Assembly: GCA_947460345.1 (NCBI GenBank)
Contig: CANHGM010000012.1
Location: 1 to 64,000, forward strand
Direction: 5' to 3'
Source of the DNA: Bacteroidota bacterium
Lineage (GTDB): Bacteria; Bacteroidota; Bacteroidia; UKL13-3
Length of the DNA stretch: 64,000 bases
The translations under genes and the position numbers were made by a program. Shown piece by piece: positions 1 to 64,000 of this stretch. The notes under the pieces are model-generated. The model was given only the letters and a program-made list of their open reading frames with translations. It ran no database searches and had not been told where the DNA came from. Position 1 is the stretch's first letter. Every line of letters starts with the position of its first letter.

Positions 1-149
1 AATAGGTGGATATATAGTGAAAAATGGTAATCATAGAATATTAAAACTATCACTTGCTATGAAGCGACGAGAATGGTTTACTGGACTTTGGATGAACATT
101 AATAATATAAGTAAATCAACTGCTTTTTATTTCTAATGACAATTTTGGG
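1..149 (+). mobile_element. 3' end of an insertion sequence (transposase C-terminus plus terminal repeat)
   Basis: An open frame enters from the left edge and stops at the TAA at 134-136. It encodes about 44 residues, including the basic/aromatic stretch MKRREWFTGLW, which resembles the C-terminal end of DDE transposases of IS4/IS1380-like elements. I recognise this only by resemblance and do not assign a family. The stop codon lies inside the 16-base sequence TAATGACAATTTTGGG (134-149). The same sequence recurs as both arms of a palindrome at 22148-22190, as expected for an IS terminal inverted repeat. To its right, homology to a monooxygenase gene begins abruptly, so the IS boundary is close to base 150. 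The rest of the element lies outside the window. Confidence 0.55.
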
Positions 150-292
150 TTTAAAAAAATTTTATCTTGAAATAAAGAAAGATGATTGCATCCTTTAAAG
201 CTTCTAATAAGGTGTTTAGAATCATTAAATATTTGTGTAAAATTCTCTATTTCAGAGGGATTAAAATTCATTTTAACTATTCGAATAATCAT
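150..292 (-). pseudogene. Truncated antibiotic-biosynthesis-monooxygenase (ABM) domain gene
   Basis: Reading leftwards from the ATG at 292-290, the protein starts MIIRIVKMNFNPSEIENF and continues through an SFKGCNHLSLFQD segment. This is the first half of a small ABM/YgiN-type monooxygenase, where a GC-H-L-x-L-x-QD motif normally precedes a long second half ending near residue 95-100. Here family resemblance ends at about residue 44 (base ~161). The frame then runs into insertion-sequence DNA and adds some 14 unrelated residues. The gene is therefore most likely broken by the insertion at the left edge and not functional. The family call rests on remembered motifs. Confidence 0.6.
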
Positions 293-372
293 GGCACAAA
301 GGTAAAACAAGCAATGGAATTAACCGTAGATTAAATAAAATAGAAAAAAAGTAAAAAATAATTGAAGTAAGA

Positions 373-403
373 TTTGATTATTCGCAATAAAGTGCTACAT
401 TTG
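373..403 (+). promoter_or_regulatory. Bacteroidota-type promoter of the tRNA-tuf operon
   Basis: TTTG at 373-376 is followed after exactly 19 bases by TACATTTG at 396-403, a perfect match to the Bacteroidota -33/-7 promoter (TTTG-N19-TAnnTTTG). Transcription should start near 408-410, about 60 bases before the first tRNA. It is well placed to drive the four tRNA genes and tuf. Confidence 0.8.
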
Positions 404-466
404 CAGTCCTTTTTTAGGAACCCATCCAAAAAATAGTTCTCAAATTCCTAAATACCAATACAATAA

Positions 467-539
<73 letters not shown>

Positions 540-579
540 CTCAATTAATCTATATCCTCAAAGTATGTATTAATGAGAT

Positions 580-660
580 GGGGAGATACCAGAGTGGCCA
601 AATGGGACGGACTGTAAATCCGTTGAGAAATCTTCGAAGGTTCGAATCCTTCTCTCCCCA
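580..660 (+). tRNA. tRNA-Tyr (GTA anticodon)
   Basis: A class II tRNA of 81 bases with a long variable arm. Acceptor GGGGAGA pairs with TCTCCCC (653-659), with A660 as discriminator. The anticodon loop contains GTA and the T-loop is GGTTCGAATCC. CCA is not encoded. Second in the operon, as tyrU is in E. coli. Confidence 0.95.
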
Positions 661-713
661 CCCAGAGTTATTGAATTAAATTGCTAATTTAATATAATAA
701 AATGCTCAAAATT

Positions 714-786
714 GCGGGAGTAGCTCAGTTGGTAGAGCGACAGCCTTCCAAGCTGTAGGTCGCGGGTTCGAGCCTCGTCTCCCGCT
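714..786 (+). tRNA. tRNA-Gly (TCC anticodon)
   Basis: Acceptor GCGGGAG pairs with CTCCCGC (779-785). The D-arm is AGCTCAGTTGGTAGAGC, the anticodon loop CTTCCAA gives TCC, and the T-loop is GGTTCGAGCC. CCA is not encoded. Third tRNA of the operon, equivalent to glyT. Confidence 0.95.
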
Positions 787-795
787 CAACATTAA

Positions 796-867
<72 letters not shown>

Positions 868-1000
868 CTAATAAGTTTTGATTCTTAACTTAAGAAACAA
901 AATTTATTTACAAGAACATATTTATCAAACTGAAAAGTTTAGATAAACAGTTAACCTGAAAGAGTTGACACAAGCGATTAAATGAAAATTTAATCAAATT

Positions 1001-1019
1001 TTCCGGCCAACAACCGGAA
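1001..1019 (+). promoter_or_regulatory. Hairpin in the tuf leader
   Basis: TTCCGG (1001-1006) and CCGGAA (1014-1019) form a perfect six-pair stem with a seven-base loop, 67 bases ahead of the tuf start. It is the only GC-rich element in an otherwise AT-rich 219-base spacer between the last tRNA and tuf. No T-tract follows directly. It may be a tRNA/mRNA processing site or an attenuator; the role is not established. Confidence 0.4.
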
Positions 1020-1086
1020 TTTCGGTATTTAAAAACACAAACACAAACAACAAAATAATTATAACCAATTAAATTTTAAAACAACA

Positions 1087-2274
1087 ATGGCAAAAGAAAA
1101 TTTCGACCGTTCAAAACCACACGTGAATATTGGTACAATAGGACACGTAGACCACGGCAAAACTACCCTTACGGCTGCCATTACCAAAGTGCTAGCCGAA
1201 AAGGGACTTTCAGAAGCTCGTTCATTCGATTCAATCGACTCAGCTCCTGAAGAAAAAGAACGCGGTATTACAATTAATACTGCACACGTAGAATATTCTA
1301 CAGCAAATCGTCACTATGCTCACGTAGATTGTCCGGGTCACGCTGACTATGTTAAAAACATGGTTACAGGTGCTGCTCAAATGGATGGTGCTATTTTAGT
1401 GGTTGCTTCTACTGACGGTCCAATGCCTCAAACTCGTGAACATATCCTTCTTGCTCGTCAAGTTGGTGTGCCTCGTATTGTGGTATTTATGAATAAAGTT
1501 GACATGGTTGATGACGAAGAGTTATTAGACCTAGTTGAAATAGAAATTCGTGAATTATTAAATAAATATGATTTCCCTGGTGATGAAATACCTATCATTC
1601 GTGGTTCTGCTTTAGGTGGATTAAACGGTGATGCTGCTTGGGTTGAAAAAATTATGGAATTAATGGATGCTGTTGATTCTTATATCCCAGTTCCTCCTCG
1701 TGCTGTAGATCTTCCTTTCTTGATGCCAGTTGAGGACGTTTTCTCAATCACTGGTCGTGGAACAGTTGCTACTGGTCGTATCGAGCGTGGTGTTATCAAT
1801 GTTGGTGATCCAGTTGATTTAATAGGCATGGGTGCTGAAAACTTAAAATCAGTTTGTACTGGTGTTGAGATGTTCCGTAAATTATTAGATCGTGGTGAAG
1901 CAGGTGATAACGCAGGTTTATTGTTACGTGGTATTGAGAAAAACGATATCCGTCGTGGTATGGTTATTTGCAAACCAGGTTCAGTTAATCCTCACACAGA
2001 TTTCAAAGCTGAGGTTTACGTTTTAAGTAAAGAAGAAGGTGGACGTCACACTCCATTCTTCAACAGATACCGTCCTCAATTCTATTTCCGTACAACTGAC
2101 GTTACTGGTGAAGTAACATTACCAGAAGGAATGGAAATGATTATGCCTGGTGATAACGTAACAGTTACTGTTGCTCTTATCCAAGCAATCGCTATGGAAA
2201 AAGGATTACGTTTCGCGATTCGTGAAGGTGGTCGTACCATAGGTGCAGGACAAGTTACTGATATCATTAAGTAA
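1087..2274 (+). CDS. tuf: Elongation factor Tu
   Basis: EF-Tu delivers aminoacyl-tRNA to the ribosome as a GTP complex. The 395-residue product has the standard length and all G-domain motifs: GHVDHGKTT (P-loop, about residue 19), the switch region [20 protein letters not shown] (G3, about residue 82), NKVD (G4, about residue 137) and GSAL (G5), followed by domains II and III up to the usual [10 protein letters not shown] ending. Four tRNA genes precede it and tRNA-Trp and secE follow, the arrangement seen around tufB in proteobacteria. A strong terminator lies directly downstream, so read-through into secE must be partial or the downstream genes have their own promoter. No Shine-Dalgarno is evident. 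Confidence 0.98.
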
Positions 2275-2285
2275 TTAATTAAAAT

Positions 2286-2326
2286 CACCAACCTTAGAAA
2301 TATACCTAGGGTTGGTGTTTTTTTTC
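2286..2326 (+). terminator. Rho-independent terminator after tuf
   Basis: CACCAACC (2286-2293) pairs with GGTTGGTG (2310-2317), and the stem extends inward through weaker pairs. Eight T residues follow. It starts 12 bases after the tuf stop codon and separates tuf from the tRNA-Trp/secE genes. Confidence 0.9.
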
Positions 2327-2456
2327 TCTAAGGTTTTTACTTTTAATTCTTCAAAAAATTAAAAGTTTATACAAAAAGGTTTAGTGCTTCTATAAATAAT
2401 TAGAAGAAAGTATAAAGATCTCCAACTTTACACCCATCACTATTAAATGGAGTTAT

Positions 2457-2527
2457 ACGAGAATAGTTCAATGGTAGAATAGAGGTCTCCAAAACCTTTG
2501 ATCAGGGTTCGAATCCTTGTTCTCGTG
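2457..2527 (+). tRNA. tRNA-Trp (CCA anticodon)
   Basis: Acceptor ACGAGAA pairs with TTCTCGT (2520-2526), with G2527 as discriminator. The anticodon loop contains CCA, the D-arm is AGTTCAATGGTAGAAT and the T-loop GGTTCGAATCC. CCA is not encoded at the 3' end. It lies 35 bases ahead of secE, a position conserved in many bacteria. No clear promoter was found in the preceding 130 bases. Confidence 0.93.
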
Positions 2528-2562
2528 CTTCACAGGTTTTTATACAAAACAAAAGAATAAAA

Positions 2563-2757
2563 ATGAACAAATTTAGAGCTTATTTAGAAGCAACTACAGA
2601 CGAGTTGAAAAACAAAGTTTCTTGGCCATCATGGGAAGAACTTCGCAGTAGTTCATTACTAGTTATGGTAGCATCTTTAATATTTGCTTTAGTAGTAATG
2701 GTTATTGATTTTGTGGGAAGTAATATGATGAGTATCATTTATAATTTGAATAGCTAA
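2563..2757 (+). CDS. secE: Preprotein translocase subunit SecE
   Basis: A single-span subunit of the SecYEG translocon. The 64-residue protein has the short bacterial SecE form: an amphipathic N-terminal helix with the conserved VSWPSWEELRSSS segment (about residues 19-31), followed by one transmembrane helix (about 33-55). It lies between tRNA-Trp and nusG, six bases from the latter, as in most bacteria. The start is the only ATG that gives the full amphipathic helix. Confidence 0.95.
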   Translation: MNKFRAYLEATTDELKNKVSWPSWEELRSSSLLVMVASLIFALVVMVIDFVGSNMMSIIYNLNS

Positions 2758-2763
2758 ATAAAA

Positions 2764-3309
2764 ATGGCACACGATTTTAAATGGTATGTAGTTAGAGCCA
2801 TTAGCGGACAAGAGACAAAAGTAAAGTCTTATATAGAAGCTGAATTGGCACGTGAGGGTTTGAGTGAATATGTTCCTCAAATATTAATACCAATGGAGAA
2901 AGTTTACCAAATAAAAAATGGTAAAAAAACTACAAGAGAGAAAAACTATTTTCCAGGTTATATATTAATTCATGCTGATTTAACTGGAGAGGTTGCTCCA
3001 ACTATTAAAGCCATTAATGGAATTGTTGGTTTTTTAGGTTCTCAAGGTATGCCAACCCCATTAAGACAATCAGAAGTGAATAGAATCCTAGGAACGGTTG
3101 ATGAAATTTCTGATAATATAGAAGTTATGGTTGAACCTTTTATGGTTGGTGAAACTGTGAAAGTTACAGATGGACCATTCAACGGTTTTTCTGGTACTAT
3201 AGAAGAAGTAATGGAAACTAAGAAAAAATTAAAAGTAATGGTGAAGATTTTCGGAAGAAAGACACCACTAGAATTAGGATTTGTACAAGTAGAAAAAGAA
3301 CAAAATTAG
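2764..3309 (+). CDS. nusG: Transcription termination/antitermination factor NusG
   Basis: NusG binds RNA polymerase and couples it to Rho or to the ribosome. The 181 residues comprise an NGN domain (WYVVRAISGQE at about residue 7, FPGYILI at about 62-68) and a C-terminal KOW domain (about residues 128-175, with VKVTDGPFNGFSGTIEEV). It is cotranscribed with secE and upstream of the ribosomal stalk genes, its usual place. Confidence 0.96.
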   Translation: MAHDFKWYVVRAISGQETKVKSYIEAELAREGLSEYVPQILIPMEKVYQIKNGKKTTREKNYFPGYILIHADLTGEVAPTIKAINGIVGFLGSQGMPTPLRQSEVNRILGTVDEISDNIEVMVEPFMVGETVKVTDGPFNGFSGTIEEVMETKKKLKVMVKIFGRKTPLELGFVQVEKEQN

Positions 3310-3369
3310 CATAACACTCCATTTAGCTTCCATAAGTGGGTATATGAATATAAAATAACAATCAGAAAA

Positions 3370-3807
3370 ATGGCAAAAGAAATTTCCGCATATGTAAAAT
3401 TACAAGTGAAGGGTGGTGCCGCAAATCCAGCTCCTCCAATCGGTCCTGCATTAGGTTCGAAAGGTGTGAACATTATGGAGTTTTGTAAGCAATTTAACGC
3501 CCGCACTCAAGAAAAAGCAGGAAAAATATTACCAGTAGTAATTACAGTTTATAGTGATAAGTCTTTTGACTTTATTATTAAAACTCCTCCTGCTGCAGCT
3601 CAATTATTAGAAGCAGCAAAAATTCAAAAAGGTTCTGATCAATCAAATCGTAAGAAAGTAGGTACCGTTACTTGGGATCAAGTAAAAGCTATTGCAGAAG
3701 ACAAAATGCCTGACTTAAATTGTTTTACAATTGAGTCGGCTATGAGCATGGTAGCTGGTGCAGCTCGTTCTATGGGTTTGAATGTAACAGGAGAAAAACC
3801 TTACTAA
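3370..3807 (+). CDS. rplK: Large-subunit ribosomal protein uL11
   Basis: uL11 forms the base of the ribosomal stalk and binds 23S rRNA in the GTPase centre. The 145-residue product carries the proline-rich N-terminal switch ([13 protein letters not shown], about residues 17-29) and the C-terminal rRNA-binding part ([10 protein letters not shown]...[10 protein letters not shown]). Length and order (before rplA) are standard. A 60-base spacer separates it from nusG. Confidence 0.97.
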
Positions 3808-3830
3808 TCAACAATTAATTCGACAAACAA

Positions 3831-4529
3831 ATGGCAAAACTCACGAAAAAAAGAAAAGCAATTGTAGGCAAAATTGAGCCTAACAAAGAATACACCTTAA
3901 CAGATGCTACTAAGCTAGTTAAGGAAGTGACATATACCAAATTCGATGCATCTGTTGATTTAGACATTCGCTTGGGTGTAGATCCAAGAAAAGCAAATCA
4001 AATGGTGCGTGGTATAGTATCACTACCTCATGGTACAGGAAAAACAAAAAAAGTATTAGTACTTTGTACTCCTGACAAAGAAGCTGAAGCTACAGCAGCA
4101 GGAGCTGACTATGTAGGTTTAGATGAATACATTCAGAAAATTGAAGGAGGTTGGACTGATGTTGATGTTATCATTACTATGCCTACAGTAATGGCAAAAC
4201 TTGGGAAATTAGGTAGAGTATTAGGACCTCGTAACTTAATGCCTAATCCAAAGAGTGGAACTGTAACAATGGATATAGGTAGAACAGTAACAGAGGTTAA
4301 AGGCGGTAAAATTGATTTTAAAGTAGATAAAGCTGGTATCATTCACACATCTATAGGAAAAGCATCTTTTTCTCCAGATAAGATTTATGACAATGCTCTT
4401 GAGCTAATTTCATCAATTTCTAAATTAAAACCTTCTTCAGCTAAAGGTACTTATTTCAGAAGTGTTACATTATCATCGACTATGAGTCCTGGTATACATA
4501 TCGACACTAAATCAATTCCAGGTATTTAA
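3831..4529 (+). CDS. rplA: Large-subunit ribosomal protein uL1
   Basis: uL1 forms the mobile L1 stalk near the E site and in many bacteria represses its own operon. The 232-residue protein has the expected motifs: [20 protein letters not shown] (about residues 43-62), [11 protein letters not shown], and the signature [19 protein letters not shown] in the middle. It is 23 bases downstream of rplK. I did not find an obvious L1-binding mimic upstream. Confidence 0.97.
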
Positions 4530-4549
4530 TCTCTAAAATTAAGAAAGAA

Positions 4550-5068
4550 ATGAAATTCGAACAAAAAGAGACAGTTATAAGTGAACTTACAGAAGAGTTC
4601 AAAAAATACAATTTTGTATATATATCAGACAATACTGGTCTGACAGCAATCAAAGATAATGGTTTTCGTAGAATTCTTCACAAGAACGGCGTAAAGATGG
4701 TGGTAGCTAAAAATACCTTAATCAAAAGAGCCATGGAGAATAGCGGTAAAGATTTTTCAGGTTTATTTGGCACCCTTAAAGGATCAAGTGCTTTATTATT
4801 CACTGACGAGTTGAAAGCCCCTGCAAAAGCAATCAAAGATTTCAGAAAGAAAGCAGAAAAACCTTCATTAAAAGGAGCTTGGATAGACAATGATGTGTTC
4901 ATTGGTGACAGTTCTTTAGAAGCGTTAATTAGCTTGAAAACTAAAAACGAACTTATTGGAGAAATCATCGGTTTATTACAATCTCCTGCTAAAAACGTTA
5001 TTTCTTCACTTCAAAGTGGTGGGAACAAACTTGCAGGTATTGTTAAAACACTTCAAGAACGTTCATAA
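4550..5068 (+). CDS. rplJ: Large-subunit ribosomal protein uL10
   Basis: uL10 anchors the L7/L12 dimers on the ribosomal stalk. The 172-residue protein has the N-terminal rRNA-binding domain (about residues 1-130, including KMVVAKNTLIKRAM and the GSSALLFT strand) and a C-terminal helix for L7/L12 binding (about 145-172). The gene is 20 bases after rplA and 67 before rplL. Confidence 0.95.
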   Translation: MKFEQKETVISELTEEFKKYNFVYISDNTGLTAIKDNGFRRILHKNGVKMVVAKNTLIKRAMENSGKDFSGLFGTLKGSSALLFTDELKAPAKAIKDFRKKAEKPSLKGAWIDNDVFIGDSSLEALISLKTKNELIGEIIGLLQSPAKNVISSLQSGGNKLAGIVKTLQERS

Positions 5069-5135
5069 CAAACAACGGCTTCCATATATCTAAAATAGAC
5101 TTTATAATCATTAAACAAGAAAATTAATTACAAAA

Positions 5136-5513
5136 ATGGCTGATTTAAAACAATTCGCAGAACAACTAGTTAACTTAACCGTAAAAGAAGTTAACGAACT
5201 TGCACAAATTTTAAAAGATGAGTATGGCATTGAGCCTGCTGCTGCTGCTGTAGCAGTTGCTGCTCCTTCTGCTGGTGGAGCTGGTGAAGCTGCTGCTGAG
5301 CAAACTGAGTTTGACGTAATCTTAAAATCAGGTGGTGCAAGCAAATTAAACGTGGTTAAATTGGTAAAAGACTTAACTGGTCTTGGCTTGAAAGAAGCTA
5401 AAGAATTAGTTGATAGTGCACCAAAACCAGTAAAAGAGAAAATCTCTAAAGCTGACGCTGAAAATTTGAAAAAGCAACTAGAAGAAGCTGGTGCTGAAGT
5501 AGAAGTTAAGTAA
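5136..5513 (+). CDS. rplL: Large-subunit ribosomal protein bL12 (L7/L12)
   Basis: The multi-copy stalk protein that recruits translational GTPases. The 125 residues show the N-terminal dimerisation domain (about 1-33), an alanine-rich hinge ([20 protein letters not shown], about 36-55) and the globular C-terminal domain with [20 protein letters not shown]. The expected next genes, rpoB and rpoC, are absent. A strong terminator follows, and the next gene points the opposite way. Confidence 0.97.
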
Positions 5514-5530
5514 TCAGTTTACTACCTTAT

Positions 5531-5568
5531 AAAAAAGTCATTCATCTAAAGGTGAATGACTTTTTTTT
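5531..5568 (+). terminator. Strong terminator after rplL
   Basis: GTCATTCATC (5537-5546) pairs with GGTGAATGAC (5551-5560), with a four-base TAAA loop and one T-G pair. A run of A lies before it and a run of T after it, so it can act in both directions. It closes the ribosomal-protein operon and probably also ends the convergent gene at 5567-6160. Confidence 0.93.
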
Positions 5569-6160
5569 ATTTATTTTTTTCAATGGCCAAAACCGGATGA
5601 ATCTCAATACTATTTTTTGCATGCCCTTTACCATGGTTTTTTTTGTCGAAAAACAAAAAACCTGTAATTGATACTTGTAATGGTTGTCTTAAATAAGTTA
5701 CCTTTTTCTTAGGATAATATATTTCATTTGAAATAAAATTACGTGCATTGCTATATAAACTTTTTAGCAATGAATGATTTGAAAGAGTTTCGTCATCAGG
5801 GTTAGGTATTTCAGCAATCATAGTGTCTAGTGTGTTTTGACTTCTTATAATTAAATGAAAATCTCCATCCTTTTCTTTGGCCATACCTATAATCTGTGCA
5901 TCAACAGTTACCTTCCTTTTTTCTGGTTGGCTTCTATTATTACCTAAAAGTTTCTTCCCAGGCTTTTTTATTTTTACTAAATTTTGAATATCGGTTTGCT
6001 CTGCATGTTTATGTAATAGACTTATACCAATTGGATCTGTTAGGGTTTTAATTGACCACCGATACCGGTCGTTGTTCTGAAATGCATATAATATTATAAC
6101 TGAAAATATGCATAATATATATATATAATAAAGTGGTTTTTTTGAAAAAGATATTTGCAT
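5567..6160 (-). CDS. Membrane-anchored protein of an uncharacterised 'AEIP...EIHPV' family
   Basis: This 197-residue protein has one N-terminal transmembrane segment (about residues 9-26, rich in Ile/Tyr/Phe) and a soluble remainder of about 165 residues. The soluble part contains GDFHLIIRS, TMIAEIPNPD, then VSITGFLFFDKKNHGKGHAKN and EIHPVLAIE. I associate this order (GDxH, IAEIPxP, GxxFFDxxHG, E-x-HPV) with small, mostly unannotated bacterial proteins of probable OB-like fold. No enzymatic activity is known to me. The conserved histidines suggest metal or nucleotide binding, but that is inference. It occupies the place where rpoB would be expected, on the opposite strand. Confidence 0.6.
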   Translation of the reverse strand: MQISFSKKPLYYIYILCIFSVIILYAFQNNDRYRWSIKTLTDPIGISLLHKHAEQTDIQNLVKIKKPGKKLLGNNRSQPEKRKVTVDAQIIGMAKEKDGDFHLIIRSQNTLDTMIAEIPNPDDETLSNHSLLKSLYSNARNFISNEIYYPKKKVTYLRQPLQVSITGFLFFDKKNHGKGHAKNSIEIHPVLAIEKNK

Positions 6161-6216
6161 AGTTCTATATTTTCTTGTTAATTAATCTATGTATTTTAAA
6201 CTATATTTGTAGTGTT

Positions 6217-6372
6217 ATGTGGAATAAATTATTAACCTATTTATATATTAGAAAGCCAGCACATGCTGCTGAAAATATAAACGTAAAAATGATGCATAAG
6301 GTAAATAGACTTACTTTGCTTATGTTTTTATTTGCTTTAATAGTAATAGTATTCAGATTCATATTTAAATAA
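6217..6372 (+). CDS. Small single-span membrane protein (DUF6728-like)
   Basis: A 51-residue protein starting MWNKLLTYLYIRKP, with a short cytoplasmic part, an MHKVNRLTLLMF segment and a C-terminal transmembrane helix (about residues 31-49). It resembles the DUF6728 miniproteins of Bacteroidota, whose function is unknown. The start at 6217 is chosen because a -7-like box TATATTTG (6202-6209) ends seven bases before it. An upstream ATG-like start at 6175 would precede the promoter. The gene converges on the histidine kinase with only four bases between the stop codons. Confidence 0.65.
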   Translation: MWNKLLTYLYIRKPAHAAENINVKMMHKVNRLTLLMFLFALIVIVFRFIFK

Positions 6373-6376
6373 GTTT

Positions 6377-9300
6377 TTACGATTGGGTAAGAGGCAACTC
6401 TATATAAAATATAGTTCCTGTATTTAATTTGCTTTCATATCGAATAGCCCCTCCATTGTTCTCAATTATTTTTTTTACCATAGCTAATCCCAATCCCATT
6501 CCAGAGTTTTTAGTACTAAAATTAGGAACAAAAATTTTGTCTTCTAATTCTTTTGGAATTCCATCTCCATTATCTTTTACAGTAATTTCAGCTAAGTTTA
6601 GATTTTTATTAGTTAAAGATGAAATTTCTATAATGCCTTTTCTGTCTTCAGGGATAGCTTGAATTGCGTTTTTAATTAAATTGGTAAATACTCTTTTTAT
6701 TTCATCTGCATCAGCAAATATGTATATATCTTCTGTGTTTTTTATATATTTTATATTAATATTTTCATCAGAGTCAAACAGTGTTTTTATATCATCTAAT
6801 AATGCACACACATTTATTATTTCTCTTTTGCTTTCAGGCATTTTGGCAAAGTTGCTAAACTCTGTAGCTAAGTTAGCAAGTGCATCAATTTGTTCTACCA
6901 AAACCCTGCTAACTTTAGCCATTATTTCTTCTTTTTTTGGATGGTTATCTTGATAAGCTTTTTGAAGTTGTTGTAAGTTTAACTTCATAGGCGTCAGCGG
7001 ATTTTTAATTTCGTGAGCAATTTGTTTTGCCATTTCACGCCAAGCTTCATTTCTTTCGTTTTGAGCTAATGTATCTGCACTTTGAGCAAGTGTGTCAACC
7101 ATAATGTTATATTGGTTTACTAAATCACCAATTTCATCAGGAGTATGCCAATTGATTTTTGTGTTTTTCTTACCCAATACAGTAGTTGATATTTTTTCTC
7201 GTATAACATTTAAACGTCTCACAAAGCTAGAAGTAATTAACCATGATAAAATGCCTATGACTATAAAAATAAAAGTATAGGGTGTAATTAAGCTTATCAA
7301 ATTGGTTTTAATAGCTTCTGTTAATTCTGCTTGTTTGGCAAAATAAGGTATGTTTAAATAACCAATAAACCTTTCATTGACTACTAACGGTGTATATGCT
7401 GATAAGTATTCGAGTTTACCTAAATGTTCGTTTTGAATTAAATGAGAAGATCCATTTATATATATAGATTTAATGGTGTTTTCATTGATTTTACTAGACA
7501 TGATTCCACTTTCGAAAATCCTAGGTTGTGATGAATAAATTAAACTACCTGCAGCATCAAAAATATTTATATCGGTATGGTATATTTCAATTATTGGATT
7601 AATTTGTTCTTCTAGTTGTTCTGTTTGAATAAAGCCATCTTTTATTTTAATATATTTTTCTGTTTCTAGTTTTACATCTTTTAGTTTGATATTCAGTTTT
7701 TCTATTTGATTTTTATTGTAAATCTTAGTGATATTAGTTTGGTTTACAAATATGGTTACCAATAAAGTTATGACTATTACTGCCCCAATCGTTAATTGAA
7801 TCCTAACACTTATAAGTGATAAATTAAGTCCGCCAGTGATATAATTATTTTTTAACTCTTGTGAATAGATGCTGTCAAATTTTTGATGGTTTGAAATTCT
7901 TTGATATAAATATTTTAGATAGATGATTGATAAATTTATTAATATTAAAACTAAGAAAAATAAGATAAAAAAGGTAATTGAAAATCCTATATAAGAAATT
8001 GGTTTTGACCAACTATCACTTTCTTTACTAATCAATACACTTAATCCATTTTTTTCTTTGTAGAGCACATGCGTCCATTCATCTATATGTGTGTTTTCGT
8101 TTTCTTTTACTTTATTTTCTATTTGGGTAAGATAAATAGGGTAATTGAAAACTCCATGCGAATTGAAAAGCTTGCCTTGTTTATAGCTTGCCCAAGAATA
8201 AAACTCGTTCTCATTTTCTTTAGAATAGTTTATTTCTGAAAGTATTTCATATAAACCATTTTCGGTATCATAGTTTTTGGGTTGTAGAACTACATATATA
8301 TTTACACTATCTCGTGTATATTTTCCAAGATATCCCATAATAGGAGAGGATACATTGGTTTTTACAAAGTTTGTCTTGTCTATTTTAAATGATTGAGCAT
8401 GATAAAGTGTGTCAATACTTTGATTTAAACTCTCAATATGATTATTTGTTAAATATACATTCACATCATATTTGCTCATGTATCCTGAGAAGTATCTGTT
8501 TTTCAAATATTTTTGAATGACTTCTTTGCTCCACAAAAACTCGTTGAGTTTTACATCATTATTTATTTTCTTGTCTATTTCAGGAAGTATTTGTTCTATT
8601 CTATAGTCAGAGTTGTCTATAAGGCTTTGAGCAAACAGTTTCTTAATTTCATTTTCTTTATGAATATTGTTGTCATAAATTATTAAACCGGTCAAAAATG
8701 CTGCAATTACAGGTATTATAAAGGAGTTTTTTTGTGATTTGTTGAATTTTTTAGAGTGGAAAAGCCAGTCATAAAATACAATTAAAGTTAGAAGACATAG
8801 AGCATATATATAACTCCATTTGAAAACAAAAATTAATAATCCAAAACCAATAATTAAATATAATAAACTAATCAATGGATTGTTAACTATTAATATTCTA
8901 TTGTTTTTTAATATATTCAATAGGTCAGCAAAAAGAAAATACAGAATAGATGTGAATGCAATTGTACATAGTAAAATAATAGAATATTGATTTAAACTGT
9001 GTTTGCTTATGTCAATACTTATACTTGAGTCTATTATTAGTGAAATTATGCCTTTGGTTACTATTGATAATACACATATTTTGATGAAAAAGAATATAAT
9101 GTTAAAGATAGATTTATATCGTTTTGTAATGATTTGATGTTGATTGATATATTTTAATGATAAATATAAAGTACGGCTACATACTAATATATTTAAAATA
9201 TAGTCACCTAACGATGAAAATAAATTGTTATTTGCATAGTATAAAGGGTTGAATATGCCTAACTCATATAATAGCTGCGGGCTTTGAATTGATATAGGTA

Positions 9301-10063
9301 TAAGTCTAAAAAAAATAATGTAACTAAAAAAGCAAACGAGTAGAAATTCGCCTTTTTTGTTTTGAATAGCGTATTTTAGAGAGAGTTCAATTAGCGAGAT
9401 TAATAAGATAATCAGTAAAATTTCTATACATTTAAAATATAAGGGGTAGTTTAATTTTGTATTGTTTATACTAATTGAAAATAAATAGTTTCCTTTTTTG
9501 TCATATATTTTCTCGTAATTTTCTTTTGTTACTAAACTAATATTTACATCTGCATCAATGTTGAAATCGTTGTTTAATTGGTTGCTTATATGTTTGTTTT
9601 GAATATTGTATTCTGATTTTATTTGATATAAACACAAGTAATTGTAATACCCAGCTTTTTTATATAACTGAAAATATCCGTTACGTGTTCTGATGATAGA
9701 ATTGCCTGGTTTTAAATCACCTAAACAACTGTCAACTGATATATGGTTGTCGCTCCAATAGCAGAGAGAATCACCATAGTATACAAGTAAATACATTTGG
9801 TCATTGTCTAGTTTCTTTTTTATATCAGAATCAAATTGAAGTATTTGCTTTATAGAAAATAATTGAGTGTCATTAACTATTTGCTCAAATTTTAATTCAT
9901 TTGAAGCAAGTTTGTTTTGAATTCTTTGTATGGCTTCTCCTTCTAATTTAACATCGTTTTTTATAATAAATTTATCGCCAACAATAAGTATTGTATAAGT
10001 TAAAATAAATAGTAAAATATAGGTTAAATATCTTTTGTTTTGTTTCCACATTCTTATATTCAA
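6377..10063 (-). CDS. Very large multi-span sensor histidine kinase (NtrY-like)
   Basis: 1228 residues. The N-terminus has one helix (about 13-31), a first extracytoplasmic region (about 32-208), then a block of about seven helices (about 210-463). A second extracytoplasmic region (about 464-705), more helices near 706-730 and 785-805, a third extracytoplasmic sensor region and a last helix near 950-970 follow. Then come HAMP and the kinase core. The phospho-acceptor histidine is in AHEIKNPLTP (His about 1017). The ATPase has NLIKNAIQ (N box, about 1128), DNGDGIP (G1, about 1165) and GMGLGLAM (G2, about 1188). The core matches NtrY-like kinases of Bacteroidota. No response regulator is adjacent, so the partner is unknown. 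It is divergent from uvrB. Confidence 0.88.
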   Translation of the reverse strand: MNIRMWKQNKRYLTYILLFILTYTILIVGDKFIIKNDVKLEGEAIQRIQNKLASNELKFEQIVNDTQLFSIKQILQFDSDIKKKLDNDQMYLLVYYGDSLCYWSDNHISVDSCLGDLKPGNSIIRTRNGYFQLYKKAGYYNYLCLYQIKSEYNIQNKHISNQLNNDFNIDADVNISLVTKENYEKIYDKKGNYLFSISINNTKLNYPLYFKCIEILLIILLISLIELSLKYAIQNKKGEFLLVCFFSYIIFFRLIPISIQSPQLLYELGIFNPLYYANNNLFSSLGDYILNILVCSRTLYLSLKYINQHQIITKRYKSIFNIIFFFIKICVLSIVTKGIISLIIDSSISIDISKHSLNQYSIILLCTIAFTSILYFLFADLLNILKNNRILIVNNPLISLLYLIIGFGLLIFVFKWSYIYALCLLTLIVFYDWLFHSKKFNKSQKNSFIIPVIAAFLTGLIIYDNNIHKENEIKKLFAQSLIDNSDYRIEQILPEIDKKINNDVKLNEFLWSKEVIQKYLKNRYFSGYMSKYDVNVYLTNNHIESLNQSIDTLYHAQSFKIDKTNFVKTNVSSPIMGYLGKYTRDSVNIYVVLQPKNYDTENGLYEILSEINYSKENENEFYSWASYKQGKLFNSHGVFNYPIYLTQIENKVKENENTHIDEWTHVLYKEKNGLSVLISKESDSWSKPISYIGFSITFFILFFLVLILINLSIIYLKYLYQRISNHQKFDSIYSQELKNNYITGGLNLSLISVRIQLTIGAVIVITLLVTIFVNQTNITKIYNKNQIEKLNIKLKDVKLETEKYIKIKDGFIQTEQLEEQINPIIEIYHTDINIFDAAGSLIYSSQPRIFESGIMSSKINENTIKSIYINGSSHLIQNEHLGKLEYLSAYTPLVVNERFIGYLNIPYFAKQAELTEAIKTNLISLITPYTFIFIVIGILSWLITSSFVRRLNVIREKISTTVLGKKNTKINWHTPDEIGDLVNQYNIMVDTLAQSADTLAQNERNEAWREMAKQIAHEIKNPLTPMKLNLQQLQKAYQDNHPKKEEIMAKVSRVLVEQIDALANLATEFSNFAKMPESKREIINVCALLDDIKTLFDSDENINIKYIKNTEDIYIFADADEIKRVFTNLIKNAIQAIPEDRKGIIEISSLTNKNLNLAEITVKDNGDGIPKELEDKIFVPNFSTKNSGMGLGLAMVKKIIENNGGAIRYESKLNTGTIFYIELPLTQS

Positions 10064-10285
10064 AAGTATTGATAAAATATTTAACTTTAAAATGTTAATG
10101 TTTAAACTTTTTTGAACATTAAAATGAATTGTTTATTGACTTGTTTTCAAACAATTAACTGTTTTTAAATGTGATTATTTTCTTGCTATTGTCTCAGTTC
10201 AGTTTTATATTTTTAAAGAAAGAATGGGTATAAAAACCTTTATATCGAATATATATATTAATTTTGTAAATTAACACATTACATA

Positions 10286-12304
10286 TTGAAATTTAGTTTA
10301 GAATCAGAATATAAGCCAACAGGAGACCAACCTGACGCCATTAAACAATTGGTTGAAGGTGTCAATAGAGAAGAAAGATATCAGACTTTGCTTGGTGTTA
10401 CAGGTTCAGGTAAAACTTTTACCATGGCCAATGTGATAGCTCAAGTACAAAAACCTACTTTAATATTAAGTCATAATAAAACATTAGTGGCTCAATTGTT
10501 TGGGGAGTTCCAACAGTTTTTTCCTAATAACGCCGTTGAGTATTTTGTGAGTTATTACGATTATTACCAACCAGAGGCTTTTATACCTAGCTCAAATACT
10601 TATATAGAAAAAGATCTTGCCATAAATGAAGAGATAGAAAAGTTTAGGTTGAAAACTACTTCAAGTTTGTTGTCTGGAAGAAGAGATATATTGGTGGTGG
10701 CCTCAGTTAGTTGCATATATGGTGCAGGTAACCCCAATGATTATGAAAACAGTATCATCAGAATACAAACAGGACAAAAAATTACTAGAAGTAATTTGTT
10801 AAACATGCTTGTAAGTTGTTTGTATTCGAGAACTACATCTGAATTTAAACGCGGAAACTTTAGGGTAAATGGAGAGAATGTAGATGTTTTCCCTGCTAAT
10901 GCCGACACTATATATAGAATTACATTTTTTGGTAATGAAATAGAAGAGATGTATATATTAGATGCAGAAACCAGTAAAACCATTTCAAAGACTGAGAATT
11001 TAGCCATTTTCCCTGCAAATATGTATGTAACGGCTAAAGACACCTTACAGCAAGCTATATATCATATACAAGATGATATGGTGCAACAAGTTGAATATTT
11101 TAGATCAATAGGAAAAAACTTAGAAGCCAAAAGGTTGGAAGAAAGAGTAACTTTTGATATTGAAATGATGCGTGAAATGGGCTACTGTAGCGGAATTGAG
11201 AATTATAGTAGATATATGGATAAACGTAAAGCAGGTGAAAGACCTTTTTGTTTGTTAGATTATTTTCCTAAAGATTTTTTGTTGATAGTGGATGAAAGCC
11301 ACGTGTCACTTCCGCAGGTGAGGGCCATGTATGGAGGCGATAGGTCTAGAAAACAAAATTTGGTGGAATATGGCTTTAGATTGCCCGCAGCCTTAGACAA
11401 CAGGCCATTAACATTTCAAGAATTTGAATCTATAGTACCACAAACTGTATATGTAAGTGCAACCCCTGCTGACTATGAACTCTCTCAAACAGATGGTTTG
11501 GTTGTAGAACAGGTTATCAGACCAACAGGATTGTTGGACCCAGTTATTGAAATAAGGCCATGCTTAAATCAAGTGGATGATTTAATGGATGAAATTGATG
11601 AAAGGGTAAAAAGTGGTGATAGGGTTTTAGTAACTACTTTAACCAAAAGAATGGCTGAAGAACTAACCAAATATCTTCAAAAATTGAATATAAAATGTAG
11701 TTATATACACAGCGAAGTTAAAACACTAGATCGGGTAGAAATTTTGAGAGATTTAAGGATGGGTGAAATAGATGTGTTGATAGGAGTGAACTTATTAAGA
11801 GAAGGATTAGATCTACCTGAAGTGTCATTAGTAGCTATTATGGATGCAGATAAAGAAGGATTTTTAAGAAACGACCGTTCACTGATTCAAACCATTGGTA
11901 GGGCTGCTAGAAACCAAAATGGGAAAGCTATTTTATATGCAGATAGAATTACAGCCAGTATTCAAAGAACTATTGATGATAATTTGAAAAAGCGTCAGAA
12001 ACAGAAGGATTATAATGAAGCAAATGGAATAACGCCTACTACTATTTTTAAATCTAGAGATGAGATATTTAAACAAACAAGTATGGCTGATGCTAAAAAT
12101 GAGTTTGATAGAAAAGTATATATAGAAAAAACTGAAGTTGATATAGCCGCTGACCCAGTATTTAAGTATATGAACAAAGAACAAATACAGAAAAGGGTAG
12201 AGGAAGCCAAACGCAGAATGCAACAAGCAGCTAAAGAACTAGACTTTATGGAAGCTGCTAGGTTGAGAGATGAAGTAGTGGCTTTAGAGAAACAGTTGAA
12301 GTAG
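10286..12304 (+). CDS. uvrB: Excinuclease ABC subunit B
   Basis: UvrB is the damage-verifying helicase of nucleotide excision repair and works with UvrA and UvrC. The 672-residue product has the Walker A motif GVTGSGKT (about residues 39-46), the beta-hairpin region after YYDYYQPEAFIP, the DESHV box, SATP, GVNLLREGLDLP and QTIGRAARN helicase motifs, and a C-terminal UVR domain (about residues 635-672). Translation starts at a TTG (10286-10288). No in-frame ATG exists nearby, and the resulting N-terminus KFSLESEYKPTGDQPDAI matches the family exactly. A TAATTTTG box at 10259-10266 could be its -7 element. Confidence 0.97.
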   Translation: MKFSLESEYKPTGDQPDAIKQLVEGVNREERYQTLLGVTGSGKTFTMANVIAQVQKPTLILSHNKTLVAQLFGEFQQFFPNNAVEYFVSYYDYYQPEAFIPSSNTYIEKDLAINEEIEKFRLKTTSSLLSGRRDILVVASVSCIYGAGNPNDYENSIIRIQTGQKITRSNLLNMLVSCLYSRTTSEFKRGNFRVNGENVDVFPANADTIYRITFFGNEIEEMYILDAETSKTISKTENLAIFPANMYVTAKDTLQQAIYHIQDDMVQQVEYFRSIGKNLEAKRLEERVTFDIEMMREMGYCSGIENYSRYMDKRKAGERPFCLLDYFPKDFLLIVDESHVSLPQVRAMYGGDRSRKQNLVEYGFRLPAALDNRPLTFQEFESIVPQTVYVSATPADYELSQTDGLVVEQVIRPTGLLDPVIEIRPCLNQVDDLMDEIDERVKSGDRVLVTTLTKRMAEELTKYLQKLNIKCSYIHSEVKTLDRVEILRDLRMGEIDVLIGVNLLREGLDLPEVSLVAIMDADKEGFLRNDRSLIQTIGRAARNQNGKAILYADRITASIQRTIDDNLKKRQKQKDYNEANGITPTTIFKSRDEIFKQTSMADAKNEFDRKVYIEKTEVDIAADPVFKYMNKEQIQKRVEEAKRRMQQAAKELDFMEAARLRDEVVALEKQLK

Positions 12305-12411
12305 TCTTTTATTACAAATTAAAGGATAACGATGAAGATAAAACAAACTTTATATATAGAAAAAATAGCTATATTAAAGTAGAATTGGTATATAAAATTG
12401 TTATTAAAAAA

Positions 12412-13344
12412 TTAAAACCACTTCCTTTTCATAAAGAAAAAGATAACACCTGAGCAAAGCACAAAACATGTAAGTAATATATAACTAAACATGTGTGGGT
12501 TGTCTTGTGCTGGTATTTTTATATTCATGCCATATAAACTGGCAATTAATGTGGGGATAGAAATAGTGATGGTAATTATAGTTAAAAACTTAATCACTAT
12601 ATTCATATTGTTGTTAATGATACTGGCATAAGCACCCATCATTTGTGTAAGGATATTATTAGAAATACTGGTCATCTCAATAGCTTGTTGAAACTCGATA
12701 ATAACATCATCTAGCATTTCTGCATCATCGCTATAGTTTTGAAATAAACCACTTCTTTGCAAGCGTTCAAGCATTACCTCATTGCTTTTTAATGCTGTAG
12801 TATAATACACCAATATTTTTTGATATTTTAGTAATTCTTGTAACTCTTTGTTACGCATACTTGCTTGCAATTTGTCTTCGAGTGAGTCTACAATTTTATT
12901 TATTTCTCTAAGATGTGTTAGATATTTACCTGCAGCTTTTAAAAGTATTTGCAACAAAAATTTGTATCGCTTTGCAGGGTTAATGTCTTTAATTCTGCCG
13001 TTTTCAAATTCGTCTATAATGACATTGTCTTCTTTGCATATAGAAATGATATTTTCTTTGGTAACAATAAGACCTACAGGAATGGTAGTAAAAGGAATTT
13101 CTTCTTTAAGACCCACAAAATGGGGCATACGCACCAACATAAAAAAAGCATCGTCGTCTCTTTCTATTCTCGCTTTTTCATCCATATCTAATGGATAGTT
13201 GATATAATCTTCAGCAATTGGGAATTCTGTTTGCAAATAAACTAAATCTTCCTCAGATGGATCAACCACACTCACCCAACAATTTCTCTCATAGTCAGAT
13301 AGTTTATTTATTTTGCCCTCTTTGGTATTAAAATACTGCAACAT
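12412..13344 (-). CDS. corA: CorA-family divalent-cation (Mg2+) transporter
   Basis: 310 residues: a large cytoplasmic N-terminal domain (about 1-245) with helical coiled segments, then two C-terminal transmembrane helices (about 248-271 and 284-304). The signature YGMN (about 271-274) lies at the end of the first helix, where CorA proteins place the ion selectivity filter. The protein ends in the basic tail MKRKWF. CorA channels form pentamers that import Mg2+, and some import Co2+ or Ni2+. It is a single gene on the minus strand. A -7-like box (minus-strand TACTTTTG, 13359-13352) lies seven bases ahead of the ATG, which implies a very short leader. Confidence 0.9.
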   Translation of the reverse strand: MLQYFNTKEGKINKLSDYERNCWVSVVDPSEEDLVYLQTEFPIAEDYINYPLDMDEKARIERDDDAFFMLVRMPHFVGLKEEIPFTTIPVGLIVTKENIISICKEDNVIIDEFENGRIKDINPAKRYKFLLQILLKAAGKYLTHLREINKIVDSLEDKLQASMRNKELQELLKYQKILVYYTTALKSNEVMLERLQRSGLFQNYSDDAEMLDDVIIEFQQAIEMTSISNNILTQMMGAYASIINNNMNIVIKFLTIITITISIPTLIASLYGMNIKIPAQDNPHMFSYILLTCFVLCSGVIFFFMKRKWF

Positions 13345-13394
13345 ACTGCCGCAAAAGTAAGCAAAGTTGAAGTTACGAGATTGATATTTTTTTA

Positions 13395-14759
13395 TTAAAA
13401 TCTTTTAGCAAATACCAGCCCTAGGCCAAGGGCGTTCGGGTTTTGCTTGGCATATCCAAAATCTATTAGAGGTGAAAGTGCGTATTTAAATTGAGCTGAA
13501 ATTTGAATTGAAAAAGTTTGACTTATATTGTAACCAAACCCAGAAGCTAAATTTGCATTTAACATATATTGTTTAATGCCAACATAGTTAACTTTATCAA
13601 TAATAGTGGTGAATCCAACTTTGTCAATATCTACTAAAGAACTATGAATCACAGTTAATTTATTAAATGATAAGCCACTTTCTACAAACCAATTCCATTT
13701 CTTATCATATTTGATATAACTAATATTTACGGGAATTTCATTAAAATAATAGTGATTTTTTATTGAATTGTTTGGATCAGTAAGTTGGGTATATTCGAAT
13801 ATAGAATCACCATTTAGTTTAAATACATTGCTGTTGTTTAAATTGTTGGTTTTAAATTCTTCTTTCATATCTATTGCTGGCATCACAGAGTCTTTTACAT
13901 TAGATTTAAAAGCGAAATTTATTTTTTCACTACAATTATATATATTGATACCTATGCCAATATACCAATTGTTTTTTATTTGAGCTTTTATAAACAAACC
14001 ACCATTGAAATCAATATTTCTATATTCAATTTTGTTTCTTAATGCAACTTGGTCTTTTTGAAGCTGATTAGCATTATTTGTAGTTTTTAAGTGCCTGTAT
14101 GAGCTTATAAGATATGTAGATGCTCCGATTATAAATTTATATATAGTATCGTTCTCGTTGCGTTTAGGCTCTATATTATTTAGTTCATTGTATGTTTCTT
14201 CAGATATTAATTCGTCTTCGAGTAGGATATTTTTTATATTATGGTCAATTGATGGAATGATGTTATGTGATTTATCAATTTTGTTATTTATATATATAGG
14301 TTGTGAATATATTTTTGATTGTTTATAAGTAGAAAATATACCAGTATAACTTTCTTTTTTTATTTCAATTTTAGGAAGATTTGGATGGTAAATATATATA
14401 GGTTTAGAAATAAATTCAACATCATTAGTACGAATAGGAGTTGGTTCTGGGTTATTTTCAGTTAATGATGTTTCGTTGTTTTGTTTGATATCAGGTTTTG
14501 AGTTAGTTTCAGAAACTAAAGAATTCTTATTTGAATTTGCATCAACATAAGGTTTAGATAAAATGTAAGTAGCAAAACCAACTACAGCAATGAAAACAAA
14601 AAAGATTAAGAATTTGGTTTTAGAATACCACGCTCCGATTTTTCTATCATCTTTAGCAGATAGATTTTTATCAATACTTTCCCAACTACTGATAGAAGGT
14701 TCTACAGCAGCATTTAAAAGCTTGTTTTTTAGTTTATGTTCAAAATCCTCGTTCAACAT
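13395..14759 (-). CDS. Inner-membrane-anchored protein with outer-membrane-barrel-like C-terminus; putative anti-sigma partner (module 1)
   Basis: 454 residues in four parts. A cytoplasmic N-terminus of about 48 residues carries PSISSWESI (residues 21-29). One transmembrane helix (about 49-67) follows. Then comes a polar linker rich in Asn, Ser, Thr and Lys (about 68-206). The C-terminal domain (about 207-454) has alternating beta strands such as NWYIGIGINIY and NLASGFGYNI and ends AKRF, as in outer-membrane beta-barrel proteins (OMP_b-brl type). The gene overlaps the upstream sigma factor by 20 bases, so the two are translationally linked. The arrangement implies that the N-terminus binds the sigma factor, but this is inferred from position and topology. 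The same architecture recurs at 35625-36980. Confidence 0.75.
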   Translation of the reverse strand: MLNEDFEHKLKNKLLNAAVEPSISSWESIDKNLSAKDDRKIGAWYSKTKFLIFFVFIAVVGFATYILSKPYVDANSNKNSLVSETNSKPDIKQNNETSLTENNPEPTPIRTNDVEFISKPIYIYHPNLPKIEIKKESYTGIFSTYKQSKIYSQPIYINNKIDKSHNIIPSIDHNIKNILLEDELISEETYNELNNIEPKRNENDTIYKFIIGASTYLISSYRHLKTTNNANQLQKDQVALRNKIEYRNIDFNGGLFIKAQIKNNWYIGIGINIYNCSEKINFAFKSNVKDSVMPAIDMKEEFKTNNLNNSNVFKLNGDSIFEYTQLTDPNNSIKNHYYFNEIPVNISYIKYDKKWNWFVESGLSFNKLTVIHSSLVDIDKVGFTTIIDKVNYVGIKQYMLNANLASGFGYNISQTFSIQISAQFKYALSPLIDFGYAKQNPNALGLGLVFAKRF

Positions 14760-15303
14760 GGTGAATATCTATATGGTATTTTTTTAATATAAGATTTTGT
14801 AAAAATTTCTTTGCTCTAGAATATTGGCTTTTACTAGTGCCTTCGCTAATATTTAGCATTGCTGATATTTCGCTGTGTTTATAACCTTCAATGGCATATA
14901 AATTAAATATTTGTCTATAACCTTCAGGTAATTTAGAGATTAAGCCTAAAATAACCTTAGCATCAAGTTTCTCAATTAAGCCTTCATCAAAACTTTGATT
15001 AACGGTTTCATAGTCATTTTCTCTTAAGTCTATAATGTTTCTTTTGTTTTTGCGATAATGTTCGATGGAGGTATTAACCATTACAGTTCTTATCCAACCA
15101 CCAAGAGCACCAGTAGATTCATATTTATAAAAGTTGGTGAAAATTTTCATAAAACCTTCTTGAAGAATATCTTCTGCCTCCATTTTATCACCTACATATC
15201 TTAAGCATATAGCAAGCATTTTTGATGCATATTTGTCATATAGGGCTTTTTGAGAACCACGGTCTCCTTTTTGGCAACCTAATATGAGAGCATCTTCATT
15301 CAT
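14740..15303 (-). CDS. ECF-type RNA polymerase sigma factor (module 1)
   Basis: 187 residues with sigma region 2 (about 20-85: YDKYASKMLAICLRYVGD, then EDILQEGFMKIF) and region 4 (about 125-180: LPEGYRQIFNLYAIEGYKHS, SEISAMLNISEGTSKSQYSRAK as the helix-turn-helix). Regions 1.1 and 3 are lacking, as is typical of ECF (group 4) sigma factors. The stop codon lies 20 bases inside the downstream membrane-anchored barrel gene, its likely regulator. A paralogous pair lies at 35.6-37.6 kb. Its target promoters cannot be read from this window. Confidence 0.92.
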   Translation of the reverse strand: MNEDALILGCQKGDRGSQKALYDKYASKMLAICLRYVGDKMEAEDILQEGFMKIFTNFYKYESTGALGGWIRTVMVNTSIEHYRKNKRNIIDLRENDYETVNQSFDEGLIEKLDAKVILGLISKLPEGYRQIFNLYAIEGYKHSEISAMLNISEGTSKSQYSRAKKFLQNLILKKYHIDIHHVERGF

Positions 15304-15439
15304 TTTGTTTCAAGTTCTACAATCAATAACGAAGATACAAACATTTTGGTTGCATCTTGTATTAATATTTATACTGAATTAAATGTAGTATCAAATTCAA
15401 ATTTATCAACTAATTTTGTGGCAATAAATATTATTAAAA

Positions 15440-15655
15440 ATGAATTTTTCAAATCTATTAATAAGTATGCCTGGTGGCGGTGAATGGATACTCATTCTGT
15501 TGGCTGTGATTTTACTTTTCGGAGGAAAAAAAATACCTGAATTAATGAGAGGTATTGGACAAGGCATGCGTGAATTTAATGATGCTAAAAAAAGTGTTAA
15601 AGGGCATATTGAAGATGGTATGGTATCTAAAGATAAAGATAATACAGATAAGTAA
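15440..15655 (+). CDS. tatA: Twin-arginine translocase subunit TatA/TatE
   Basis: 71 residues with one N-terminal hydrophobic helix (about 14-30), the hinge [20 protein letters not shown] (about 27-46) and a charged C-terminal tail. This is the standard TatA layout: oligomers form the pore for folded proteins. tatC is not adjacent. The gene is followed in the same direction by a small unknown gene and a Crp/Fnr regulator, 41 bases away. A TAATTTTG box at 15411-15418 may be the -7 element. Confidence 0.92.
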
Positions 15656-15696
15656 TCTTCATCAATTGTTATACTTAATCAAATTAAGTAAACTCA

Positions 15697-16104
15697 ATGA
15701 CACCTATAGAAACACTTAAGAGTATTGAGACTGAAAAGCAAATTGCTGAATTGCTTGGTCAAGATAGCAAGCATTTAGTTAATTTTAATTTTGTTGATAC
15801 AGATAATGGTTCAGTAACTTTATACTTAGAAACCATTAATCCTAAGTATAATCAAATGTTTTTATATAATTCACTAACTGGAATAAACAAGTTAGATGTG
15901 TTACATAAAATGCTTGAGTATGTAAAAACTCAATCTCAAATAGAAGATACTTATACCATTCAATGGAGTGCCCATTCTGAACATGGAGTTAGAACTTCCT
16001 ATTTTCATGCTAGAAGCATAGAAGAAGCACTTGAAAAATTTAGATATGGTAGAGATCGAAATAAAACAACTATTTTTCTTGTGTCTTTAAATCCAAAAGC
16101 ATAA
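15697..16104 (+). CDS. Conserved-looking soluble protein of unknown function
   Basis: A 135-residue protein with no signal peptide or membrane segment. The N-terminal part looks mixed alpha/beta (LVNFNFVDTDNGSVTLYLE). The C-terminal half contains QWSAHSEHGVRTSYFHARS followed by an amphipathic helix EEALEKFRYGRDRN. I do not recognise a family. The stop codon overlaps the ATG of the next gene, a Crp/Fnr regulator, by one base, so the two are coupled and may act together. Confidence 0.6.
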   Translation: MTPIETLKSIETEKQIAELLGQDSKHLVNFNFVDTDNGSVTLYLETINPKYNQMFLYNSLTGINKLDVLHKMLEYVKTQSQIEDTYTIQWSAHSEHGVRTSYFHARSIEEALEKFRYGRDRNKTTIFLVSLNPKA

Positions 16105-16706
16105 TGATAGACGAGGCTTTTGATACCTCAACTATAGATTCTTATGTGCAACATTGCTTGCCCTTCTCAGACGAAGAGATGAAAATTTTTCATTCATTGC
16201 TTCAATACAAGATTGTAAAGAAAAAAAGCTTCTTACTACAACAAGGTGAAGTATGCGAATTTGAAGCATTTATTAAAAAAGGTTGTATTAAAACATATTA
16301 CATAGACGACAAAGGTTTAGAGGTTATTCTCTATTTTGCTATTGAAAATTGGTGGATAGGAGATATTGAAAGTTTCGTGTCTCAAGCATCTTCTGCACTT
16401 TTCATTGAAGCTTTAGAAGATAGTGAGATATTTTATATAAATTATTCAAACAAAGAAAAGTTATTTAAAGAAGTACCTAAGTTTGAAAGGATGTTTAGGT
16501 TGATGACGCAAAGAGCTTTATCGGTAATACAACACAGACTAATTGATACTATTTCTAAAACAACGGATGAACGGTATTTAAATTTTTTGAAAAGGTATCC
16601 ACAAATACCACAAAGAGTAGCACAACACCAAATAGCCTCATACTTGGGAGTAACACCTGAGTTCTTAAGTAAGATTAGAGCAAAGTTGGCTAAACATGAT
16701 ATTTAA
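16104..16706 (+). CDS. Crp/Fnr-family transcriptional regulator
   Basis: 200 residues. The N-terminal cyclic-nucleotide-binding-like beta-roll spans about 25-120 (KKKSFLLQQGEVCEFEAFIKKG, then VILYFAIENWWIGD), followed by a long dimerisation helix and a C-terminal helix-turn-helix (about 168-195: VAQHQIASYLGVTPEFLSKI). There is no N-terminal four-cysteine cluster, so it is not an Fnr-type oxygen sensor. The E-R motif for cAMP phosphate binding is not evident, so the ligand is unknown. Many Bacteroidota carry such regulators. It overlaps the upstream gene by one base. Confidence 0.88.
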   Translation: MIDEAFDTSTIDSYVQHCLPFSDEEMKIFHSLLQYKIVKKKSFLLQQGEVCEFEAFIKKGCIKTYYIDDKGLEVILYFAIENWWIGDIESFVSQASSALFIEALEDSEIFYINYSNKEKLFKEVPKFERMFRLMTQRALSVIQHRLIDTISKTTDERYLNFLKRYPQIPQRVAQHQIASYLGVTPEFLSKIRAKLAKHDI

Positions 16707-16776
16707 AAAAAAGAAAGAAATATTATTATTTATAAAGTCTGTTATGTAATTTTGCCGCCCTTAAATAATACTAATC

Positions 16777-16917
16777 ATGGCAGTTACCCGTTTGAAAAGA
16801 AAAGACCGTTACAATAAAACGGTTTCTAGGTTGAAACAACAAAACAAGAAATTGGTTATAAAACAAATAAATGTTCGTTCTCCTTATAAAGAACAAACAG
16901 GCGTTGTAGAAGACTAA
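16777..16917 (+). CDS. Small basic protein, 46 residues
   Basis: The frame begins MAVTRLKRKDRYNKTV and ends TGVVED. It has 13 Lys/Arg in its first 30 residues, no signal peptide and no membrane segment. Support for a real gene: an upstream TAATTTTG box (16747-16754), an ATG 22 bases later, and a terminator-like hairpin downstream (16984-17016). I recall similar short MAVTRLKRKD-type proteins in other Bacteroidota but know no function. The composition suggests RNA or ribosome association, as inference only. Confidence 0.6.
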   Translation: MAVTRLKRKDRYNKTVSRLKQQNKKLVIKQINVRSPYKEQTGVVED

Positions 16918-16983
16918 AAATACTTTTAAGTTTCTTTTCAATATAGCTAATGTTGAAATAGATTCGAAGTTACTTTATTAAAA

Positions 16984-17016
16984 CCTCAGACATTCTATGT
17001 CTTGAGGTTTTTTGTT
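16984..17016 (+). terminator. Terminator downstream of the 46-residue gene
   Basis: CCTCAGACAT pairs with ATGTCTTGAGG, with one bulged T and a short loop, followed by TTTTTTG. It is oriented to end transcription coming from tatA/crp/the small basic gene. Confidence 0.7.
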
Positions 17017-17044
17017 GTCTCTATTTTTTAACTAAATATTGCAT

Positions 17045-17084
17045 AAAAAAAAGCCATTTCAACTAAATGAAACGGCTTTTTTTT
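17045..17084 (-). terminator. Bidirectional terminator beyond the lipoprotein gene
   Basis: GCCATTTC pairs with GAAACGGC (one A-C mismatch), flanked by eight A on the left and eight T on the right. It can serve the minus-strand lipoprotein gene ending at 17101 and also rightward transcription. Confidence 0.8.
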
Positions 17085-17100
17085 AGAATGTTATTTAATA

Positions 17101-17757
17101 TTATTGTTTCAAAGTCACTACAAAATTATATTCTTCTTCAAAATCTGTTTGACCTTTTTTATCACTGCTCAATGAGGTGTTTTTAGCTGTAAGAGTGAAT
17201 TCTAAGTCTTTGTTTTTAAGACTGCTAATTTGCCAATTGGTAAATTGACCAGCACCATCAATTTTGCTTGATAATAAAGAACTAATTAAATCCATAATAA
17301 TGATAGAGTTTTTGTTTTTGCTGTCGTTTGCCCAAAACCATTTGCCATCATTTTCGAATGTATTTTTGTTAGTGCTTCCTTTAGGAGTGATTTCTTCTTT
17401 TGAATGGCAAATACCCGCTGCTTGAATATCTAAAGCTAAAGTATAGTCATATTCTTGAGTATAAGGAATAGCACCTTGAACAACACCAGAAATTGTATTA
17501 ACAGCTTTTAATTTTCCACCAGTTAAAGTTACTTCACGTGAAACTGTACCATCGTTGTCTTTAACTCCAAACACATTGTATGTTGTAACATGTTTTGTGT
17601 ATTTGCCAGTTACAGATTCTAAATTCCAAAGTCCTTTAATTCTAGCGTCTCTACTTCTCAAAGATAAAAACGGATCGTTCTCACCTTGTTTACAAGAATT
17701 GAAAGTAGTTAATGCTACAATTGTAGCCATTAAAGTTAGTAAATTGATTTTTTTCAT
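17101..17757 (-). CDS. Secreted lipoprotein, possibly lipocalin-like
   Basis: From the ATG at 17757 the protein has 218 residues. It opens with a lipoprotein signal peptide (MKKINLLTLMATIVAL, lipobox TFNSC). The mature part begins after a short charged stretch with IKGLWNLESVTGKYT, which resembles the opening strand of lipocalin-like and DUF4923-type Bacteroidota lipoproteins. Alternating strands and a FEEEYNFVVTLKQ end follow. The frame could start ten codons earlier, but only the internal ATG gives a clean signal peptide. The function is unknown. Confidence 0.7.
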   Translation of the reverse strand: MKKINLLTLMATIVALTTFNSCKQGENDPFLSLRSRDARIKGLWNLESVTGKYTKHVTTYNVFGVKDNDGTVSREVTLTGGKLKAVNTISGVVQGAIPYTQEYDYTLALDIQAAGICHSKEEITPKGSTNKNTFENDGKWFWANDSKNKNSIIIMDLISSLLSSKIDGAGQFTNWQISSLKNKDLEFTLTAKNTSLSSDKKGQTDFEEEYNFVVTLKQ

Positions 17758-17795
17758 TTTTATATGATTAATTAAATTGATTGGCAAAAATAAGA

Positions 17796-18665
17796 CTATT
17801 TAGTATCAATATAAAAATCTTGTAATTTTATATATTGTTTCCAAGTTCCATATTCAAGTTTTAAATAATCGAAAGAGCCGTCAGGCACATAGTTTTTCTT
17901 CATTTCCCAGCTTTCACCATCTTTAGGTATTAAATTATGAAAAACTACATACTGTTTATCAGCGAACCATCTGAGGGTCATTGTTGCTTCATTATCATAT
18001 GTAAATAATACACGTGTTTTAGTTTTTTCATCTTTCATTTTAAATACGGGTGCACCAAATACAGGTTTGTCTTTGTCAAAAGATAATACTTCTATCACTT
18101 TTCTGTTAGCTGATTTGTCCCATCCATCAATGCCGAGTAATAAGTAATAAACTTTCTTTTTAACTGTAAATGGCACCATACTATAATAATGAGCCCCAAA
18201 CCAAAATTCATTACTGGTAATGGTGTCATCAGCATTCATAATACTATCGCTTCTATCTATTAAAGGAAAAATTAACTTTAGGTCTTTATTCTTCTTTTGT
18301 TTTTTGGTAAGCTTCTCAGAATTAATTTGAATAACGCCATATTGCCTATTTAACCCATTGGCTAATTGCAAATGCCAACTTAAAACCCTGAATTTTTCAT
18401 CTGGTGATTTTAAAACAGAAATAGCTTTTACGCTGTCAAATGGAAAATTGAAAGACCCAGATATTTTGAATGCTTTGACTAAATTTTTAATCATAAAGAA
18501 AGTATTCGTAAGTCTAATATTCTCATCAGTATTATTTATCATTTGAAATGCTTGACCTTGTAATTGGATCTCAATATCTGTTAAAGAGTCAAGAGCAGTC
18601 ATTTTTTCTTGAGCAAAAAGCTTTAACGAAGCAAATAATAAAATAAATATAAATACTTTTTTCAT
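17796..18665 (-). CDS. Secreted protein of unknown function
   Basis: 289 residues from the ATG at 18665. The signal peptide is MKKVFIFILLFASLKLFAQ, followed by a mostly soluble domain rich in Lys, Asp and Trp. A region with WHLQLANGLNRQYGVIQ, then YYLLLGIDGWDKSANRKVIEVLSF and a C-terminal KLEYGTWKQYIKL suggest a beta-rich globular protein. I do not recognise a family. The open frame extends 40 codons further upstream, but that would run back through the terminator hairpin of the thiolase gene, so the signal-peptide start is preferred. Confidence 0.65.
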   Translation of the reverse strand: MKKVFIFILLFASLKLFAQEKMTALDSLTDIEIQLQGQAFQMINNTDENIRLTNTFFMIKNLVKAFKISGSFNFPFDSVKAISVLKSPDEKFRVLSWHLQLANGLNRQYGVIQINSEKLTKKQKKNKDLKLIFPLIDRSDSIMNADDTITSNEFWFGAHYYSMVPFTVKKKVYYLLLGIDGWDKSANRKVIEVLSFDKDKPVFGAPVFKMKDEKTKTRVLFTYDNEATMTLRWFADKQYVVFHNLIPKDGESWEMKKNYVPDGSFDYLKLEYGTWKQYIKLQDFYIDTK

Positions 18666-18688
18666 GTTATTTTTTAAATTAAATAAAT

Positions 18689-18719
18689 AAAGCCCCTTTG
18701 TATATAACAGAGGGGCTTT
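18689..18719 (-). terminator. Hairpin between the thiolase gene and the downstream secreted-protein gene
   Basis: AAAGCCCCT (18689-18697) pairs with AGGGGCTTT (18711-18719) around a 13-base loop. On the minus strand it is followed by an interrupted T tract (TTTATTTATTT). It probably ends the thiolase transcript. Confidence 0.7.
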
Positions 18720-18736
18720 GTTTATATTGTGTTTCT

Positions 18737-19912
18737 TTATAGTTTTTCGATAATAATAGCAGATGCTCCGCCACCGCCATTGCATATAGAAGCCATACCA
18801 TATTTACCATTCATTTGTTCTAAAATAGAACAAAGAGTAATTGTAATTCTAGAGCCGCTGTTGCCTAAAGCATGACCTAAAGCAATTGCACCACCCCAAA
18901 TATTTAATTTTTCAGATGGGATATTCATATCTTTTGCATTAGCCATTGCTACAACTGCAAATGCCTCATTTATTTCATAATAGTCTATTTGCTCAGCAGT
19001 TAGCTTAGCATTTTCTAAAGCAATTTTCATAGCCTTAGTAGGAGTAGTAGTAAACCATTCTGGCTTTTGATTGGCATCAGCAAAACTTACAATTTTAGCT
19101 ATAGGTTTTAAACCTAATTCTGTAGCTTTTTCTGCACTCATAAGTACCATAGCAGACGCTCCATCACTTAGAGGTGAGGCATTAGCAGCTGTCACTGTTC
19201 CATCTTTCTTAAAAGCTGGTTTTAATGTGCCTATTTTGTCTGCTTTTAATTTTTTATATTGTTCGTCTTCATTTACAGTAACTGTATCTCTACCAACGGT
19301 AGCTTGAACCTCAACAATTTCTTTTGAAAAAGAACCATTGGCAAAGGCATTGTTTGCTCTTTTGTAAGTTTCAACGGCAAATGCATCTTGAGCTTCGCGG
19401 GTAAAATTATATTCAGTAGCACAAATTTCACCACAATTACCCATATGCATATCTCCATAAGGATCCCACAATCCATCTTTTATTAAACCATCAGTAATTT
19501 GGCCGTGACCAAGTCTGTATCCATTTCTAGCCTTGTCTAAATAGTAAGGCACATTGCTCATGCTTTCCATACCTCCAGCTACAACAATACTATTTGTTCC
19601 TAACATTATACTTTGAGCACCTAACATTATAGCTTTCATTCCACTTGCACAAACTTTATTAATAGTAGTTCCTGGAGTAGTATCAGGCAATCCTGCTGCT
19701 ATTAATGCTTGGGTGACAGGAGCTTGTCCTATGCCTGCACTTAAAACATTTCCCATGTATACTTCATTTACTTGTTCGCCTTTAATACCAGCTCTTTCTA
19801 TAGCTGCTTTAATGGCAATAGCTCCCATTTGAGGTGCTGTAAAACTACTCATATTGCCACCGAAACTTCCAACGGGTGTTCTTGCAATTGAAACTATAAC
19901 AACTTCTTTCAT
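18737..19912 (-). CDS. Acetyl-CoA C-acyltransferase (thiolase)
   Basis: Thiolases condense two acetyl-CoA or cleave 3-ketoacyl-CoA. The 391-residue protein has the normal length. The nucleophile is Cys88 in INKVCASGMKAI. The second site has GGAIALGHALGNSGSR with His347, and the acid/base Cys377 is in CNGGGGASA. The alignment favours an AtoB/PhaA-type acetyl-CoA acetyltransferase, though a FadA-type role cannot be excluded without context. The gene stands alone on the minus strand, with no beta-oxidation genes nearby. Confidence 0.93.
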   Translation of the reverse strand: MKEVVIVSIARTPVGSFGGNMSSFTAPQMGAIAIKAAIERAGIKGEQVNEVYMGNVLSAGIGQAPVTQALIAAGLPDTTPGTTINKVCASGMKAIMLGAQSIMLGTNSIVVAGGMESMSNVPYYLDKARNGYRLGHGQITDGLIKDGLWDPYGDMHMGNCGEICATEYNFTREAQDAFAVETYKRANNAFANGSFSKEIVEVQATVGRDTVTVNEDEQYKKLKADKIGTLKPAFKKDGTVTAANASPLSDGASAMVLMSAEKATELGLKPIAKIVSFADANQKPEWFTTTPTKAMKIALENAKLTAEQIDYYEINEAFAVVAMANAKDMNIPSEKLNIWGGAIALGHALGNSGSRITITLCSILEQMNGKYGMASICNGGGGASAIIIEKL

Positions 19913-19995
19913 GTTTATTTAATTATAATTAGATGGCAAAATTAAGGTAATATTCTAGGTATAAAAAATAAATATAACGACTTTGCAATAATGAT

Positions 19996-20496
19996 TTATC
20001 TCACAGGTTGCATTCCCATAACACAAATTCTAAAGCCATGGGTACTTTGAATAAAATTGGCATTAGTAAAACCTTCAATACCAATGGCTAAATCAGGTAA
20101 AAGGTTATAGTAAATACCAGATTGAGCCGATAAACCTAAAGTGATTAAAGTTTGATTTGAGTTGAGTTTCCCCCAATAAAAACTTGGTCCTGCATTGATG
20201 TTGAAAGTTATATATTTGCTTTTTACTTGTTTGCCAAATCCAAAGTTGATGTTATTTAATGTTCGTCTTAAGTTGGGGTTATATGTGATATCTATTCCTG
20301 CCCTTTTGTAAAAATTTTTATAATTGTTAAAGAAATAAGCCCCTCCAAAATTTTTTCCAAACATGTCTTTGTTAAAGTATTTGTATCCTTGTCCATAGCC
20401 AATAACAAACCAATCTTCTTTTTGTTTAGCTAATTGTGCTTTAGCTAAAGAAAACATTAAAACTAAAAAGATCAGTACATATATTTTTTTTAACAT
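19996..20496 (-). CDS. Small secreted outer-membrane-barrel-like protein
   Basis: 166 residues with a signal peptide (MLKKIYVLIFLVLMFSLAKAQ). The mature part has alternating strands such as GYGQGYKYF, ITFNINAGPSFYWG, LGLSAQSGIYYN and LAIGIEGFTNANF, typical of small Bacteroidota beta-barrels of about eight strands. The function is unknown. It is 36 bases downstream of the MFS transporter gene in the same direction and may be cotranscribed with it... the start of this gene (20496) faces the transporter's stop (20533). Confidence 0.65.
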   Translation of the reverse strand: MLKKIYVLIFLVLMFSLAKAQLAKQKEDWFVIGYGQGYKYFNKDMFGKNFGGAYFFNNYKNFYKRAGIDITYNPNLRRTLNNINFGFGKQVKSKYITFNINAGPSFYWGKLNSNQTLITLGLSAQSGIYYNLLPDLAIGIEGFTNANFIQSTHGFRICVMGMQPVR

Positions 20497-20532
20497 AAAT
20501 AAGTAATTTTTTTTGGCATAGGTTTAAGTCGT

Positions 20533-21825
20533 TTATTCAAATTGAGTTTGTGGTAAATTGGGTTTGAATTTTAAGGTAAAAAATATCCATGCACAAAGAA
20601 TCACAATAGAACTCAAAAGTATTGGAAGGTTTACGTTAAAAGTAGTCAAGTAACCTGAGATAATAGGTGGAATAGCAAATGCTATACTTTGAATGCTTTG
20701 GTTAATTCCAAAAACTTGACCTTGTGCTTGCGGCCCTGCTTGTTGACTCACTAAACTATTTAAATTAGGGAAACTAAGGCCTGAGCCAATAGAAATAATG
20801 GGTACTATCCAATATAAATACAAAGAATCATTAGGGAAAATTTGCAAGAAAATGCCTATGCATGCAAATAATAAAGAAACTTTTAACAATTGTGATGGGC
20901 TATATTTAGGAGCTAATTTTCTAACAATAAAACCTTGAACCAATGCTCCACAAATACCTATATATGCAAAATAATCTCCTATTTGTTTTACACCAAAATG
21001 GAATTTGTTTATAAGAAATACATTAAAAAACTGTGTAAAAAAATTAAAGCCAAGTGTATATAAAAATGATATAATAAACAGTGTTCTTAAGTTTTCCATT
21101 TTTATAGCCTTCCCAATATTAATAAAACCTGTTAAAGCATTTATAGGGGAGTTTTTTTTATGTAATAAAGTTTCTTTGAATTTTAATTGAACAAAAATGA
21201 TATTAGCAAATGACAACAAAGCAGCAAACCAAAAGGGAGTGGCAAAAGGAGAAAAGTTTACATGTGTTAATTCATTTAAGTTTTTAACAAATGTTTCATC
21301 ACTAAAAGTGCCTCCGATATATGGGCCTAGTATAAAACCAAATCCAAATGCCATACCAATAAGACCAAATAGTTTAGTTCTGTTTTTAGGGTCACTTAAA
21401 TCTGATATACTACTTTGAATAATTGAAATATTGCCACCTGTAAATCCATCTAACATTCTACTTGCAAATAGAATATATATGTTTTGTTGGGTGATGCCAA
21501 TGGCAAAAACTATATATCCAAGCAAAGTTCCAATAAGAGAGATGGTCAATATTTTTTTTCTCCCATATCTGTCACTTAGAGCACCCAAAATAGGAGCACC
21601 AAAGAATTGAGCTAAAGGGAAACTTGCAATTAGGAATCCTAAGATGACACTTTTTTCGGCCATAGACATTCCTACAGGTAATATACCAGAATAAGGCATC
21701 AATAAGAGTGGTGCAATTACCGGGATGATGATTCCAAGACCTATTAAGTCTATAAATACTGTAAGGAAAACAGGAAACAAACTTGGTTTTTTTTCAATCT
21801 CTTTTTTATCTTCTATAGTTGTCAT
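20533..21825 (-). CDS. Major facilitator superfamily transporter (TetA-like drug-efflux group)
   Basis: 430 residues from the ATG at 21825, with about twelve hydrophobic segments. The first helix region (FPVFLTVFIDLIGLGIIIPVI) and the motif A loop GALSDRYGRKKIL between helices 2 and 3 are characteristic of the TetA/DHA1 drug-proton antiporter group. The ligand is not predictable from sequence, and many relatives in Bacteroidota are not resistance genes. The open frame runs ten codons further upstream, but the MTTIED start is the better fit to a soluble N-terminus. Confidence 0.85.
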   Translation of the reverse strand: MTTIEDKKEIEKKPSLFPVFLTVFIDLIGLGIIIPVIAPLLLMPYSGILPVGMSMAEKSVILGFLIASFPLAQFFGAPILGALSDRYGRKKILTISLIGTLLGYIVFAIGITQQNIYILFASRMLDGFTGGNISIIQSSISDLSDPKNRTKLFGLIGMAFGFGFILGPYIGGTFSDETFVKNLNELTHVNFSPFATPFWFAALLSFANIIFVQLKFKETLLHKKNSPINALTGFINIGKAIKMENLRTLFIISFLYTLGFNFFTQFFNVFLINKFHFGVKQIGDYFAYIGICGALVQGFIVRKLAPKYSPSQLLKVSLLFACIGIFLQIFPNDSLYLYWIVPIISIGSGLSFPNLNSLVSQQAGPQAQGQVFGINQSIQSIAFAIPPIISGYLTTFNVNLPILLSSIVILCAWIFFTLKFKPNLPQTQFE

Positions 21826-22417
21826 ATATCGTGCGAAAATACAATATATTATCAAAAAGAGCCACCTTAAAAAAAGTGGATCTTGAACTTTGTATGTGTC
21901 TGTGTATAAATTTCTTTAATTGGTTATGTATATTTTGCCTGAAATATTCTTTTCTGAGTTTGAAAAAGAATATATATATATATATATATACCACTCAAAA
22001 TATTATTTATATTTAACGTGCCAGATTGGTTTTGTATATCTTTTTTTAAGTATGCTTGCCTTCAGTATTATATAGCAATAAAGAAGTTTGTAAAGTTTGT
22101 TGTTGGTTTATCCATTGGTAATTGATAGAATTGCCAATATTGTTTATCCCAAAATTGTCATTAGAAATTTTTCCTAATGACAATTTTGGGCTTAAAGTAT
22201 AAATAGATTATTAGCCTAGAAAGGTTATGAACTAAGCAGTATGAACATTTTTGTTTAACGTGTAAGTGAATTTAGGAAATGTGTAATAATCAATAAATCA
22301 ATAATATGCACTATTCCATTTTTCTGAATAGTGTGTATTAGCTATTGAATGGTTTTTTAGAAGGGTGTTGACTAGTTTGTCTTGTTTTTATTAACAAAAA
22401 GAAGATATATTTGAAAC
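21826..22417 (+). other. Gene-free stretch with a TA microsatellite and two palindromes
   Basis: 592 bases with no supported gene. It holds a perfect (TA)10 tract at 21971-21990, the IS-end palindrome at 22148-22190 (separate entry), and an eight-base hairpin CACTATTC/GAATAGTG at 22309-22316/22326-22333. The short open frames here are low-complexity and lack start signals. The last 20 bases contain the promoter box of the next gene (TATATTTG, 22406-22413). Confidence 0.6.
22148..22190. repeat. Palindrome made of two IS terminal repeats (possible MITE or relic)
   Basis: CCCAAAATTGTCATTA (22148-22163) and its exact complement TAATGACAATTTTGGG (22175-22190) are separated by 11 bases. The right arm is identical over all 16 bases to the insertion-sequence end at 134-149, including the TAA that serves as the transposase stop there. 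No coding sequence remains between the arms. It could be an internal-deletion derivative of that IS, a footprint, or an unrelated hairpin; the exact 16-base identity makes the first two more likely. Confidence 0.6.
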
Positions 22418-22819
22418 ATGAAATTTTCTATAAAAATTATAGCTATTTTGATGGTATTAATTGTTGTGAATGCTTGTAACAAGGCAAAAATTCACAACTA
22501 CGATTTTAGAATTAAAAACAATACAGGTGATAAAATTACGATTAGATATACAAAGGCATTTGAAACTGATGAACGCAAGTCGGATATATTGCCTGGAGAT
22601 GAATCAGTTTTATATTCAGAAAGCACATCTACAAATCAAAAAAAAGTATATGATTTATATACGGATTCAATTACATATTTTAGATCAGTTTCAGTGATTA
22701 AAACTTCGACTGGGGTGCTTACAAGAAACAATATGAAAGCCAGAAATGAATGGGATTTTACAATAATTGATGATGAAAATGCTACATATACATTAAAAAT
22801 TGATAATATAGATTTTTAA
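22418..22819 (+). CDS. Small lipoprotein of unknown function upstream of murC
   Basis: 133 residues with a lipoprotein signal (MKFSIKIIAILMVLIVV, lipobox VNAC with Cys20) and a mature domain of about 113 residues that looks like a beta-sandwich (DFRIKNNTGDKITIRY, VYDLYTDSITYFRSV). No family recognised. It lies 12 bases ahead of murC, so it is probably cotranscribed with the cell-division genes. A TATATTTG box ends four bases before its ATG, which would make the mRNA leaderless. Confidence 0.7.
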   Translation: MKFSIKIIAILMVLIVVNACNKAKIHNYDFRIKNNTGDKITIRYTKAFETDERKSDILPGDESVLYSESTSTNQKKVYDLYTDSITYFRSVSVIKTSTGVLTRNNMKARNEWDFTIIDDENATYTLKIDNIDF

Positions 22820-22831
22820 TAATTTTACAAA

Positions 22832-24211
22832 TTGAATTTTTCAAAAATAAAAAAAGTATATTTTTTAGGAATAGGTGGCATAGGAATGAGTGCTATTGCA
22901 CGATTTTTTAACAGTCAAAATATTCAAGTGTATGGCTATGACAAAACTTCAACTATTCTAACAAAAGAACTTGAAGCAGAAGGGATAAATATTATATACG
23001 ATGACAGTGTTAAGGCACTTCAAAAACAGATAATAGACACCAAGTTTCCCAAGAGTTCGACGTTGGTTGTGTTGACGCCTGCCATACCCAAAAACCATGA
23101 AGGTTGGAACTGGTTTATTGACAACAATTTTACTATATATAAAAGAGCTAAAGTTCTGGGAGTAATAAGTGAAAATTTTTATACAATAGCAGTAGCTGGA
23201 ACACATGGAAAAACTACCACCAGTACATTAATTGCACATATATTAAAACACTCGGGTGTAGATATCATAGCTTTTTTAGGTGGCGTTTCCTCTAACTATC
23301 AAACAAATTATATAGCACCAGTAGGAGAGTATCCATTTATGGTAGTTGAAGCAGATGAGTTTGATAGGTCTTTTTTATCTTTAAAACCAAATGATGCAAT
23401 TATTACCTCAACCGATGCAGATCATTTAGATATATATGGTAAGCACGATGAGCTTCAAAAAAGTTTTATAGAGTTTTCTAAATGTTTGAAACCCAAAGGA
23501 ACACTTATATTAAAAAAGGACATTGATATTGTCAAACAATTTTCAAAAAAACATATATCATATTCAATACATAAAAAAGCAGATTTTGAAGCACAAAATA
23601 TCCAAGTTAAAAATGGGTCTTATTATTTTGATTTAAAAGCAGGTGGGCATATTTGGGAGTCTATAAAAATGGGTCTTCCTGGTTCGCATAATGTTGAAAA
23701 TGCCGTAGCGGCAATTGTTGTGTCTTTAAATTTAGGATTAAATGAAGTTCAAATTAGGAAAGGGCTTTCTAGTTTTAAAGGAGTAAAAAGAAGGTTTGAG
23801 TATATTGTTAAGAAAAAAGATTTTGTATATATTGATGATTATGCACACCATCCAGAAGAGTTAAAAGCAGCTATATCTTCAACCAAAACATTGTATCCCA
23901 AAAAGAAAATAACCGGTATTTTTCAACCGCATTTATATACACGTACAAGAGATTTTGCATCTGGTTTTGCACAAAGTTTAGATATGTTAGATGAAGTTAT
24001 TTTGTTAGATATTTATCCTGCCCGGGAACTGCCAATAAAAGATGTAAATAGTGAAATGATACTTCATTTGATGAAGAATAAAAATGTTGTTATATGTAAT
24101 AAAGACAAGGTGCTTAAGCTCTTGAAAAATAAAAAGATAGAAGTATTGTTAACATTAGGAGCTGGAGATATTGATCAATTGGTTAAACCTATTGAAAAAT
24201 TATATATTTAG
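22832..24211 (+). CDS. murC: UDP-N-acetylmuramate--L-alanine ligase
   Basis: MurC adds L-alanine to UDP-MurNAc in peptidoglycan synthesis, using ATP. The 459-residue protein has the N-terminal nucleotide-sugar domain (KKVYFLGIGGIGMSAIARFF, about residues 7-26), the ATP loop GTHGKTTT (about residue 124), the central VVEADEFDRSFL and the C-terminal YAHHPEELKA. It starts at a TTG (22832-22834), which gives the family-typical N-terminus; no ATG is available. It opens a murC-ftsQ-ftsA-ftsZ run with spacers of 1-33 bases. Confidence 0.97.
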   Translation: MNFSKIKKVYFLGIGGIGMSAIARFFNSQNIQVYGYDKTSTILTKELEAEGINIIYDDSVKALQKQIIDTKFPKSSTLVVLTPAIPKNHEGWNWFIDNNFTIYKRAKVLGVISENFYTIAVAGTHGKTTTSTLIAHILKHSGVDIIAFLGGVSSNYQTNYIAPVGEYPFMVVEADEFDRSFLSLKPNDAIITSTDADHLDIYGKHDELQKSFIEFSKCLKPKGTLILKKDIDIVKQFSKKHISYSIHKKADFEAQNIQVKNGSYYFDLKAGGHIWESIKMGLPGSHNVENAVAAIVVSLNLGLNEVQIRKGLSSFKGVKRRFEYIVKKKDFVYIDDYAHHPEELKAAISSTKTLYPKKKITGIFQPHLYTRTRDFASGFAQSLDMLDEVILLDIYPARELPIKDVNSEMILHLMKNKNVVICNKDKVLKLLKNKKIEVLLTLGAGDIDQLVKPIEKLYI

Positions 24212-24214
24212 GAT

Positions 24215-25024
24215 ATGAAAGAAAATATTTACCGCATATCAAAAATAGTTCTTTGGGTTTTGCTTGTAGTGAATTTTATTTCATTTGTTGCATTTACATC
24301 AAAACAACAAACGACCCTTATATATAATCAAGTAGAAATTGTAGTAGAAGAAGATGCTTATGGTAATACTTTTGTGACACCACAAAGTATTGAAGATGAG
24401 CTATTAGATACCTTAAATATTCTTTCTTTTACAGGTGTAAAAATATCGCAATTCAATCCATCTACTATCGAAAAAATTTTAAAGAAAAATCCATATATTA
24501 AAAGAGCTGTGGTATATACAGATATACCTGGAAATTTATATATTAAAATTCTTCAAAAAACACCTATTGGAAGAGTGTTTACTGATAGATTAGATTATTA
24601 TATCACCAAAGAAGGGAGTAAGATGCCCAGATGCCCTACATATACTGCTAGGGTTCCAATTGTGACAGGAGATTTTTATGAAGGGATGGAATATAAAGAT
24701 TCTATGATTACAGAGAAAGGAAAAGAAGTATATTCTTTTTTGAGTGTGATTGATACAAGTCAATTTTATAAAGCTTTTTGTGACCAGTTGTTTTATTCTG
24801 AAGATGACCCTGATTTAAAAATGATTCCAAAACTTGGAAATAACCAAATCATCTTTGGAGATGTGTCATTACTGTCTGATAAACTAAACAAACTAAGGAT
24901 ATTTTATTCCAAAGTTCTCAACAACGGTACATTATATAAATATAAATCCATTAATTTGAAGTTCAAAAACCAGGTAGTGTGCGAATTTTTCAATACACCT
25001 GTTTTAACAGACACTCCAAATTAA
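24215..25024 (+). CDS. ftsQ: Cell-division protein FtsQ/DivIB
   Basis: 269 residues. A short cytoplasmic N-terminus is followed by one transmembrane helix (about 11-28). Then come a POTRA-type domain (about 38-115, with VEIVVEEDAYGNTFVTP and NPYIKRAVVYTDIPGNLYIKI) and a beta domain in which FGDVSLLSDKLNKLRIF corresponds to the conserved C-terminal FtsQ strand. FtsQ links early and late divisome proteins in the periplasm. Position between murC and ftsA, with three bases to murC and one to ftsA, supports the call, since sequence conservation of FtsQ is low. Confidence 0.9.
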   Translation: MKENIYRISKIVLWVLLVVNFISFVAFTSKQQTTLIYNQVEIVVEEDAYGNTFVTPQSIEDELLDTLNILSFTGVKISQFNPSTIEKILKKNPYIKRAVVYTDIPGNLYIKILQKTPIGRVFTDRLDYYITKEGSKMPRCPTYTARVPIVTGDFYEGMEYKDSMITEKGKEVYSFLSVIDTSQFYKAFCDQLFYSEDDPDLKMIPKLGNNQIIFGDVSLLSDKLNKLRIFYSKVLNNGTLYKYKSINLKFKNQVVCEFFNTPVLTDTPN

Positions 25025-25025
25025 C

Positions 25026-26363
25026 ATGAAAGATAAAATTGTAGTAGGCTTAGACATCGGAACCACAAAGGTTTGTGCAATTGTTGGTCGCAAAAACGAA
25101 TTCGGTAAAATTGATATTTTAGGTGTAGGTCAAGCTTTAAGTACTGGAGTGAGTAGAGGAATGGTGAGTAATATTCCTAGAACTGAAGAAGCCATTAGAC
25201 AAGCAGTACTTGAAGCCCAAAATCGTTCAGGTATAAAAATCAAAGTTGTTCACGTTGGCATAGCTGGCCAGCATATAAAATCAACCCCTAACAGAAGCAT
25301 TTTAATTAGGTCGAGTGTGGATAGTGAGATTTCTCAAGAAGACCTAGATCGTTTGGCTGATGATATGTACAGAATTGCACTTCCTCCGGGCGAGCAAATT
25401 ATACATGTAATTCCTCAAGATTATACTATAGATGGAAATATTCTAGAAAAAAACCCTATTGGTATTGCAGGGCTTAGAATTGAGGGAAACTTTCATGTAA
25501 TTACAGGGCATATAACAGCAGCAAAGAATATATATAAATGTGTAACAAGAGCAGGGTTGCATGTTGATAGTTTGATATTAGAACCACTTGCTAGTAGTGA
25601 TGCGGTATTGAATGCTGAAGAGTTAGAAGCAGGTGTGGCATTAGTTGATATTGGTGGTGGTACCACTGATGTGGCTATTTTTCATGATGGAGTCATTAGA
25701 CATACAGCCATTATTCCTTTTGGAGGTAATGTGGTAACTGATGATATACAAGAAGGTTGTATGGTGATGAAAAAGCAAGCTGAGTTATTAAAAATTAAGT
25801 TTGGCAGTGCAATACCTGAAGAGAACAAAGACAACGAAATAATTTCAGTTCCAAATTTGCCAGGTAAAGAACCCAAAGAGATTAGTGTAAAGAATTTATC
25901 TAAAATAATACATGCTAGAATGGAAGAAATTATTTCTTCTGTTCATTATGAAATTAAAGCCAGCGGTTTAGAGAAGAAGCTTATAGCTGGAATTGTTTTG
26001 ACAGGTGGCGGAAGCCAATTAAAACATTTACCTCAGTTGGTTGAATATATGACCGGTTTAGATGTGAGAGTTGGATATCCTGATGAACATCTAGCCAAAG
26101 GAATGGTGAATGAAGTTAAGAGCCCTGCGTTTGCAACCGGTATAGGTTTATTAATGAAAGGACTTTCAGCATCAAACTCACAAAGCAATTATTCAGAACA
26201 AACTACAACAGAGATGGAAGCAGAAGCAGATTTGAAAGCGGCTGCTCCGATGGTGCCTCAAGAAAAAATCAAAGCACCTGGATTGTTTAGCCGTTTAGCT
26301 GATTCTTTCAAAGACCTTATGAAAGATGAAGAGTTGCAGGATTTTAAAAAAGATAGAGAATAG
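25026..26363 (+). CDS. ftsA: Cell-division protein FtsA
   Basis: FtsA is an actin-like ATPase that tethers FtsZ filaments to the membrane. The 445-residue protein has phosphate-1 GLDIGTTKVCAIV (about residues 8-20), the SHS2 (1C) domain region, phosphate-2 VDIGGGTTDVAIF (about 207-219), the adenosine motif LTGGGSQLKHL (about 325) and a C-terminal amphipathic helix (FSRLADSFKDLMKD) for membrane binding. It lies directly between ftsQ and ftsZ. Confidence 0.96.
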   Translation: MKDKIVVGLDIGTTKVCAIVGRKNEFGKIDILGVGQALSTGVSRGMVSNIPRTEEAIRQAVLEAQNRSGIKIKVVHVGIAGQHIKSTPNRSILIRSSVDSEISQEDLDRLADDMYRIALPPGEQIIHVIPQDYTIDGNILEKNPIGIAGLRIEGNFHVITGHITAAKNIYKCVTRAGLHVDSLILEPLASSDAVLNAEELEAGVALVDIGGGTTDVAIFHDGVIRHTAIIPFGGNVVTDDIQEGCMVMKKQAELLKIKFGSAIPEENKDNEIISVPNLPGKEPKEISVKNLSKIIHARMEEIISSVHYEIKASGLEKKLIAGIVLTGGGSQLKHLPQLVEYMTGLDVRVGYPDEHLAKGMVNEVKSPAFATGIGLLMKGLSASNSQSNYSEQTTTEMEAEADLKAAAPMVPQEKIKAPGLFSRLADSFKDLMKDEELQDFKKDRE

Positions 26364-26396
26364 GTTTTAGTTATTAAACTTCAAAATATAAAAAAT

Positions 26397-27887
26397 ATGG
26401 TTCAATTTGAACTTTCTAAAGAATCTAAAAATATAATTAAAGTTATAGGTGTAGGCGGAGGCGGAAGCAATGCCGTTAATCATATGTTTAAACAAGGTAT
26501 TAATGGTGTTGACTTTGTTGTATGTAATACCGATATGCAAGCCTTAGATGCTAGCCCGGTATTGTTAAAGCTACCTATTGGGCATGCACTTACTAGTGGT
26601 TTAGGTGCAGGTGCAAACCCTGAAATTGGTGAAAAAGCAGCACTTGAAAGTATTGAGCATATAATTGATATGCTTGGTGTTCATACTAAAATGCTTTTTA
26701 TAACTGCGGGTATGGGCGGAGGTACAGGAACAGGAGCAGCTCCCATCATTGCAAAAACAGCAAAAGATATGGGGATTCTTACGGTTGGTATTGTTACAAC
26801 TCCTTTTAAAGTAGAAGGAAATAAAAGAAGAACTTTTGCTGATGTTGGTCTTCAAAGAATGAAAGACAGTGTTGATTGTTTATTGGTTATAAGCAACGAT
26901 AAAGTAATGTCATTACATGGTAATCAGAAGTTTAGTAATGCGTTTGCTCATGCTAATGATATATTAACTACAGCTGCTAAAGGAATTGCTGAAATTATCA
27001 CTATTAACGGTTATATAAATGTTGATTTTGAAGACGTAAGAACTGTGATGGTTAATAGTGGTGTTGCTATTATAGGAACAGCACAAGCAGAGGGTGAACA
27101 CAGAGCATTAAATGCCATAGAATCTGCTTTAAATAGTCCATTATTAAACGACAATAAAATAAAAGGAGCTAAAAATATATTGTTGAATATAGCTAGTGGA
27201 AGCGAAGAAGCTTTGGTAAATGAAATTGAAGAAATTACAGAATATATACAACGTGAAAGTGAAATCACAACTGATATCATTCTTGGATTAACTCAAGATG
27301 AATCTTTAGGTACTAAACTTTCAGTAACAATTATTGCCACTGGTTTCGAACCTATTGAAAATAGACCTATTTCTGACAAAGAGCCTCAACAATGGATTAA
27401 AAGAAGTTTGATTGATGAGACCTTGCCTTCGAATCAAAAAGTTGAAGAGGAACTACCTAATCAGTTTGAATTATTTGACCAAGCTGTAATTGATGCTAAA
27501 GCAAATAATGAAGTAGAATCTGAAAATCAAATTACTATAAATGAAGTTTCTCATTTGTCAATAGAAGATGATCTGATAAATGAATCTACTAGTATACATG
27601 CTGCAAATGAAGATGAAAAAAATTCTCCATCTGTAAATTTAGACTATATAGATAAATTGAAACAACGTATGATGGAAATGAGGACATTAAGCAATAATAT
27701 AAGGAATCCTCAAACTGTAGATGAAATGCATCATGTACCGGCTTATTTACGAAAAAGTGTTCCATTAGATCAACTACCTCATAGCAGCGAAAATAATTTG
27801 AGTAGAACATCTCTTATTGAAGAAAAAGAAGAATTTAAGCATGAGCTTAGACAGAACAATAGTTTTTTGCATGATAATGTTGATTAA
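26397..27887 (+). CDS. ftsZ: Cell-division protein FtsZ
   Basis: Tubulin-like GTPase that forms the division ring. The 496 residues contain [15 protein letters not shown] (about 16-30), the tubulin signature [10 protein letters not shown] (about 106-115), the T7-loop region [11 protein letters not shown] (about 207-217) and the usual GTPase plus C-terminal domains to about 335. A long acidic linker, typical of Bacteroidota, follows. Near the end are the interaction peptide VPAYLRKSV and the tail [10 protein letters not shown]. It ends the division operon and is followed by a terminator. Confidence 0.97.
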
Positions 27888-27910
27888 AGAAATTCTATAA
27901 ATATATAATT

Positions 27911-27939
27911 AAGGTCTCCTTTTTGGGGACCTTTTTTTT
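27911..27939 (+). terminator. Rho-independent terminator after ftsZ
   Basis: AAGGTCTCC (27911-27919) pairs with GGGGACCTT (27925-27933, one T-G pair) around TTTTT, followed by further T residues. It lies 23 bases after the ftsZ stop codon. Confidence 0.92.
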
Positions 27940-27965
27940 GTATATTTATATAAACAAAAACTACT

Positions 27966-28893
27966 ATGAAATATATATATATAATTATTCTAATTTATGC
28001 TTTTAAGTTAAACATATATGCCCAGATAGATCCATATGAAGGCATCACAAATGTTGACAGTTGCATGTTTGATAGCCAAAATACTCATATGTTGATTCTT
28101 GATACAAGTAGAAATAATATATGGCAAATAGGGAAGCCTCATAAACCTTTTTTTTACCAAGCACTTTCTTTGCCGTATGCAATAGTTACTGATACTGTAT
28201 CGCCTTATAAAGTTTCTAATCATTCATATTTTGATTTAAAAATTCCTGGTAGGTATATGGATATCATCATAGGATTTAAACACAAATATCAAACTGACTC
28301 TGGTATTGATGGTGGTTATATTCAAAAATCAGAATACAAAGGTAAAAATTGGGTTAATATCAGAAATTATAACTGTCTACAATTTAATTCTGAAAATTTA
28401 TATACTACTAAAGATTCATTACAAGGAGGTGAGCCGGGTTTCTCTGGTCAATCTAATGAGTGGATAAATACTAGATTTCAAATAATTTGGATGATGCCTG
28501 TCAAAACCAGATTGGATTGATACGGTTATGTTTAGATTCAGTTTTATAAGTGATTCTATTCAAACCAATAAAGATGGTTGGTTGATAGATGATATATTGG
28601 TTTCAGTAGCTGATTTAGGAAGTGGATTTAGTGAAATAGAATTGAATCAAAATAAGCTAAATATTTCACCTAACCCAATGGATGAATATACATGGATAGA
28701 ACATAATTGTTTGTTAGATGAACCATTGAATTTGTATATATATAATGCTATAGGGCAGTTGGTAAAGGTGCAACAAAATATTAATTCATCTAAAATATTG
28801 CTAGAAAGAGATGGCTTAACAAGTGGTATATATATGGCCAAATTGTTTAAAGGTAATATGCCTGTGTCATATTCTAAGTTGATTTTGAAATAA
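27966..28893 (+). pseudogene. Secreted type IX cargo protein, interrupted by a frameshift
   Basis: The first frame (27966-28520) encodes a signal peptide (MKYIYIIILIYAFKLNIYAQ) and a beta-rich domain ending in FQIIWMMPVKTRLD followed by a stop. The second frame (usable from 28528) continues with FRFSFISDSIQTNKDGWLIDDI and a C-terminal type IX sorting domain (ISPNPMDEYTWIE ... NAIGQLVKV ... SGIYMAKLF). Together they make one protein of about 308 residues. One extra base near 28519-28521 (GATTGATACG) would explain the shift: removing a T restores LDDTVMFRF. It is either a recent pseudogene or a sequencing/assembly error. The protein would be surface-attached; its ligand is unknown. Confidence 0.8.
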
Positions 28894-29050
28894 TGTATAT
28901 ATGCTAAGTGAAATCAAAATATTTAAAACGGAAATTCTATCAGACATTCTGCTAATTCGTATTTTATATCCTCTTATTTCGAACACAAATCTATATATAC
29001 TATAGAACTTGAAGAACTGAGGCAATAAAATTTAATTTAGATTATTTTAA

Positions 29051-29920
29051 TTATGCAGATATAAATTCTGCGTCAAACTTTCTAGTATTTAAAGTAAATG
29101 AATCGTCTTTAACCATAACATGTACTTGTAAATTTTCTAAACTAATAGGAGAACCTTCTGGTATATCGGCAATGTTACTGTGGCGAATATTGTGTCCATC
29201 AATTATGATCACACACCCTGAACCAATTGCTTTTAAATGATTACCTCCTGTAATTAAAACACCAGTATCTTCGCCAAGCCCTATACCAATACAACTTGGA
29301 TTTAAACCAACAGCTTGTGCCAATCTACCAAATCTTCCACGTTTTTCAAAATGGGAGTCTATGATTACTCCTTTTATAAAAGCCAAACCTGTGGTAATTC
29401 TAACTTCACCTTTTAAATGTGCAGTTGTACTATTGCCTTGATAAATCATTGTATTACTCATAGCCATTGCCCCAGCACTTGTTCCTGCAACCAAAAAGTC
29501 TTCGTTAAAATATCTATCTAAGATTATTTCCATAAACTCGGTTCCTCCCAAAATACTAGTTAAACGTAATTGATTTCCGCCACTCATCATTACTGCATCG
29601 CAAGCTTTTATGCGTTCAGTATACTCAGGTAATAAAGCGTCTTCTCTGTTTTTTATATGGATAACTTGAACATTTGTACAACCCATTTTGCCAAAGGCGG
29701 TTAAGTAATTGTCGCCCACTTCTTCAGGAATGGAAGAGGCTGTAGAAATAACTTCTATTTTAGGATTGGGTTTCCCTATTTCTTCCACAATTGCTTTAAG
29801 AATTCCAAGCTCAAAAAAATTCAAATTATTTTTTTGAAGAAAATCTTTGTCTGGCATAGTGCCTTTATCTTCTGCTCCACCAACTGCAATAAGCTTTCCT
29901 TTAGGTATTAAATTATTCAT
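29051..29920 (-). CDS. cphB: Cyanophycinase (peptidase family S51)
   Basis: Cyanophycinase releases beta-Asp-Arg dipeptides from cyanophycin, a nitrogen reserve polymer. The 289-residue protein has the family layout: KGKLIAVGGAEDKG at the N-terminus, DAVMMSGGNQLRL, then the nucleophile Ser148 in AGTSAGAMAMS, and GIGLGEDTGVLI. No cyanophycin synthetase gene lies nearby. A minus-strand TACCTTTG box (29936-29929) ends eight bases before the start codon. A related S51 peptidase role on other isoaspartyl peptides is possible. Confidence 0.9.
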   Translation of the reverse strand: MNNLIPKGKLIAVGGAEDKGTMPDKDFLQKNNLNFFELGILKAIVEEIGKPNPKIEVISTASSIPEEVGDNYLTAFGKMGCTNVQVIHIKNREDALLPEYTERIKACDAVMMSGGNQLRLTSILGGTEFMEIILDRYFNEDFLVAGTSAGAMAMSNTMIYQGNSTTAHLKGEVRITTGLAFIKGVIIDSHFEKRGRFGRLAQAVGLNPSCIGIGLGEDTGVLITGGNHLKAIGSGCVIIIDGHNIRHSNIADIPEGSPISLENLQVHVMVKDDSFTLNTRKFDAEFISA

Positions 29921-30001
29921 ATTTACTGCAAAGGTAAAACTTAGCTTAGTAATAACTTAGCATAAAATCAATAATGTCTTCACATGAGATGTTGATAAAC
30001 A

Positions 30002-30038
30002 AAAAAATCCGAAGCCTGATATAGACTTCGGATTTTTT
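30002..30038 (-). terminator. Bidirectional terminator after the giant adhesin gene
   Basis: AATCCGAAG pairs with CTTCGGATT around an 11-base loop, with six A before and six T after. It lies 30 bases beyond the stop codon of the minus-strand gene at 30068. Confidence 0.92.
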
Positions 30039-30067
30039 TATAATTAAATTTTGGAATATTAACTTGA

Positions 30068-33000
30068 TTATTTTACTACATCAAATCTCACTATATTTAT
30101 TTGATTGTTGTTGTTGGTTCTGATGATATACATACCCACAGCTAAGTTAGCAGTATTTAATTCTAATGTGCTTTCAATAGTTAATTGTGAGTAAACTATT
30201 TTACCATTTATATCCAATATTTCTATAAAGTTCTTACCTGAAGGCAAACCACTTATATATAAAATGCCATTAGTTGGGTTTGGATATACTTCTATTTTTT
30301 GTTGTTGAGTTGGTAAACTGATACCATTTAATTTAACTTCAATAGTTCTGATAGTTGTATCTGAAGCATTTCCTGATGGGTCAACTACATGGAACCAAGT
30401 TTTGAAAGTTCCAGCATTGTTAGAAGGGTTAGGGAAATTGCTTCCAGTAGTTAAGTTAGGTCTTAATTGAGCATCCGTATAAAAAGCATCTGTAAATGTT
30501 ACGCCTTGGTCAGTATATGTTTGAGCTGTCATTAAACTGACTGTGTCTTTACCTAATAATTTTATCACAGGTTTAGAAGTTTTTCTTACTATCACATAAC
30601 GTTTAGTTGAGTTGATATTACCTGATAAGTCAGTTGCTGTATAGGTTAATATATAATTTCCTAAAATTGATGTGTTTACTGGGCCTCCACTAATTAACAA
30701 TTGAGGGTTTTGATCAAAGTTGTCAGCAACGTTTGCACCAAGCTCAGTATATAATCCTTTAGCTTCAACATATATTGTATCTTTTCCATTTAGTTTAATA
30801 ACAGGTGCTTTGGTATCTCTAAAAATTACCCAACGTTTTACTTTACTTTGGTTCCCTTTGTTGTCAGTAGCTGAATAAGTTACTACCACTGTTTGAATTT
30901 TAGTAGAGTCTACATTTATTGGATTTATTGTTATTGAAGGGTTAGGGTCGTTGTTATCTACTACACTATAACCAGGCTCTTTAAACCCAGTTTTAACTTC
31001 AACATATATAGTGTCTTTTCCACTTAGTGTAATAACTGGTGCTAAACTATCTACTACATATACAATTCTTGTAGCAGAATCGGTATTTCCTTTACTGTCT
31101 GAAGCTATATAAGTAACTTTATAGGTTCCTAAAGCATTAGAATTAACAGTAGAATTAATATTTGTAATATTTATAACACCTTCAGCACTATCGTAAGCAG
31201 TTGCACCTGCGTCGTTATAGTTTGTTTTTACATTGTGATAGAAAGGTTTGTTGCCAAGTATAGTAATAACTGGTGCTGAATTATCTCCATTTATATTTAC
31301 AGTTCTGTTAACCGGTGCTGCTTCATTCCCTGCTTTGTCAATTGCATTATAAGTAACAGTGTAATAACCCTGAACTTGAGTATTGATATTGTTAGTTGTG
31401 GTATATGATATCACACCATCTAAATTATCAAATGCATTTGCACCTTTATCAATATATACCAAACCAATTTCTGATGTAACAGTGTCTGCACCAATTCTAG
31501 TTATTACTGGAGGTGTTCTATCATCGGTGATGAAAATTCCATAATCCTCATATTCTCCTTGATTGTTATTCCCACATACAGCAAAATTACTTGTAGATGG
31601 AATTATACCCACTCTCATCACAGTTTTACCAAATAAAACCATACTTGATAAAGCAGGTATTTTTATAGAGTCAGTATACGATAATTGAGAATAATTTGAA
31701 ACAGTTTTTACTAATTCACCAACATCACTAAAGTCACCATCTTGGTTATAATCTATCCAAACTCCCAATTTGCAATTTGAACTTTTTGTACCCCTAGTTA
31801 AGGTATATCCGTATTTGGTTCCAATTTCTACACATGATGTATAAGTTGAAGTATAGTTAGAGTAATATGTAGATGTTAAAGATTTATTATATATATCATT
31901 AAAACTAAATTCTGAAAACCCATGATCTGAAGATGTATTTATAACATTTGGTTGGCAATGTTCAAAAACAACATTAATTACATTGTTAAATACTTTAGTT
32001 GAAGTTCCAATGTTATTTGTAACTTTCAATTCAATTGAATAATATCCTGTGTCAATTAATGTTAACGATGGATTTTGTATGTTATTTCCATTGTCCCATG
32101 TGTAACTTTTTGTGGTATTCACAACATTCCATTCCCAAGAAGTAGGGCCGTTTCCACTTTTGTCATACAATAAAGCTTGGACACCAGCTTCAACCATATA
32201 AAATGGTTGTGGCTTCACTTGACATGCAAAACCACCTGTAGCATCTAATGCAAAATTAACAGGGTCAGGAGCAATTGATGGATTTATAACAATAATGTCT
32301 TTATAGAAAGTGTCAATTCCTCCGCAACTTGTTGCATAACATACTGCTTGATAATTTCCAGTATTGGTATATATATAATCAACATTTCTTCCTGAATTGT
32401 CTATAGTTCCATCATTTTCGAAGTCCCAGTTATATTGAACACCAGCTTGGTAAAATTTAGCTTCAAAAGAATGAGTGGCACTTACAAAAGCTGTATCTTT
32501 TGCTTTGATAGTTGCTGGTGCTTTAGGTATAAATTTATATTGTGTGGTCCAAGTGGCTTCCCAACCTGCATATGAACCAAATTGTGAAGTCCAATCTATA
32601 TACATATTGCCACTAGTTGCTTTAAATGAGTCACCTGCTTTAATAAAACGTTTGTTCAATAATTTGCCACTATTATTTGTACCATCATATATTTTTAAAC
32701 TAGCATAATTAGAGTCGAAATCATTTTTAGTAAATGTAATTGTTATAGTGCCTGAACAAGGACTTATAAGTAAATTACATGCTTTGTTGTTTGCATAAGG
32801 ATATGGATTTGCTTTTCCACCTTCATCATAAAAATGTCCGAACATGTCTGATGTATTTGCATTAACACACATAGATGCTATGGCATATACAGCTATATAA
32901 TTAGACTTGCACACTTGATGACTACCAACACTATTAGTTGCTGTCAAACAAATTGAATAATAACCTTGAATATAAAATTCTATTTCAGGATTTTGAGATG

Positions 33001-35536
33001 TAGAATCTGTTCCATTGATATAATCGAAATCTACGCCTACTCCTTGATTACTTCCACCTGATACTGTCCAATTCCAATTGGTCGTTCCTCCGGTTGATAA
33101 ATCTGTTAACTTAATACTTTCAAGTTGGTCTATTGAAGTAGTGTTTACACTAAAGTTAGCCACTGGAACTTTTGTAGGGGTTACTATTACTATAGATTTA
33201 GTAGTGTCATGGTTTTGAACACAATTTGTTGTTTTCAATTTAACATCGAAAGTACCAGTGCTCGTAAATGTATATATTAAATCTTGACTAATAGCTGTTG
33301 GAACTGTAGCAGTATCTACAAACCATTCAAATTGTTTTCCTTGGTTAAATGAACCTTGATTTACAAACTTAACTGGGCTATTAATAAACGCTGTATCTAG
33401 TGCAGTGAAATTTGAAATTGGTTTAGAAGAAACAAATTTTGACTCGTCAGCACCTACTGTTGGAGAAATTGCACATCTTGAATCACCGTCTATATCATCT
33501 GTTAACCCAACATTATAATCACCATATATAGGGGCCAAATTTGTTACTAAATGTAAGTTTCTAGGTATGTTCGTACTGACAAAGTTTGGTTTAGTTCCTG
33601 AAGAATAATTATTAAACCCATTTTGCCCTTTAAGTGCAGTAATATTTGCATAATCTCCGCCTATATATACATAATTAGAACTAACGCCACCATTATAATA
33701 TTGATTGAAATCTAAATTGCTAAACATTGATGAAGAAACAACATAAAAAGTATAAGCACTTGACCCACTTGTCACAAAAATATTATTCCTTACGTCAAAA
33801 TTATTACTTGTTAACAAATTAAAATTATATCCAGTATTAGAAGAATGGTATGAAGAATTATGAGCAAACTGTGTATTTTGTGAATTAGATATTTGAATAG
33901 ACGAATTTGTATTGGTTTCACTGCTAAAAAAGTTGTTCGTAATTTTACTATCTTTAATATAATATCCAAGTAAAGTTGAAAAGCAATTTCCACTTACTTT
34001 GTTTTTTGTAATATTACTATTATATATATCATATAAATATAACCCATAATAAGCAACATTTGTAAAATTATTATTTTTTATATTTAATGTATCTTGATAA
34101 AAAGATATAACTGAGTAACCACAATCTTTAATGTTATTGTTTAATACCTGATTGCCATATGCTTTTACACTAAAGTCGCCAACTAAATATAGACCATAGC
34201 TTATAGATGAAAATACACTGTTTTTTACTGTTAGATAATTTGAATTATATGGATTGTTGTTTACAGTAGTTGGGTTTGTATATACTCCAGCATTCCCTCC
34301 TTGAGAAGCTGTAAAACTACAAGAATCAATATCTATATATTCACAATTGCCTGATAAGTACAATCCATTTGAATTATAATCACCCATTCTAAAAGCAAGG
34401 TGTTTAAAAGTCATATATTTGCAATCTTTTAACGTTATAACATTTGAACTGAATGCAGATATAATTCTATTTGAAGTGTCAACTCCGTTAAAAGTAATGG
34501 TATTGGTAACTGATGATCCACTAACTGATTTTATTGTGATAGAATCATTATATGTGCCTGGTGCCACAGTGAAAACAACTGGTCCGTTTATACCGCACGT
34601 GTTTAATATTAACGCAGCATCAGAAAAACTATTGAAGTTAGTACCTCCTGAAGCCTTAGCTTGATTAATGGTATAATTTCCACTTAATGTAACACATGAA
34701 ATTTGAACTGAAGTATCGTTTTTTGAAGATGCATCAGGGTTTTGACCATTTGGGTATTTAACCCATGATTTAATTACATATACACCGTTATTAGCTGCAA
34801 ATGAATCGTTGAAAGTATATGCATAATCAGTACACGATGATAAGCCCATACTATTGAGGTATTCTCTAGTAGTTGAGCCACCATTTACTTGGTAATAAAC
34901 TCTGGCACTATCTATAGTAGTATTACTAAAATTACGTAAATTTAAACTTACTTTATTATATCCTACATTTAATATATTAGTTGATGTGATCCCCATATGA
35001 GCAATATCAATACTTGTATTAGAATTTGTATATATTTTGAAATCTAAAAAATCTCCATAAAATACTTGACATGGGTCAAACGTAGCATTATTAGTAAAAT
35101 AATCGTAATAATAATCTGACATAATTCTCACTCTAAATGAATCATTACATGCTATTGGTGTAAAACTTATATTGTTGATACCCGGTGTCAAAAATGTATT
35201 AGAATAAGCTATTTCATTTGACTCAAAAGTGTCGTTCTTATTCCAATCAACCCACATACAAACAGCTTGCTCGTATGACATTGTTTTAAGTTTTAATGTA
35301 TAAGTTATTCCAGAATTTAAGGTAGTATTAACTGAATCATATGAATCAGTATATAAACTATTGGCTAAGTAGTTAGAACTATCTAGTAAAGTCTGATTTC
35401 CTAAAGTTAATTTTTGTATTCCAATATCACAGCATTTACTATAAAATTGATAGTTTACTGGAGTACATACTTGAGCTTTGCTTGTTAAAAATGTAACGGC
35501 AAAAATCAAAAAAAGTAAGTAACGAAATTGTTTCAT
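30068..35536 (-). CDS. Giant multidomain surface protein with type IX sorting domain
   Basis: 1822 residues. Domains in order (positions approximate): signal peptide 1-22; GEVED domain 23-175 (VCMWVDWNKNDTFESNE); a CARDB-like region to 280; parallel beta-helix 290-690, with many NNN turns and regular coils; two PKD-like domains 730-910; CUB-like domain 915-1040 (LKIYDGTNNSGKLL); two more PKD-like domains; a second GEVED 1235-1380 (LGVWIDYNQDGDFSD); five Ig-like DUF5011 repeats 1385-1740, each with an APVIxLxGKDTIYVE-type start; and the type IX C-terminal domain (VYPNPTNGILYISGLPSG ... GMYIIRTN). It is expected on the cell surface as an adhesin or polysaccharide-binding protein. It lies 88 bases downstream of an ECF sigma/anchored-barrel pair, which may control it. 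Confidence 0.88.
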   Translation of the reverse strand: MKQFRYLLFLIFAVTFLTSKAQVCTPVNYQFYSKCCDIGIQKLTLGNQTLLDSSNYLANSLYTDSYDSVNTTLNSGITYTLKLKTMSYEQAVCMWVDWNKNDTFESNEIAYSNTFLTPGINNISFTPIACNDSFRVRIMSDYYYDYFTNNATFDPCQVFYGDFLDFKIYTNSNTSIDIAHMGITSTNILNVGYNKVSLNLRNFSNTTIDSARVYYQVNGGSTTREYLNSMGLSSCTDYAYTFNDSFAANNGVYVIKSWVKYPNGQNPDASSKNDTSVQISCVTLSGNYTINQAKASGGTNFNSFSDAALILNTCGINGPVVFTVAPGTYNDSITIKSVSGSSVTNTITFNGVDTSNRIISAFSSNVITLKDCKYMTFKHLAFRMGDYNSNGLYLSGNCEYIDIDSCSFTASQGGNAGVYTNPTTVNNNPYNSNYLTVKNSVFSSISYGLYLVGDFSVKAYGNQVLNNNIKDCGYSVISFYQDTLNIKNNNFTNVAYYGLYLYDIYNSNITKNKVSGNCFSTLLGYYIKDSKITNNFFSSETNTNSSIQISNSQNTQFAHNSSYHSSNTGYNFNLLTSNNFDVRNNIFVTSGSSAYTFYVVSSSMFSNLDFNQYYNGGVSSNYVYIGGDYANITALKGQNGFNNYSSGTKPNFVSTNIPRNLHLVTNLAPIYGDYNVGLTDDIDGDSRCAISPTVGADESKFVSSKPISNFTALDTAFINSPVKFVNQGSFNQGKQFEWFVDTATVPTAISQDLIYTFTSTGTFDVKLKTTNCVQNHDTTKSIVIVTPTKVPVANFSVNTTSIDQLESIKLTDLSTGGTTNWNWTVSGGSNQGVGVDFDYINGTDSTSQNPEIEFYIQGYYSICLTATNSVGSHQVCKSNYIAVYAIASMCVNANTSDMFGHFYDEGGKANPYPYANNKACNLLISPCSGTITITFTKNDFDSNYASLKIYDGTNNSGKLLNKRFIKAGDSFKATSGNMYIDWTSQFGSYAGWEATWTTQYKFIPKAPATIKAKDTAFVSATHSFEAKFYQAGVQYNWDFENDGTIDNSGRNVDYIYTNTGNYQAVCYATSCGGIDTFYKDIIVINPSIAPDPVNFALDATGGFACQVKPQPFYMVEAGVQALLYDKSGNGPTSWEWNVVNTTKSYTWDNGNNIQNPSLTLIDTGYYSIELKVTNNIGTSTKVFNNVINVVFEHCQPNVINTSSDHGFSEFSFNDIYNKSLTSTYYSNYTSTYTSCVEIGTKYGYTLTRGTKSSNCKLGVWIDYNQDGDFSDVGELVKTVSNYSQLSYTDSIKIPALSSMVLFGKTVMRVGIIPSTSNFAVCGNNNQGEYEDYGIFITDDRTPPVITRIGADTVTSEIGLVYIDKGANAFDNLDGVISYTTTNNINTQVQGYYTVTYNAIDKAGNEAAPVNRTVNINGDNSAPVITILGNKPFYHNVKTNYNDAGATAYDSAEGVINITNINSTVNSNALGTYKVTYIASDSKGNTDSATRIVYVVDSLAPVITLSGKDTIYVEVKTGFKEPGYSVVDNNDPNPSITINPINVDSTKIQTVVVTYSATDNKGNQSKVKRWVIFRDTKAPVIKLNGKDTIYVEAKGLYTELGANVADNFDQNPQLLISGGPVNTSILGNYILTYTATDLSGNINSTKRYVIVRKTSKPVIKLLGKDTVSLMTAQTYTDQGVTFTDAFYTDAQLRPNLTTGSNFPNPSNNAGTFKTWFHVVDPSGNASDTTIRTIEVKLNGISLPTQQQKIEVYPNPTNGILYISGLPSGKNFIEILDINGKIVYSQLTIESTLELNTANLAVGMYIIRTNNNNQINIVRFDVVK

Positions 35537-35624
35537 AAAAGGTAGTATAATATTGAATTACAAACCTAATACAAATTGTTGGTACTATCAAATTAGAATA
35601 ATAAAATCTAAAGGATATAGGATG

Positions 35625-36980
35625 TTATTTTAACGTCCATCTAAATCCTGATTCAATTCCATACCAATAGTTGTGTTGCACTAAAGGATAGTTTTTTGTA
35701 AAAGCATTAGAGAGGCTGTATCCAGTAGCCAAACCAATTTGAAAGGCAAAACGTTCTTTTAGTTGAAACCTAGCACCAAACCTAGTAATAAAGTCTAAAC
35801 CTAATATGCTTTTACGTAAGTCTTTTACAGGTATTGGGTCGCCTTCATTTTGTAAATCAAAGTTTCTTATAGCTCCTACACTTGTTGTTAATATATTTAA
35901 TGAAAAACCACTACCTATATAATAAGTGATTTTCTTTTTTGAAAATTCATAATTTACAATAATTGGAAGTTTAATATAACTAAAAGATACATCACCATTG
36001 GCTATTACAGGTAAATATTTTTTGTCGTTATGGGTAAAACTATCTGTTTTGGTTATCCATGTTGAAGTAGCACTATCAAATACATCTCTATTGCGAATAC
36101 TGTCAATAACAACAATAGTTTTTACTTGCTGCCACGTATAACTACTGCTTTGTTTTTGTGTTTGATACATAATGCCATATTGTATATTTAAATTTTTAGA
36201 ATATTCAACTATATATGATAATGAAAAGGCAAGTTGATTGCCCGAAATCTCACTTGCATTTCTTAGTTTTTTATAATAGTCAAATGAATCATTATTGGTA
36301 TTTAGCGTTCTGAATGTTCTAGCTAAAAAAAGTGATGGTTGTATATACGTTTTTCTCTTAGATGTTTCTTTCTTTTTTCTGGTATCAATAATCAATGGCT
36401 TATTACTATTGTTATGGATAGGTTTCTCTATAATGACAGAATCATAGGGTGTACTAGTTGCTTGTTCAGTTTTAACAGGTTCAACTTCTTTTATAGTCTC
36501 TTTAGTTTCTGAATTATTTTCATGTATATTATTGACATTTTCTAGCTTTGTATTTTTAATGTTTTTAATTGAATTATTTTTTTCTAAAGTAGATGTATTT
36601 AATACTTCAATTGGATAGGTATTTGTGTTTGAATTTTGCTTGTTGGGGATATAATTTATTGATGAAAATATATTCCCTGCAGGTGTTATTTCATTGCTTT
36701 GAATTGAATTTGAAACAACTAAATTAGTGTTTGTATTTGTTTCGTTCTTAATTTCTTTTGGCTCTGAAATTTTAGTTGAAATTGCTTGTGGTTGTTCTTT
36801 GTTTATGTATGTATATAACCCTCCAATTATTAGTAATAAAGCAACTATTGAAGTTCCAAAATACCATATCGTTTTTTTTCGTTTCTTTTGTTGGTTGGCA
36901 TATATTTCTTTCCAAACACCATCGCTTGGCCTCATCGTTTCATGCGATAATTTTTTAAATATATTATTTAGTGGATCCAT
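35625..36980 (-). CDS. Inner-membrane-anchored protein with outer-membrane-barrel-like C-terminus; putative anti-sigma partner (module 2)
   Basis: 451 residues with the same plan as the protein at 13395-14759. The cytoplasmic N-terminus carries PSDGVWKEI (residues 18-26), followed by a basic stretch (QKKRKK) and one transmembrane helix (about 37-59). A linker of about 150 residues is very rich in Asn, Ser, Thr, Lys and Glu (60-210). The C-terminal barrel-like domain (about 211-451) has strands such as LAFSLSYIVEY, ITYYIGSGFSLNI, FAFQIGLATGYSL and the terminal YGIESGFRWTLK. The ATG overlaps the sigma gene by 17 bases. An anti-sigma role is inferred from topology and linkage, not demonstrated. 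Confidence 0.75.
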   Translation of the reverse strand: MDPLNNIFKKLSHETMRPSDGVWKEIYANQQKKRKKTIWYFGTSIVALLLIIGGLYTYINKEQPQAISTKISEPKEIKNETNTNTNLVVSNSIQSNEITPAGNIFSSINYIPNKQNSNTNTYPIEVLNTSTLEKNNSIKNIKNTKLENVNNIHENNSETKETIKEVEPVKTEQATSTPYDSVIIEKPIHNNSNKPLIIDTRKKKETSKRKTYIQPSLFLARTFRTLNTNNDSFDYYKKLRNASEISGNQLAFSLSYIVEYSKNLNIQYGIMYQTQKQSSSYTWQQVKTIVVIDSIRNRDVFDSATSTWITKTDSFTHNDKKYLPVIANGDVSFSYIKLPIIVNYEFSKKKITYYIGSGFSLNILTTSVGAIRNFDLQNEGDPIPVKDLRKSILGLDFITRFGARFQLKERFAFQIGLATGYSLSNAFTKNYPLVQHNYWYGIESGFRWTLK

Positions 36981-37557
36981 GGATATAATTTTCTTTTAGT
37001 GTTATTCTTTTCATTAAAATTGCACGAGCTCTAGATAGATTTGATTTGGAAGTTCCCACATTTATTTGAAGCATTTCAGCTATTTCATTGTGGTTGTATC
37101 CATCAATAACAAATAAATTAAAAACTGTTTTGTATTGCTCTGGTAAATCACTCACCATTTGTAATAATTCTTTTATTTCAAATTTGTTAGTATAATCTTC
37201 AAACCCGTCTCCATATACCTGCTCATGATAATCGCTAATGCCTTCACTCATCAGTTCTCTATGTCTTGTACGGGTATGGTTTATGCATGTAGTAACCATT
37301 ACTCTTCTCACCCAACCTTCGAGTGAACCATTACATTTGTATTGATGTAAGTAATCAAATACCCTTATAAATCCATCTTGCAAAAAATCTTCAGCTTCAT
37401 CTTTACTTCTAGCATATCTATAACAAACCATCATCATGGTAGATGCATATCTATCATAGATTTCGCGTTGGGCTAGCGGATCTCTGTTCTTACACCTATC
37501 AGCTAACTCCAATTCGCTTAAGCTTTTTAAAGCCTTGCTTTGTCGTTTAAATATCAC
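36964..37557 (-). CDS. ECF-type RNA polymerase sigma factor (module 2)
   Basis: 197 residues starting at a GTG. Region 2 is at about 32-100 (YDRYASTMMMVCYRYARSKDEAEDFLQDGFIRVFDYL) and region 4 at about 135-190 (LPEQYKTVFNLFVIDGYNHN, NEIAEMLQINVGTSKSNLSRAR). It is a paralogue of the sigma factor at 14740-15303, and both are followed by an overlapping anchored-barrel gene. A minus-strand TATCTTTG box (37590-37583) lies about 25 bases before the start and may be its -7 element. Downstream in the same direction lie the barrel partner and the giant adhesin. Confidence 0.92.
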   Translation of the reverse strand: MIFKRQSKALKSLSELELADRCKNRDPLAQREIYDRYASTMMMVCYRYARSKDEAEDFLQDGFIRVFDYLHQYKCNGSLEGWVRRVMVTTCINHTRTRHRELMSEGISDYHEQVYGDGFEDYTNKFEIKELLQMVSDLPEQYKTVFNLFVIDGYNHNEIAEMLQINVGTSKSNLSRARAILMKRITLKENYIHGSTK

Positions 37558-37677
37558 TTGCCTTAGATTTCTATCACTAAGACAAAGATAATAAATAAAG
37601 AGTTGCGTTACTTATGAAAATTGATTTGGTTGTACTATCTATTAAAGTCATTTGTAATAGATAAAAAATTGTACAAT

Positions 37678-38061
37678 TTACTCAGCTTTTTGATCGTTGT
37701 ATTTTGATGGGCATTTAAGTAATATTTGGCTTGCCTCAAAAGTATTGTTATCTATAGTTTTGCCCACTACTACTATTTTATCACCTCTTTCAAAATCTTG
37801 AGGCTTTGGGTTATGGTATATAACTTTTTTCTCTTGTAAACTATCATCTATTAAATAAAAACTAAAAAAGTTTGGGTCTTTTTCAGGATTATATATCAAA
37901 CCTTTTTCTTTATTTAATTTACCTACAATATGGTACTCTTTGCCTGCATCTTCGTCTGCAACCATAAAAACAACATATGAACTCGAACTTCCGTAGCTGC
38001 TAATAAATATAGCACATGAAATGGCCAACAAACAAATGATAATGATGCTTTTAGTTTTCAT
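37678..38061 (-). CDS. ccmE: Cytochrome c maturation haem chaperone CcmE, CxxxY variant
   Basis: CcmE carries haem in the periplasm from CcmC to the cytochrome c ligation step. The 127-residue protein has one N-terminal membrane anchor (about 5-23) and the OB-like domain (YHIVGKLNKEKGLIYNPEKD ... FERGDKIVVVGKTIDNNTFEASQILLKC). The haem-attachment residue is a histidine (HxxxY) in most bacteria, whereas here it is Cys117 in CPSKY, with Tyr121. The CxxxY form is known from Desulfovibrio and some archaea. The gene overlaps ccmD by 11 bases. Confidence 0.88.
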   Translation of the reverse strand: MKTKSIIIICLLAISCAIFISSYGSSSSYVVFMVADEDAGKEYHIVGKLNKEKGLIYNPEKDPNFFSFYLIDDSLQEKKVIYHNPKPQDFERGDKIVVVGKTIDNNTFEASQILLKCPSKYNDQKAE

Positions 38062-38248
38062 TCTTTTCTATTTTAGTTATTTTTCTATCAGTTCTAATCA
38101 TATATATAAATAATCCTATCAAGATGATCAACAATACTGTTATAACAACTAATATTTTGCCATCTTGTCTAAAACTGTCATCTACTGATTGGGCTTGTGT
38201 TTTAGATGCTATCAATAGTGCTAATAGTAGCAGTTTTAATTTGTTCAT
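38051..38248 (-). CDS. ccmD: CcmD-like small membrane protein
   Basis: 65 residues. The N-terminal hydrophobic segment (about 4-18) could be a cleaved signal peptide (ASKTQAQ). After a short polar stretch comes one transmembrane helix (about 31-50) followed by a basic/acidic tail (RTDRKITKIEKNEN). Position between ccmC and ccmE and the size identify it as the CcmD-type subunit that helps release holo-CcmE. The start codon overlaps ccmC by 47 bases, which is long but leaves the signal segment intact. Confidence 0.75.
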   Translation of the reverse strand: MNKLKLLLLALLIASKTQAQSVDDSFRQDGKILVVITVLLIILIGLFIYMIRTDRKITKIEKNEN

Positions 38249-38918
38249 AATTGTTATGTTTTTTATGAGAAATAAGTTTAATTCTATAGTTTAAGGTTAC
38301 TATCCACCAAGCCAATAACGACCATCCTATTACAGCTGGATAAAAAACCATTCGCATATTGCTGTCTAAATCATATTTGTTAAATCCTGGATTGCCTCCA
38401 TTGCCCGGATGTAAGGAGTCATTTATTTTGGGTAAAATTAATATAAGTACAATAAAAATAGGGAAAGAAAAAATGTTATATATAGCTGATACTTTCGCTT
38501 TTTTTTGTGGATCTTCTATTCCATTTCTAAGTATACCATATGCAAAATACATCATTACGGCTATAGCTGCACCATTTAATTTAGGGTCGTTTGGCCAAAA
38601 TTGTCCCCATGTAAACTTTGCCCATACTGCTCCAGTGCTTGCACCTAATATGCCTAACAATATACCTACATTAGCACATTCTGCTGCCATCATATCATCT
38701 TCAATTCTTTGTTTGCTTGTATATTTGATGCTATAAACTAATGAAATGAATAAAACAATAATCATTGCAAACCACATCGGGACATGAAAAAACAAATTTC
38801 TAATGGTTTGTTCTAATACACTGTTATTTGCTAAATCGGGGATGGGAATTAAGAAACCACTTATCACTGTGTAGATAAGTAAAACCATACAAATTATTTT
38901 CCACCAATATTTACGCAT
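38202..38918 (-). CDS. ccmC: Haem exporter/cytochrome c assembly protein CcmC (CcsA family)
   Basis: 238 residues from the ATG at 38918 with six membrane helices. The tryptophan-rich haem-binding segment is WAKFTWGQFWPNDPK (in the middle of the protein), and conserved histidines flank it (FFHVPMWF in helix 2 and SLHPG after helix 5). CcmC loads haem onto CcmE. ccmA, ccmB, ccmF and ccmH are not in the window. The open frame can be extended 11 codons to a TTG, but the MRKYWWK start matches the family better. It is divergent from the hydrolase gene. Confidence 0.9.
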   Translation of the reverse strand: MRKYWWKIICMVLLIYTVISGFLIPIPDLANNSVLEQTIRNLFFHVPMWFAMIIVLFISLVYSIKYTSKQRIEDDMMAAECANVGILLGILGASTGAVWAKFTWGQFWPNDPKLNGAAIAVMMYFAYGILRNGIEDPQKKAKVSAIYNIFSFPIFIVLILILPKINDSLHPGNGGNPGFNKYDLDSNMRMVFYPAVIGWSLLAWWIVTLNYRIKLISHKKHNNYEQIKTATISTIDSI

Positions 38919-39094
38919 ATATTCTGTTTTTTGCCTGACAAAATTCGGCAATATTGAGTAATACTTTTAATTTAATTTTAATTTTTTTCAACCAATTTTT
39001 TTTGATTTTTAATTAGAAATTTCGTTACACTGTTTATAATTCAGCATTTTTGTCGGTTAAACTCAAGCATATATTAAGTAAATTTGCCTCATCT

Positions 39095-39862
39095 ATGGAA
39101 TTGCATCATAAAATAGTAGGTCATAAACCGCAACATTTATATATTCTACATGGTTTGCTTGGAACAGCTGATAATTGGCATCTATTGTCTCGAAAATATT
39201 CTGAATATTTTACTGTGATATTGCCTGACTTAAGAAACCATGGACATTCTCCTCATTCTAGAGAATTTTCTTATGACTTAATGGTTGAAGATGTATTAGA
39301 ACTTGTTCAAAAAACAGGTTCTAAAAATATATATATATTAGGTCATAGTATGGGGGGTAAAGTAGCAATGCAATTAGCATTAAATTTCCCAAGTCTGGTT
39401 TCAAAACTAATAGTAGCTGATATGCGTCCACAATTGTTTGAACCCAATCACCAACATATATTTGATGCTCTGTTTTCTTTAGATTTATCTGTTCTTCAAA
39501 CTAGAAAAGAAGCTGAAGATTTCTTGAAAAATAAAGGTATTCAAACTGAAGGTGAAATTCTGTTTTTACTTAAAAATTTGGGTCGTGATGCTGATGGTAA
39601 GTTTATGTGGAAACCGAATCTTGATTCTCTTTGGGGAAATTATAGTCAAATATTACAACCAGTATACGGTGGTTCTTTTAATCAGCCTACGCTATTTATT
39701 AAAGGTGGTTTAAGCAATTATATTCTTCCAAAATATTATGATGAAATTAATAAACTATTTCCTCTTTGGCAGTTAGATACTATTGAGTCGGCAGGTCATT
39801 GGCTTCATGCTGATGCACCTGAACAATTTTTTTATAAAACCATGCAATTTTTAAACTCTTAG
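39095..39862 (+). CDS. Alpha/beta-hydrolase (YbfF-like esterase)
   Basis: 255 residues from the ATG at 39095. The oxyanion region is LYILHGLLGTADNW, followed by LPDLRNHGHSPHS, the nucleophile elbow GHSMGGK (Ser85) and the catalytic histidine in SAGHWLHAD near the C-terminus. This set is typical of the YbfF/acyl-CoA esterase branch; the substrate is unknown. A TAAATTTG box (39079-39086) ends eight bases ahead of the ATG, which supports this start over an upstream TTG at 39050. It leads the PorE-like gene by 33 bases. Confidence 0.85.
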   Translation: MELHHKIVGHKPQHLYILHGLLGTADNWHLLSRKYSEYFTVILPDLRNHGHSPHSREFSYDLMVEDVLELVQKTGSKNIYILGHSMGGKVAMQLALNFPSLVSKLIVADMRPQLFEPNHQHIFDALFSLDLSVLQTRKEAEDFLKNKGIQTEGEILFLLKNLGRDADGKFMWKPNLDSLWGNYSQILQPVYGGSFNQPTLFIKGGLSNYILPKYYDEINKLFPLWQLDTIESAGHWLHADAPEQFFYKTMQFLNS

Positions 39863-39895
39863 GACTGATTTTTGTAAAATTAAAATAAACGCTAC

Positions 39896-41800
39896 ATGAA
39901 ATTACAACATTATATATACATTATTTTATTGGCTTTGTCTGTTAGTTGTGTTACTGCCCAACCTCAGCCAAATACAAGTAGTTCTAGTAAAAAGGCTAAA
40001 GTATTGTTTGAAGATGCAGTGAAACTTTTTTCATATCATGAATATGCCGAAGCTTTAAAACTTACTGAGCAAGCTATTGATAAAGACAATAAGTATATTG
40101 ATGCTTGGGATTTGAAAAGTGATATTTTGTTTCATATGGACAAAGGCGAAGAAGCATATATAGCAGCGGAACAATGTGTAAAGCTCAATCCTGATTATTC
40201 AAAAGGCTATTTCGTTATTGCTGAACTCGCTTTGAAATTAGGTAAGTACAAAGAAGCAGTTGATAACTCAACTAAGTACTTAAATTATAAAGACATTCCA
40301 GATGCTCGAAAAAGATACGCTATGGATATGAAATATAAAGCTGAGTTTAGCTTGAATCAAATGAACCATCCTGTGTCTTTTATCCCAATTAATCTTGGAC
40401 CCAATATCAATACCAAAGAAAAAGATTACGCTCCCAGCATCACAGTTGATAATAAACTGATGATTTTCTCTCGTTCTATTGGCAAACAAGAAGATTTTTA
40501 TATAAGCAAAAAGAAAGGAATGAATTGGGAACCTGCAACTCACCCTAGTTATCCTTTAAATACTCCTGAAAATGAGAGTTTCCCTAGCTTTACAGCCGAT
40601 GGTAAATATGTGTTTTTTGCCCGTTTTGTTCCTCAAGAACCTGGTAATTGTGATATATGGTTTTCTCAATTTAATGGCATCTCTTGGGATGAACCACGCA
40701 ACTTAGGAATGCCTATAAACACAAGAGGGTGGGAGAGTCAACCTTGTATATCTGCTGATGGCAGCACCTTGTATTTTTTAAGTGTAAGAAAAGATGGTAT
40801 GGGTAATTCTGATATATATAAAAGTATCTATAAAAGCGGCAAATGGTCTGAACCTATTAATTTAGGTCCAAATATCAATTCTACTGGTAATGAAGAAGCT
40901 CCATTTATTCATCCCGATGGCAAAACTTTTTATTTTAGCAGCGATGGCAGGTTAGGTATGGGTAATTTCGATTTATATACAAGCACAATTGCTGAAGATG
41001 GAAAATTCTCTGAAGCTGAAAACTTAGGCTACCCTATTAATACCGTTGAAGACGAAAGATGGCTTACTGTTTCAAGTAATGCTGCTGATGCTTATTTCGT
41101 TTCTTCTGGTTTAAAAGGCTATGGCGATTGGGATATATATACTTTTAAACTCCCTGAAAGCAAAAGACCTCAGCCTGTTACTTTTGTAAAAGGTATTGTG
41201 TTTGACGCCGTTTCAAAAAAACCAATTAGAGCTAGAATTGAAGTAACCAATTTATCAAATGGAAAAGTTGATTACGTTACAGTAAGTAATAAAGAAAGCG
41301 GTGAAATGATGGCTTGCCTTGTTTCTGGGGGCTCATATGCCTTTAATATTTCTTCTGAAGGGTATGCTATGGCTTCTGAAAATTATACATTCAATTTGTT
41401 AGCAGGTATAGATTCTCCCATTATAAAAGATTTCTATCTTCAACCTTTAACCAAAGGTGGCACTTTTGTTCTTAAAAATATATTTTTCCCTACAGCTAAG
41501 TTCGATTTGCAAAAAGAATCTTTTATAGAGTTAGATAAGCTAGTTGATATACTTGTTAAAAATCCAAAACTGACCATTGAAGTAGGTGGACATACAGATA
41601 ATGTTGGTGCTCGCCAAAACAATTTAACTCTATCTGACAATAGGTCTAAAGCAGTATATGATTATTTAGTAAAAAAAGGAATTGCAGCTAGCCGATTATC
41701 TTCAAAAGGATATGCAGATTTAAAACCAATAGCCGACAATAATACTGAAGCAGGTAGAAAAGAAAATCGTAGAACTGAATTTACCATCACAGGTAATTAA
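39896..41800 (+). CDS. PorE-like lipoprotein: TPR, PD40 propeller, carboxypeptidase-regulatory-like and OmpA domains
   Basis: 634 residues. The lipoprotein signal is MKLQHYIYIILLALSVSC (Cys18). TPR helices span about 31-150. Five PD40 (WD40-like) blades span about 170-420, for example AAPFIHPDGKTFYFSS-type strands and NSDIYKS/NFDLYTS ends. A carboxypeptidase-regulatory-like domain lies at about 425-510, and a C-terminal OmpA domain at about 530-634 (VGGHTDNVGARQNN, LSDNRSKAVYDYL) binds peptidoglycan. This domain order is that of PorE, a type IX secretion component of Porphyromonas gingivalis. Several paralogues usually exist, so the exact role is uncertain. The following vWA gene is 15 bases away. 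Confidence 0.8.
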   Translation: MKLQHYIYIILLALSVSCVTAQPQPNTSSSSKKAKVLFEDAVKLFSYHEYAEALKLTEQAIDKDNKYIDAWDLKSDILFHMDKGEEAYIAAEQCVKLNPDYSKGYFVIAELALKLGKYKEAVDNSTKYLNYKDIPDARKRYAMDMKYKAEFSLNQMNHPVSFIPINLGPNINTKEKDYAPSITVDNKLMIFSRSIGKQEDFYISKKKGMNWEPATHPSYPLNTPENESFPSFTADGKYVFFARFVPQEPGNCDIWFSQFNGISWDEPRNLGMPINTRGWESQPCISADGSTLYFLSVRKDGMGNSDIYKSIYKSGKWSEPINLGPNINSTGNEEAPFIHPDGKTFYFSSDGRLGMGNFDLYTSTIAEDGKFSEAENLGYPINTVEDERWLTVSSNAADAYFVSSGLKGYGDWDIYTFKLPESKRPQPVTFVKGIVFDAVSKKPIRARIEVTNLSNGKVDYVTVSNKESGEMMACLVSGGSYAFNISSEGYAMASENYTFNLLAGIDSPIIKDFYLQPLTKGGTFVLKNIFFPTAKFDLQKESFIELDKLVDILVKNPKLTIEVGGHTDNVGARQNNLTLSDNRSKAVYDYLVKKGIAASRLSSKGYADLKPIADNNTEAGRKENRRTEFTITGN

Positions 41801-41815
41801 TTATATATATATATA

Positions 41816-43255
41816 TTGAAAAAATTAAGTTTATTTGTTTTCGTTTCTATTTTTTATATCAATGTTCAGGCTCAACTGGTTTTCCAAAACATAGAACATG
41901 ACTATGGTAAAGTAGATAAAGCAAAATCTTTGTTGAGCGAGTTTGTGGTGACTAACACAGGAACGGAAGATGCAGTAATTTTAAGAATTGATGCAGGTGG
42001 TAATTTAGCTTTTAAGCTCGATCAAATTATTATAAAACCTGGAAAAAGCGATACGTTGAGGCTGTTTTTAAAACCAACTAAATCAGGTAAGTTTAATGAA
42101 GAAATTTCGGTGTTTCTAAGCTCTCAAGACAAACCTGTTGTGTTAAAAGTTAAAGGTGAATTAAAAGAATTGGATAAAGACCCCATGGGAACTTGTTTCT
42201 CATTTAGAGAAAGTCACCCTGATGTATATAAAGCTCTTGCAATAACCGATCAATCTATTTTTATAGTTGATAAATTAAATGATAAACCCATAGATGGTGC
42301 TTTTGTGCAATTATTTAATGCCAATAATCAATCTTATTTTCAATATACTAAAAATGAGGGTGTTGTTAAACTTACCGTGCAACCCAATATATACGATATA
42401 CAAGTAAGAGCCGATTTTTATAAGTCAAATAAATCAGAACAATATCTAGCAAAAGATGGAAAAATTACCATTAAATTAGAACGAATGGATGATTTTGTTG
42501 AAAAAGATACAACTATCAAAATTGCCGTGATTTTACCTGTTCAAGTGATAACTAAAGATACAATTATTCCTGAAATTAAAGTAGTTGTGGTTGATACTGT
42601 TAGTAAAGGAATAATTCCAAAAGTTGAAGTTGTAGTAGACACTTTTATTCCACCACCGCCTCCAAAACCTGAAATAGTAAATGGTGAGTTAAACCCAGAA
42701 GTATATGTTCCTAGTAATATAGTTTTCTTGATTGACTTGTCTTCATCTATGAATGAGCCTGCCAAACTACCTCTTCTTAAAAAATCAATGAAGACTTTAA
42801 TAGGTACCATGAGGTCTATTGACAAAATAACTGTGGTTGTATATGCTGAGTCGTCAAGAGTTTTATTGCCAACCACTGAAGTAATTTATAAAGATTCTAT
42901 ATATAAAATGATAGACGGACTAAAAGCTTCAGGACTTACTGCAGCCAATAAAGCATTAAGAACTGCTTATGAAATTAATAGTAAATCTTTTATTTCTGGT
43001 GGTAACAATCAAATAATTTTAGCTACCGACGGTATGTTTAATTTAAGCAAAGCTGATGAAGATATGATGTTAAATTATGCCAAATCTTTAAATAAAATAA
43101 TATTGAGTGTGGTGGCATTTGGCAACTCTGTGAATGCTAAATCTAAATTATCATCAATGGCACAAAATGGCAAAGGCGACTATTTAGATATTGCCAATGA
43201 AACTGAAGCACAAGAAGCATTGTTGAATGAAATTAAAAGTAAATCTAAAAGATAA
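41816..43255 (+). CDS. Secreted DUF1573 / regulatory-like / von Willebrand A domain protein
   Basis: 479 residues from a TTG start. The signal peptide ends at about residue 19 (YINVQA). A DUF1573 Ig-like domain (about 20-115: FQNIEHDYGKVDKAK) follows, then a carboxypeptidase-regulatory-like segment (about 140-225). A linker with a PPPPPK run leads to a C-terminal vWA domain (about 298-475). Its metal site has DLSSS (Asp307), a Thr in ASGLTAANKAL and ATDG, so MIDAS residues are complete. No type IX sorting domain is present, so it is probably periplasmic. It may work with the PorE-like protein just upstream. A 15-base TA tract abuts the start codon. Confidence 0.8.
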   Translation: MKKLSLFVFVSIFYINVQAQLVFQNIEHDYGKVDKAKSLLSEFVVTNTGTEDAVILRIDAGGNLAFKLDQIIIKPGKSDTLRLFLKPTKSGKFNEEISVFLSSQDKPVVLKVKGELKELDKDPMGTCFSFRESHPDVYKALAITDQSIFIVDKLNDKPIDGAFVQLFNANNQSYFQYTKNEGVVKLTVQPNIYDIQVRADFYKSNKSEQYLAKDGKITIKLERMDDFVEKDTTIKIAVILPVQVITKDTIIPEIKVVVVDTVSKGIIPKVEVVVDTFIPPPPPKPEIVNGELNPEVYVPSNIVFLIDLSSSMNEPAKLPLLKKSMKTLIGTMRSIDKITVVVYAESSRVLLPTTEVIYKDSIYKMIDGLKASGLTAANKALRTAYEINSKSFISGGNNQIILATDGMFNLSKADEDMMLNYAKSLNKIILSVVAFGNSVNAKSKLSSMAQNGKGDYLDIANETEAQEALLNEIKSKSKR

Positions 43256-43266
43256 TATATATATAT

Positions 43267-43848
43267 ATGCAAGAATTAGTATTTGCTTCATTCAATAAGC
43301 ATAAGGTTGATGAAATACAATTGCTTTTAGGTAATTCCTATAAAGTATCAGTTCCCTCTGATTATGGAATACATTCTGATATACCTGAAACTGGAGATAC
43401 ATTATCAGAAAACGCAAAGATAAAAGGAAAGTATATACATCAATTGCTTGCTCTAAATTGTTTTTCAGATGATAGTGGGTTAGAAATTGAAGCATTAGAT
43501 GGAAAGCCAGGTGTGCATTCAGCCAGATATGCAGGTGACGAAAAAGACTCTGAGAAAAACATAGATAAAGTATTGTATGAATTATCTAATTTAAGTAACA
43601 GAAATGCTAGTTTTAAAACAGTTATTTGCTTGATATATAATAACCAAACATACGAATTTGTGGGTGTAATTAAAGGAGAGATATTAAAAGAAAGAAGGGG
43701 GAGTAATGGTTTTGGATATGATGCAATTTTTAAACCTTTTGGTTATGAGTTATCTTTTGCCCAAATGTCTTCTGACCAAAAAGCAAGTATTAGTCATAGA
43801 GCCAAAGCAATAGAGCAACTAATTACTTTTTTGAAAACGGTTCAATAG
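43267..43848 (+). CDS. rdgB: Non-canonical purine NTP pyrophosphatase (RdgB/HAM1)
   Basis: Hydrolyses dITP, XTP and ITP to monophosphates, keeping them out of DNA and RNA. The 193 residues have FASFNKHKVDEI (about 5-16), SDDSGLEIEALDGKPGVHSARYAG (about 65-90) and GFGYDAIFKP (about 145-154), the family's substrate and Mg2+ sites. Length is normal. The start ATG is the end of an (AT)7 tract, 12 bases after the upstream stop codon. Confidence 0.95.
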   Translation: MQELVFASFNKHKVDEIQLLLGNSYKVSVPSDYGIHSDIPETGDTLSENAKIKGKYIHQLLALNCFSDDSGLEIEALDGKPGVHSARYAGDEKDSEKNIDKVLYELSNLSNRNASFKTVICLIYNNQTYEFVGVIKGEILKERRGSNGFGYDAIFKPFGYELSFAQMSSDQKASISHRAKAIEQLITFLKTVQ

Positions 43849-43903
43849 AATTTCATTAAATCTTGTATAGTTTCTAGAGCAAGTCACCTTCAACTGAAGA
43901 TGT

Positions 43904-44164
43904 CTCCCTGAATTTATTTCGTGGCCTCTCTCTATATATCAAATTAACAATTCAACTAAATTAAAGATACTGAAACAAGTTTGTAAGCCGCATAGGAAGG
44001 TGTTTATATGTTCCGACAATACATTACTTTGAAATTGTTTCTGGGTCTTTCTGTATATTGTTATATTTTAATTGTTCAGATAATGAAACAGTTCAGCAAG
44101 ACGCATTAGAGGGGAGGTGTATTTGCCGATAATATTTCACCCTGAATTTGTTTCAAGGTCTCAA
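43904..44164. repeat. Cluster of five degenerate REP-like palindromes
   Basis: The 389-base spacer between rdgB and the coiled-coil gene has no gene. It contains five related units with a CTGAA/TTCAG core in alternating orientation: 43904-43929 (TCCCTGAATTTATTTCGTGG), 43966-43984 (GATACTGAAACAAGTTTGT), 44027-44052 (TTTGAAATTGTTTCTGGGTC), 44081-44102 (AATGAAACAGTTCAGCAAGA) and 44137-44164 (ACCCTGAATTTGTTTCAAGG). They resemble the REP-like CTGAA-N-TTCAG intergenic palindromes common in some Bacteroidota. All copies here have decayed arms. Confidence 0.6.
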
Positions 44165-44184
44165 AACATAACAAACATTCATTT

Positions 44185-44222
44185 AAACAAAAAAGCCAAT
44201 CAAATTGATTGGCTTTTTGTTT
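44185..44222 (-). terminator. Bidirectional terminator by the coiled-coil gene
   Basis: AAAAAGCCAATCAA and TTGATTGGCTTTTT form a near-perfect stem with almost no loop, flanked by AAAC and GTTT. It lies 15 bases beyond the stop codon of the minus-strand gene at 44238. Confidence 0.9.
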
Positions 44223-44237
44223 AGGTTTTTTTATAGA

Positions 44238-45179
44238 CTATTTCAATGAGAAATTGGTTTTACCTATCATCATACCACCTTCGTATAATTCAACTGTGTA
44301 GTTACCTTTAGTGTATGCTGTACTTCCTTTCTTGAAATTGAATTTAACATTTGTGTCTTTATTGTCGTATTGTATTTCTTTTTTATCTGTATATGGTAAA
44401 TTGTCTCCATCAAAAGTAAATGTTTCGTTAGCATTTGATGTAATTACTGATCTGTCTGGTCCTAATACACGCATATATAAAGTTTTTGCACCAGCCTCTG
44501 AAGCTAAGTTTTGTTGTATTTTAAAAGCTATTTGTACCTTAGTAACTTTGCTTGCTTTGGTAACAGGTTTTTCTTTACCACTGCTGCTTACTTTTAAAGG
44601 GATAGCTACTATATTATCTGCTTTTAAAGCTTGACTTTCTTTTAATCTTTTGTCAACAATACCTTTATCCTTTTTAGCTTTATCTGTTTCTTTTTTGCCG
44701 TTTTCTAAACTATCTTTTAGTTGTTGATTTCTAGATGACAGCAATTCTATTTCACGTTTCTTAGCGTCTAATTCAGCCTGTTTAGAGTCTTTTTCTTGTT
44801 TAAGTGCAGCCAATTGCTTTTTTAATGAACTTTGTACATTAGGATCCAATCCACCACTACCTAGAGCCTGCTTCATTCTGTTAAGCGTTGCAGTCATTTT
44901 AGCTAATTCTTGCTCTTTAGCTGTAGTTGATTCGCCCATATCAGAAAGTTGCTTTTTAAGCATATCAATTTCTTGTTGCATAGTTACAATCTCACTTTCT
45001 AAAGAGTCTTTTGTAACATTTAATGTTTTTATTGATTTCTCATTTTTAGCGATAGTTTCATCTTTATCAAAAAGATTGTAAAGTAGAAAAATATCTGCAA
45101 CTACTAAAAAAATAAGTGCAACAATTACAATTATTTTACCTGCACCTGAGCGTCTTTCTTGTGTTGAATCAATTTCCAT
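44238..45179 (-). CDS. Single-span membrane protein with long periplasmic coiled coil
   Basis: 313 residues: a short basic N-terminus (ERRSGAGK), one transmembrane helix (about 15-34), then a coiled coil of about 160 residues (about 40-195) with regular heptads and many Lys, Glu, Gln and Leu. The globular C-terminal domain (about 205-313) has strands such as KVQIAFKIQQNL, KTLYMRVLGPD and GNYTVELYEGGMMIGKTNFSLK. I recognise no named family. The topology suggests a protein reaching from the inner membrane into the periplasm. It lies beside polyphosphate kinase, 179 bases downstream of it. Confidence 0.75.
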   Translation of the reverse strand: MEIDSTQERRSGAGKIIVIVALIFLVVADIFLLYNLFDKDETIAKNEKSIKTLNVTKDSLESEIVTMQQEIDMLKKQLSDMGESTTAKEQELAKMTATLNRMKQALGSGGLDPNVQSSLKKQLAALKQEKDSKQAELDAKKREIELLSSRNQQLKDSLENGKKETDKAKKDKGIVDKRLKESQALKADNIVAIPLKVSSSGKEKPVTKASKVTKVQIAFKIQQNLASEAGAKTLYMRVLGPDRSVITSNANETFTFDGDNLPYTDKKEIQYDNKDTNVKFNFKKGSTAYTKGNYTVELYEGGMMIGKTNFSLK

Positions 45180-45358
45180 AATGTTTATATATTTGGATTA
45201 ATGTTTTATTATTAATTTGCGACGAAGCGAAGGTACTAGCTATTTGTTTTTTATACAAAGATTTTATTGTTAACATTTTTTTTAAAATTGGCTAGATCTG
45301 TCTGATATTTTGTACAAAATTTACCTAGTATAATTAAAGTCTTTTAAATAAATACGTT

Positions 45359-47416
45359 TTACCTGTGATTGTTTAAGTATGTCTGTGTTTCTAATTGTGC
45401 CCTATGTGGTATTTTTGAAGCTAATATATAAGGATTGTTTTGCTCTATATTTATTTCTCTAGCTTTTACATTGTCTGCTAATTGAATTTCCATAATCTTT
45501 TTTATTTGCTTTTTGCACTCTGAATTTAAAATGGGAAATGCAGTTTCTATTCTATTATTTAAGTTTCTTGTCATCCAATCTGCACTTGCTAAGTATATAA
45601 TTTCATTTCCATCATTTGCAAATATATACACCCTTGCATGCTCCAAAAATCTATCAATAATACTGATTACTTTTATGTTTTCACTTTGACCAGCCATTCC
45701 TGGTACCAAACAACATATACCTCTTATGATTAATTGTATTTTAACTCCTGCTGTAGATGCTTCATATAGTTTAGTTATAATTTCACCATCAACCAAACTA
45801 TTCATTTTACATATGATGTATGCTTGTTTACCTTGTTTGATATTCTTAATCTCTTGCTCTATATATGAAATGAATTTACTCTTCATGTTATTAGGTGCAA
45901 GTAAAATATATTTTGGTGACTCTAATAGCTCTGGTTGGTGTAAGTTAGAAAATATTTTTTTCATGTCTTCAGTCAACCTTTTGTCTTTAGTAAGTAGTCC
46001 GTGGTCGCAATATAGTTTTGAAGTAATTCTATTGTAGTTACCTGTAGCCATATGACCATACAAAGCCAGTTTTCCCTTTTCTTTTCTTGTAATTAAACAC
46101 ATTTTGCAATGTATTTTCTGTCCTGTTTTTCCATAGTAAACAGTGGCTCCTGCTTCGTCAAGTTTTTGTGCCCAGTATATATTGTCTTCTTCGTCAAACC
46201 TTGCTTGAAGTTCCATATACACTATTACTTCTACACCATTCCTTACTGCATTTATTAGTGCTTTTACTATATTAGATTTTTTTGCAACTCTATATAATGT
46301 TATTTGAATAGACTTAACAGAAGGGTCAAGGGCCGCTTCACGCATCAATCTTATAATATAATCAAACGATTGATAGGGGTGATGTAAAATTATATCACCT
46401 TTAGAGATGCTATCAAACATTCTCTTTTCACTTTCTAAAGCTAATATTCGAGCTGGTGATACTTGTGAGAACTTTAATTTCTCATTTTTTACATCTGGAA
46501 AATCTTTAAAATCTTTGAAGTTGTGATACCTTCCGCCTGGAATTAAACCTCTACTGCTTAATTTTAGTTTTCTGATTAAAAAGTTAAGCATCTCTTTCGG
46601 AATTCGTTCGTCATAAACCAATCTAGTAGGTGTTCCCTTTTTTCTCTTTTTTAAACTCTCTATAAGTTTTTCTAATAAGTTTGAATTTAATTCGCTTTCT
46701 AAATCAAGTTCAGCATCTCTGGTTAGTTTTATAGTATAACTATGAAATTCATCGTAATCAAATATTGAAAATAAAATATCGCAACAACATCTAACAATAT
46801 CGTCTATTAATATTATATATATATTGTTGTCGTTAGATGGTATCACATAAAATCTACCTAACACATCCACGGGTAATTCAAGAATCGCATATAATACTTT
46901 GTCTTTAGATTCAGCTATCTTCATGCTTATAATTTGATACAAATTTTTGTCGCTCATATCAGGCAATTCAAATTTGTCATCCATAATGATTGGAAACAAA
47001 TAAGCTAAAATTTCATTTCTAAAAAACTCTCTTACATTTTCTAATTGCGTTTCATTTAAATCTTTTTCATTTACTATAAATACATGTTCGTCTTCTAAAG
47101 ATTTAATAATTTCATTATATACTAAACTAAATTTTTCTTGTTGCTGTAAAACTATTTTTTGAATCTCCTCTATTACATGTAATGGATGGTTTTGATATGG
47201 AAGCAATGATTTTTCTTTAACTTTCAACATACGCCTAAGCGAGGCTACCCTCACTCTAAAAAATTCATCCATATTTGACGAGAAAATAGATAAAAACTTT
47301 AAACGTTCTATCATAGGAACTCTACTATCAGCAGCTTCCTGAAGCACTCTTTCATTAAAAGATAACCAACTTATATCTCTTTCTGAGTAATAGAATTTAT
47401 CAAATTTTTTAAGCAT
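45359..47416 (-). CDS. ppk1: Polyphosphate kinase 1
   Basis: Makes polyphosphate from ATP reversibly. The 685-residue protein has the four PPK1 domains: the N-terminal helical domain (SERDISWLSFNERVLQEA), the head domain, and two catalytic domains. The autophosphorylated histidine is His436 in GQKIHCKMCLI and the second catalytic His593 is in EHARVYIF, equivalent to His435 and His592 of the E. coli enzyme. A TAATTTCG box on the minus strand (47438-47431) may be its -7 element, back to back with that of the metalloprotease gene. No exopolyphosphatase gene is adjacent. Confidence 0.96.
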   Translation of the reverse strand: MLKKFDKFYYSERDISWLSFNERVLQEAADSRVPMIERLKFLSIFSSNMDEFFRVRVASLRRMLKVKEKSLLPYQNHPLHVIEEIQKIVLQQQEKFSLVYNEIIKSLEDEHVFIVNEKDLNETQLENVREFFRNEILAYLFPIIMDDKFELPDMSDKNLYQIISMKIAESKDKVLYAILELPVDVLGRFYVIPSNDNNIYIILIDDIVRCCCDILFSIFDYDEFHSYTIKLTRDAELDLESELNSNLLEKLIESLKKRKKGTPTRLVYDERIPKEMLNFLIRKLKLSSRGLIPGGRYHNFKDFKDFPDVKNEKLKFSQVSPARILALESEKRMFDSISKGDIILHHPYQSFDYIIRLMREAALDPSVKSIQITLYRVAKKSNIVKALINAVRNGVEVIVYMELQARFDEEDNIYWAQKLDEAGATVYYGKTGQKIHCKMCLITRKEKGKLALYGHMATGNYNRITSKLYCDHGLLTKDKRLTEDMKKIFSNLHQPELLESPKYILLAPNNMKSKFISYIEQEIKNIKQGKQAYIICKMNSLVDGEIITKLYEASTAGVKIQLIIRGICCLVPGMAGQSENIKVISIIDRFLEHARVYIFANDGNEIIYLASADWMTRNLNNRIETAFPILNSECKKQIKKIMEIQLADNVKAREINIEQNNPYILASKIPHRAQLETQTYLNNHR

Positions 47417-47503
47417 AATTTTTGTTGTCGCGAAATTATTAAATTTAAGTTATTTATTTATATGTTTTTTTACATCGAATTTGTTTAATAATTTCGCTAA
47501 TAA

Positions 47504-49198
47504 ATGAAAGTATATATTTTTATTATTTTTTTTAGTTTAAACTTTGCTATGTATGGCCAAAGAAATCAAGAAATTTTGTTAGTTGATAAACTTGTTTTAG
47601 ACTCAAAAAATGATTCTGAAAATGTTGTTAAAATTACTAAATTTTTATTAAATAATGAATTTTATAGTCAAGGTCTAGAACTGAAATTGCTTCAAAAAAA
47701 TAGTTCTTTAATAGGCACACATTGGTGTTTTCAATGGCAATATCATCATTTGCCTTTATATCAAAAGTATATTAAAATTAATATTTCTAATAGCAATCAA
47801 ATTCTTTCTATTTTTAATAATTTAGTAAGTTTTCAGTTGGATGCTTCATTGTTTAATATGGGTGCAAATTGTTTGTATGAAATAAATGGCAAGTTTGTTC
47901 CAGCCATTAAAATTACTGAAAATTATATAGAACAAATATATAGCTCAGATAGTCTGTTGTATGAATATGATTTAGCTTCCTATTATAAAGATACTTCAGT
48001 TTTAAACCATGTTTTTAATCCTGATCCTGTAACTACTGCTAATACAGTTTATGGTGGAAAGCTTTCTGATTCAAATGACATTCATTATCCTTTTATAGAT
48101 AGTTTATATACCCTTACTCAAATTCCCTTATCTGTTTCTTATGATACCTTGTTTTTTGAAAATGAATTTGTGAAAATATATAGTGGCAATGATGCATCTG
48201 TATCAGCTGACTATATACTTCTTAATAATTTAAATTTGTATAACAGAAGTGAGAAAGCTTTTGAAGCAATGAATTGTTTATACCATATATATAATTTTCA
48301 TAAATATATTCAAAGTATCGGTATAAAAAATCTTGCTACCTATCAATTACCTGTTAATCCCCATGCACGTCCAGATGACCAGAGTTTATTTGTTCCAAAC
48401 ACTCTTCTTTTTGGTGACGGATTTGTAGATGATGCTGAAGATGCTGAAGTTGTAATTCACGAATATGGACATGCTCTTATTGAAAGTGCTTCAAAGGGTA
48501 CTAATATTGGTTTCGAACGTAAAGCATTAGACGAAGGAAGTTGTGATTATTTAGCTACAGGATATACTAAAAATATTTCACCTTATAATTGGGGTAAAGT
48601 ATTTCCTTGGGATGGACACAATAAGTTATCAGATACCTCTAAACTAGGCTGGGATGGGAGGGTGATAAATAGCAATAAATTATACCCTTTTGATATATCT
48701 AGTAACAGTATTCATAAAAGTGGTGAAATTTGGAGCAGTTGCTTGATTGAAATTGCAAATGATATTGGAAGAGAACAAATGGATAAAATATTACTTACTT
48801 CTTATTATTCTGCTTCAGCAAATATTTCTTACTCTCAATTTGCCCAATTATTGCTACAAGCTGATAGTCTATTATACCATGGTATGTATCAATATAATTT
48901 ATGCAAGTATTTGTCAAAACGAGGCATTTTAAATGGTCAGTGTTATAATAGTGTATCGCAACAAAATCAGCCGTTACCTCAATTTATATATATAGGTGAT
49001 GAGGTGTATATAGAAAATGAATTACAAGAATTGTTAAATATAAATATATATACTATTGATGGGAAAGTTTTAAGTTTTAAGAAAAGTAATGAAACCTTTA
49101 TTAAATTAGATCAAAATATAAGTGAAGGAGTATATATAATTAAGATAAATAATTCAAATAAAGAATACGTAAATAAGTGGGTTAATTTGCACCCATAA
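47504..49198 (+). CDS. Secreted zinc metallopeptidase (thermolysin/fungalysin-like) with type IX sorting domain
   Basis: 564 residues with a signal peptide (MKVYIFIIFFSLNFAMYGQ) and a propeptide-like N-terminal half. The catalytic domain has HEYGHA (His319, Glu320, His323) and the third zinc ligand Glu344 in ALDEGSCDYLA, which is the gluzincin pattern of the M4/M36 group. The C-terminus (INIYTIDGKVLSF ... EGVYIIKINNSN) is a type IX sorting domain, so it should be displayed or released by the porU/porV system encoded downstream. The last 17 bases overlap the 3' end of ispF on the other strand. A TAATTTCG box (47489-47496) lies seven bases ahead of the ATG. Confidence 0.87.
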   Translation: MKVYIFIIFFSLNFAMYGQRNQEILLVDKLVLDSKNDSENVVKITKFLLNNEFYSQGLELKLLQKNSSLIGTHWCFQWQYHHLPLYQKYIKINISNSNQILSIFNNLVSFQLDASLFNMGANCLYEINGKFVPAIKITENYIEQIYSSDSLLYEYDLASYYKDTSVLNHVFNPDPVTTANTVYGGKLSDSNDIHYPFIDSLYTLTQIPLSVSYDTLFFENEFVKIYSGNDASVSADYILLNNLNLYNRSEKAFEAMNCLYHIYNFHKYIQSIGIKNLATYQLPVNPHARPDDQSLFVPNTLLFGDGFVDDAEDAEVVIHEYGHALIESASKGTNIGFERKALDEGSCDYLATGYTKNISPYNWGKVFPWDGHNKLSDTSKLGWDGRVINSNKLYPFDISSNSIHKSGEIWSSCLIEIANDIGREQMDKILLTSYYSASANISYSQFAQLLLQADSLLYHGMYQYNLCKYLSKRGILNGQCYNSVSQQNQPLPQFIYIGDEVYIENELQELLNINIYTIDGKVLSFKKSNETFIKLDQNISEGVYIIKINNSNKEYVNKWVNLHP

Positions 49199-49664
49199 GC
49201 AGAACAACTGCATAAGCTGTAGCTCCTTCTTCTCTTCCTATAAAACCCATGGTTTCATTAGTGGTTGCTTTAATTCCAATAGCATTTACTTCAATAGATA
49301 GAATTGGAGCAAGCACTTCTTTCATCTGTTCTATATATGGATTTATTTTGGGTTTTTCCATAACCAAAGTTGCATCTATATTTTCTATCCGCCATCCTTT
49401 TTCATGAATCAAATCAACTACTTTTCGCAATATAATTTTACTATCAATTCCTTCAATTTTTTTATTTGTATTAGGGAAGTGGAATCCAATATCTCTAAGT
49501 CCTGCAGCTCCTAATATTGCATCAGCAATAGCGTGAATTAAAACATCTGCATCACTGTGTCCTATCAATCCTAATTCGGAAGGTATTTTAATACCTCCCA
49601 ACCATAAATCTCGTTCATCAGAAAGTTGATGAACATCAAACCCCATACCAACTCTAATTTTCAT
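49182..49664 (-). CDS. ispF: 2-C-methyl-D-erythritol 2,4-cyclodiphosphate synthase
   Basis: IspF makes the cyclic diphosphate in the MEP pathway for isoprenoids. The 160 residues have the zinc-site GFDVHQL (about 8-14), GLIGHSDADVL (about 38-48, zinc His and nucleotide contact), the DIGFHFP motif (about 58-64) and ATTNETMGFIGREEG near the C-terminus. It converges on the metalloprotease gene with a 17-base overlap and sits eight bases upstream of nothing else: porV starts its own transcript on the same strand further right and ends nine bases before the ispF start, so ispF is probably the last gene of the porU-porV run. Confidence 0.96.
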   Translation of the reverse strand: MKIRVGMGFDVHQLSDERDLWLGGIKIPSELGLIGHSDADVLIHAIADAILGAAGLRDIGFHFPNTNKKIEGIDSKIILRKVVDLIHEKGWRIENIDATLVMEKPKINPYIEQMKEVLAPILSIEVNAIGIKATTNETMGFIGREEGATAYAVVLLMGAN

Positions 49665-49672
49665 AGAGCTTT

Positions 49673-50866
49673 CTAGTTATTGTTATTGGTTGGTCCGCTC
49701 GTGTTTTCGAAGTTAAACAAAATGCTAAATCGCAAAGTGTTCTCTAATGGGTTTCTTTGCTGCATAGGCACCAAATAAGCAAAGTCTAACCCAAATACTT
49801 TATATCTAATTCCAAGGCCTAATGTGATGTATCTTCTATTTCCTTTAAAAGGTGACTCATGAAAAAAGCCCATTCTGCCGGCAAATTGTTTTTCATACCA
49901 ATATTCCATGCCTAATTGATATATAACTTCTCTAAGTTCTTCTTTCCCACCACCCGGTGCATCATAAAAAGATTGGAACATGCCTTGTGCCGGTGATACA
50001 TTATTATCCATTCCTGAAGTAATTAATTCTGGATTACTTAAGTTTTCACGCTTTGGTGGCGTAGGTACTAATAGTTTACTTAACTCTACGGTAAATCCAA
50101 TATCATTGTGGTCATCTAATTTTATTTTCTCATATACACCTGTTCTTAAATTTGTTGGGATAAAGTCTCTGTTTAGAGAATTTGTATATGTTATTTTATT
50201 GCCAATATTTGTTAAGTTTAATCCCCAAGCAAATTGTGCATCTTGTCCATTTAATTTGTGAGTATCTCTATAGTAAAATGATATATCTCCTGCACCTGCA
50301 ATACCTGCTTTTGCTTGTTGCCCTCCTTGTAATACTACTCTTCCAGCTAAATTAGAAATGATAAACCTTAAATTTACGCCAACTGAAAATTTATCACTTA
50401 ATTTACGTGAATAACAGCCATCAAATGCATATTCACTAGGTGTAAAAGTTCCTAATGAATTATTGTTTACATCTGTAAAATTTATACTTCCTAATGAAAA
50501 ATACCTCATACTTGCTCCCCATGCTGATTTGTCATCAATTCTTCTGTAACCTGAAAGATAATATAACCATACATCAGGAACTAACGTTTTTAACCATGGT
50601 GCTGAAGAAATTCCTAATGCACCTTTCTTTTCAGCAAAGGCAAGTTTTGCAGCATTCCAATGTACTGCATTTGCATCTGTTGAAATGGCTACTCCTGCAT
50701 CTGCCATCCCACCCGAACGAGCATCAGGAGATATTTGTAAAAATGGAACGGATGTAGTTATAACGTTGAATTTTTTTGTAAAATCAGTCAGTTGAGTTCC
50801 CGTAGATTGGGCATGAACGATGATTATAGTTAAAATAAATTGCGTACTTATGATATATTTTTTCAT
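49673..50866 (-). CDS. porV: Type IX secretion outer-membrane protein PorV
   Basis: PorV is a FadL-like outer-membrane barrel that collects cargo from the SprA/Sov translocon and hands it to PorU. The 397-residue protein has a signal peptide (ending HAQ at about 20), the characteristic VPFLQISPDARSGGMADAGV and DANAVHWNAAKLAF motifs near the N-terminus, and barrel strands up to LRFSILFNFEN. The upstream gene on the same strand is porU, 80 bases away, as in most type IX clusters. A TATATTTG box on the minus strand (50906-50899) may be a promoter, giving a leader of about 28 bases. Confidence 0.93.
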   Translation of the reverse strand: MKKYIISTQFILTIIIVHAQSTGTQLTDFTKKFNVITTSVPFLQISPDARSGGMADAGVAISTDANAVHWNAAKLAFAEKKGALGISSAPWLKTLVPDVWLYYLSGYRRIDDKSAWGASMRYFSLGSINFTDVNNNSLGTFTPSEYAFDGCYSRKLSDKFSVGVNLRFIISNLAGRVVLQGGQQAKAGIAGAGDISFYYRDTHKLNGQDAQFAWGLNLTNIGNKITYTNSLNRDFIPTNLRTGVYEKIKLDDHNDIGFTVELSKLLVPTPPKRENLSNPELITSGMDNNVSPAQGMFQSFYDAPGGGKEELREVIYQLGMEYWYEKQFAGRMGFFHESPFKGNRRYITLGLGIRYKVFGLDFAYLVPMQQRNPLENTLRFSILFNFENTSGPTNNNN

Positions 50867-50946
50867 CTAAATTTAATTCTTCTAATCTTTATTTTGTGCA
50901 AATATACTTATAAATTTCTTTATGAGACGAGGGTTGTATTCGCTGG

Positions 50947-53900
50947 TTAATTTATTATAACTAATTTTCCTTGGTCTTCTATTATTTCTCCAGCAGATGT
51001 TTTAACTTTTATTTTATACAAATATACGCCCCTACCAATTTTTTCACCATATTCATCTCTCCCATCCCACTCAATATTGTCAAAATGAGACCCATCTGTT
51101 GGGTATATCAAATATAAGTTTTTTACAATTTGTCCTGTAATACTTAGTATTTGAACTTGAACTTGTAACATCTCACCCGCTTTGTTGTGGTCAAAATGAA
51201 ATGCAGTTTTTGTAGTAAAAGGGTTGGGGTAATTTAACACATTTTTTATTATTAAAGTAGCATCTTGTGCTACTATAAATTCTGTTGATGATTCACTTGA
51301 ATTGTTTAATACGTCCCATGCTTTTACTTTGAGCGTATGTTTGCCATCTTCAATATTCACAAGTTGATAACGTACTTTGCCACTTTTATAATTGTCTAAA
51401 TCTGATTGGTAATAGTCATTTACTGTATAAATTTTTTCTCCATCAAGTGTTGCAGTAATATTTCTTCCTACACCTATTCCCACAGCATTTATTCCACTCT
51501 CATCTTTTAGTTTTAATAACATAAGTGGGTTTTGATTCGTCATCCCACCATAGGCAAACTTTTCATCGTTTAAATATATATTTATTTCTGGTCCAGTCAT
51601 GTCAGCATAACTCGTATCAGCAGTTCCTCCAATAATAATATTGTCATAAATACCTTTGGCTTGGTATTTATTGTCGTAAGCATAATAACTAATTTTACCT
51701 TTACCCCATTGGTAGTTTATATCTTTGGGAACTATAAATGCAAATTCAAACTTCCCATTCATTACCGTTGCTTTGCCTCTATATATAGAATTTTTTTGTT
51801 GCGTAAATGTAACAATCGGGCTTGCAGGATCATTTCCTAAGGTCTTATATGTTAAAGTCTTATCAAATACTGTAGGGTAAACAGTACCGTTGAAATCAGC
51901 TATTAAATTATTGTTTTTATCTTTTATGTCTCCTTTTATTTGAACTAATTGGAATGCCTTAATAGTGTCGCCAGCTATATTAATCTGTTTGTTACGTATA
52001 TGTGTTGTTACTACATTGTTTACTGGCAATCCTAAATCTAAAGATGGGTCTCCCATAATATAGAAATTTCTCAACCAATTTCCATTTGCTACTTTTAATT
52101 TTAAATACGCTTCTCCAATAGTAGGATATTTACCATTCTTTACTTCAAACATATTTTGATAAAACAACCCTTTATTGAAAGGTTCGTTTTGGCCTGTATT
52201 AGCAATTCTAGATGTTCCTATATATGCAATGGCTCCACCTTTGTTGCTTAACATCAATCTTTCCCCAGCTGAAACTATTTCAGGGTTGTCAAATGGCCCA
52301 AAGTCGCATGTAGCTGCCATAAATATAGGTAAATGGTTGTAGTTTTTTAAATTGTTTATATCTGTTACATTAAATATGTTTTCATGTGCCCATTGATATG
52401 GTCCTCCATGACCAGAATAGTTAACTATTAAACAACCTCTATCTAAAATTCTTTTTAACTCATCATTTACATCAGGGTATGAAGGAACACCATTAACAAT
52501 TTTCTTTTCGTAAGCATCTAAATATAATTTGTTTATGTTTAAACCGGGTTCGGCAGCTTGTATATATCCTGCAACATGGTCAGCTTGTGAACGGTGTGTG
52601 TCATTATCTCCATCATCACCTATTATTGTTATATATTGTCTCCAATCTCCAATTGATTCATTTGAGTTATAATGAATCAGTTTGTCAATCATTTGTTTGG
52701 CTTCCAACGCATTCCCCACGGGTATTCTTCCAACTGCTACATCTAATCCTTCCTCAATAAAATCATTTAAATATCCTTCTCCATCATCTAGTGTCCCATA
52801 ATATTCATCGTTACAAAAACTTCCGCTGGTATGCGAATCAAAACTTTGATATGAAGGGATAAAATTAGTGTTGTTCTTTAATCTATCTTTAAAGTCATAG
52901 GAACCATCACCAAAAATCAATAAATATTTTGGTTTGTCTTGAATTGAAGATGCTTTATCATATAACATTTTCATATAATTTCTTATAGCAGTAATATCTT
53001 GAACCCCACATGAAAACTCATTGTAAATTGTTTGCGGATCTATTACTTGCACTCTTAATCCTTTATCCTTTTTGTATGTTGCATATCTGATGGCTTCGCT
53101 TTGAAATGAAGGATGGGTAAGTATCACCAAATCATAAAAATTGTTGTTATGTAAATTTTGGTTTCCGCTCTTATACCAAGTTTCAGGAGTTAAAAAATCA
53201 TTATTATATACGATATACTCATGTAAGTTTAAATTTTGATCATATATATTTAAATCACTCCCTGAAATCTCTCCAATAATCATAGATGGATTAAGAGGAT
53301 CTGAAACATCAAGTAACTTAGCCTGTGATGCATTTCTTATTTGGTATTTTACATCTGCGTTTCCAAATGATTTTGAATCTCTAAATTGCATAGTAGATCC
53401 AGTAAAAATCAAATTTCTTCTGCTAATAATCTCAAAATAATTTAACCATCCTTTGGCAGTAAAATCTGAAGATTTTTCAAGTTCATATTCTATACTTAAT
53501 TGGTTGCTTCCCTGAAAAGAATTTGATGAATAGCTAGGCATCATATAAGGGTCGCCGTAGTCAGGGTATGTGGGTGTAATTGATATCGTATCAATATAAT
53601 TTCCATTAATATATACTTTAAAATAGGGGGTACTTGTTCTATTGAAAGTTCTTCCTGCGATATAAGAGTTTATATAATAAGATTGATTGGTGTTTGCATC
53701 TGGTAAATTTAAATTAAAATTGAATAAGGTAGTTTTGTCAAATTCTTCACCATACCATTCTCTTCCAGTATGACTTAAGTTTGCTAAGTCTTTTTCGTAA
53801 AAGTATAATTCATCAAAATCAGATACGATAGAACTCGGTGTTCCAGTTGATTTATTTATACTTTGCATGCGTTTGCCAAGCCCTGGTGTTATACCCAAAT

Positions 53901-54759
53901 AAATACCACTTTCTTCACTATATATATTATATTCATGACTATATCTTTTAATAGTAGAATTAAAATTCCAAACGTGAGGCCCTTTGTGATAAAAAAGTAT
54001 ATAATCTTCATTGTCAAAATGGCCATCTTGCTCTCCAATCACTTGTATAGCCATTTCTTCAGGATCATTATAAAATGAACTGTTTGTGTTTTGTGGTAAC
54101 ATACCACCGCCCATTCCATACATTTTAATTGTTCTGGGATCAACGCCTTCTATATTTATCCCCATTCTATCTAACAGGGCTTTATCTAATTTATATAACC
54201 CAGCTTTTTTTATTCTGATATTTATAAATGTTCCTGAAGCTAAAATGGAATTATTTTTCCAATTAACTCCTCTTAATGTTGTGTTTAACTGTTGTCTTTT
54301 TGAATACACCAACGTAAAACTTTTTAACCTGAGAATAGTGTTGTTATCAGAACCTAACTTAAAAGGTAGGATATTTAAAACTGTATAATTTACCATTCTT
54401 GATTTGGTAAATGAAACTTGAGGAACCATAAATAATTTTTTAGTCTGTTCAGAAATAGTAGATTGATTGTTGACTAAATACTTTTGATCAAATGATTCAA
54501 AAACTTCATTAACTATTTTTACATCATATAGAAATTGAGTACCAGCTTCTTTTGAAATAGTAATTTCAGGTATTTTACATTGAATATTTATATGTGTTAA
54601 TTCATCATCTACTAATTGATATTTAGATTTAGATGAAATTAAATCTTTTTGTTCAATGTTCTTCCAATGAAGTTCGTATGTTTGTTTAATATCTTGGGCA
54701 TTTATTTGTATAAAAAGCAGCAATATAAAAGTAAGTACAGAGAAGATTTTTTTTAACAT
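50947..54759 (-). CDS. porU: Type IX secretion sortase PorU
   Basis: A gingipain-like (C25) cysteine peptidase that removes the sorting domain from cargo and attaches it to lipopolysaccharide. The 1270 residues have a signal peptide, a long N-terminal beta region, the caspase-like core with His784 in NYSGHGGPYQWAH and Cys818 in MAATCDFGPFD, and a C-terminal region (YPNPF ... RGVYLYKIKV) that resembles a type IX sorting domain, expected to be retained. A minus-strand TAATTTCG box (54781-54774) could be its promoter. It forms a divergent pair with porP-gldJ across a 303-base spacer. Confidence 0.94.
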   Translation of the reverse strand: MLKKIFSVLTFILLLFIQINAQDIKQTYELHWKNIEQKDLISSKSKYQLVDDELTHINIQCKIPEITISKEAGTQFLYDVKIVNEVFESFDQKYLVNNQSTISEQTKKLFMVPQVSFTKSRMVNYTVLNILPFKLGSDNNTILRLKSFTLVYSKRQQLNTTLRGVNWKNNSILASGTFINIRIKKAGLYKLDKALLDRMGINIEGVDPRTIKMYGMGGGMLPQNTNSSFYNDPEEMAIQVIGEQDGHFDNEDYILFYHKGPHVWNFNSTIKRYSHEYNIYSEESGIYLGITPGLGKRMQSINKSTGTPSSIVSDFDELYFYEKDLANLSHTGREWYGEEFDKTTLFNFNLNLPDANTNQSYYINSYIAGRTFNRTSTPYFKVYINGNYIDTISITPTYPDYGDPYMMPSYSSNSFQGSNQLSIEYELEKSSDFTAKGWLNYFEIISRRNLIFTGSTMQFRDSKSFGNADVKYQIRNASQAKLLDVSDPLNPSMIIGEISGSDLNIYDQNLNLHEYIVYNNDFLTPETWYKSGNQNLHNNNFYDLVILTHPSFQSEAIRYATYKKDKGLRVQVIDPQTIYNEFSCGVQDITAIRNYMKMLYDKASSIQDKPKYLLIFGDGSYDFKDRLKNNTNFIPSYQSFDSHTSGSFCNDEYYGTLDDGEGYLNDFIEEGLDVAVGRIPVGNALEAKQMIDKLIHYNSNESIGDWRQYITIIGDDGDNDTHRSQADHVAGYIQAAEPGLNINKLYLDAYEKKIVNGVPSYPDVNDELKRILDRGCLIVNYSGHGGPYQWAHENIFNVTDINNLKNYNHLPIFMAATCDFGPFDNPEIVSAGERLMLSNKGGAIAYIGTSRIANTGQNEPFNKGLFYQNMFEVKNGKYPTIGEAYLKLKVANGNWLRNFYIMGDPSLDLGLPVNNVVTTHIRNKQINIAGDTIKAFQLVQIKGDIKDKNNNLIADFNGTVYPTVFDKTLTYKTLGNDPASPIVTFTQQKNSIYRGKATVMNGKFEFAFIVPKDINYQWGKGKISYYAYDNKYQAKGIYDNIIIGGTADTSYADMTGPEINIYLNDEKFAYGGMTNQNPLMLLKLKDESGINAVGIGVGRNITATLDGEKIYTVNDYYQSDLDNYKSGKVRYQLVNIEDGKHTLKVKAWDVLNNSSESSTEFIVAQDATLIIKNVLNYPNPFTTKTAFHFDHNKAGEMLQVQVQILSITGQIVKNLYLIYPTDGSHFDNIEWDGRDEYGEKIGRGVYLYKIKVKTSAGEIIEDQGKLVIIN

Positions 54760-55021
54760 ATTGGTTTATTAAACGAAATTATAAAAGTTTTGTTTTAAAT
54801 AGCTAAACGCAAATATTTTTTTATTATTGCTTTCAAAATTTTAGATGACAAACTTACTATATTAGTTGCATTATTTATATGCAAGCAACCATTTAAAAGT
54901 AATTATTGTCTTGAGCATTAAAGGATGAATTTATTCTATTTGACAATTTTTTTACATAGTGTGCGTTAACCTATTTAAAATTGAATTTAAAGAATATATT
55001 TGCAAATCTTTTTTATAAATC

Positions 55022-55052
55022 TTTGAAATGTCAACATACATCACTAAATTTG
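55022..55052 (+). promoter_or_regulatory. Bacteroidota-type promoter of porP-gldJ
   Basis: TTTG (55022-55025), 19 bases, then TAAATTTG (55045-55052): a perfect -33/-7 match ending ten bases before the porP ATG. A second -7-like box, TATATTTG, lies at 54995-55002 without a matching -33. The rest of the 303-base spacer to porU holds only the minus-strand TAATTTCG box and no gene. Confidence 0.8.
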
Positions 55053-55062
55053 CCGAATTGAG

Positions 55063-56052
55063 ATGAAAAAGTCATTACTAAAAAATATCGTAGCAGCCTT
55101 GTTTTCAGGGATATGCATGTTAAGTGTTCAAGCTCAAGATCCTGAGTTTACGCAGTTTTATGGAAATCCAATCTATACCAATCCAGCTTTTGCCGGAGCA
55201 GGTCAAGGTTGTGGAGGTAGAATAGTCATCAATTATAGGAATCAATGGCCTAGCTTGTCAAGAACCTATGAAACGTATTCTGCTTCTTTTGATAGACATT
55301 ACGACAATTTAGCTGGCGGTATAGGCCTGCTTGTAACAAGTGATGTTGCAGGTGTTGGTTTATTAACTACAAGAACAGTAAGCGGTATTTATTCGTATGA
55401 AATACCTGTAAATAGAGAACTTACAGTTAGAGCCGGAGTTCAAGCAAGTTTTTATCAAAAATCAATTGATTTTTCTAAACTTAGATTCAGTGATCAAATT
55501 GAGCCTAGAGCTGGTTTCGTAAATCAAACACAAGAACCAATTCCTAACAACACCATTAGTTTTCCTAATTTTAGCACAGGTGTCTTAGCTTATACTGAAA
55601 AATATTATGGTGGTTTGGCTATTCATAATTTAATTGAACCTAACCAATCATTTTACAGAAGTACAGCTCCTGGTTCTAATCTTCCAAGAAGATACACATT
55701 ACATGCTGGAATGACTATCCCAATTGGCAGCAGAAAAGATAATTTTACCATTTCTCCTAATATTTTATTCATGGTTCAAAAACAATTTACGCAATTGAAC
55801 TTTGGATTTTATTTAAATAAATCTTCATTTGTAACTGGATTGTGGTGGAGACAAACCCGCCCTAATTCTGATGCATTAATGGTATTAATTGGATTTAAAA
55901 CAGGCACATTTAAATTTGGATATAGTTACGACTTAACAGTATCTGATGCTCGTGTTGCAGCAACAGGCTCACATGAGATTTCTTGTGGAATAGAATTGAA
56001 ATGCAACAGCAGATCTAATAGACCAAGAATGTTAACTTGTCCTGATTTTTAA
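55063..56052 (+). CDS. porP: PorP/SprF-family type IX secretion membrane protein
   Basis: 329 residues with a signal peptide (VQAQ end at about 25) and the family opening DPEFTQFYGNPIYTNPAFAGA. Outer-membrane strands follow (RIVINYRNQWPSL, GGIGLLVTSDVAG) to a conserved C-terminal SHEISCGIELKC region. PorP/SprF proteins are outer-membrane components that interact with the PorK/GldK ring and help secrete specific cargo. gldJ follows 60 bases downstream on the same transcript. Several paralogues are usual, so porP is used in the family sense. Confidence 0.9.
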   Translation: MKKSLLKNIVAALFSGICMLSVQAQDPEFTQFYGNPIYTNPAFAGAGQGCGGRIVINYRNQWPSLSRTYETYSASFDRHYDNLAGGIGLLVTSDVAGVGLLTTRTVSGIYSYEIPVNRELTVRAGVQASFYQKSIDFSKLRFSDQIEPRAGFVNQTQEPIPNNTISFPNFSTGVLAYTEKYYGGLAIHNLIEPNQSFYRSTAPGSNLPRRYTLHAGMTIPIGSRKDNFTISPNILFMVQKQFTQLNFGFYLNKSSFVTGLWWRQTRPNSDALMVLIGFKTGTFKFGYSYDLTVSDARVAATGSHEISCGIELKCNSRSNRPRMLTCPDF

Positions 56053-56112
56053 TCTAAAACAATAAAAATAAAAAAAATACGTTAAATCAATACGTTATTC
56101 TCAAATACAAAA

Positions 56113-57591
56113 ATGAAAAAAACTATTTTATCTTCAGTTGCTGGTTTTGCTATTATCTCCTTAGTAGCTTGCGGCGGTGGCAGTGCTGATAAATCACAAT
56201 CTGGTTCTACGGGTTGGAAATACAATAACCGTGATTGGGGTGGATTTGAAGCAGTAAATTACAAAGGTCAACCTACTGGTCCCGGACTAGTCTTTGTTGA
56301 AGGTGGTAGAGTTACTTTAGGTAGCAGTGAATTTGATGCAACCTACGAAAGAAATAACTTTGAAAGAACTGTTACCATTCCTAGTTTTTATATGGATGAA
56401 ACCGAAGTTAGAAACATTGACTATCGTGAATATTTATATTGGCTAAATCGTGTGTTCGGTTCTGATAATCCATTGGTATATCAAAAAAATCTTCCTGATA
56501 CTTTGTGTTGGAGAGATAAATTAGCATATAATGAACCCATGGTGAAATATTACTTCCGTCACCCAGCTTATGACAATTACCCAGTAGTGGGTGTTAATTG
56601 GATTCAAGCAGCTTCTTTCGCTGATTGGAGAGGTGATAGAGTAAACGAAGCAATTATGATTAACCAAGGTTATATCAAAGCCAATCCTAAAAATGAGCAA
56701 TCTTCTGAAAACTTTAATACAGAAGCTTATCTTTCTGGTCAAGTTAATCACTTGAAAAAACAAAGACAAAAACCAGATTTAAGTCCACTTGCAAGTAAAG
56801 GAGGTAAAAGAGATATTAAAATTGAAGACGGTGTATTTTTTCCAGAATATAGATTACCTACTGAAGCTGAATGGGAATATGCAGCTTATGCATACCGCAG
56901 TCAAACATTTAATGAAAACGTAGACAATAAGAAAATCTATCCTTGGCAAGGTTTAACTACTCGTAATACTTATACCGATAGAGATAAAGGTAGATTTATG
57001 GATAACTTTAAACGTGGTAGAGGTGATAATGCTGGTGTGGCTGGAAGACTTAATGATGGTGGATTTATCACTTGTAAAGTAAAACCAGAAACTTCTAAAG
57101 ATAAACAAAGTATTTTCCCTAACGATTTTGGATTATACCACATGGGTGGTAACGTTGCTGAGTGGGTTATGGATGTTTATCGCCCTATGTCTCTAGAAGA
57201 TTTTACTGATTTTAATTCTTTCCGTGGTAATGTTTATAAAACTAAATTGTTAAATTCTGATGGTGAAATTGAAGAAAAAGACAGTTTGGGTAGAATTAGA
57301 TATAGAGACGTAACAGCAGCTGAAAATGTTGACAGAAGAAACTATAAAGTTGCAGATAATATTGGTTTTAAAGACGAATTAAATTACCAAGGTGGTGACC
57401 AAGGTTATGAGTATAGCGTTAACTCTTTAATTAATAATAAAGTTCGTGTTTATAAAGGTGGATCTTGGAACGATAGAGCTTATTGGATGGCTCCAGGTAC
57501 CCGTCGTTGGTTAGACGAAGAGCAATCTCTAGCATGGTTAGGTTTTAGATGTGCCATGATAAGAGTAGGCGATGTTACTTTAGCTAAATAA
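56113..57591 (+). CDS. gldJ: Gliding motility/type IX secretion lipoprotein GldJ
   Basis: 492 residues with a lipoprotein signal (MKKTILSSVAGFAIISLVAC, Cys20) and a formylglycine-generating-enzyme-like fold (SUMF1): TGPGLVFVEGGRVTLG, MDETEVRNIDYREYL, YPVVGVNWIQAASFADWR, LPTEAEWEYAAYAYR, MGGNVAEWVMDVYRP and VYKGGSWNDRAYWM. GldJ and GldK share this fold. The TGWKYNNRDWGGF segment after the signal and the PVVGVNWIQA region favour GldJ, which is required for type IX secretion and gliding in Flavobacterium. The catalytic cysteines of true formylglycine enzymes are not needed in this group. It is cotranscribed with porP and followed by a terminator. Confidence 0.88.
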   Translation: MKKTILSSVAGFAIISLVACGGGSADKSQSGSTGWKYNNRDWGGFEAVNYKGQPTGPGLVFVEGGRVTLGSSEFDATYERNNFERTVTIPSFYMDETEVRNIDYREYLYWLNRVFGSDNPLVYQKNLPDTLCWRDKLAYNEPMVKYYFRHPAYDNYPVVGVNWIQAASFADWRGDRVNEAIMINQGYIKANPKNEQSSENFNTEAYLSGQVNHLKKQRQKPDLSPLASKGGKRDIKIEDGVFFPEYRLPTEAEWEYAAYAYRSQTFNENVDNKKIYPWQGLTTRNTYTDRDKGRFMDNFKRGRGDNAGVAGRLNDGGFITCKVKPETSKDKQSIFPNDFGLYHMGGNVAEWVMDVYRPMSLEDFTDFNSFRGNVYKTKLLNSDGEIEEKDSLGRIRYRDVTAAENVDRRNYKVADNIGFKDELNYQGGDQGYEYSVNSLINNKVRVYKGGSWNDRAYWMAPGTRRWLDEEQSLAWLGFRCAMIRVGDVTLAK

Positions 57592-57608
57592 ACCAAAAAA
57601 AAATATTT

Positions 57609-57644
57609 AAATCCCTTTGTATACATGCAAAGGGATTTTTTTTT
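57609..57644 (+). terminator. Terminator after gldJ
   Basis: AAATCCCTTTG (57609-57619) and CAAAGGGATTT (57628-57638) form an 11-pair stem with an eight-base loop, followed by a run of T. It starts 18 bases beyond the gldJ stop codon. Confidence 0.95.
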
Positions 57645-57710
57645 ATTTAGATTAAACTTTTTAAAACAAACGCTATCTTAAAACAAACAAACAAATATTT
57701 GATATACATC

Positions 57711-58547
57711 ATGAAAAAGAATTTATTTAGCTGCCTAATGATAACTGTGCTTATCAGCAGCCTTAGCCTTCAATCATGCAGAAAAGACAGATGGAGTGAA
57801 GATGACTCTCAAATAGCTTCTGACAATTCTTTAGCTGATGCAACTGCAGATGATATTTTTAAACAAGTTGATGAAGCTTCAACTGATGGCACATCTAGTT
57901 TAAAAGCAGATGATAACCAATCTTTAAATGGCCCTTGTGCTTTAATCACTCACGACTCTTCAGTAACTCCACGTAAAGTAACCATAGATTTTGGTACTTC
58001 AAATTGTACTGGTAACGACGGTAAAGCAAGAAGAGGTAAAATAATAGTTACCTATACTGGAAGATATAGAGATGCAGGTACTGTTATCAATGTGAATACT
58101 GACAACTATTTTGTAAACGATAATAAAATTGAACTTTCTAAAACCATAACTAATAAAGGCAGAATCTCTGGTAACCTTACTTGGGAAGTTATTGTGAATT
58201 CAGCAAAGATTACTTTAGCTAATAACGGAGGAACTATTTCTTGGTCTTCTACCAAAACTAGAACTTGGATTTCTGGGGAAAATTCTAAAATGTTAAGAGA
58301 TAATAAATATCAAATATCTGGAAACGGCAGTGGCGTTAATAAGAATGGAACTGCTTATACTGTTAACATAACTACTCCTATTATAGTAGATTTTAGTTGT
58401 GCAGCTTCTAAACTAGTTAAAGGTGTAATTGAAGTTGTTCCGAGTGGTAAAACTGCAAGAGTTGTTGATTTTGGGAATGGCACTTGTGATGATGATGCAA
58501 CCATAACCGTAGGTAAATCTACTAAGAATTTTAAACTAAAAAAATAA
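57711..58547 (+). CDS. Secreted lipoprotein of unknown function
   Basis: 278 residues from the ATG at 57711. A lipoprotein signal (LISSLSLQSC) is followed by an acidic, low-complexity stretch (SEDDSQIASDNSLADATADD). A beta-rich domain then contains VTIDFGTSNCTGNDGKARRGKIIVTYTG and a second, related unit near the end (VVDFGNGTCDDDATITV). The repeated DFGxxxCxxxD pattern suggests two structurally similar halves with a cysteine each. I recognise similar lipoproteins in Bacteroidota but know no function. It is preceded by the gldJ terminator and followed by a bidirectional one. Confidence 0.75.
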   Translation: MKKNLFSCLMITVLISSLSLQSCRKDRWSEDDSQIASDNSLADATADDIFKQVDEASTDGTSSLKADDNQSLNGPCALITHDSSVTPRKVTIDFGTSNCTGNDGKARRGKIIVTYTGRYRDAGTVINVNTDNYFVNDNKIELSKTITNKGRISGNLTWEVIVNSAKITLANNGGTISWSSTKTRTWISGENSKMLRDNKYQISGNGSGVNKNGTAYTVNITTPIIVDFSCAASKLVKGVIEVVPSGKTARVVDFGNGTCDDDATITVGKSTKNFKLKK

Positions 58548-58562
58548 GAATCATTTATAAAG

Positions 58563-58595
58563 AACATCCCTGCTATGATTTATAGCAGGGATGTT
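58563..58595. terminator. Bidirectional hairpin between convergent genes
   Basis: AACATCCCTGCTAT (58563-58576) and ATAGCAGGGATGTT (58582-58595) form a perfect 14-pair stem with a five-base loop. The T tracts are short on both sides. It sits between the stop codons of the convergent genes at 58547 and 58600. Confidence 0.8.
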
Positions 58596-58599
58596 TTGA

Positions 58600-59106
58600 T
58601 TATGGTTGAATAAGTAATTCAATTAAGAATTTTCCTTTTTCTTTATAAAACAGAATTTCAACAGAAATTCCCGAAATCATATCCTCTTTTTCATGTGCTT
58701 TAAACCTATATAATTGTTCTTCTTCTTCTGGTTCTGTTTCTATAATCCAGCCTTCTAAGCAGTTTTCTACTACAGATACAATTTTTCTATATTCTTCTGC
58801 AGCTATACCTCTGTTAGGAGTATTAGCTAAAAAAGCTTGGTAATGAATTGATTTTCCAACTACTGTAATTTGTCCAGATTTTACATATTTAGGGTTTACT
58901 TTAGAAATATATGCTTCTGTATATTTACTAGTCTTGCGTTGGCCTTTTATTGTTTTAAACTTATCTCTAGATGAATCAATAATTTTATAGAGTTTAGGAC
59001 AATCAAATTTGGCTAAAATACTATCAGGTATATCACTTTGTTTGGTTTGAGCAAATATATTCTGAGAAAAAATAATAATTGAAAACACAAGCAATAGCTT
59101 TTTCAT
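58600..59106 (-). CDS. Secreted protein of unknown function
   Basis: 168 residues with a signal peptide (MKKLLLVFSIIIFSQNIFAQ). The mature part is alpha/beta with a CPKLYKIIDSS start, an acidic segment (ETEPEEEEQLYRF) and a C-terminal ISVEILFYKEKGKFLIELLIQP. Two cysteines (CPK and ENCLEGW) could form a disulfide. No family recognised. Confidence 0.65.
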   Translation of the reverse strand: MKKLLLVFSIIIFSQNIFAQTKQSDIPDSILAKFDCPKLYKIIDSSRDKFKTIKGQRKTSKYTEAYISKVNPKYVKSGQITVVGKSIHYQAFLANTPNRGIAAEEYRKIVSVVENCLEGWIIETEPEEEEQLYRFKAHEKEDMISGISVEILFYKEKGKFLIELLIQP

Positions 59107-59197
59107 CTGTATATTTTTGATTTTTGACTAATGATGCAAATATATATGAAAATAATATCGAAGTACAATGTATAATAATAAAAGTTATATTTGCAGG

Positions 59198-59578
59198 GTG
59201 AAACGATTCGCTATTTTATTGTTTTTAATCACATTCGTATTTTCTAATACCGAGTTTCATGAGTTGTTTAAACTTCCAACATTAATCAGTCATTATTTAG
59301 AACATAAAAGCATAGACAATAAAGTTTCTTTTATTGATTTTATTGAATTACATTATAGCCATTCAGCAAAGCATCATGCTTCAGAACATGGCCATGAAAG
59401 GCTTCCATTTAAAACTGACACTTCGTCTTCGATTACTTTATCTGAAATGAAATTTGAAACAGAGTTTTTAGAAAAAAACTTAAATCAAACTGAAACAGAA
59501 TATCTTTCAATATATAAAAACGTTATTTATCAATTAAATACTCTTTCAGGTATTTGGCAACCGCCGCGTTTAGTATAG
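59198..59578 (+). CDS. Small His-rich exported protein preceding the metal efflux genes
   Basis: 126 residues from a GTG at 59198. The N-terminal hydrophobic segment (FAILLFLITFVF) acts as a signal or anchor. The rest has FHELFKLPTLISHYLEHKS and a histidine cluster, HYSHSAKHHASEHGHERLPFKT, a plausible metal-binding stretch. Proteins with the HEL-x-K-x-P-x-L-x-x-H-Y-x-EH and LPFK motifs commonly precede CzcA-type pumps in Bacteroidota. The GTG is preferred because a TATATTTG box (59186-59193) ends four bases before it, whereas an ATG at 59168 lies upstream of that box. Confidence 0.7.
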   Translation: MKRFAILLFLITFVFSNTEFHELFKLPTLISHYLEHKSIDNKVSFIDFIELHYSHSAKHHASEHGHERLPFKTDTSSSITLSEMKFETEFLEKNLNQTETEYLSIYKNVIYQLNTLSGIWQPPRLV

Positions 59579-59666
59579 GTTATACTTTTTAAAATCCTTT
59601 TTGGATTTAATTTTCCTATTCCATTTATTCAAACTAAAGGTAAATCCTTTAAAATAATATATATAT

Positions 59667-62600
59667 ATGTTAAATAACATTATATCTTTTTCAGTTAAAA
59701 ACAAACTCATCATTGGGCTTTTTGTGGTAGGTTTGATTATTTATGGAAGTTTTGAATTAACCAAGCTTCCTATTGATGCTGTTCCTGATATTACAAATAA
59801 CCAGGTGCAAGTTATAACTGTTGCTCCCTCTTACGGTGCAACTGATATTGAAAGGTTAGTTACTTTTCCTATAGAACAAGTAAATAATAACATTTCAGGA
59901 TTAAAAGAAATCCGAAGTTTTTCGAGGTTTGGTCTTTCAGTAGTTACCATTGTTTTTGATGACAATACTGATGTTTATTGGGCTAGGCAACAGGTGTCCG
60001 AAAGATTACAACAAGTTAGAGCTCAAATACCCACTGATATATCAAATGTAGGAATTGGACCACTTACTACAGGTTTGGGTGAAATTTATCAATATGTAGT
60101 AAGACCCAAAGCTGGTTATGAAAATAAATTCACTACAACCGAACTCAGAACTATTCAAGATTGGATTGTTCGTCGCCAATTATTAGGTGTAAAAGGAGTT
60201 GCTGATGTGAGTAGTTTTGGAGGCAAACTCAAACAATATGAAATTTCAATAAACCCCGAGCAACTAAAAGCTTATGGAGTAACTGTGGAAGATATATTTT
60301 CTTCATTATCTAAGAACAATCAAAATACAGGCGGTGCATATATAGAAAAAGGACCAACAGTTTTATATATAAGAAGCGAAGGACTTATAGTTAATATAGA
60401 GGACATTAATAATATTTTTATCAAAAATTCAGACAATGGAACTCCTGTTTTTATTAGAAATGTTGCAAATGTAAATATAGGGTTTGCAACCAGATATGGC
60501 GCCATGTGTTTTAATGACAAAGGAGAAGTAGCCGGTGCTGTTGTGATGATGCTTAAAGGTGCCAATAGCAATGAAGTAATTGTAAATGTTAAAGAGAGAA
60601 TTGCCAAAATTCAAAAAACTTTACCAGAGGGTATTATCGTTGAACCATTTTTGGATAGAACTAAAATGGTAAACAATGCTATTGGTACTGTAGAAAAAAA
60701 CTTGATGGAAGGTGCCTTGATAGTGCTTTTTGTTTTAATTCTATTTTTAGGAAACATAAGGGCAGGTTTGATAGTAGCTTCTGTAATTCCATTGGCCATG
60801 TTGTTTGCCATTGTGATGATGAATACCTTTGGTGTTAGCGGCAATTTGATGAGTTTGGGTGCTTTAGATTTTGGGTTGATAGTTGACGGTGCAGTTATAA
60901 TTGTTGAAGCTGTATTACATAAATTATCAAAAAGTAAATCATTATATAATGTTTCAAATAAGAATTTAAATATAGACGATGAAGTTAAGTCTTCATCTGG
61001 TAAAATGATGAATAGTGCTGTGTTTGGACAGATAATTATTTTAATTGTATACTTACCTATATTAAGTTTACAAGGTATAGAAGGTAAAATGTTTAAACCT
61101 ATGGCTCAAACAGTGGCTTTTGCTCTGATCGGGGCATTTATTTTCTCATTAACCTATATACCTATGATGAGTTCAATTTTCTTGAAGAAAGCAGTTCATG
61201 CTAAAGAAAATTTTTCTGATAGATTTATGCATTTTATAGAAAAAAAATATATAAATAGCCTCAAAAAAATATTGTTAAAACAAAAAATGGTAGTCATCTC
61301 TACATTTGGTTTATTTGTAATTGCCTTGATTGTTTTATTAAGAATGGGAGGAGAATTTATACCAACATTAGAAGAAGGAGATTTTGCGGTTGAAACGCGA
61401 TTGCTTACCGGGAGTAATTTAAATACATCAATTGAAGCTACTCAAAAAGCAGCTCATATATTAAAAACAAGATTTAGTGAAGTAGAGAAAATAGTAACAA
61501 AAATTGGAAGTGGTGAAATACCAACTGATCCTATGCCAATAGAAGCTGCTGATATGATGATTGTACTTAAAAACAAAGAAGAGTGGGAAAATGCAAAAAC
61601 ATTTAATGAACTTGCTGATAAAATGCAAAAAGCTCTTGAGGAAGTTCCAGGTATAACTGTTGGATTTCAATACCCTGTTCAAATGCGGTTTAATGAATTG
61701 ATGACTGGTGCTAGACAAGATGTAGTTTGTAAGATATATGGTGAGAATTTAGATTCACTAGCGTTGTATTCTGAAAAATTAGGTAATATTATAAGTAAAG
61801 TAGAAGGGGCCAAAGATGTATATATAGAGAAAGTGACTGGCCTTCCTCAAATTACAATTGTATACAATAGACAAGCCATAGCACAATATCAATTAAATAT
61901 TGAAGATATCAATAGAATGATCAATATTGCTTTTGCAGGTCAAAGTACAGGTTTGGTATTTGAAGATGAAAAGAGATTTGATTTAGTTGTAAGAATGCAG
62001 CATGACAAAAGACAAAGTTTAAGTGATGTACAAAATCTATTGATCCCATTACCTTCAGGATTACAAATTCCTTTGAGCCAACTTGCAACTGTTTCTATAA
62101 AAGATGGCCCTAATCAAATACAAAGAGAGGATGCCAAAAGAAGAATAGTTGTTGGTTTTAATGTAAGGGGAAGGGATGTGCAAAGTATTGTTAAAGAAGT
62201 AGAATCTAAGGTAGAAAAACATATCACTTTTTCGAGTGGTTACTATATAACGTATGGTGGTGCTTTCGAAAATTTAGAAGCAGCCAAGAAACGTTTGTCT
62301 GTAGCAGTTCCTATATCGTTGTTATTAATATTTCTGTTATTGTTTTTTGCATTTAACTCAGTAAAGCAAGGTTTGATTATATATTCAGCCATCCCTTTGT
62401 CTGCTATTGGTGGTATATATTTCTTAGCGTTAAGAGGTATGCCTTTTAGTATAAGTGCAGGTATAGGTTTTATTGCATTATTTGGTGTGGCCGTATTAAA
62501 TGGTATAGTTCTGATAACTGAATTTAATAGATTGAAAGAATCTGGCATTGAAGACATGAACGAGATTTTGCTAAGTGGAACTCGATCTAGACTCAGACCT

Positions 62601-62792
62601 GTGCTTATGACCGCATTAGTTGCTTCGCTTGGTTTTTTGCCAATGGCTTTAAGCAATGGTGCTGGTGCTGAAGTTCAAAGACCATTAGCTACCGTGGTAA
62701 TAGGAGGGTTAATATCAGCCACTTTTTTAACACTTTTTGTTCTTCCTGTTTTGTATAAATTTTTTAATAAAGAATCAAATGTTCAAAAATAA
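59667..62792 (+). CDS. czcA: CzcA-type heavy-metal RND efflux pump
   Basis: 1041 residues with the RND plan: twelve helices, two large periplasmic loops (about 40-330 and 560-865). Proton-relay residues in helix 4 are Asp401, Asp407 and Glu414 (DFGLIVDGAVIIVEA), matching Asp402/408/415-type positions of CzcA. This pattern is that of Zn/Co/Cd/Ni exporters, not of the CusA (Cu/Ag) group. It exports divalent cations from periplasm or cytoplasm through an outer-membrane channel. The TolC-like gene overlaps its end by 14 bases; the adaptor gene is presumably just beyond the window. An (AT)6 tract abuts the start codon. Confidence 0.93.
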   Translation: MLNNIISFSVKNKLIIGLFVVGLIIYGSFELTKLPIDAVPDITNNQVQVITVAPSYGATDIERLVTFPIEQVNNNISGLKEIRSFSRFGLSVVTIVFDDNTDVYWARQQVSERLQQVRAQIPTDISNVGIGPLTTGLGEIYQYVVRPKAGYENKFTTTELRTIQDWIVRRQLLGVKGVADVSSFGGKLKQYEISINPEQLKAYGVTVEDIFSSLSKNNQNTGGAYIEKGPTVLYIRSEGLIVNIEDINNIFIKNSDNGTPVFIRNVANVNIGFATRYGAMCFNDKGEVAGAVVMMLKGANSNEVIVNVKERIAKIQKTLPEGIIVEPFLDRTKMVNNAIGTVEKNLMEGALIVLFVLILFLGNIRAGLIVASVIPLAMLFAIVMMNTFGVSGNLMSLGALDFGLIVDGAVIIVEAVLHKLSKSKSLYNVSNKNLNIDDEVKSSSGKMMNSAVFGQIIILIVYLPILSLQGIEGKMFKPMAQTVAFALIGAFIFSLTYIPMMSSIFLKKAVHAKENFSDRFMHFIEKKYINSLKKILLKQKMVVISTFGLFVIALIVLLRMGGEFIPTLEEGDFAVETRLLTGSNLNTSIEATQKAAHILKTRFSEVEKIVTKIGSGEIPTDPMPIEAADMMIVLKNKEEWENAKTFNELADKMQKALEEVPGITVGFQYPVQMRFNELMTGARQDVVCKIYGENLDSLALYSEKLGNIISKVEGAKDVYIEKVTGLPQITIVYNRQAIAQYQLNIEDINRMINIAFAGQSTGLVFEDEKRFDLVVRMQHDKRQSLSDVQNLLIPLPSGLQIPLSQLATVSIKDGPNQIQREDAKRRIVVGFNVRGRDVQSIVKEVESKVEKHITFSSGYYITYGGAFENLEAAKKRLSVAVPISLLLIFLLLFFAFNSVKQGLIIYSAIPLSAIGGIYFLALRGMPFSISAGIGFIALFGVAVLNGIVLITEFNRLKESGIEDMNEILLSGTRSRLRPVLMTALVASLGFLPMALSNGAGAEVQRPLATVVIGGLISATFLTLFVLPVLYKFFNKESNVQK

Positions 62793-63999
62793 AATATTAT
62801 GCATATATATGTTTCTGTTTTATAATATATATGCTCAAAAACCTATAAGTATTGATTCAGCTTGGAGTTTTGCTCAGCTTCATAATGATAAATTAAGAAG
62901 TTCTCAACTATATGCCAGTTACTTAAGAAAAAATTCTCAAGCGGCATATCAACTTCCCAATACCATCATAAATACCCAATATGGTCAAATAAATAGTTTC
63001 TATTACGACAATCAATTTTCTATTCAACAAAATTTGAGTTTCCCATTGGTGTATAAAACGCAAAAGAATTTTTTGTCAGTATTGAGTAAAATGGGGGTTT
63101 TGCAAACTCAAATTGACCTTGTCGAACTCAAAAAGATGGTTTATAGAAAGTATTATGAAATGGTATATATGCAAGATAAATTAAATTTATTGCTGAGACT
63201 TGATAGTACATATCTGTCTTTTATTGAAAAGTCAAACGCTAGATATATAAGCGGCGAGACTGATATACTTGAAAAAGTAATAGCCGAAACCCAAAGGGGA
63301 CAGTTAAACAGTCAAGTATTACAAGCCAATGAAGATTTTAAAGCATTACAAGAAGAGTTTAAATGGTTATTAAATGCAGATATATATTATGTGCCAGAAC
63401 TTAATACCACTAAATTATTGTCTAAAGAAAACTCTGAATTGACAAAAATAAATAACCATCCAAGTTTGTTAATTTTAGCCAATGAAAAGAATGCTTCAGC
63501 CATTCAAACTAAAATTGAAAAAAATAAATTGATTCCTGATTTCAGTTTAGCTTTTATTACTATGAGTATGAAAGGGGTAGGGGCAGACAATGTTTTTTAT
63601 AATTATAATACCCGTTTTAATTCTTTTCAATTAGGATTATTAGTACCTGTTTTTAATCATGCTCAGAAAAATAAAATTGCAGCTAGTAAAATATATGAAC
63701 AGTATAGCCTTCAAAATTTCGAGACCAAGAGAAAGCAATTTGTGACTGAATATACCGTAGCTCAAATTAAATATAACAAATCATTACAAACCTATAATTA
63801 TTATAATAATGAAGCATTAAAAAGTGCTAAACAAATTTTAGTGACAGCCAATAACCAGTTTGCCAAAGGTGAAATTGATTATATGCAATGGGTGTTTTTA
63901 TTCAACCAATATATAACAATCCATAGCCAATATATAGATACTATCCTTTCATTAAATAATGCCATTATAGATTTAAATTTCTTTAATCCTAAACAATAA
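62779..63999 (+). CDS. czcC: TolC-family outer-membrane channel protein of the metal efflux system
   Basis: 406 residues from the ATG at 62779, with a signal peptide (ICIYMFLFYNIYAQ end). Long helical segments rich in Gln, Asn and Lys (about 30-200 and 240-405) and paired beta segments (NTIINTQYGQIN, FNSFQLGLLVPVFNHAQKN) match the duplicated TolC fold. It supplies the outer-membrane exit for the CzcA pump encoded just upstream. The stop codon is at the window's end, so the gene is complete; a CzcB adaptor is expected next. Confidence 0.9.
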   Translation: MFKNKILCIYMFLFYNIYAQKPISIDSAWSFAQLHNDKLRSSQLYASYLRKNSQAAYQLPNTIINTQYGQINSFYYDNQFSIQQNLSFPLVYKTQKNFLSVLSKMGVLQTQIDLVELKKMVYRKYYEMVYMQDKLNLLLRLDSTYLSFIEKSNARYISGETDILEKVIAETQRGQLNSQVLQANEDFKALQEEFKWLLNADIYYVPELNTTKLLSKENSELTKINNHPSLLILANEKNASAIQTKIEKNKLIPDFSLAFITMSMKGVGADNVFYNYNTRFNSFQLGLLVPVFNHAQKNKIAASKIYEQYSLQNFETKRKQFVTEYTVAQIKYNKSLQTYNYYNNEALKSAKQILVTANNQFAKGEIDYMQWVFLFNQYITIHSQYIDTILSLNNAIIDLNFFNPKQ

Positions 64000-64000
64000 T

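Follow-up and report, generated by a model that had tools for sequence, protein, structure and literature searches.

A predicted Dma/Reo-type trans-envelope anti-sigma factor and its ECF sigma factor, a tight gene pair multiplied in an uncultured Bacteroidota genome

Can a single polypeptide report the state of the outer membrane directly to a sigma factor in the cytoplasm? The question is raised by two overlapping genes in a 64,000-nt stretch of DNA (contig CANHGM010000012.1 of assembly GCA_947460345.1, from an uncultured Bacteroidota bacterium; referred to as the window). An earlier note on this stretch had described an ECF sigma factor gene overlapping the gene for a protein with a short cytoplasmic N-terminus, one membrane helix, a polar linker and a C-terminal barrel, and had proposed that this protein, if its barrel sits in the outer membrane, would link that membrane to the sigma factor by a design unlike the classical ones. 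The two open reading frames are present as it described, encoding proteins of 187 and 454 amino acids, with the partner gene 3′ of the sigma gene on the minus strand and a 20-bp overlap (14740-14759; Table 1) that probably couples their translation. In the 187-residue protein, Pfam identified Sigma70_r4_2 (E 2e-16) and Sigma70_r2 (E 6e-15), both scoring far over the Pfam cut-offs, and the general ECF superfamily model was the sole NCBIfam model over its cut-off among those listed. The pair is flanked by a corA-like gene and a divergent tatA, with uvrB also among its neighbors. The tatA-like gene (PF02416; 15440-15655, plus strand) diverges from the sigma gene, with the promoter region lying between both. 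Genes downstream of the pair vary among relatives, and an operon shared with the downstream corA gene was rejected because that arrangement is not kept in relatives.

Table 1. Positions in the window of the two sigma/partner gene pairs and of the parts of the first pair.
Feature	Position	Strand	Basis or remark
ECF-like promoter GCAAC-N16-TCGTTA	15327..15353	minus	ends 23 bp before sigma start codon
Gene of Das/EcfO-like ECF sigma factor (187 aa)	14740..15303	minus	Pfam; orthologues 44-54% identical
Sigma/partner gene overlap, 20 bp	14740..14759	minus	ORF coordinates
Putative Dma/Reo-like anti-sigma gene, 454 aa	13395..14759	minus	ORF, predicted domain order, co-conservation with sigma
Predicted cytoplasmic sigma-side module, residues 1-38	14646..14759	minus	two short helices with PSISSWESI; single copy
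Single membrane helix, residues 50-68 (AlphaFold helix 39-67)	14556..14612	minus	hydropathy and AlphaFold
Disordered polar tether, residues 69-208	14136..14555	minus	AlphaFold pLDDT
Predicted 8-stranded outer-membrane-type barrel, residues 209-454, end KRF	13398..14135	minus	AlphaFold, PDB folds, PF13568
Second ECF sigma gene, subfamily of the first	36964..37557	minus	43% identical; Pfam regions 2 and 4.2
Partner gene of second sigma, 451 aa	35625..36980	minus	N-terminal PSDGVWKEI, one membrane helix, homologous barrel

We examined the partner with AlphaFold2, using 26 aligned sequences as input, which placed helices at residues 4-16, 23-34 and 39-67. The first two, which make up the N-terminal module, were modeled with moderate confidence only (pLDDT about 55-75). 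The PSxxxWxxI motif reported for this region is PSISSWESI (residues 21-29), and its tryptophan, W26, is invariant across the 26 aligned sequences. Hydropathy gave exactly one membrane helix, as claimed before, and its N-terminal side is rich in K/R. Beyond the helix, nearly all positions from 69 to 202 had pLDDT < 50, so that the polar linker, originally put at about 140 residues, corresponds to a disordered stretch of about 135. Among the 26 aligned orthologues the length of this tether varies from 124 to 246 residues and its sequence is not conserved, whereas the barrel that follows hardly changes in length (223-246 residues). At 0.34 nm per residue, the minimum of 124 residues would reach about 42 nm in full extension, by our estimate sufficient to cross a 20-30 nm periplasm; such a floor is expected if the chain has to bridge the periplasm.

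Between residues 209 and 453, the model contains eight long strands, mostly with pLDDT > 90, and a loop at about 288-327 that is uncertain. The best matches to this fold among solved structures include the 8-stranded outer-membrane barrels OmpA (TM-score by target 0.66), NspA (0.70) and Ail (0.46-0.48), although the window barrel is only about 10% identical to these OmpA-type proteins. A sequence search of the PDB with the partner returned no match. The OMP_b-brl_2 family (PF13568) matched the window partner alone at E 3e-4, under the Pfam cut-off, and it matched 22 of the 26 aligned partner sequences at E up to 0.01; together with the eight strands, this upholds the barrel-like C-terminal domain of the earlier note. 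An NCBIfam match to MspA scored far under its cut-off and was taken as chance. The last residue is Phe in 26/29 partner orthologues, a C-terminal residue typical of substrates of the barrel assembly machinery. From the model and these features, the barrel is predicted to sit in the outer membrane. In the model, residues 209-454 share the fold of the OmpA-type barrels (OmpA, NspA, Ail; OMP_b-brl), but the peptidoglycan-binding domain that OmpA carries at its C-terminus is absent, and the barrel is joined instead to a cytoplasmic module.

A homologue of the partner was present in 40 of the 97 genomes searched, the genome of the window included, and the viral contigs searched held no relative. 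At all 29 loci where the upstream DNA could be read (the window locus counted), a sigma open reading frame lies upstream of the partner and overlaps its start. The overlap is mostly 26 bp and falls between 8 and 26 bp in nearly all relatives; at two loci it exceeds 100 bp, probably because the mechanically called start lies too early. Since the partner alignment (A1) was too variable for scanning genome contigs, we scanned with the sigma alignment, which yielded 80 named Bacteroidota loci. A profile HMM built from residues 3-38 of the partner orthologues then matched (E < 0.01), near the N-terminus, 65 of the 85 sigma partners from the genome of the window and these 80 loci. In the window, the best other open reading frame in this search was the partner gene of pair two (E 0.26), and no unrelated one matched. 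The module is also common to sigma partners without a barrel match, indicating that it goes with the sigma factor and not with the barrel. The window protein carries one copy and most relatives carry two. The module is single in the window protein and in L002-L004, its nearest relatives; tandem modules, two or three before the membrane helix, are seen at L032, L033, L005, L007, L008, L010-L022 and L073, and the L032 partner, from the genome of the window, appears to have three module motifs.

The genome of the window, 3.0 Mb in size, encodes nine sigma factors of this subfamily (L031-L039), two of which lie in the window; the other eight are 39-44% identical to the window sigma factor. Each of the nine has an adjacent downstream partner open reading frame, and most of these partners are clear one-helix proteins. 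Nine sigma/partner pairs in a genome of this size constitute a marked lineage expansion. The genes of the second pair in the window overlap by 17 bp, and its partner aligned with the A1 partner alignment at an hhalign probability of 96 over residues 219-448. Six of the nine partners have support for a barrel, namely the window protein, L033 and L038 through Pfam, L036 through a sub-threshold Pfam match only, and L032 and L034 through profile comparison; L035 and L037 are counted with neither the barrel nor the type IX form described next. A different C-terminus is found in the L039 partner (contig C41 of the same genome, 1-3220), a 361-residue protein with one membrane helix and, in place of the barrel, a sorting domain for type IX secretion (matching CHU_C at E 2e-8, and TIGR04131 just under its cut-off). 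The type IX form occurs likewise at L144, L148 and L151; in all three genomes inspected, the type IX-form pair has a further gene in the same direction closely downstream.

Among named Bacteroidota, we obtained 72 complete partners, 38 of them long (≥ 380 residues) and 34 short. Matches to the two main barrel families number 22 and 18 among the long partners, with no match among the short; type IX sorting domains were matched in about ten partners. C-terminal matches of the latter kind are at L065, L075, L093, L096, L112, L113, L074 and L066. When the C-terminal type was mapped on the sigma tree, 11 changes were required versus 32.8 in shuffles, indicating that sigma and partner evolve together; support for this tree is modest, with 15 of 85 inner branches scoring well, and some of the clustering comes from near relatives.

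Upstream of the sigma gene lies a promoter-like site, GCAAC-N16-TCGTTA. ECF promoters usually carry AAC in the -35 region and CGT in the -10 region, and an ECF motif with a CGT box has been reported from Flavobacterium psychrophilum (PMC9723704). In the nearest genus, three genomes have identical boxes with identical spacing before the orthologous sigma gene; being identical there, they count as about one independent observation. GCAAC was enriched (46 versus 11.4 in shuffles) in the DNA preceding the sigma genes of the 80 named loci. The -10 box of the window site overlaps a stretch similar to the Bacteroidota housekeeping box (TAnnTTTG). When four genomes were searched for GCAAC-N15/17-TCGTTA, each gave 4 to 6 matches, and the reversed control gave 3 to 8; with the pattern no commoner genome-wide than its control, we suggest only an autoregulatory site and claim no regulon. 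Judging from the site, the sigma factor probably autoregulates through GCAAC-N16-TCGTTA.

Comparison with characterized systems revealed that the architecture has precedents. It was described in 2022 for the partner of EcfO (Nat Commun; PMC9308784), where a sigma gene is followed by that of a large anti-sigma factor predicted to span the periplasm and to end in an outer-membrane barrel. This partner, Reo of Phocaeicola vulgatus and Bacteroides fragilis, is a likely outer-membrane stress sensor; interruption of reo activates its regulon, which has nigD members, and envelope-damaging toxins induce the same regulon (PMC9308784, PMC13114119). The Dma proteins were named in 2024, with Dma1/Das1 of Bacteroides thetaiotaomicron (PNAS e2321910121, as cited in PMC13088901), and Dma2 was described in J Bacteriol in 2026, where the phenotype of a dma2 deletion needs the das2 sigma factor (PMC13088901). 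In the Dma and Reo systems, losing the partner sets the sigma factor free. As described in these sources, Dma1/Das1 and Dma2/Das2, both of Bacteroidota, share with our pair an N-terminal anti-sigma domain, one membrane helix, a long disordered tether, a C-terminal barrel and an adjacent ECF sigma gene. The window pair differs in coming from an uncultured non-Bacteroides lineage, and the likeness is one of architecture and gene order as described. It has every structural Dma/Reo feature examined. The proposal of one chain linking the outer membrane to a cytoplasmic sigma factor is supported by structure prediction, conservation and these homologous systems, for which there is genetic evidence, but the novelty that the earlier note implied for it does not hold, the design being already known from Dma1/Dma2 and Reo (PMC13088901, PMC9308784, PMC13114119).

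Taken together, the pair very probably consists of a Dma/Reo-type trans-envelope anti-sigma factor and its cognate ECF sigma factor, which it would hold until the outer membrane is disturbed. The gene coupling, domain order, barrel fold, conservation and promoter-like site are read from sequence and structure prediction; by analogy with Dma and Reo, the N-terminal module would bind and sequester the sigma factor, and the pair may respond to outer-membrane stress. In the mechanism we propose, sigma and partner would be made together from the overlapping genes, and the module would hold the sigma factor against the cytoplasmic membrane on its inner face. With the membrane helix as an uncleaved anchor, the disordered tether of about 135 residues would cross the periplasm, and the eight-stranded barrel would be inserted in the outer membrane. 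A disturbance of the outer membrane or of the barrel would make the module release the sigma factor, through conformational change or proteolysis, and the freed sigma factor would transcribe its own operon from GCAAC-N16-TCGTTA, plus further genes.

Other readings of the partner were weighed against the same evidence. It could be a true anti-sigma factor that is nevertheless cut in the periplasm, leaving the barrel separate in the outer membrane and the membrane-bound half in charge of the sigma factor. Proteases could readily attack a linker so long and disordered, but barrel and module are fused in all readable orthologues, the tether does not fall below 124 residues, as expected of a chain that bridges the periplasm, and Dma and Reo are both modeled as spanning the envelope intact (PMC13088901, PMC13114119), which makes a cut chain improbable. 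We consider it still less probable that the partner is mainly an outer-membrane barrel in a chance operon with a sigma factor regulated by other means, its N-terminus a mere signal anchor. Small OMP_b-brl proteins are indeed many in Bacteroidota, and most of the ten PF13568 matches in the genome of the window are not beside a sigma gene of this subfamily; against this, the module is present in barrel-less sigma partners and so goes with the sigma factor, and the C-terminal type follows the sigma lineage.

An ECF sigma factor with a single-pass membrane partner is also what one would see in classical cell-surface signaling, where a FecR-type anti-sigma factor works with a TonB-dependent receptor, or with a stress anti-sigma factor of the RseA type. 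FecI/FecR/FecA likewise reports an outer-membrane event to a cytoplasmic ECF sigma factor, but does so with three proteins (reviewed in PMC9249621) and a TonB-dependent receptor barrel, whereas the window partner would combine barrel and sigma-side module in one chain. Pfam at E up to 1 detected no FecR, TonB-receptor or RseA domain in the partner, its barrel has eight strands and is not of the TonB-receptor type, and among the neighbors of the pair (corA, uvrB, tatA) there is no TonB-dependent receptor gene. FecR/FpvR-type and RseA-type anti-sigma factors were accordingly rejected, and we regard this possibility as negligible.

The Dma/Reo-type reading places a design studied in gut Bacteroidales in uncultured environmental Bacteroidota, where it is present and multiplied as a tight gene pair. 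As far as the literature was searched, what is new is the multiplication of the pairs in this lineage, the occurrence of modules in tandem and the type IX variants; for the last of these, no description was found in the titles and abstracts covered. Partners that end in a type IX sorting domain represent an anti-sigma factor whose far end may undergo export. Tentatively, and with more doubt than confidence, we speculate that these proteins form a modular set of envelope-spanning anti-sigma factors, wider than the Dma barrels described so far, in which a module in one to three copies is combined with a barrel or a type IX sorting domain, so that lineages might monitor barrel assembly or surface secretion, and in which tandem copies might hold more than one sigma factor or set a threshold. 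The floor on tether length, the variable number of modules and the exchangeable outer ends offer handles on how a single chain would report the state of the outer membrane to a sigma factor.
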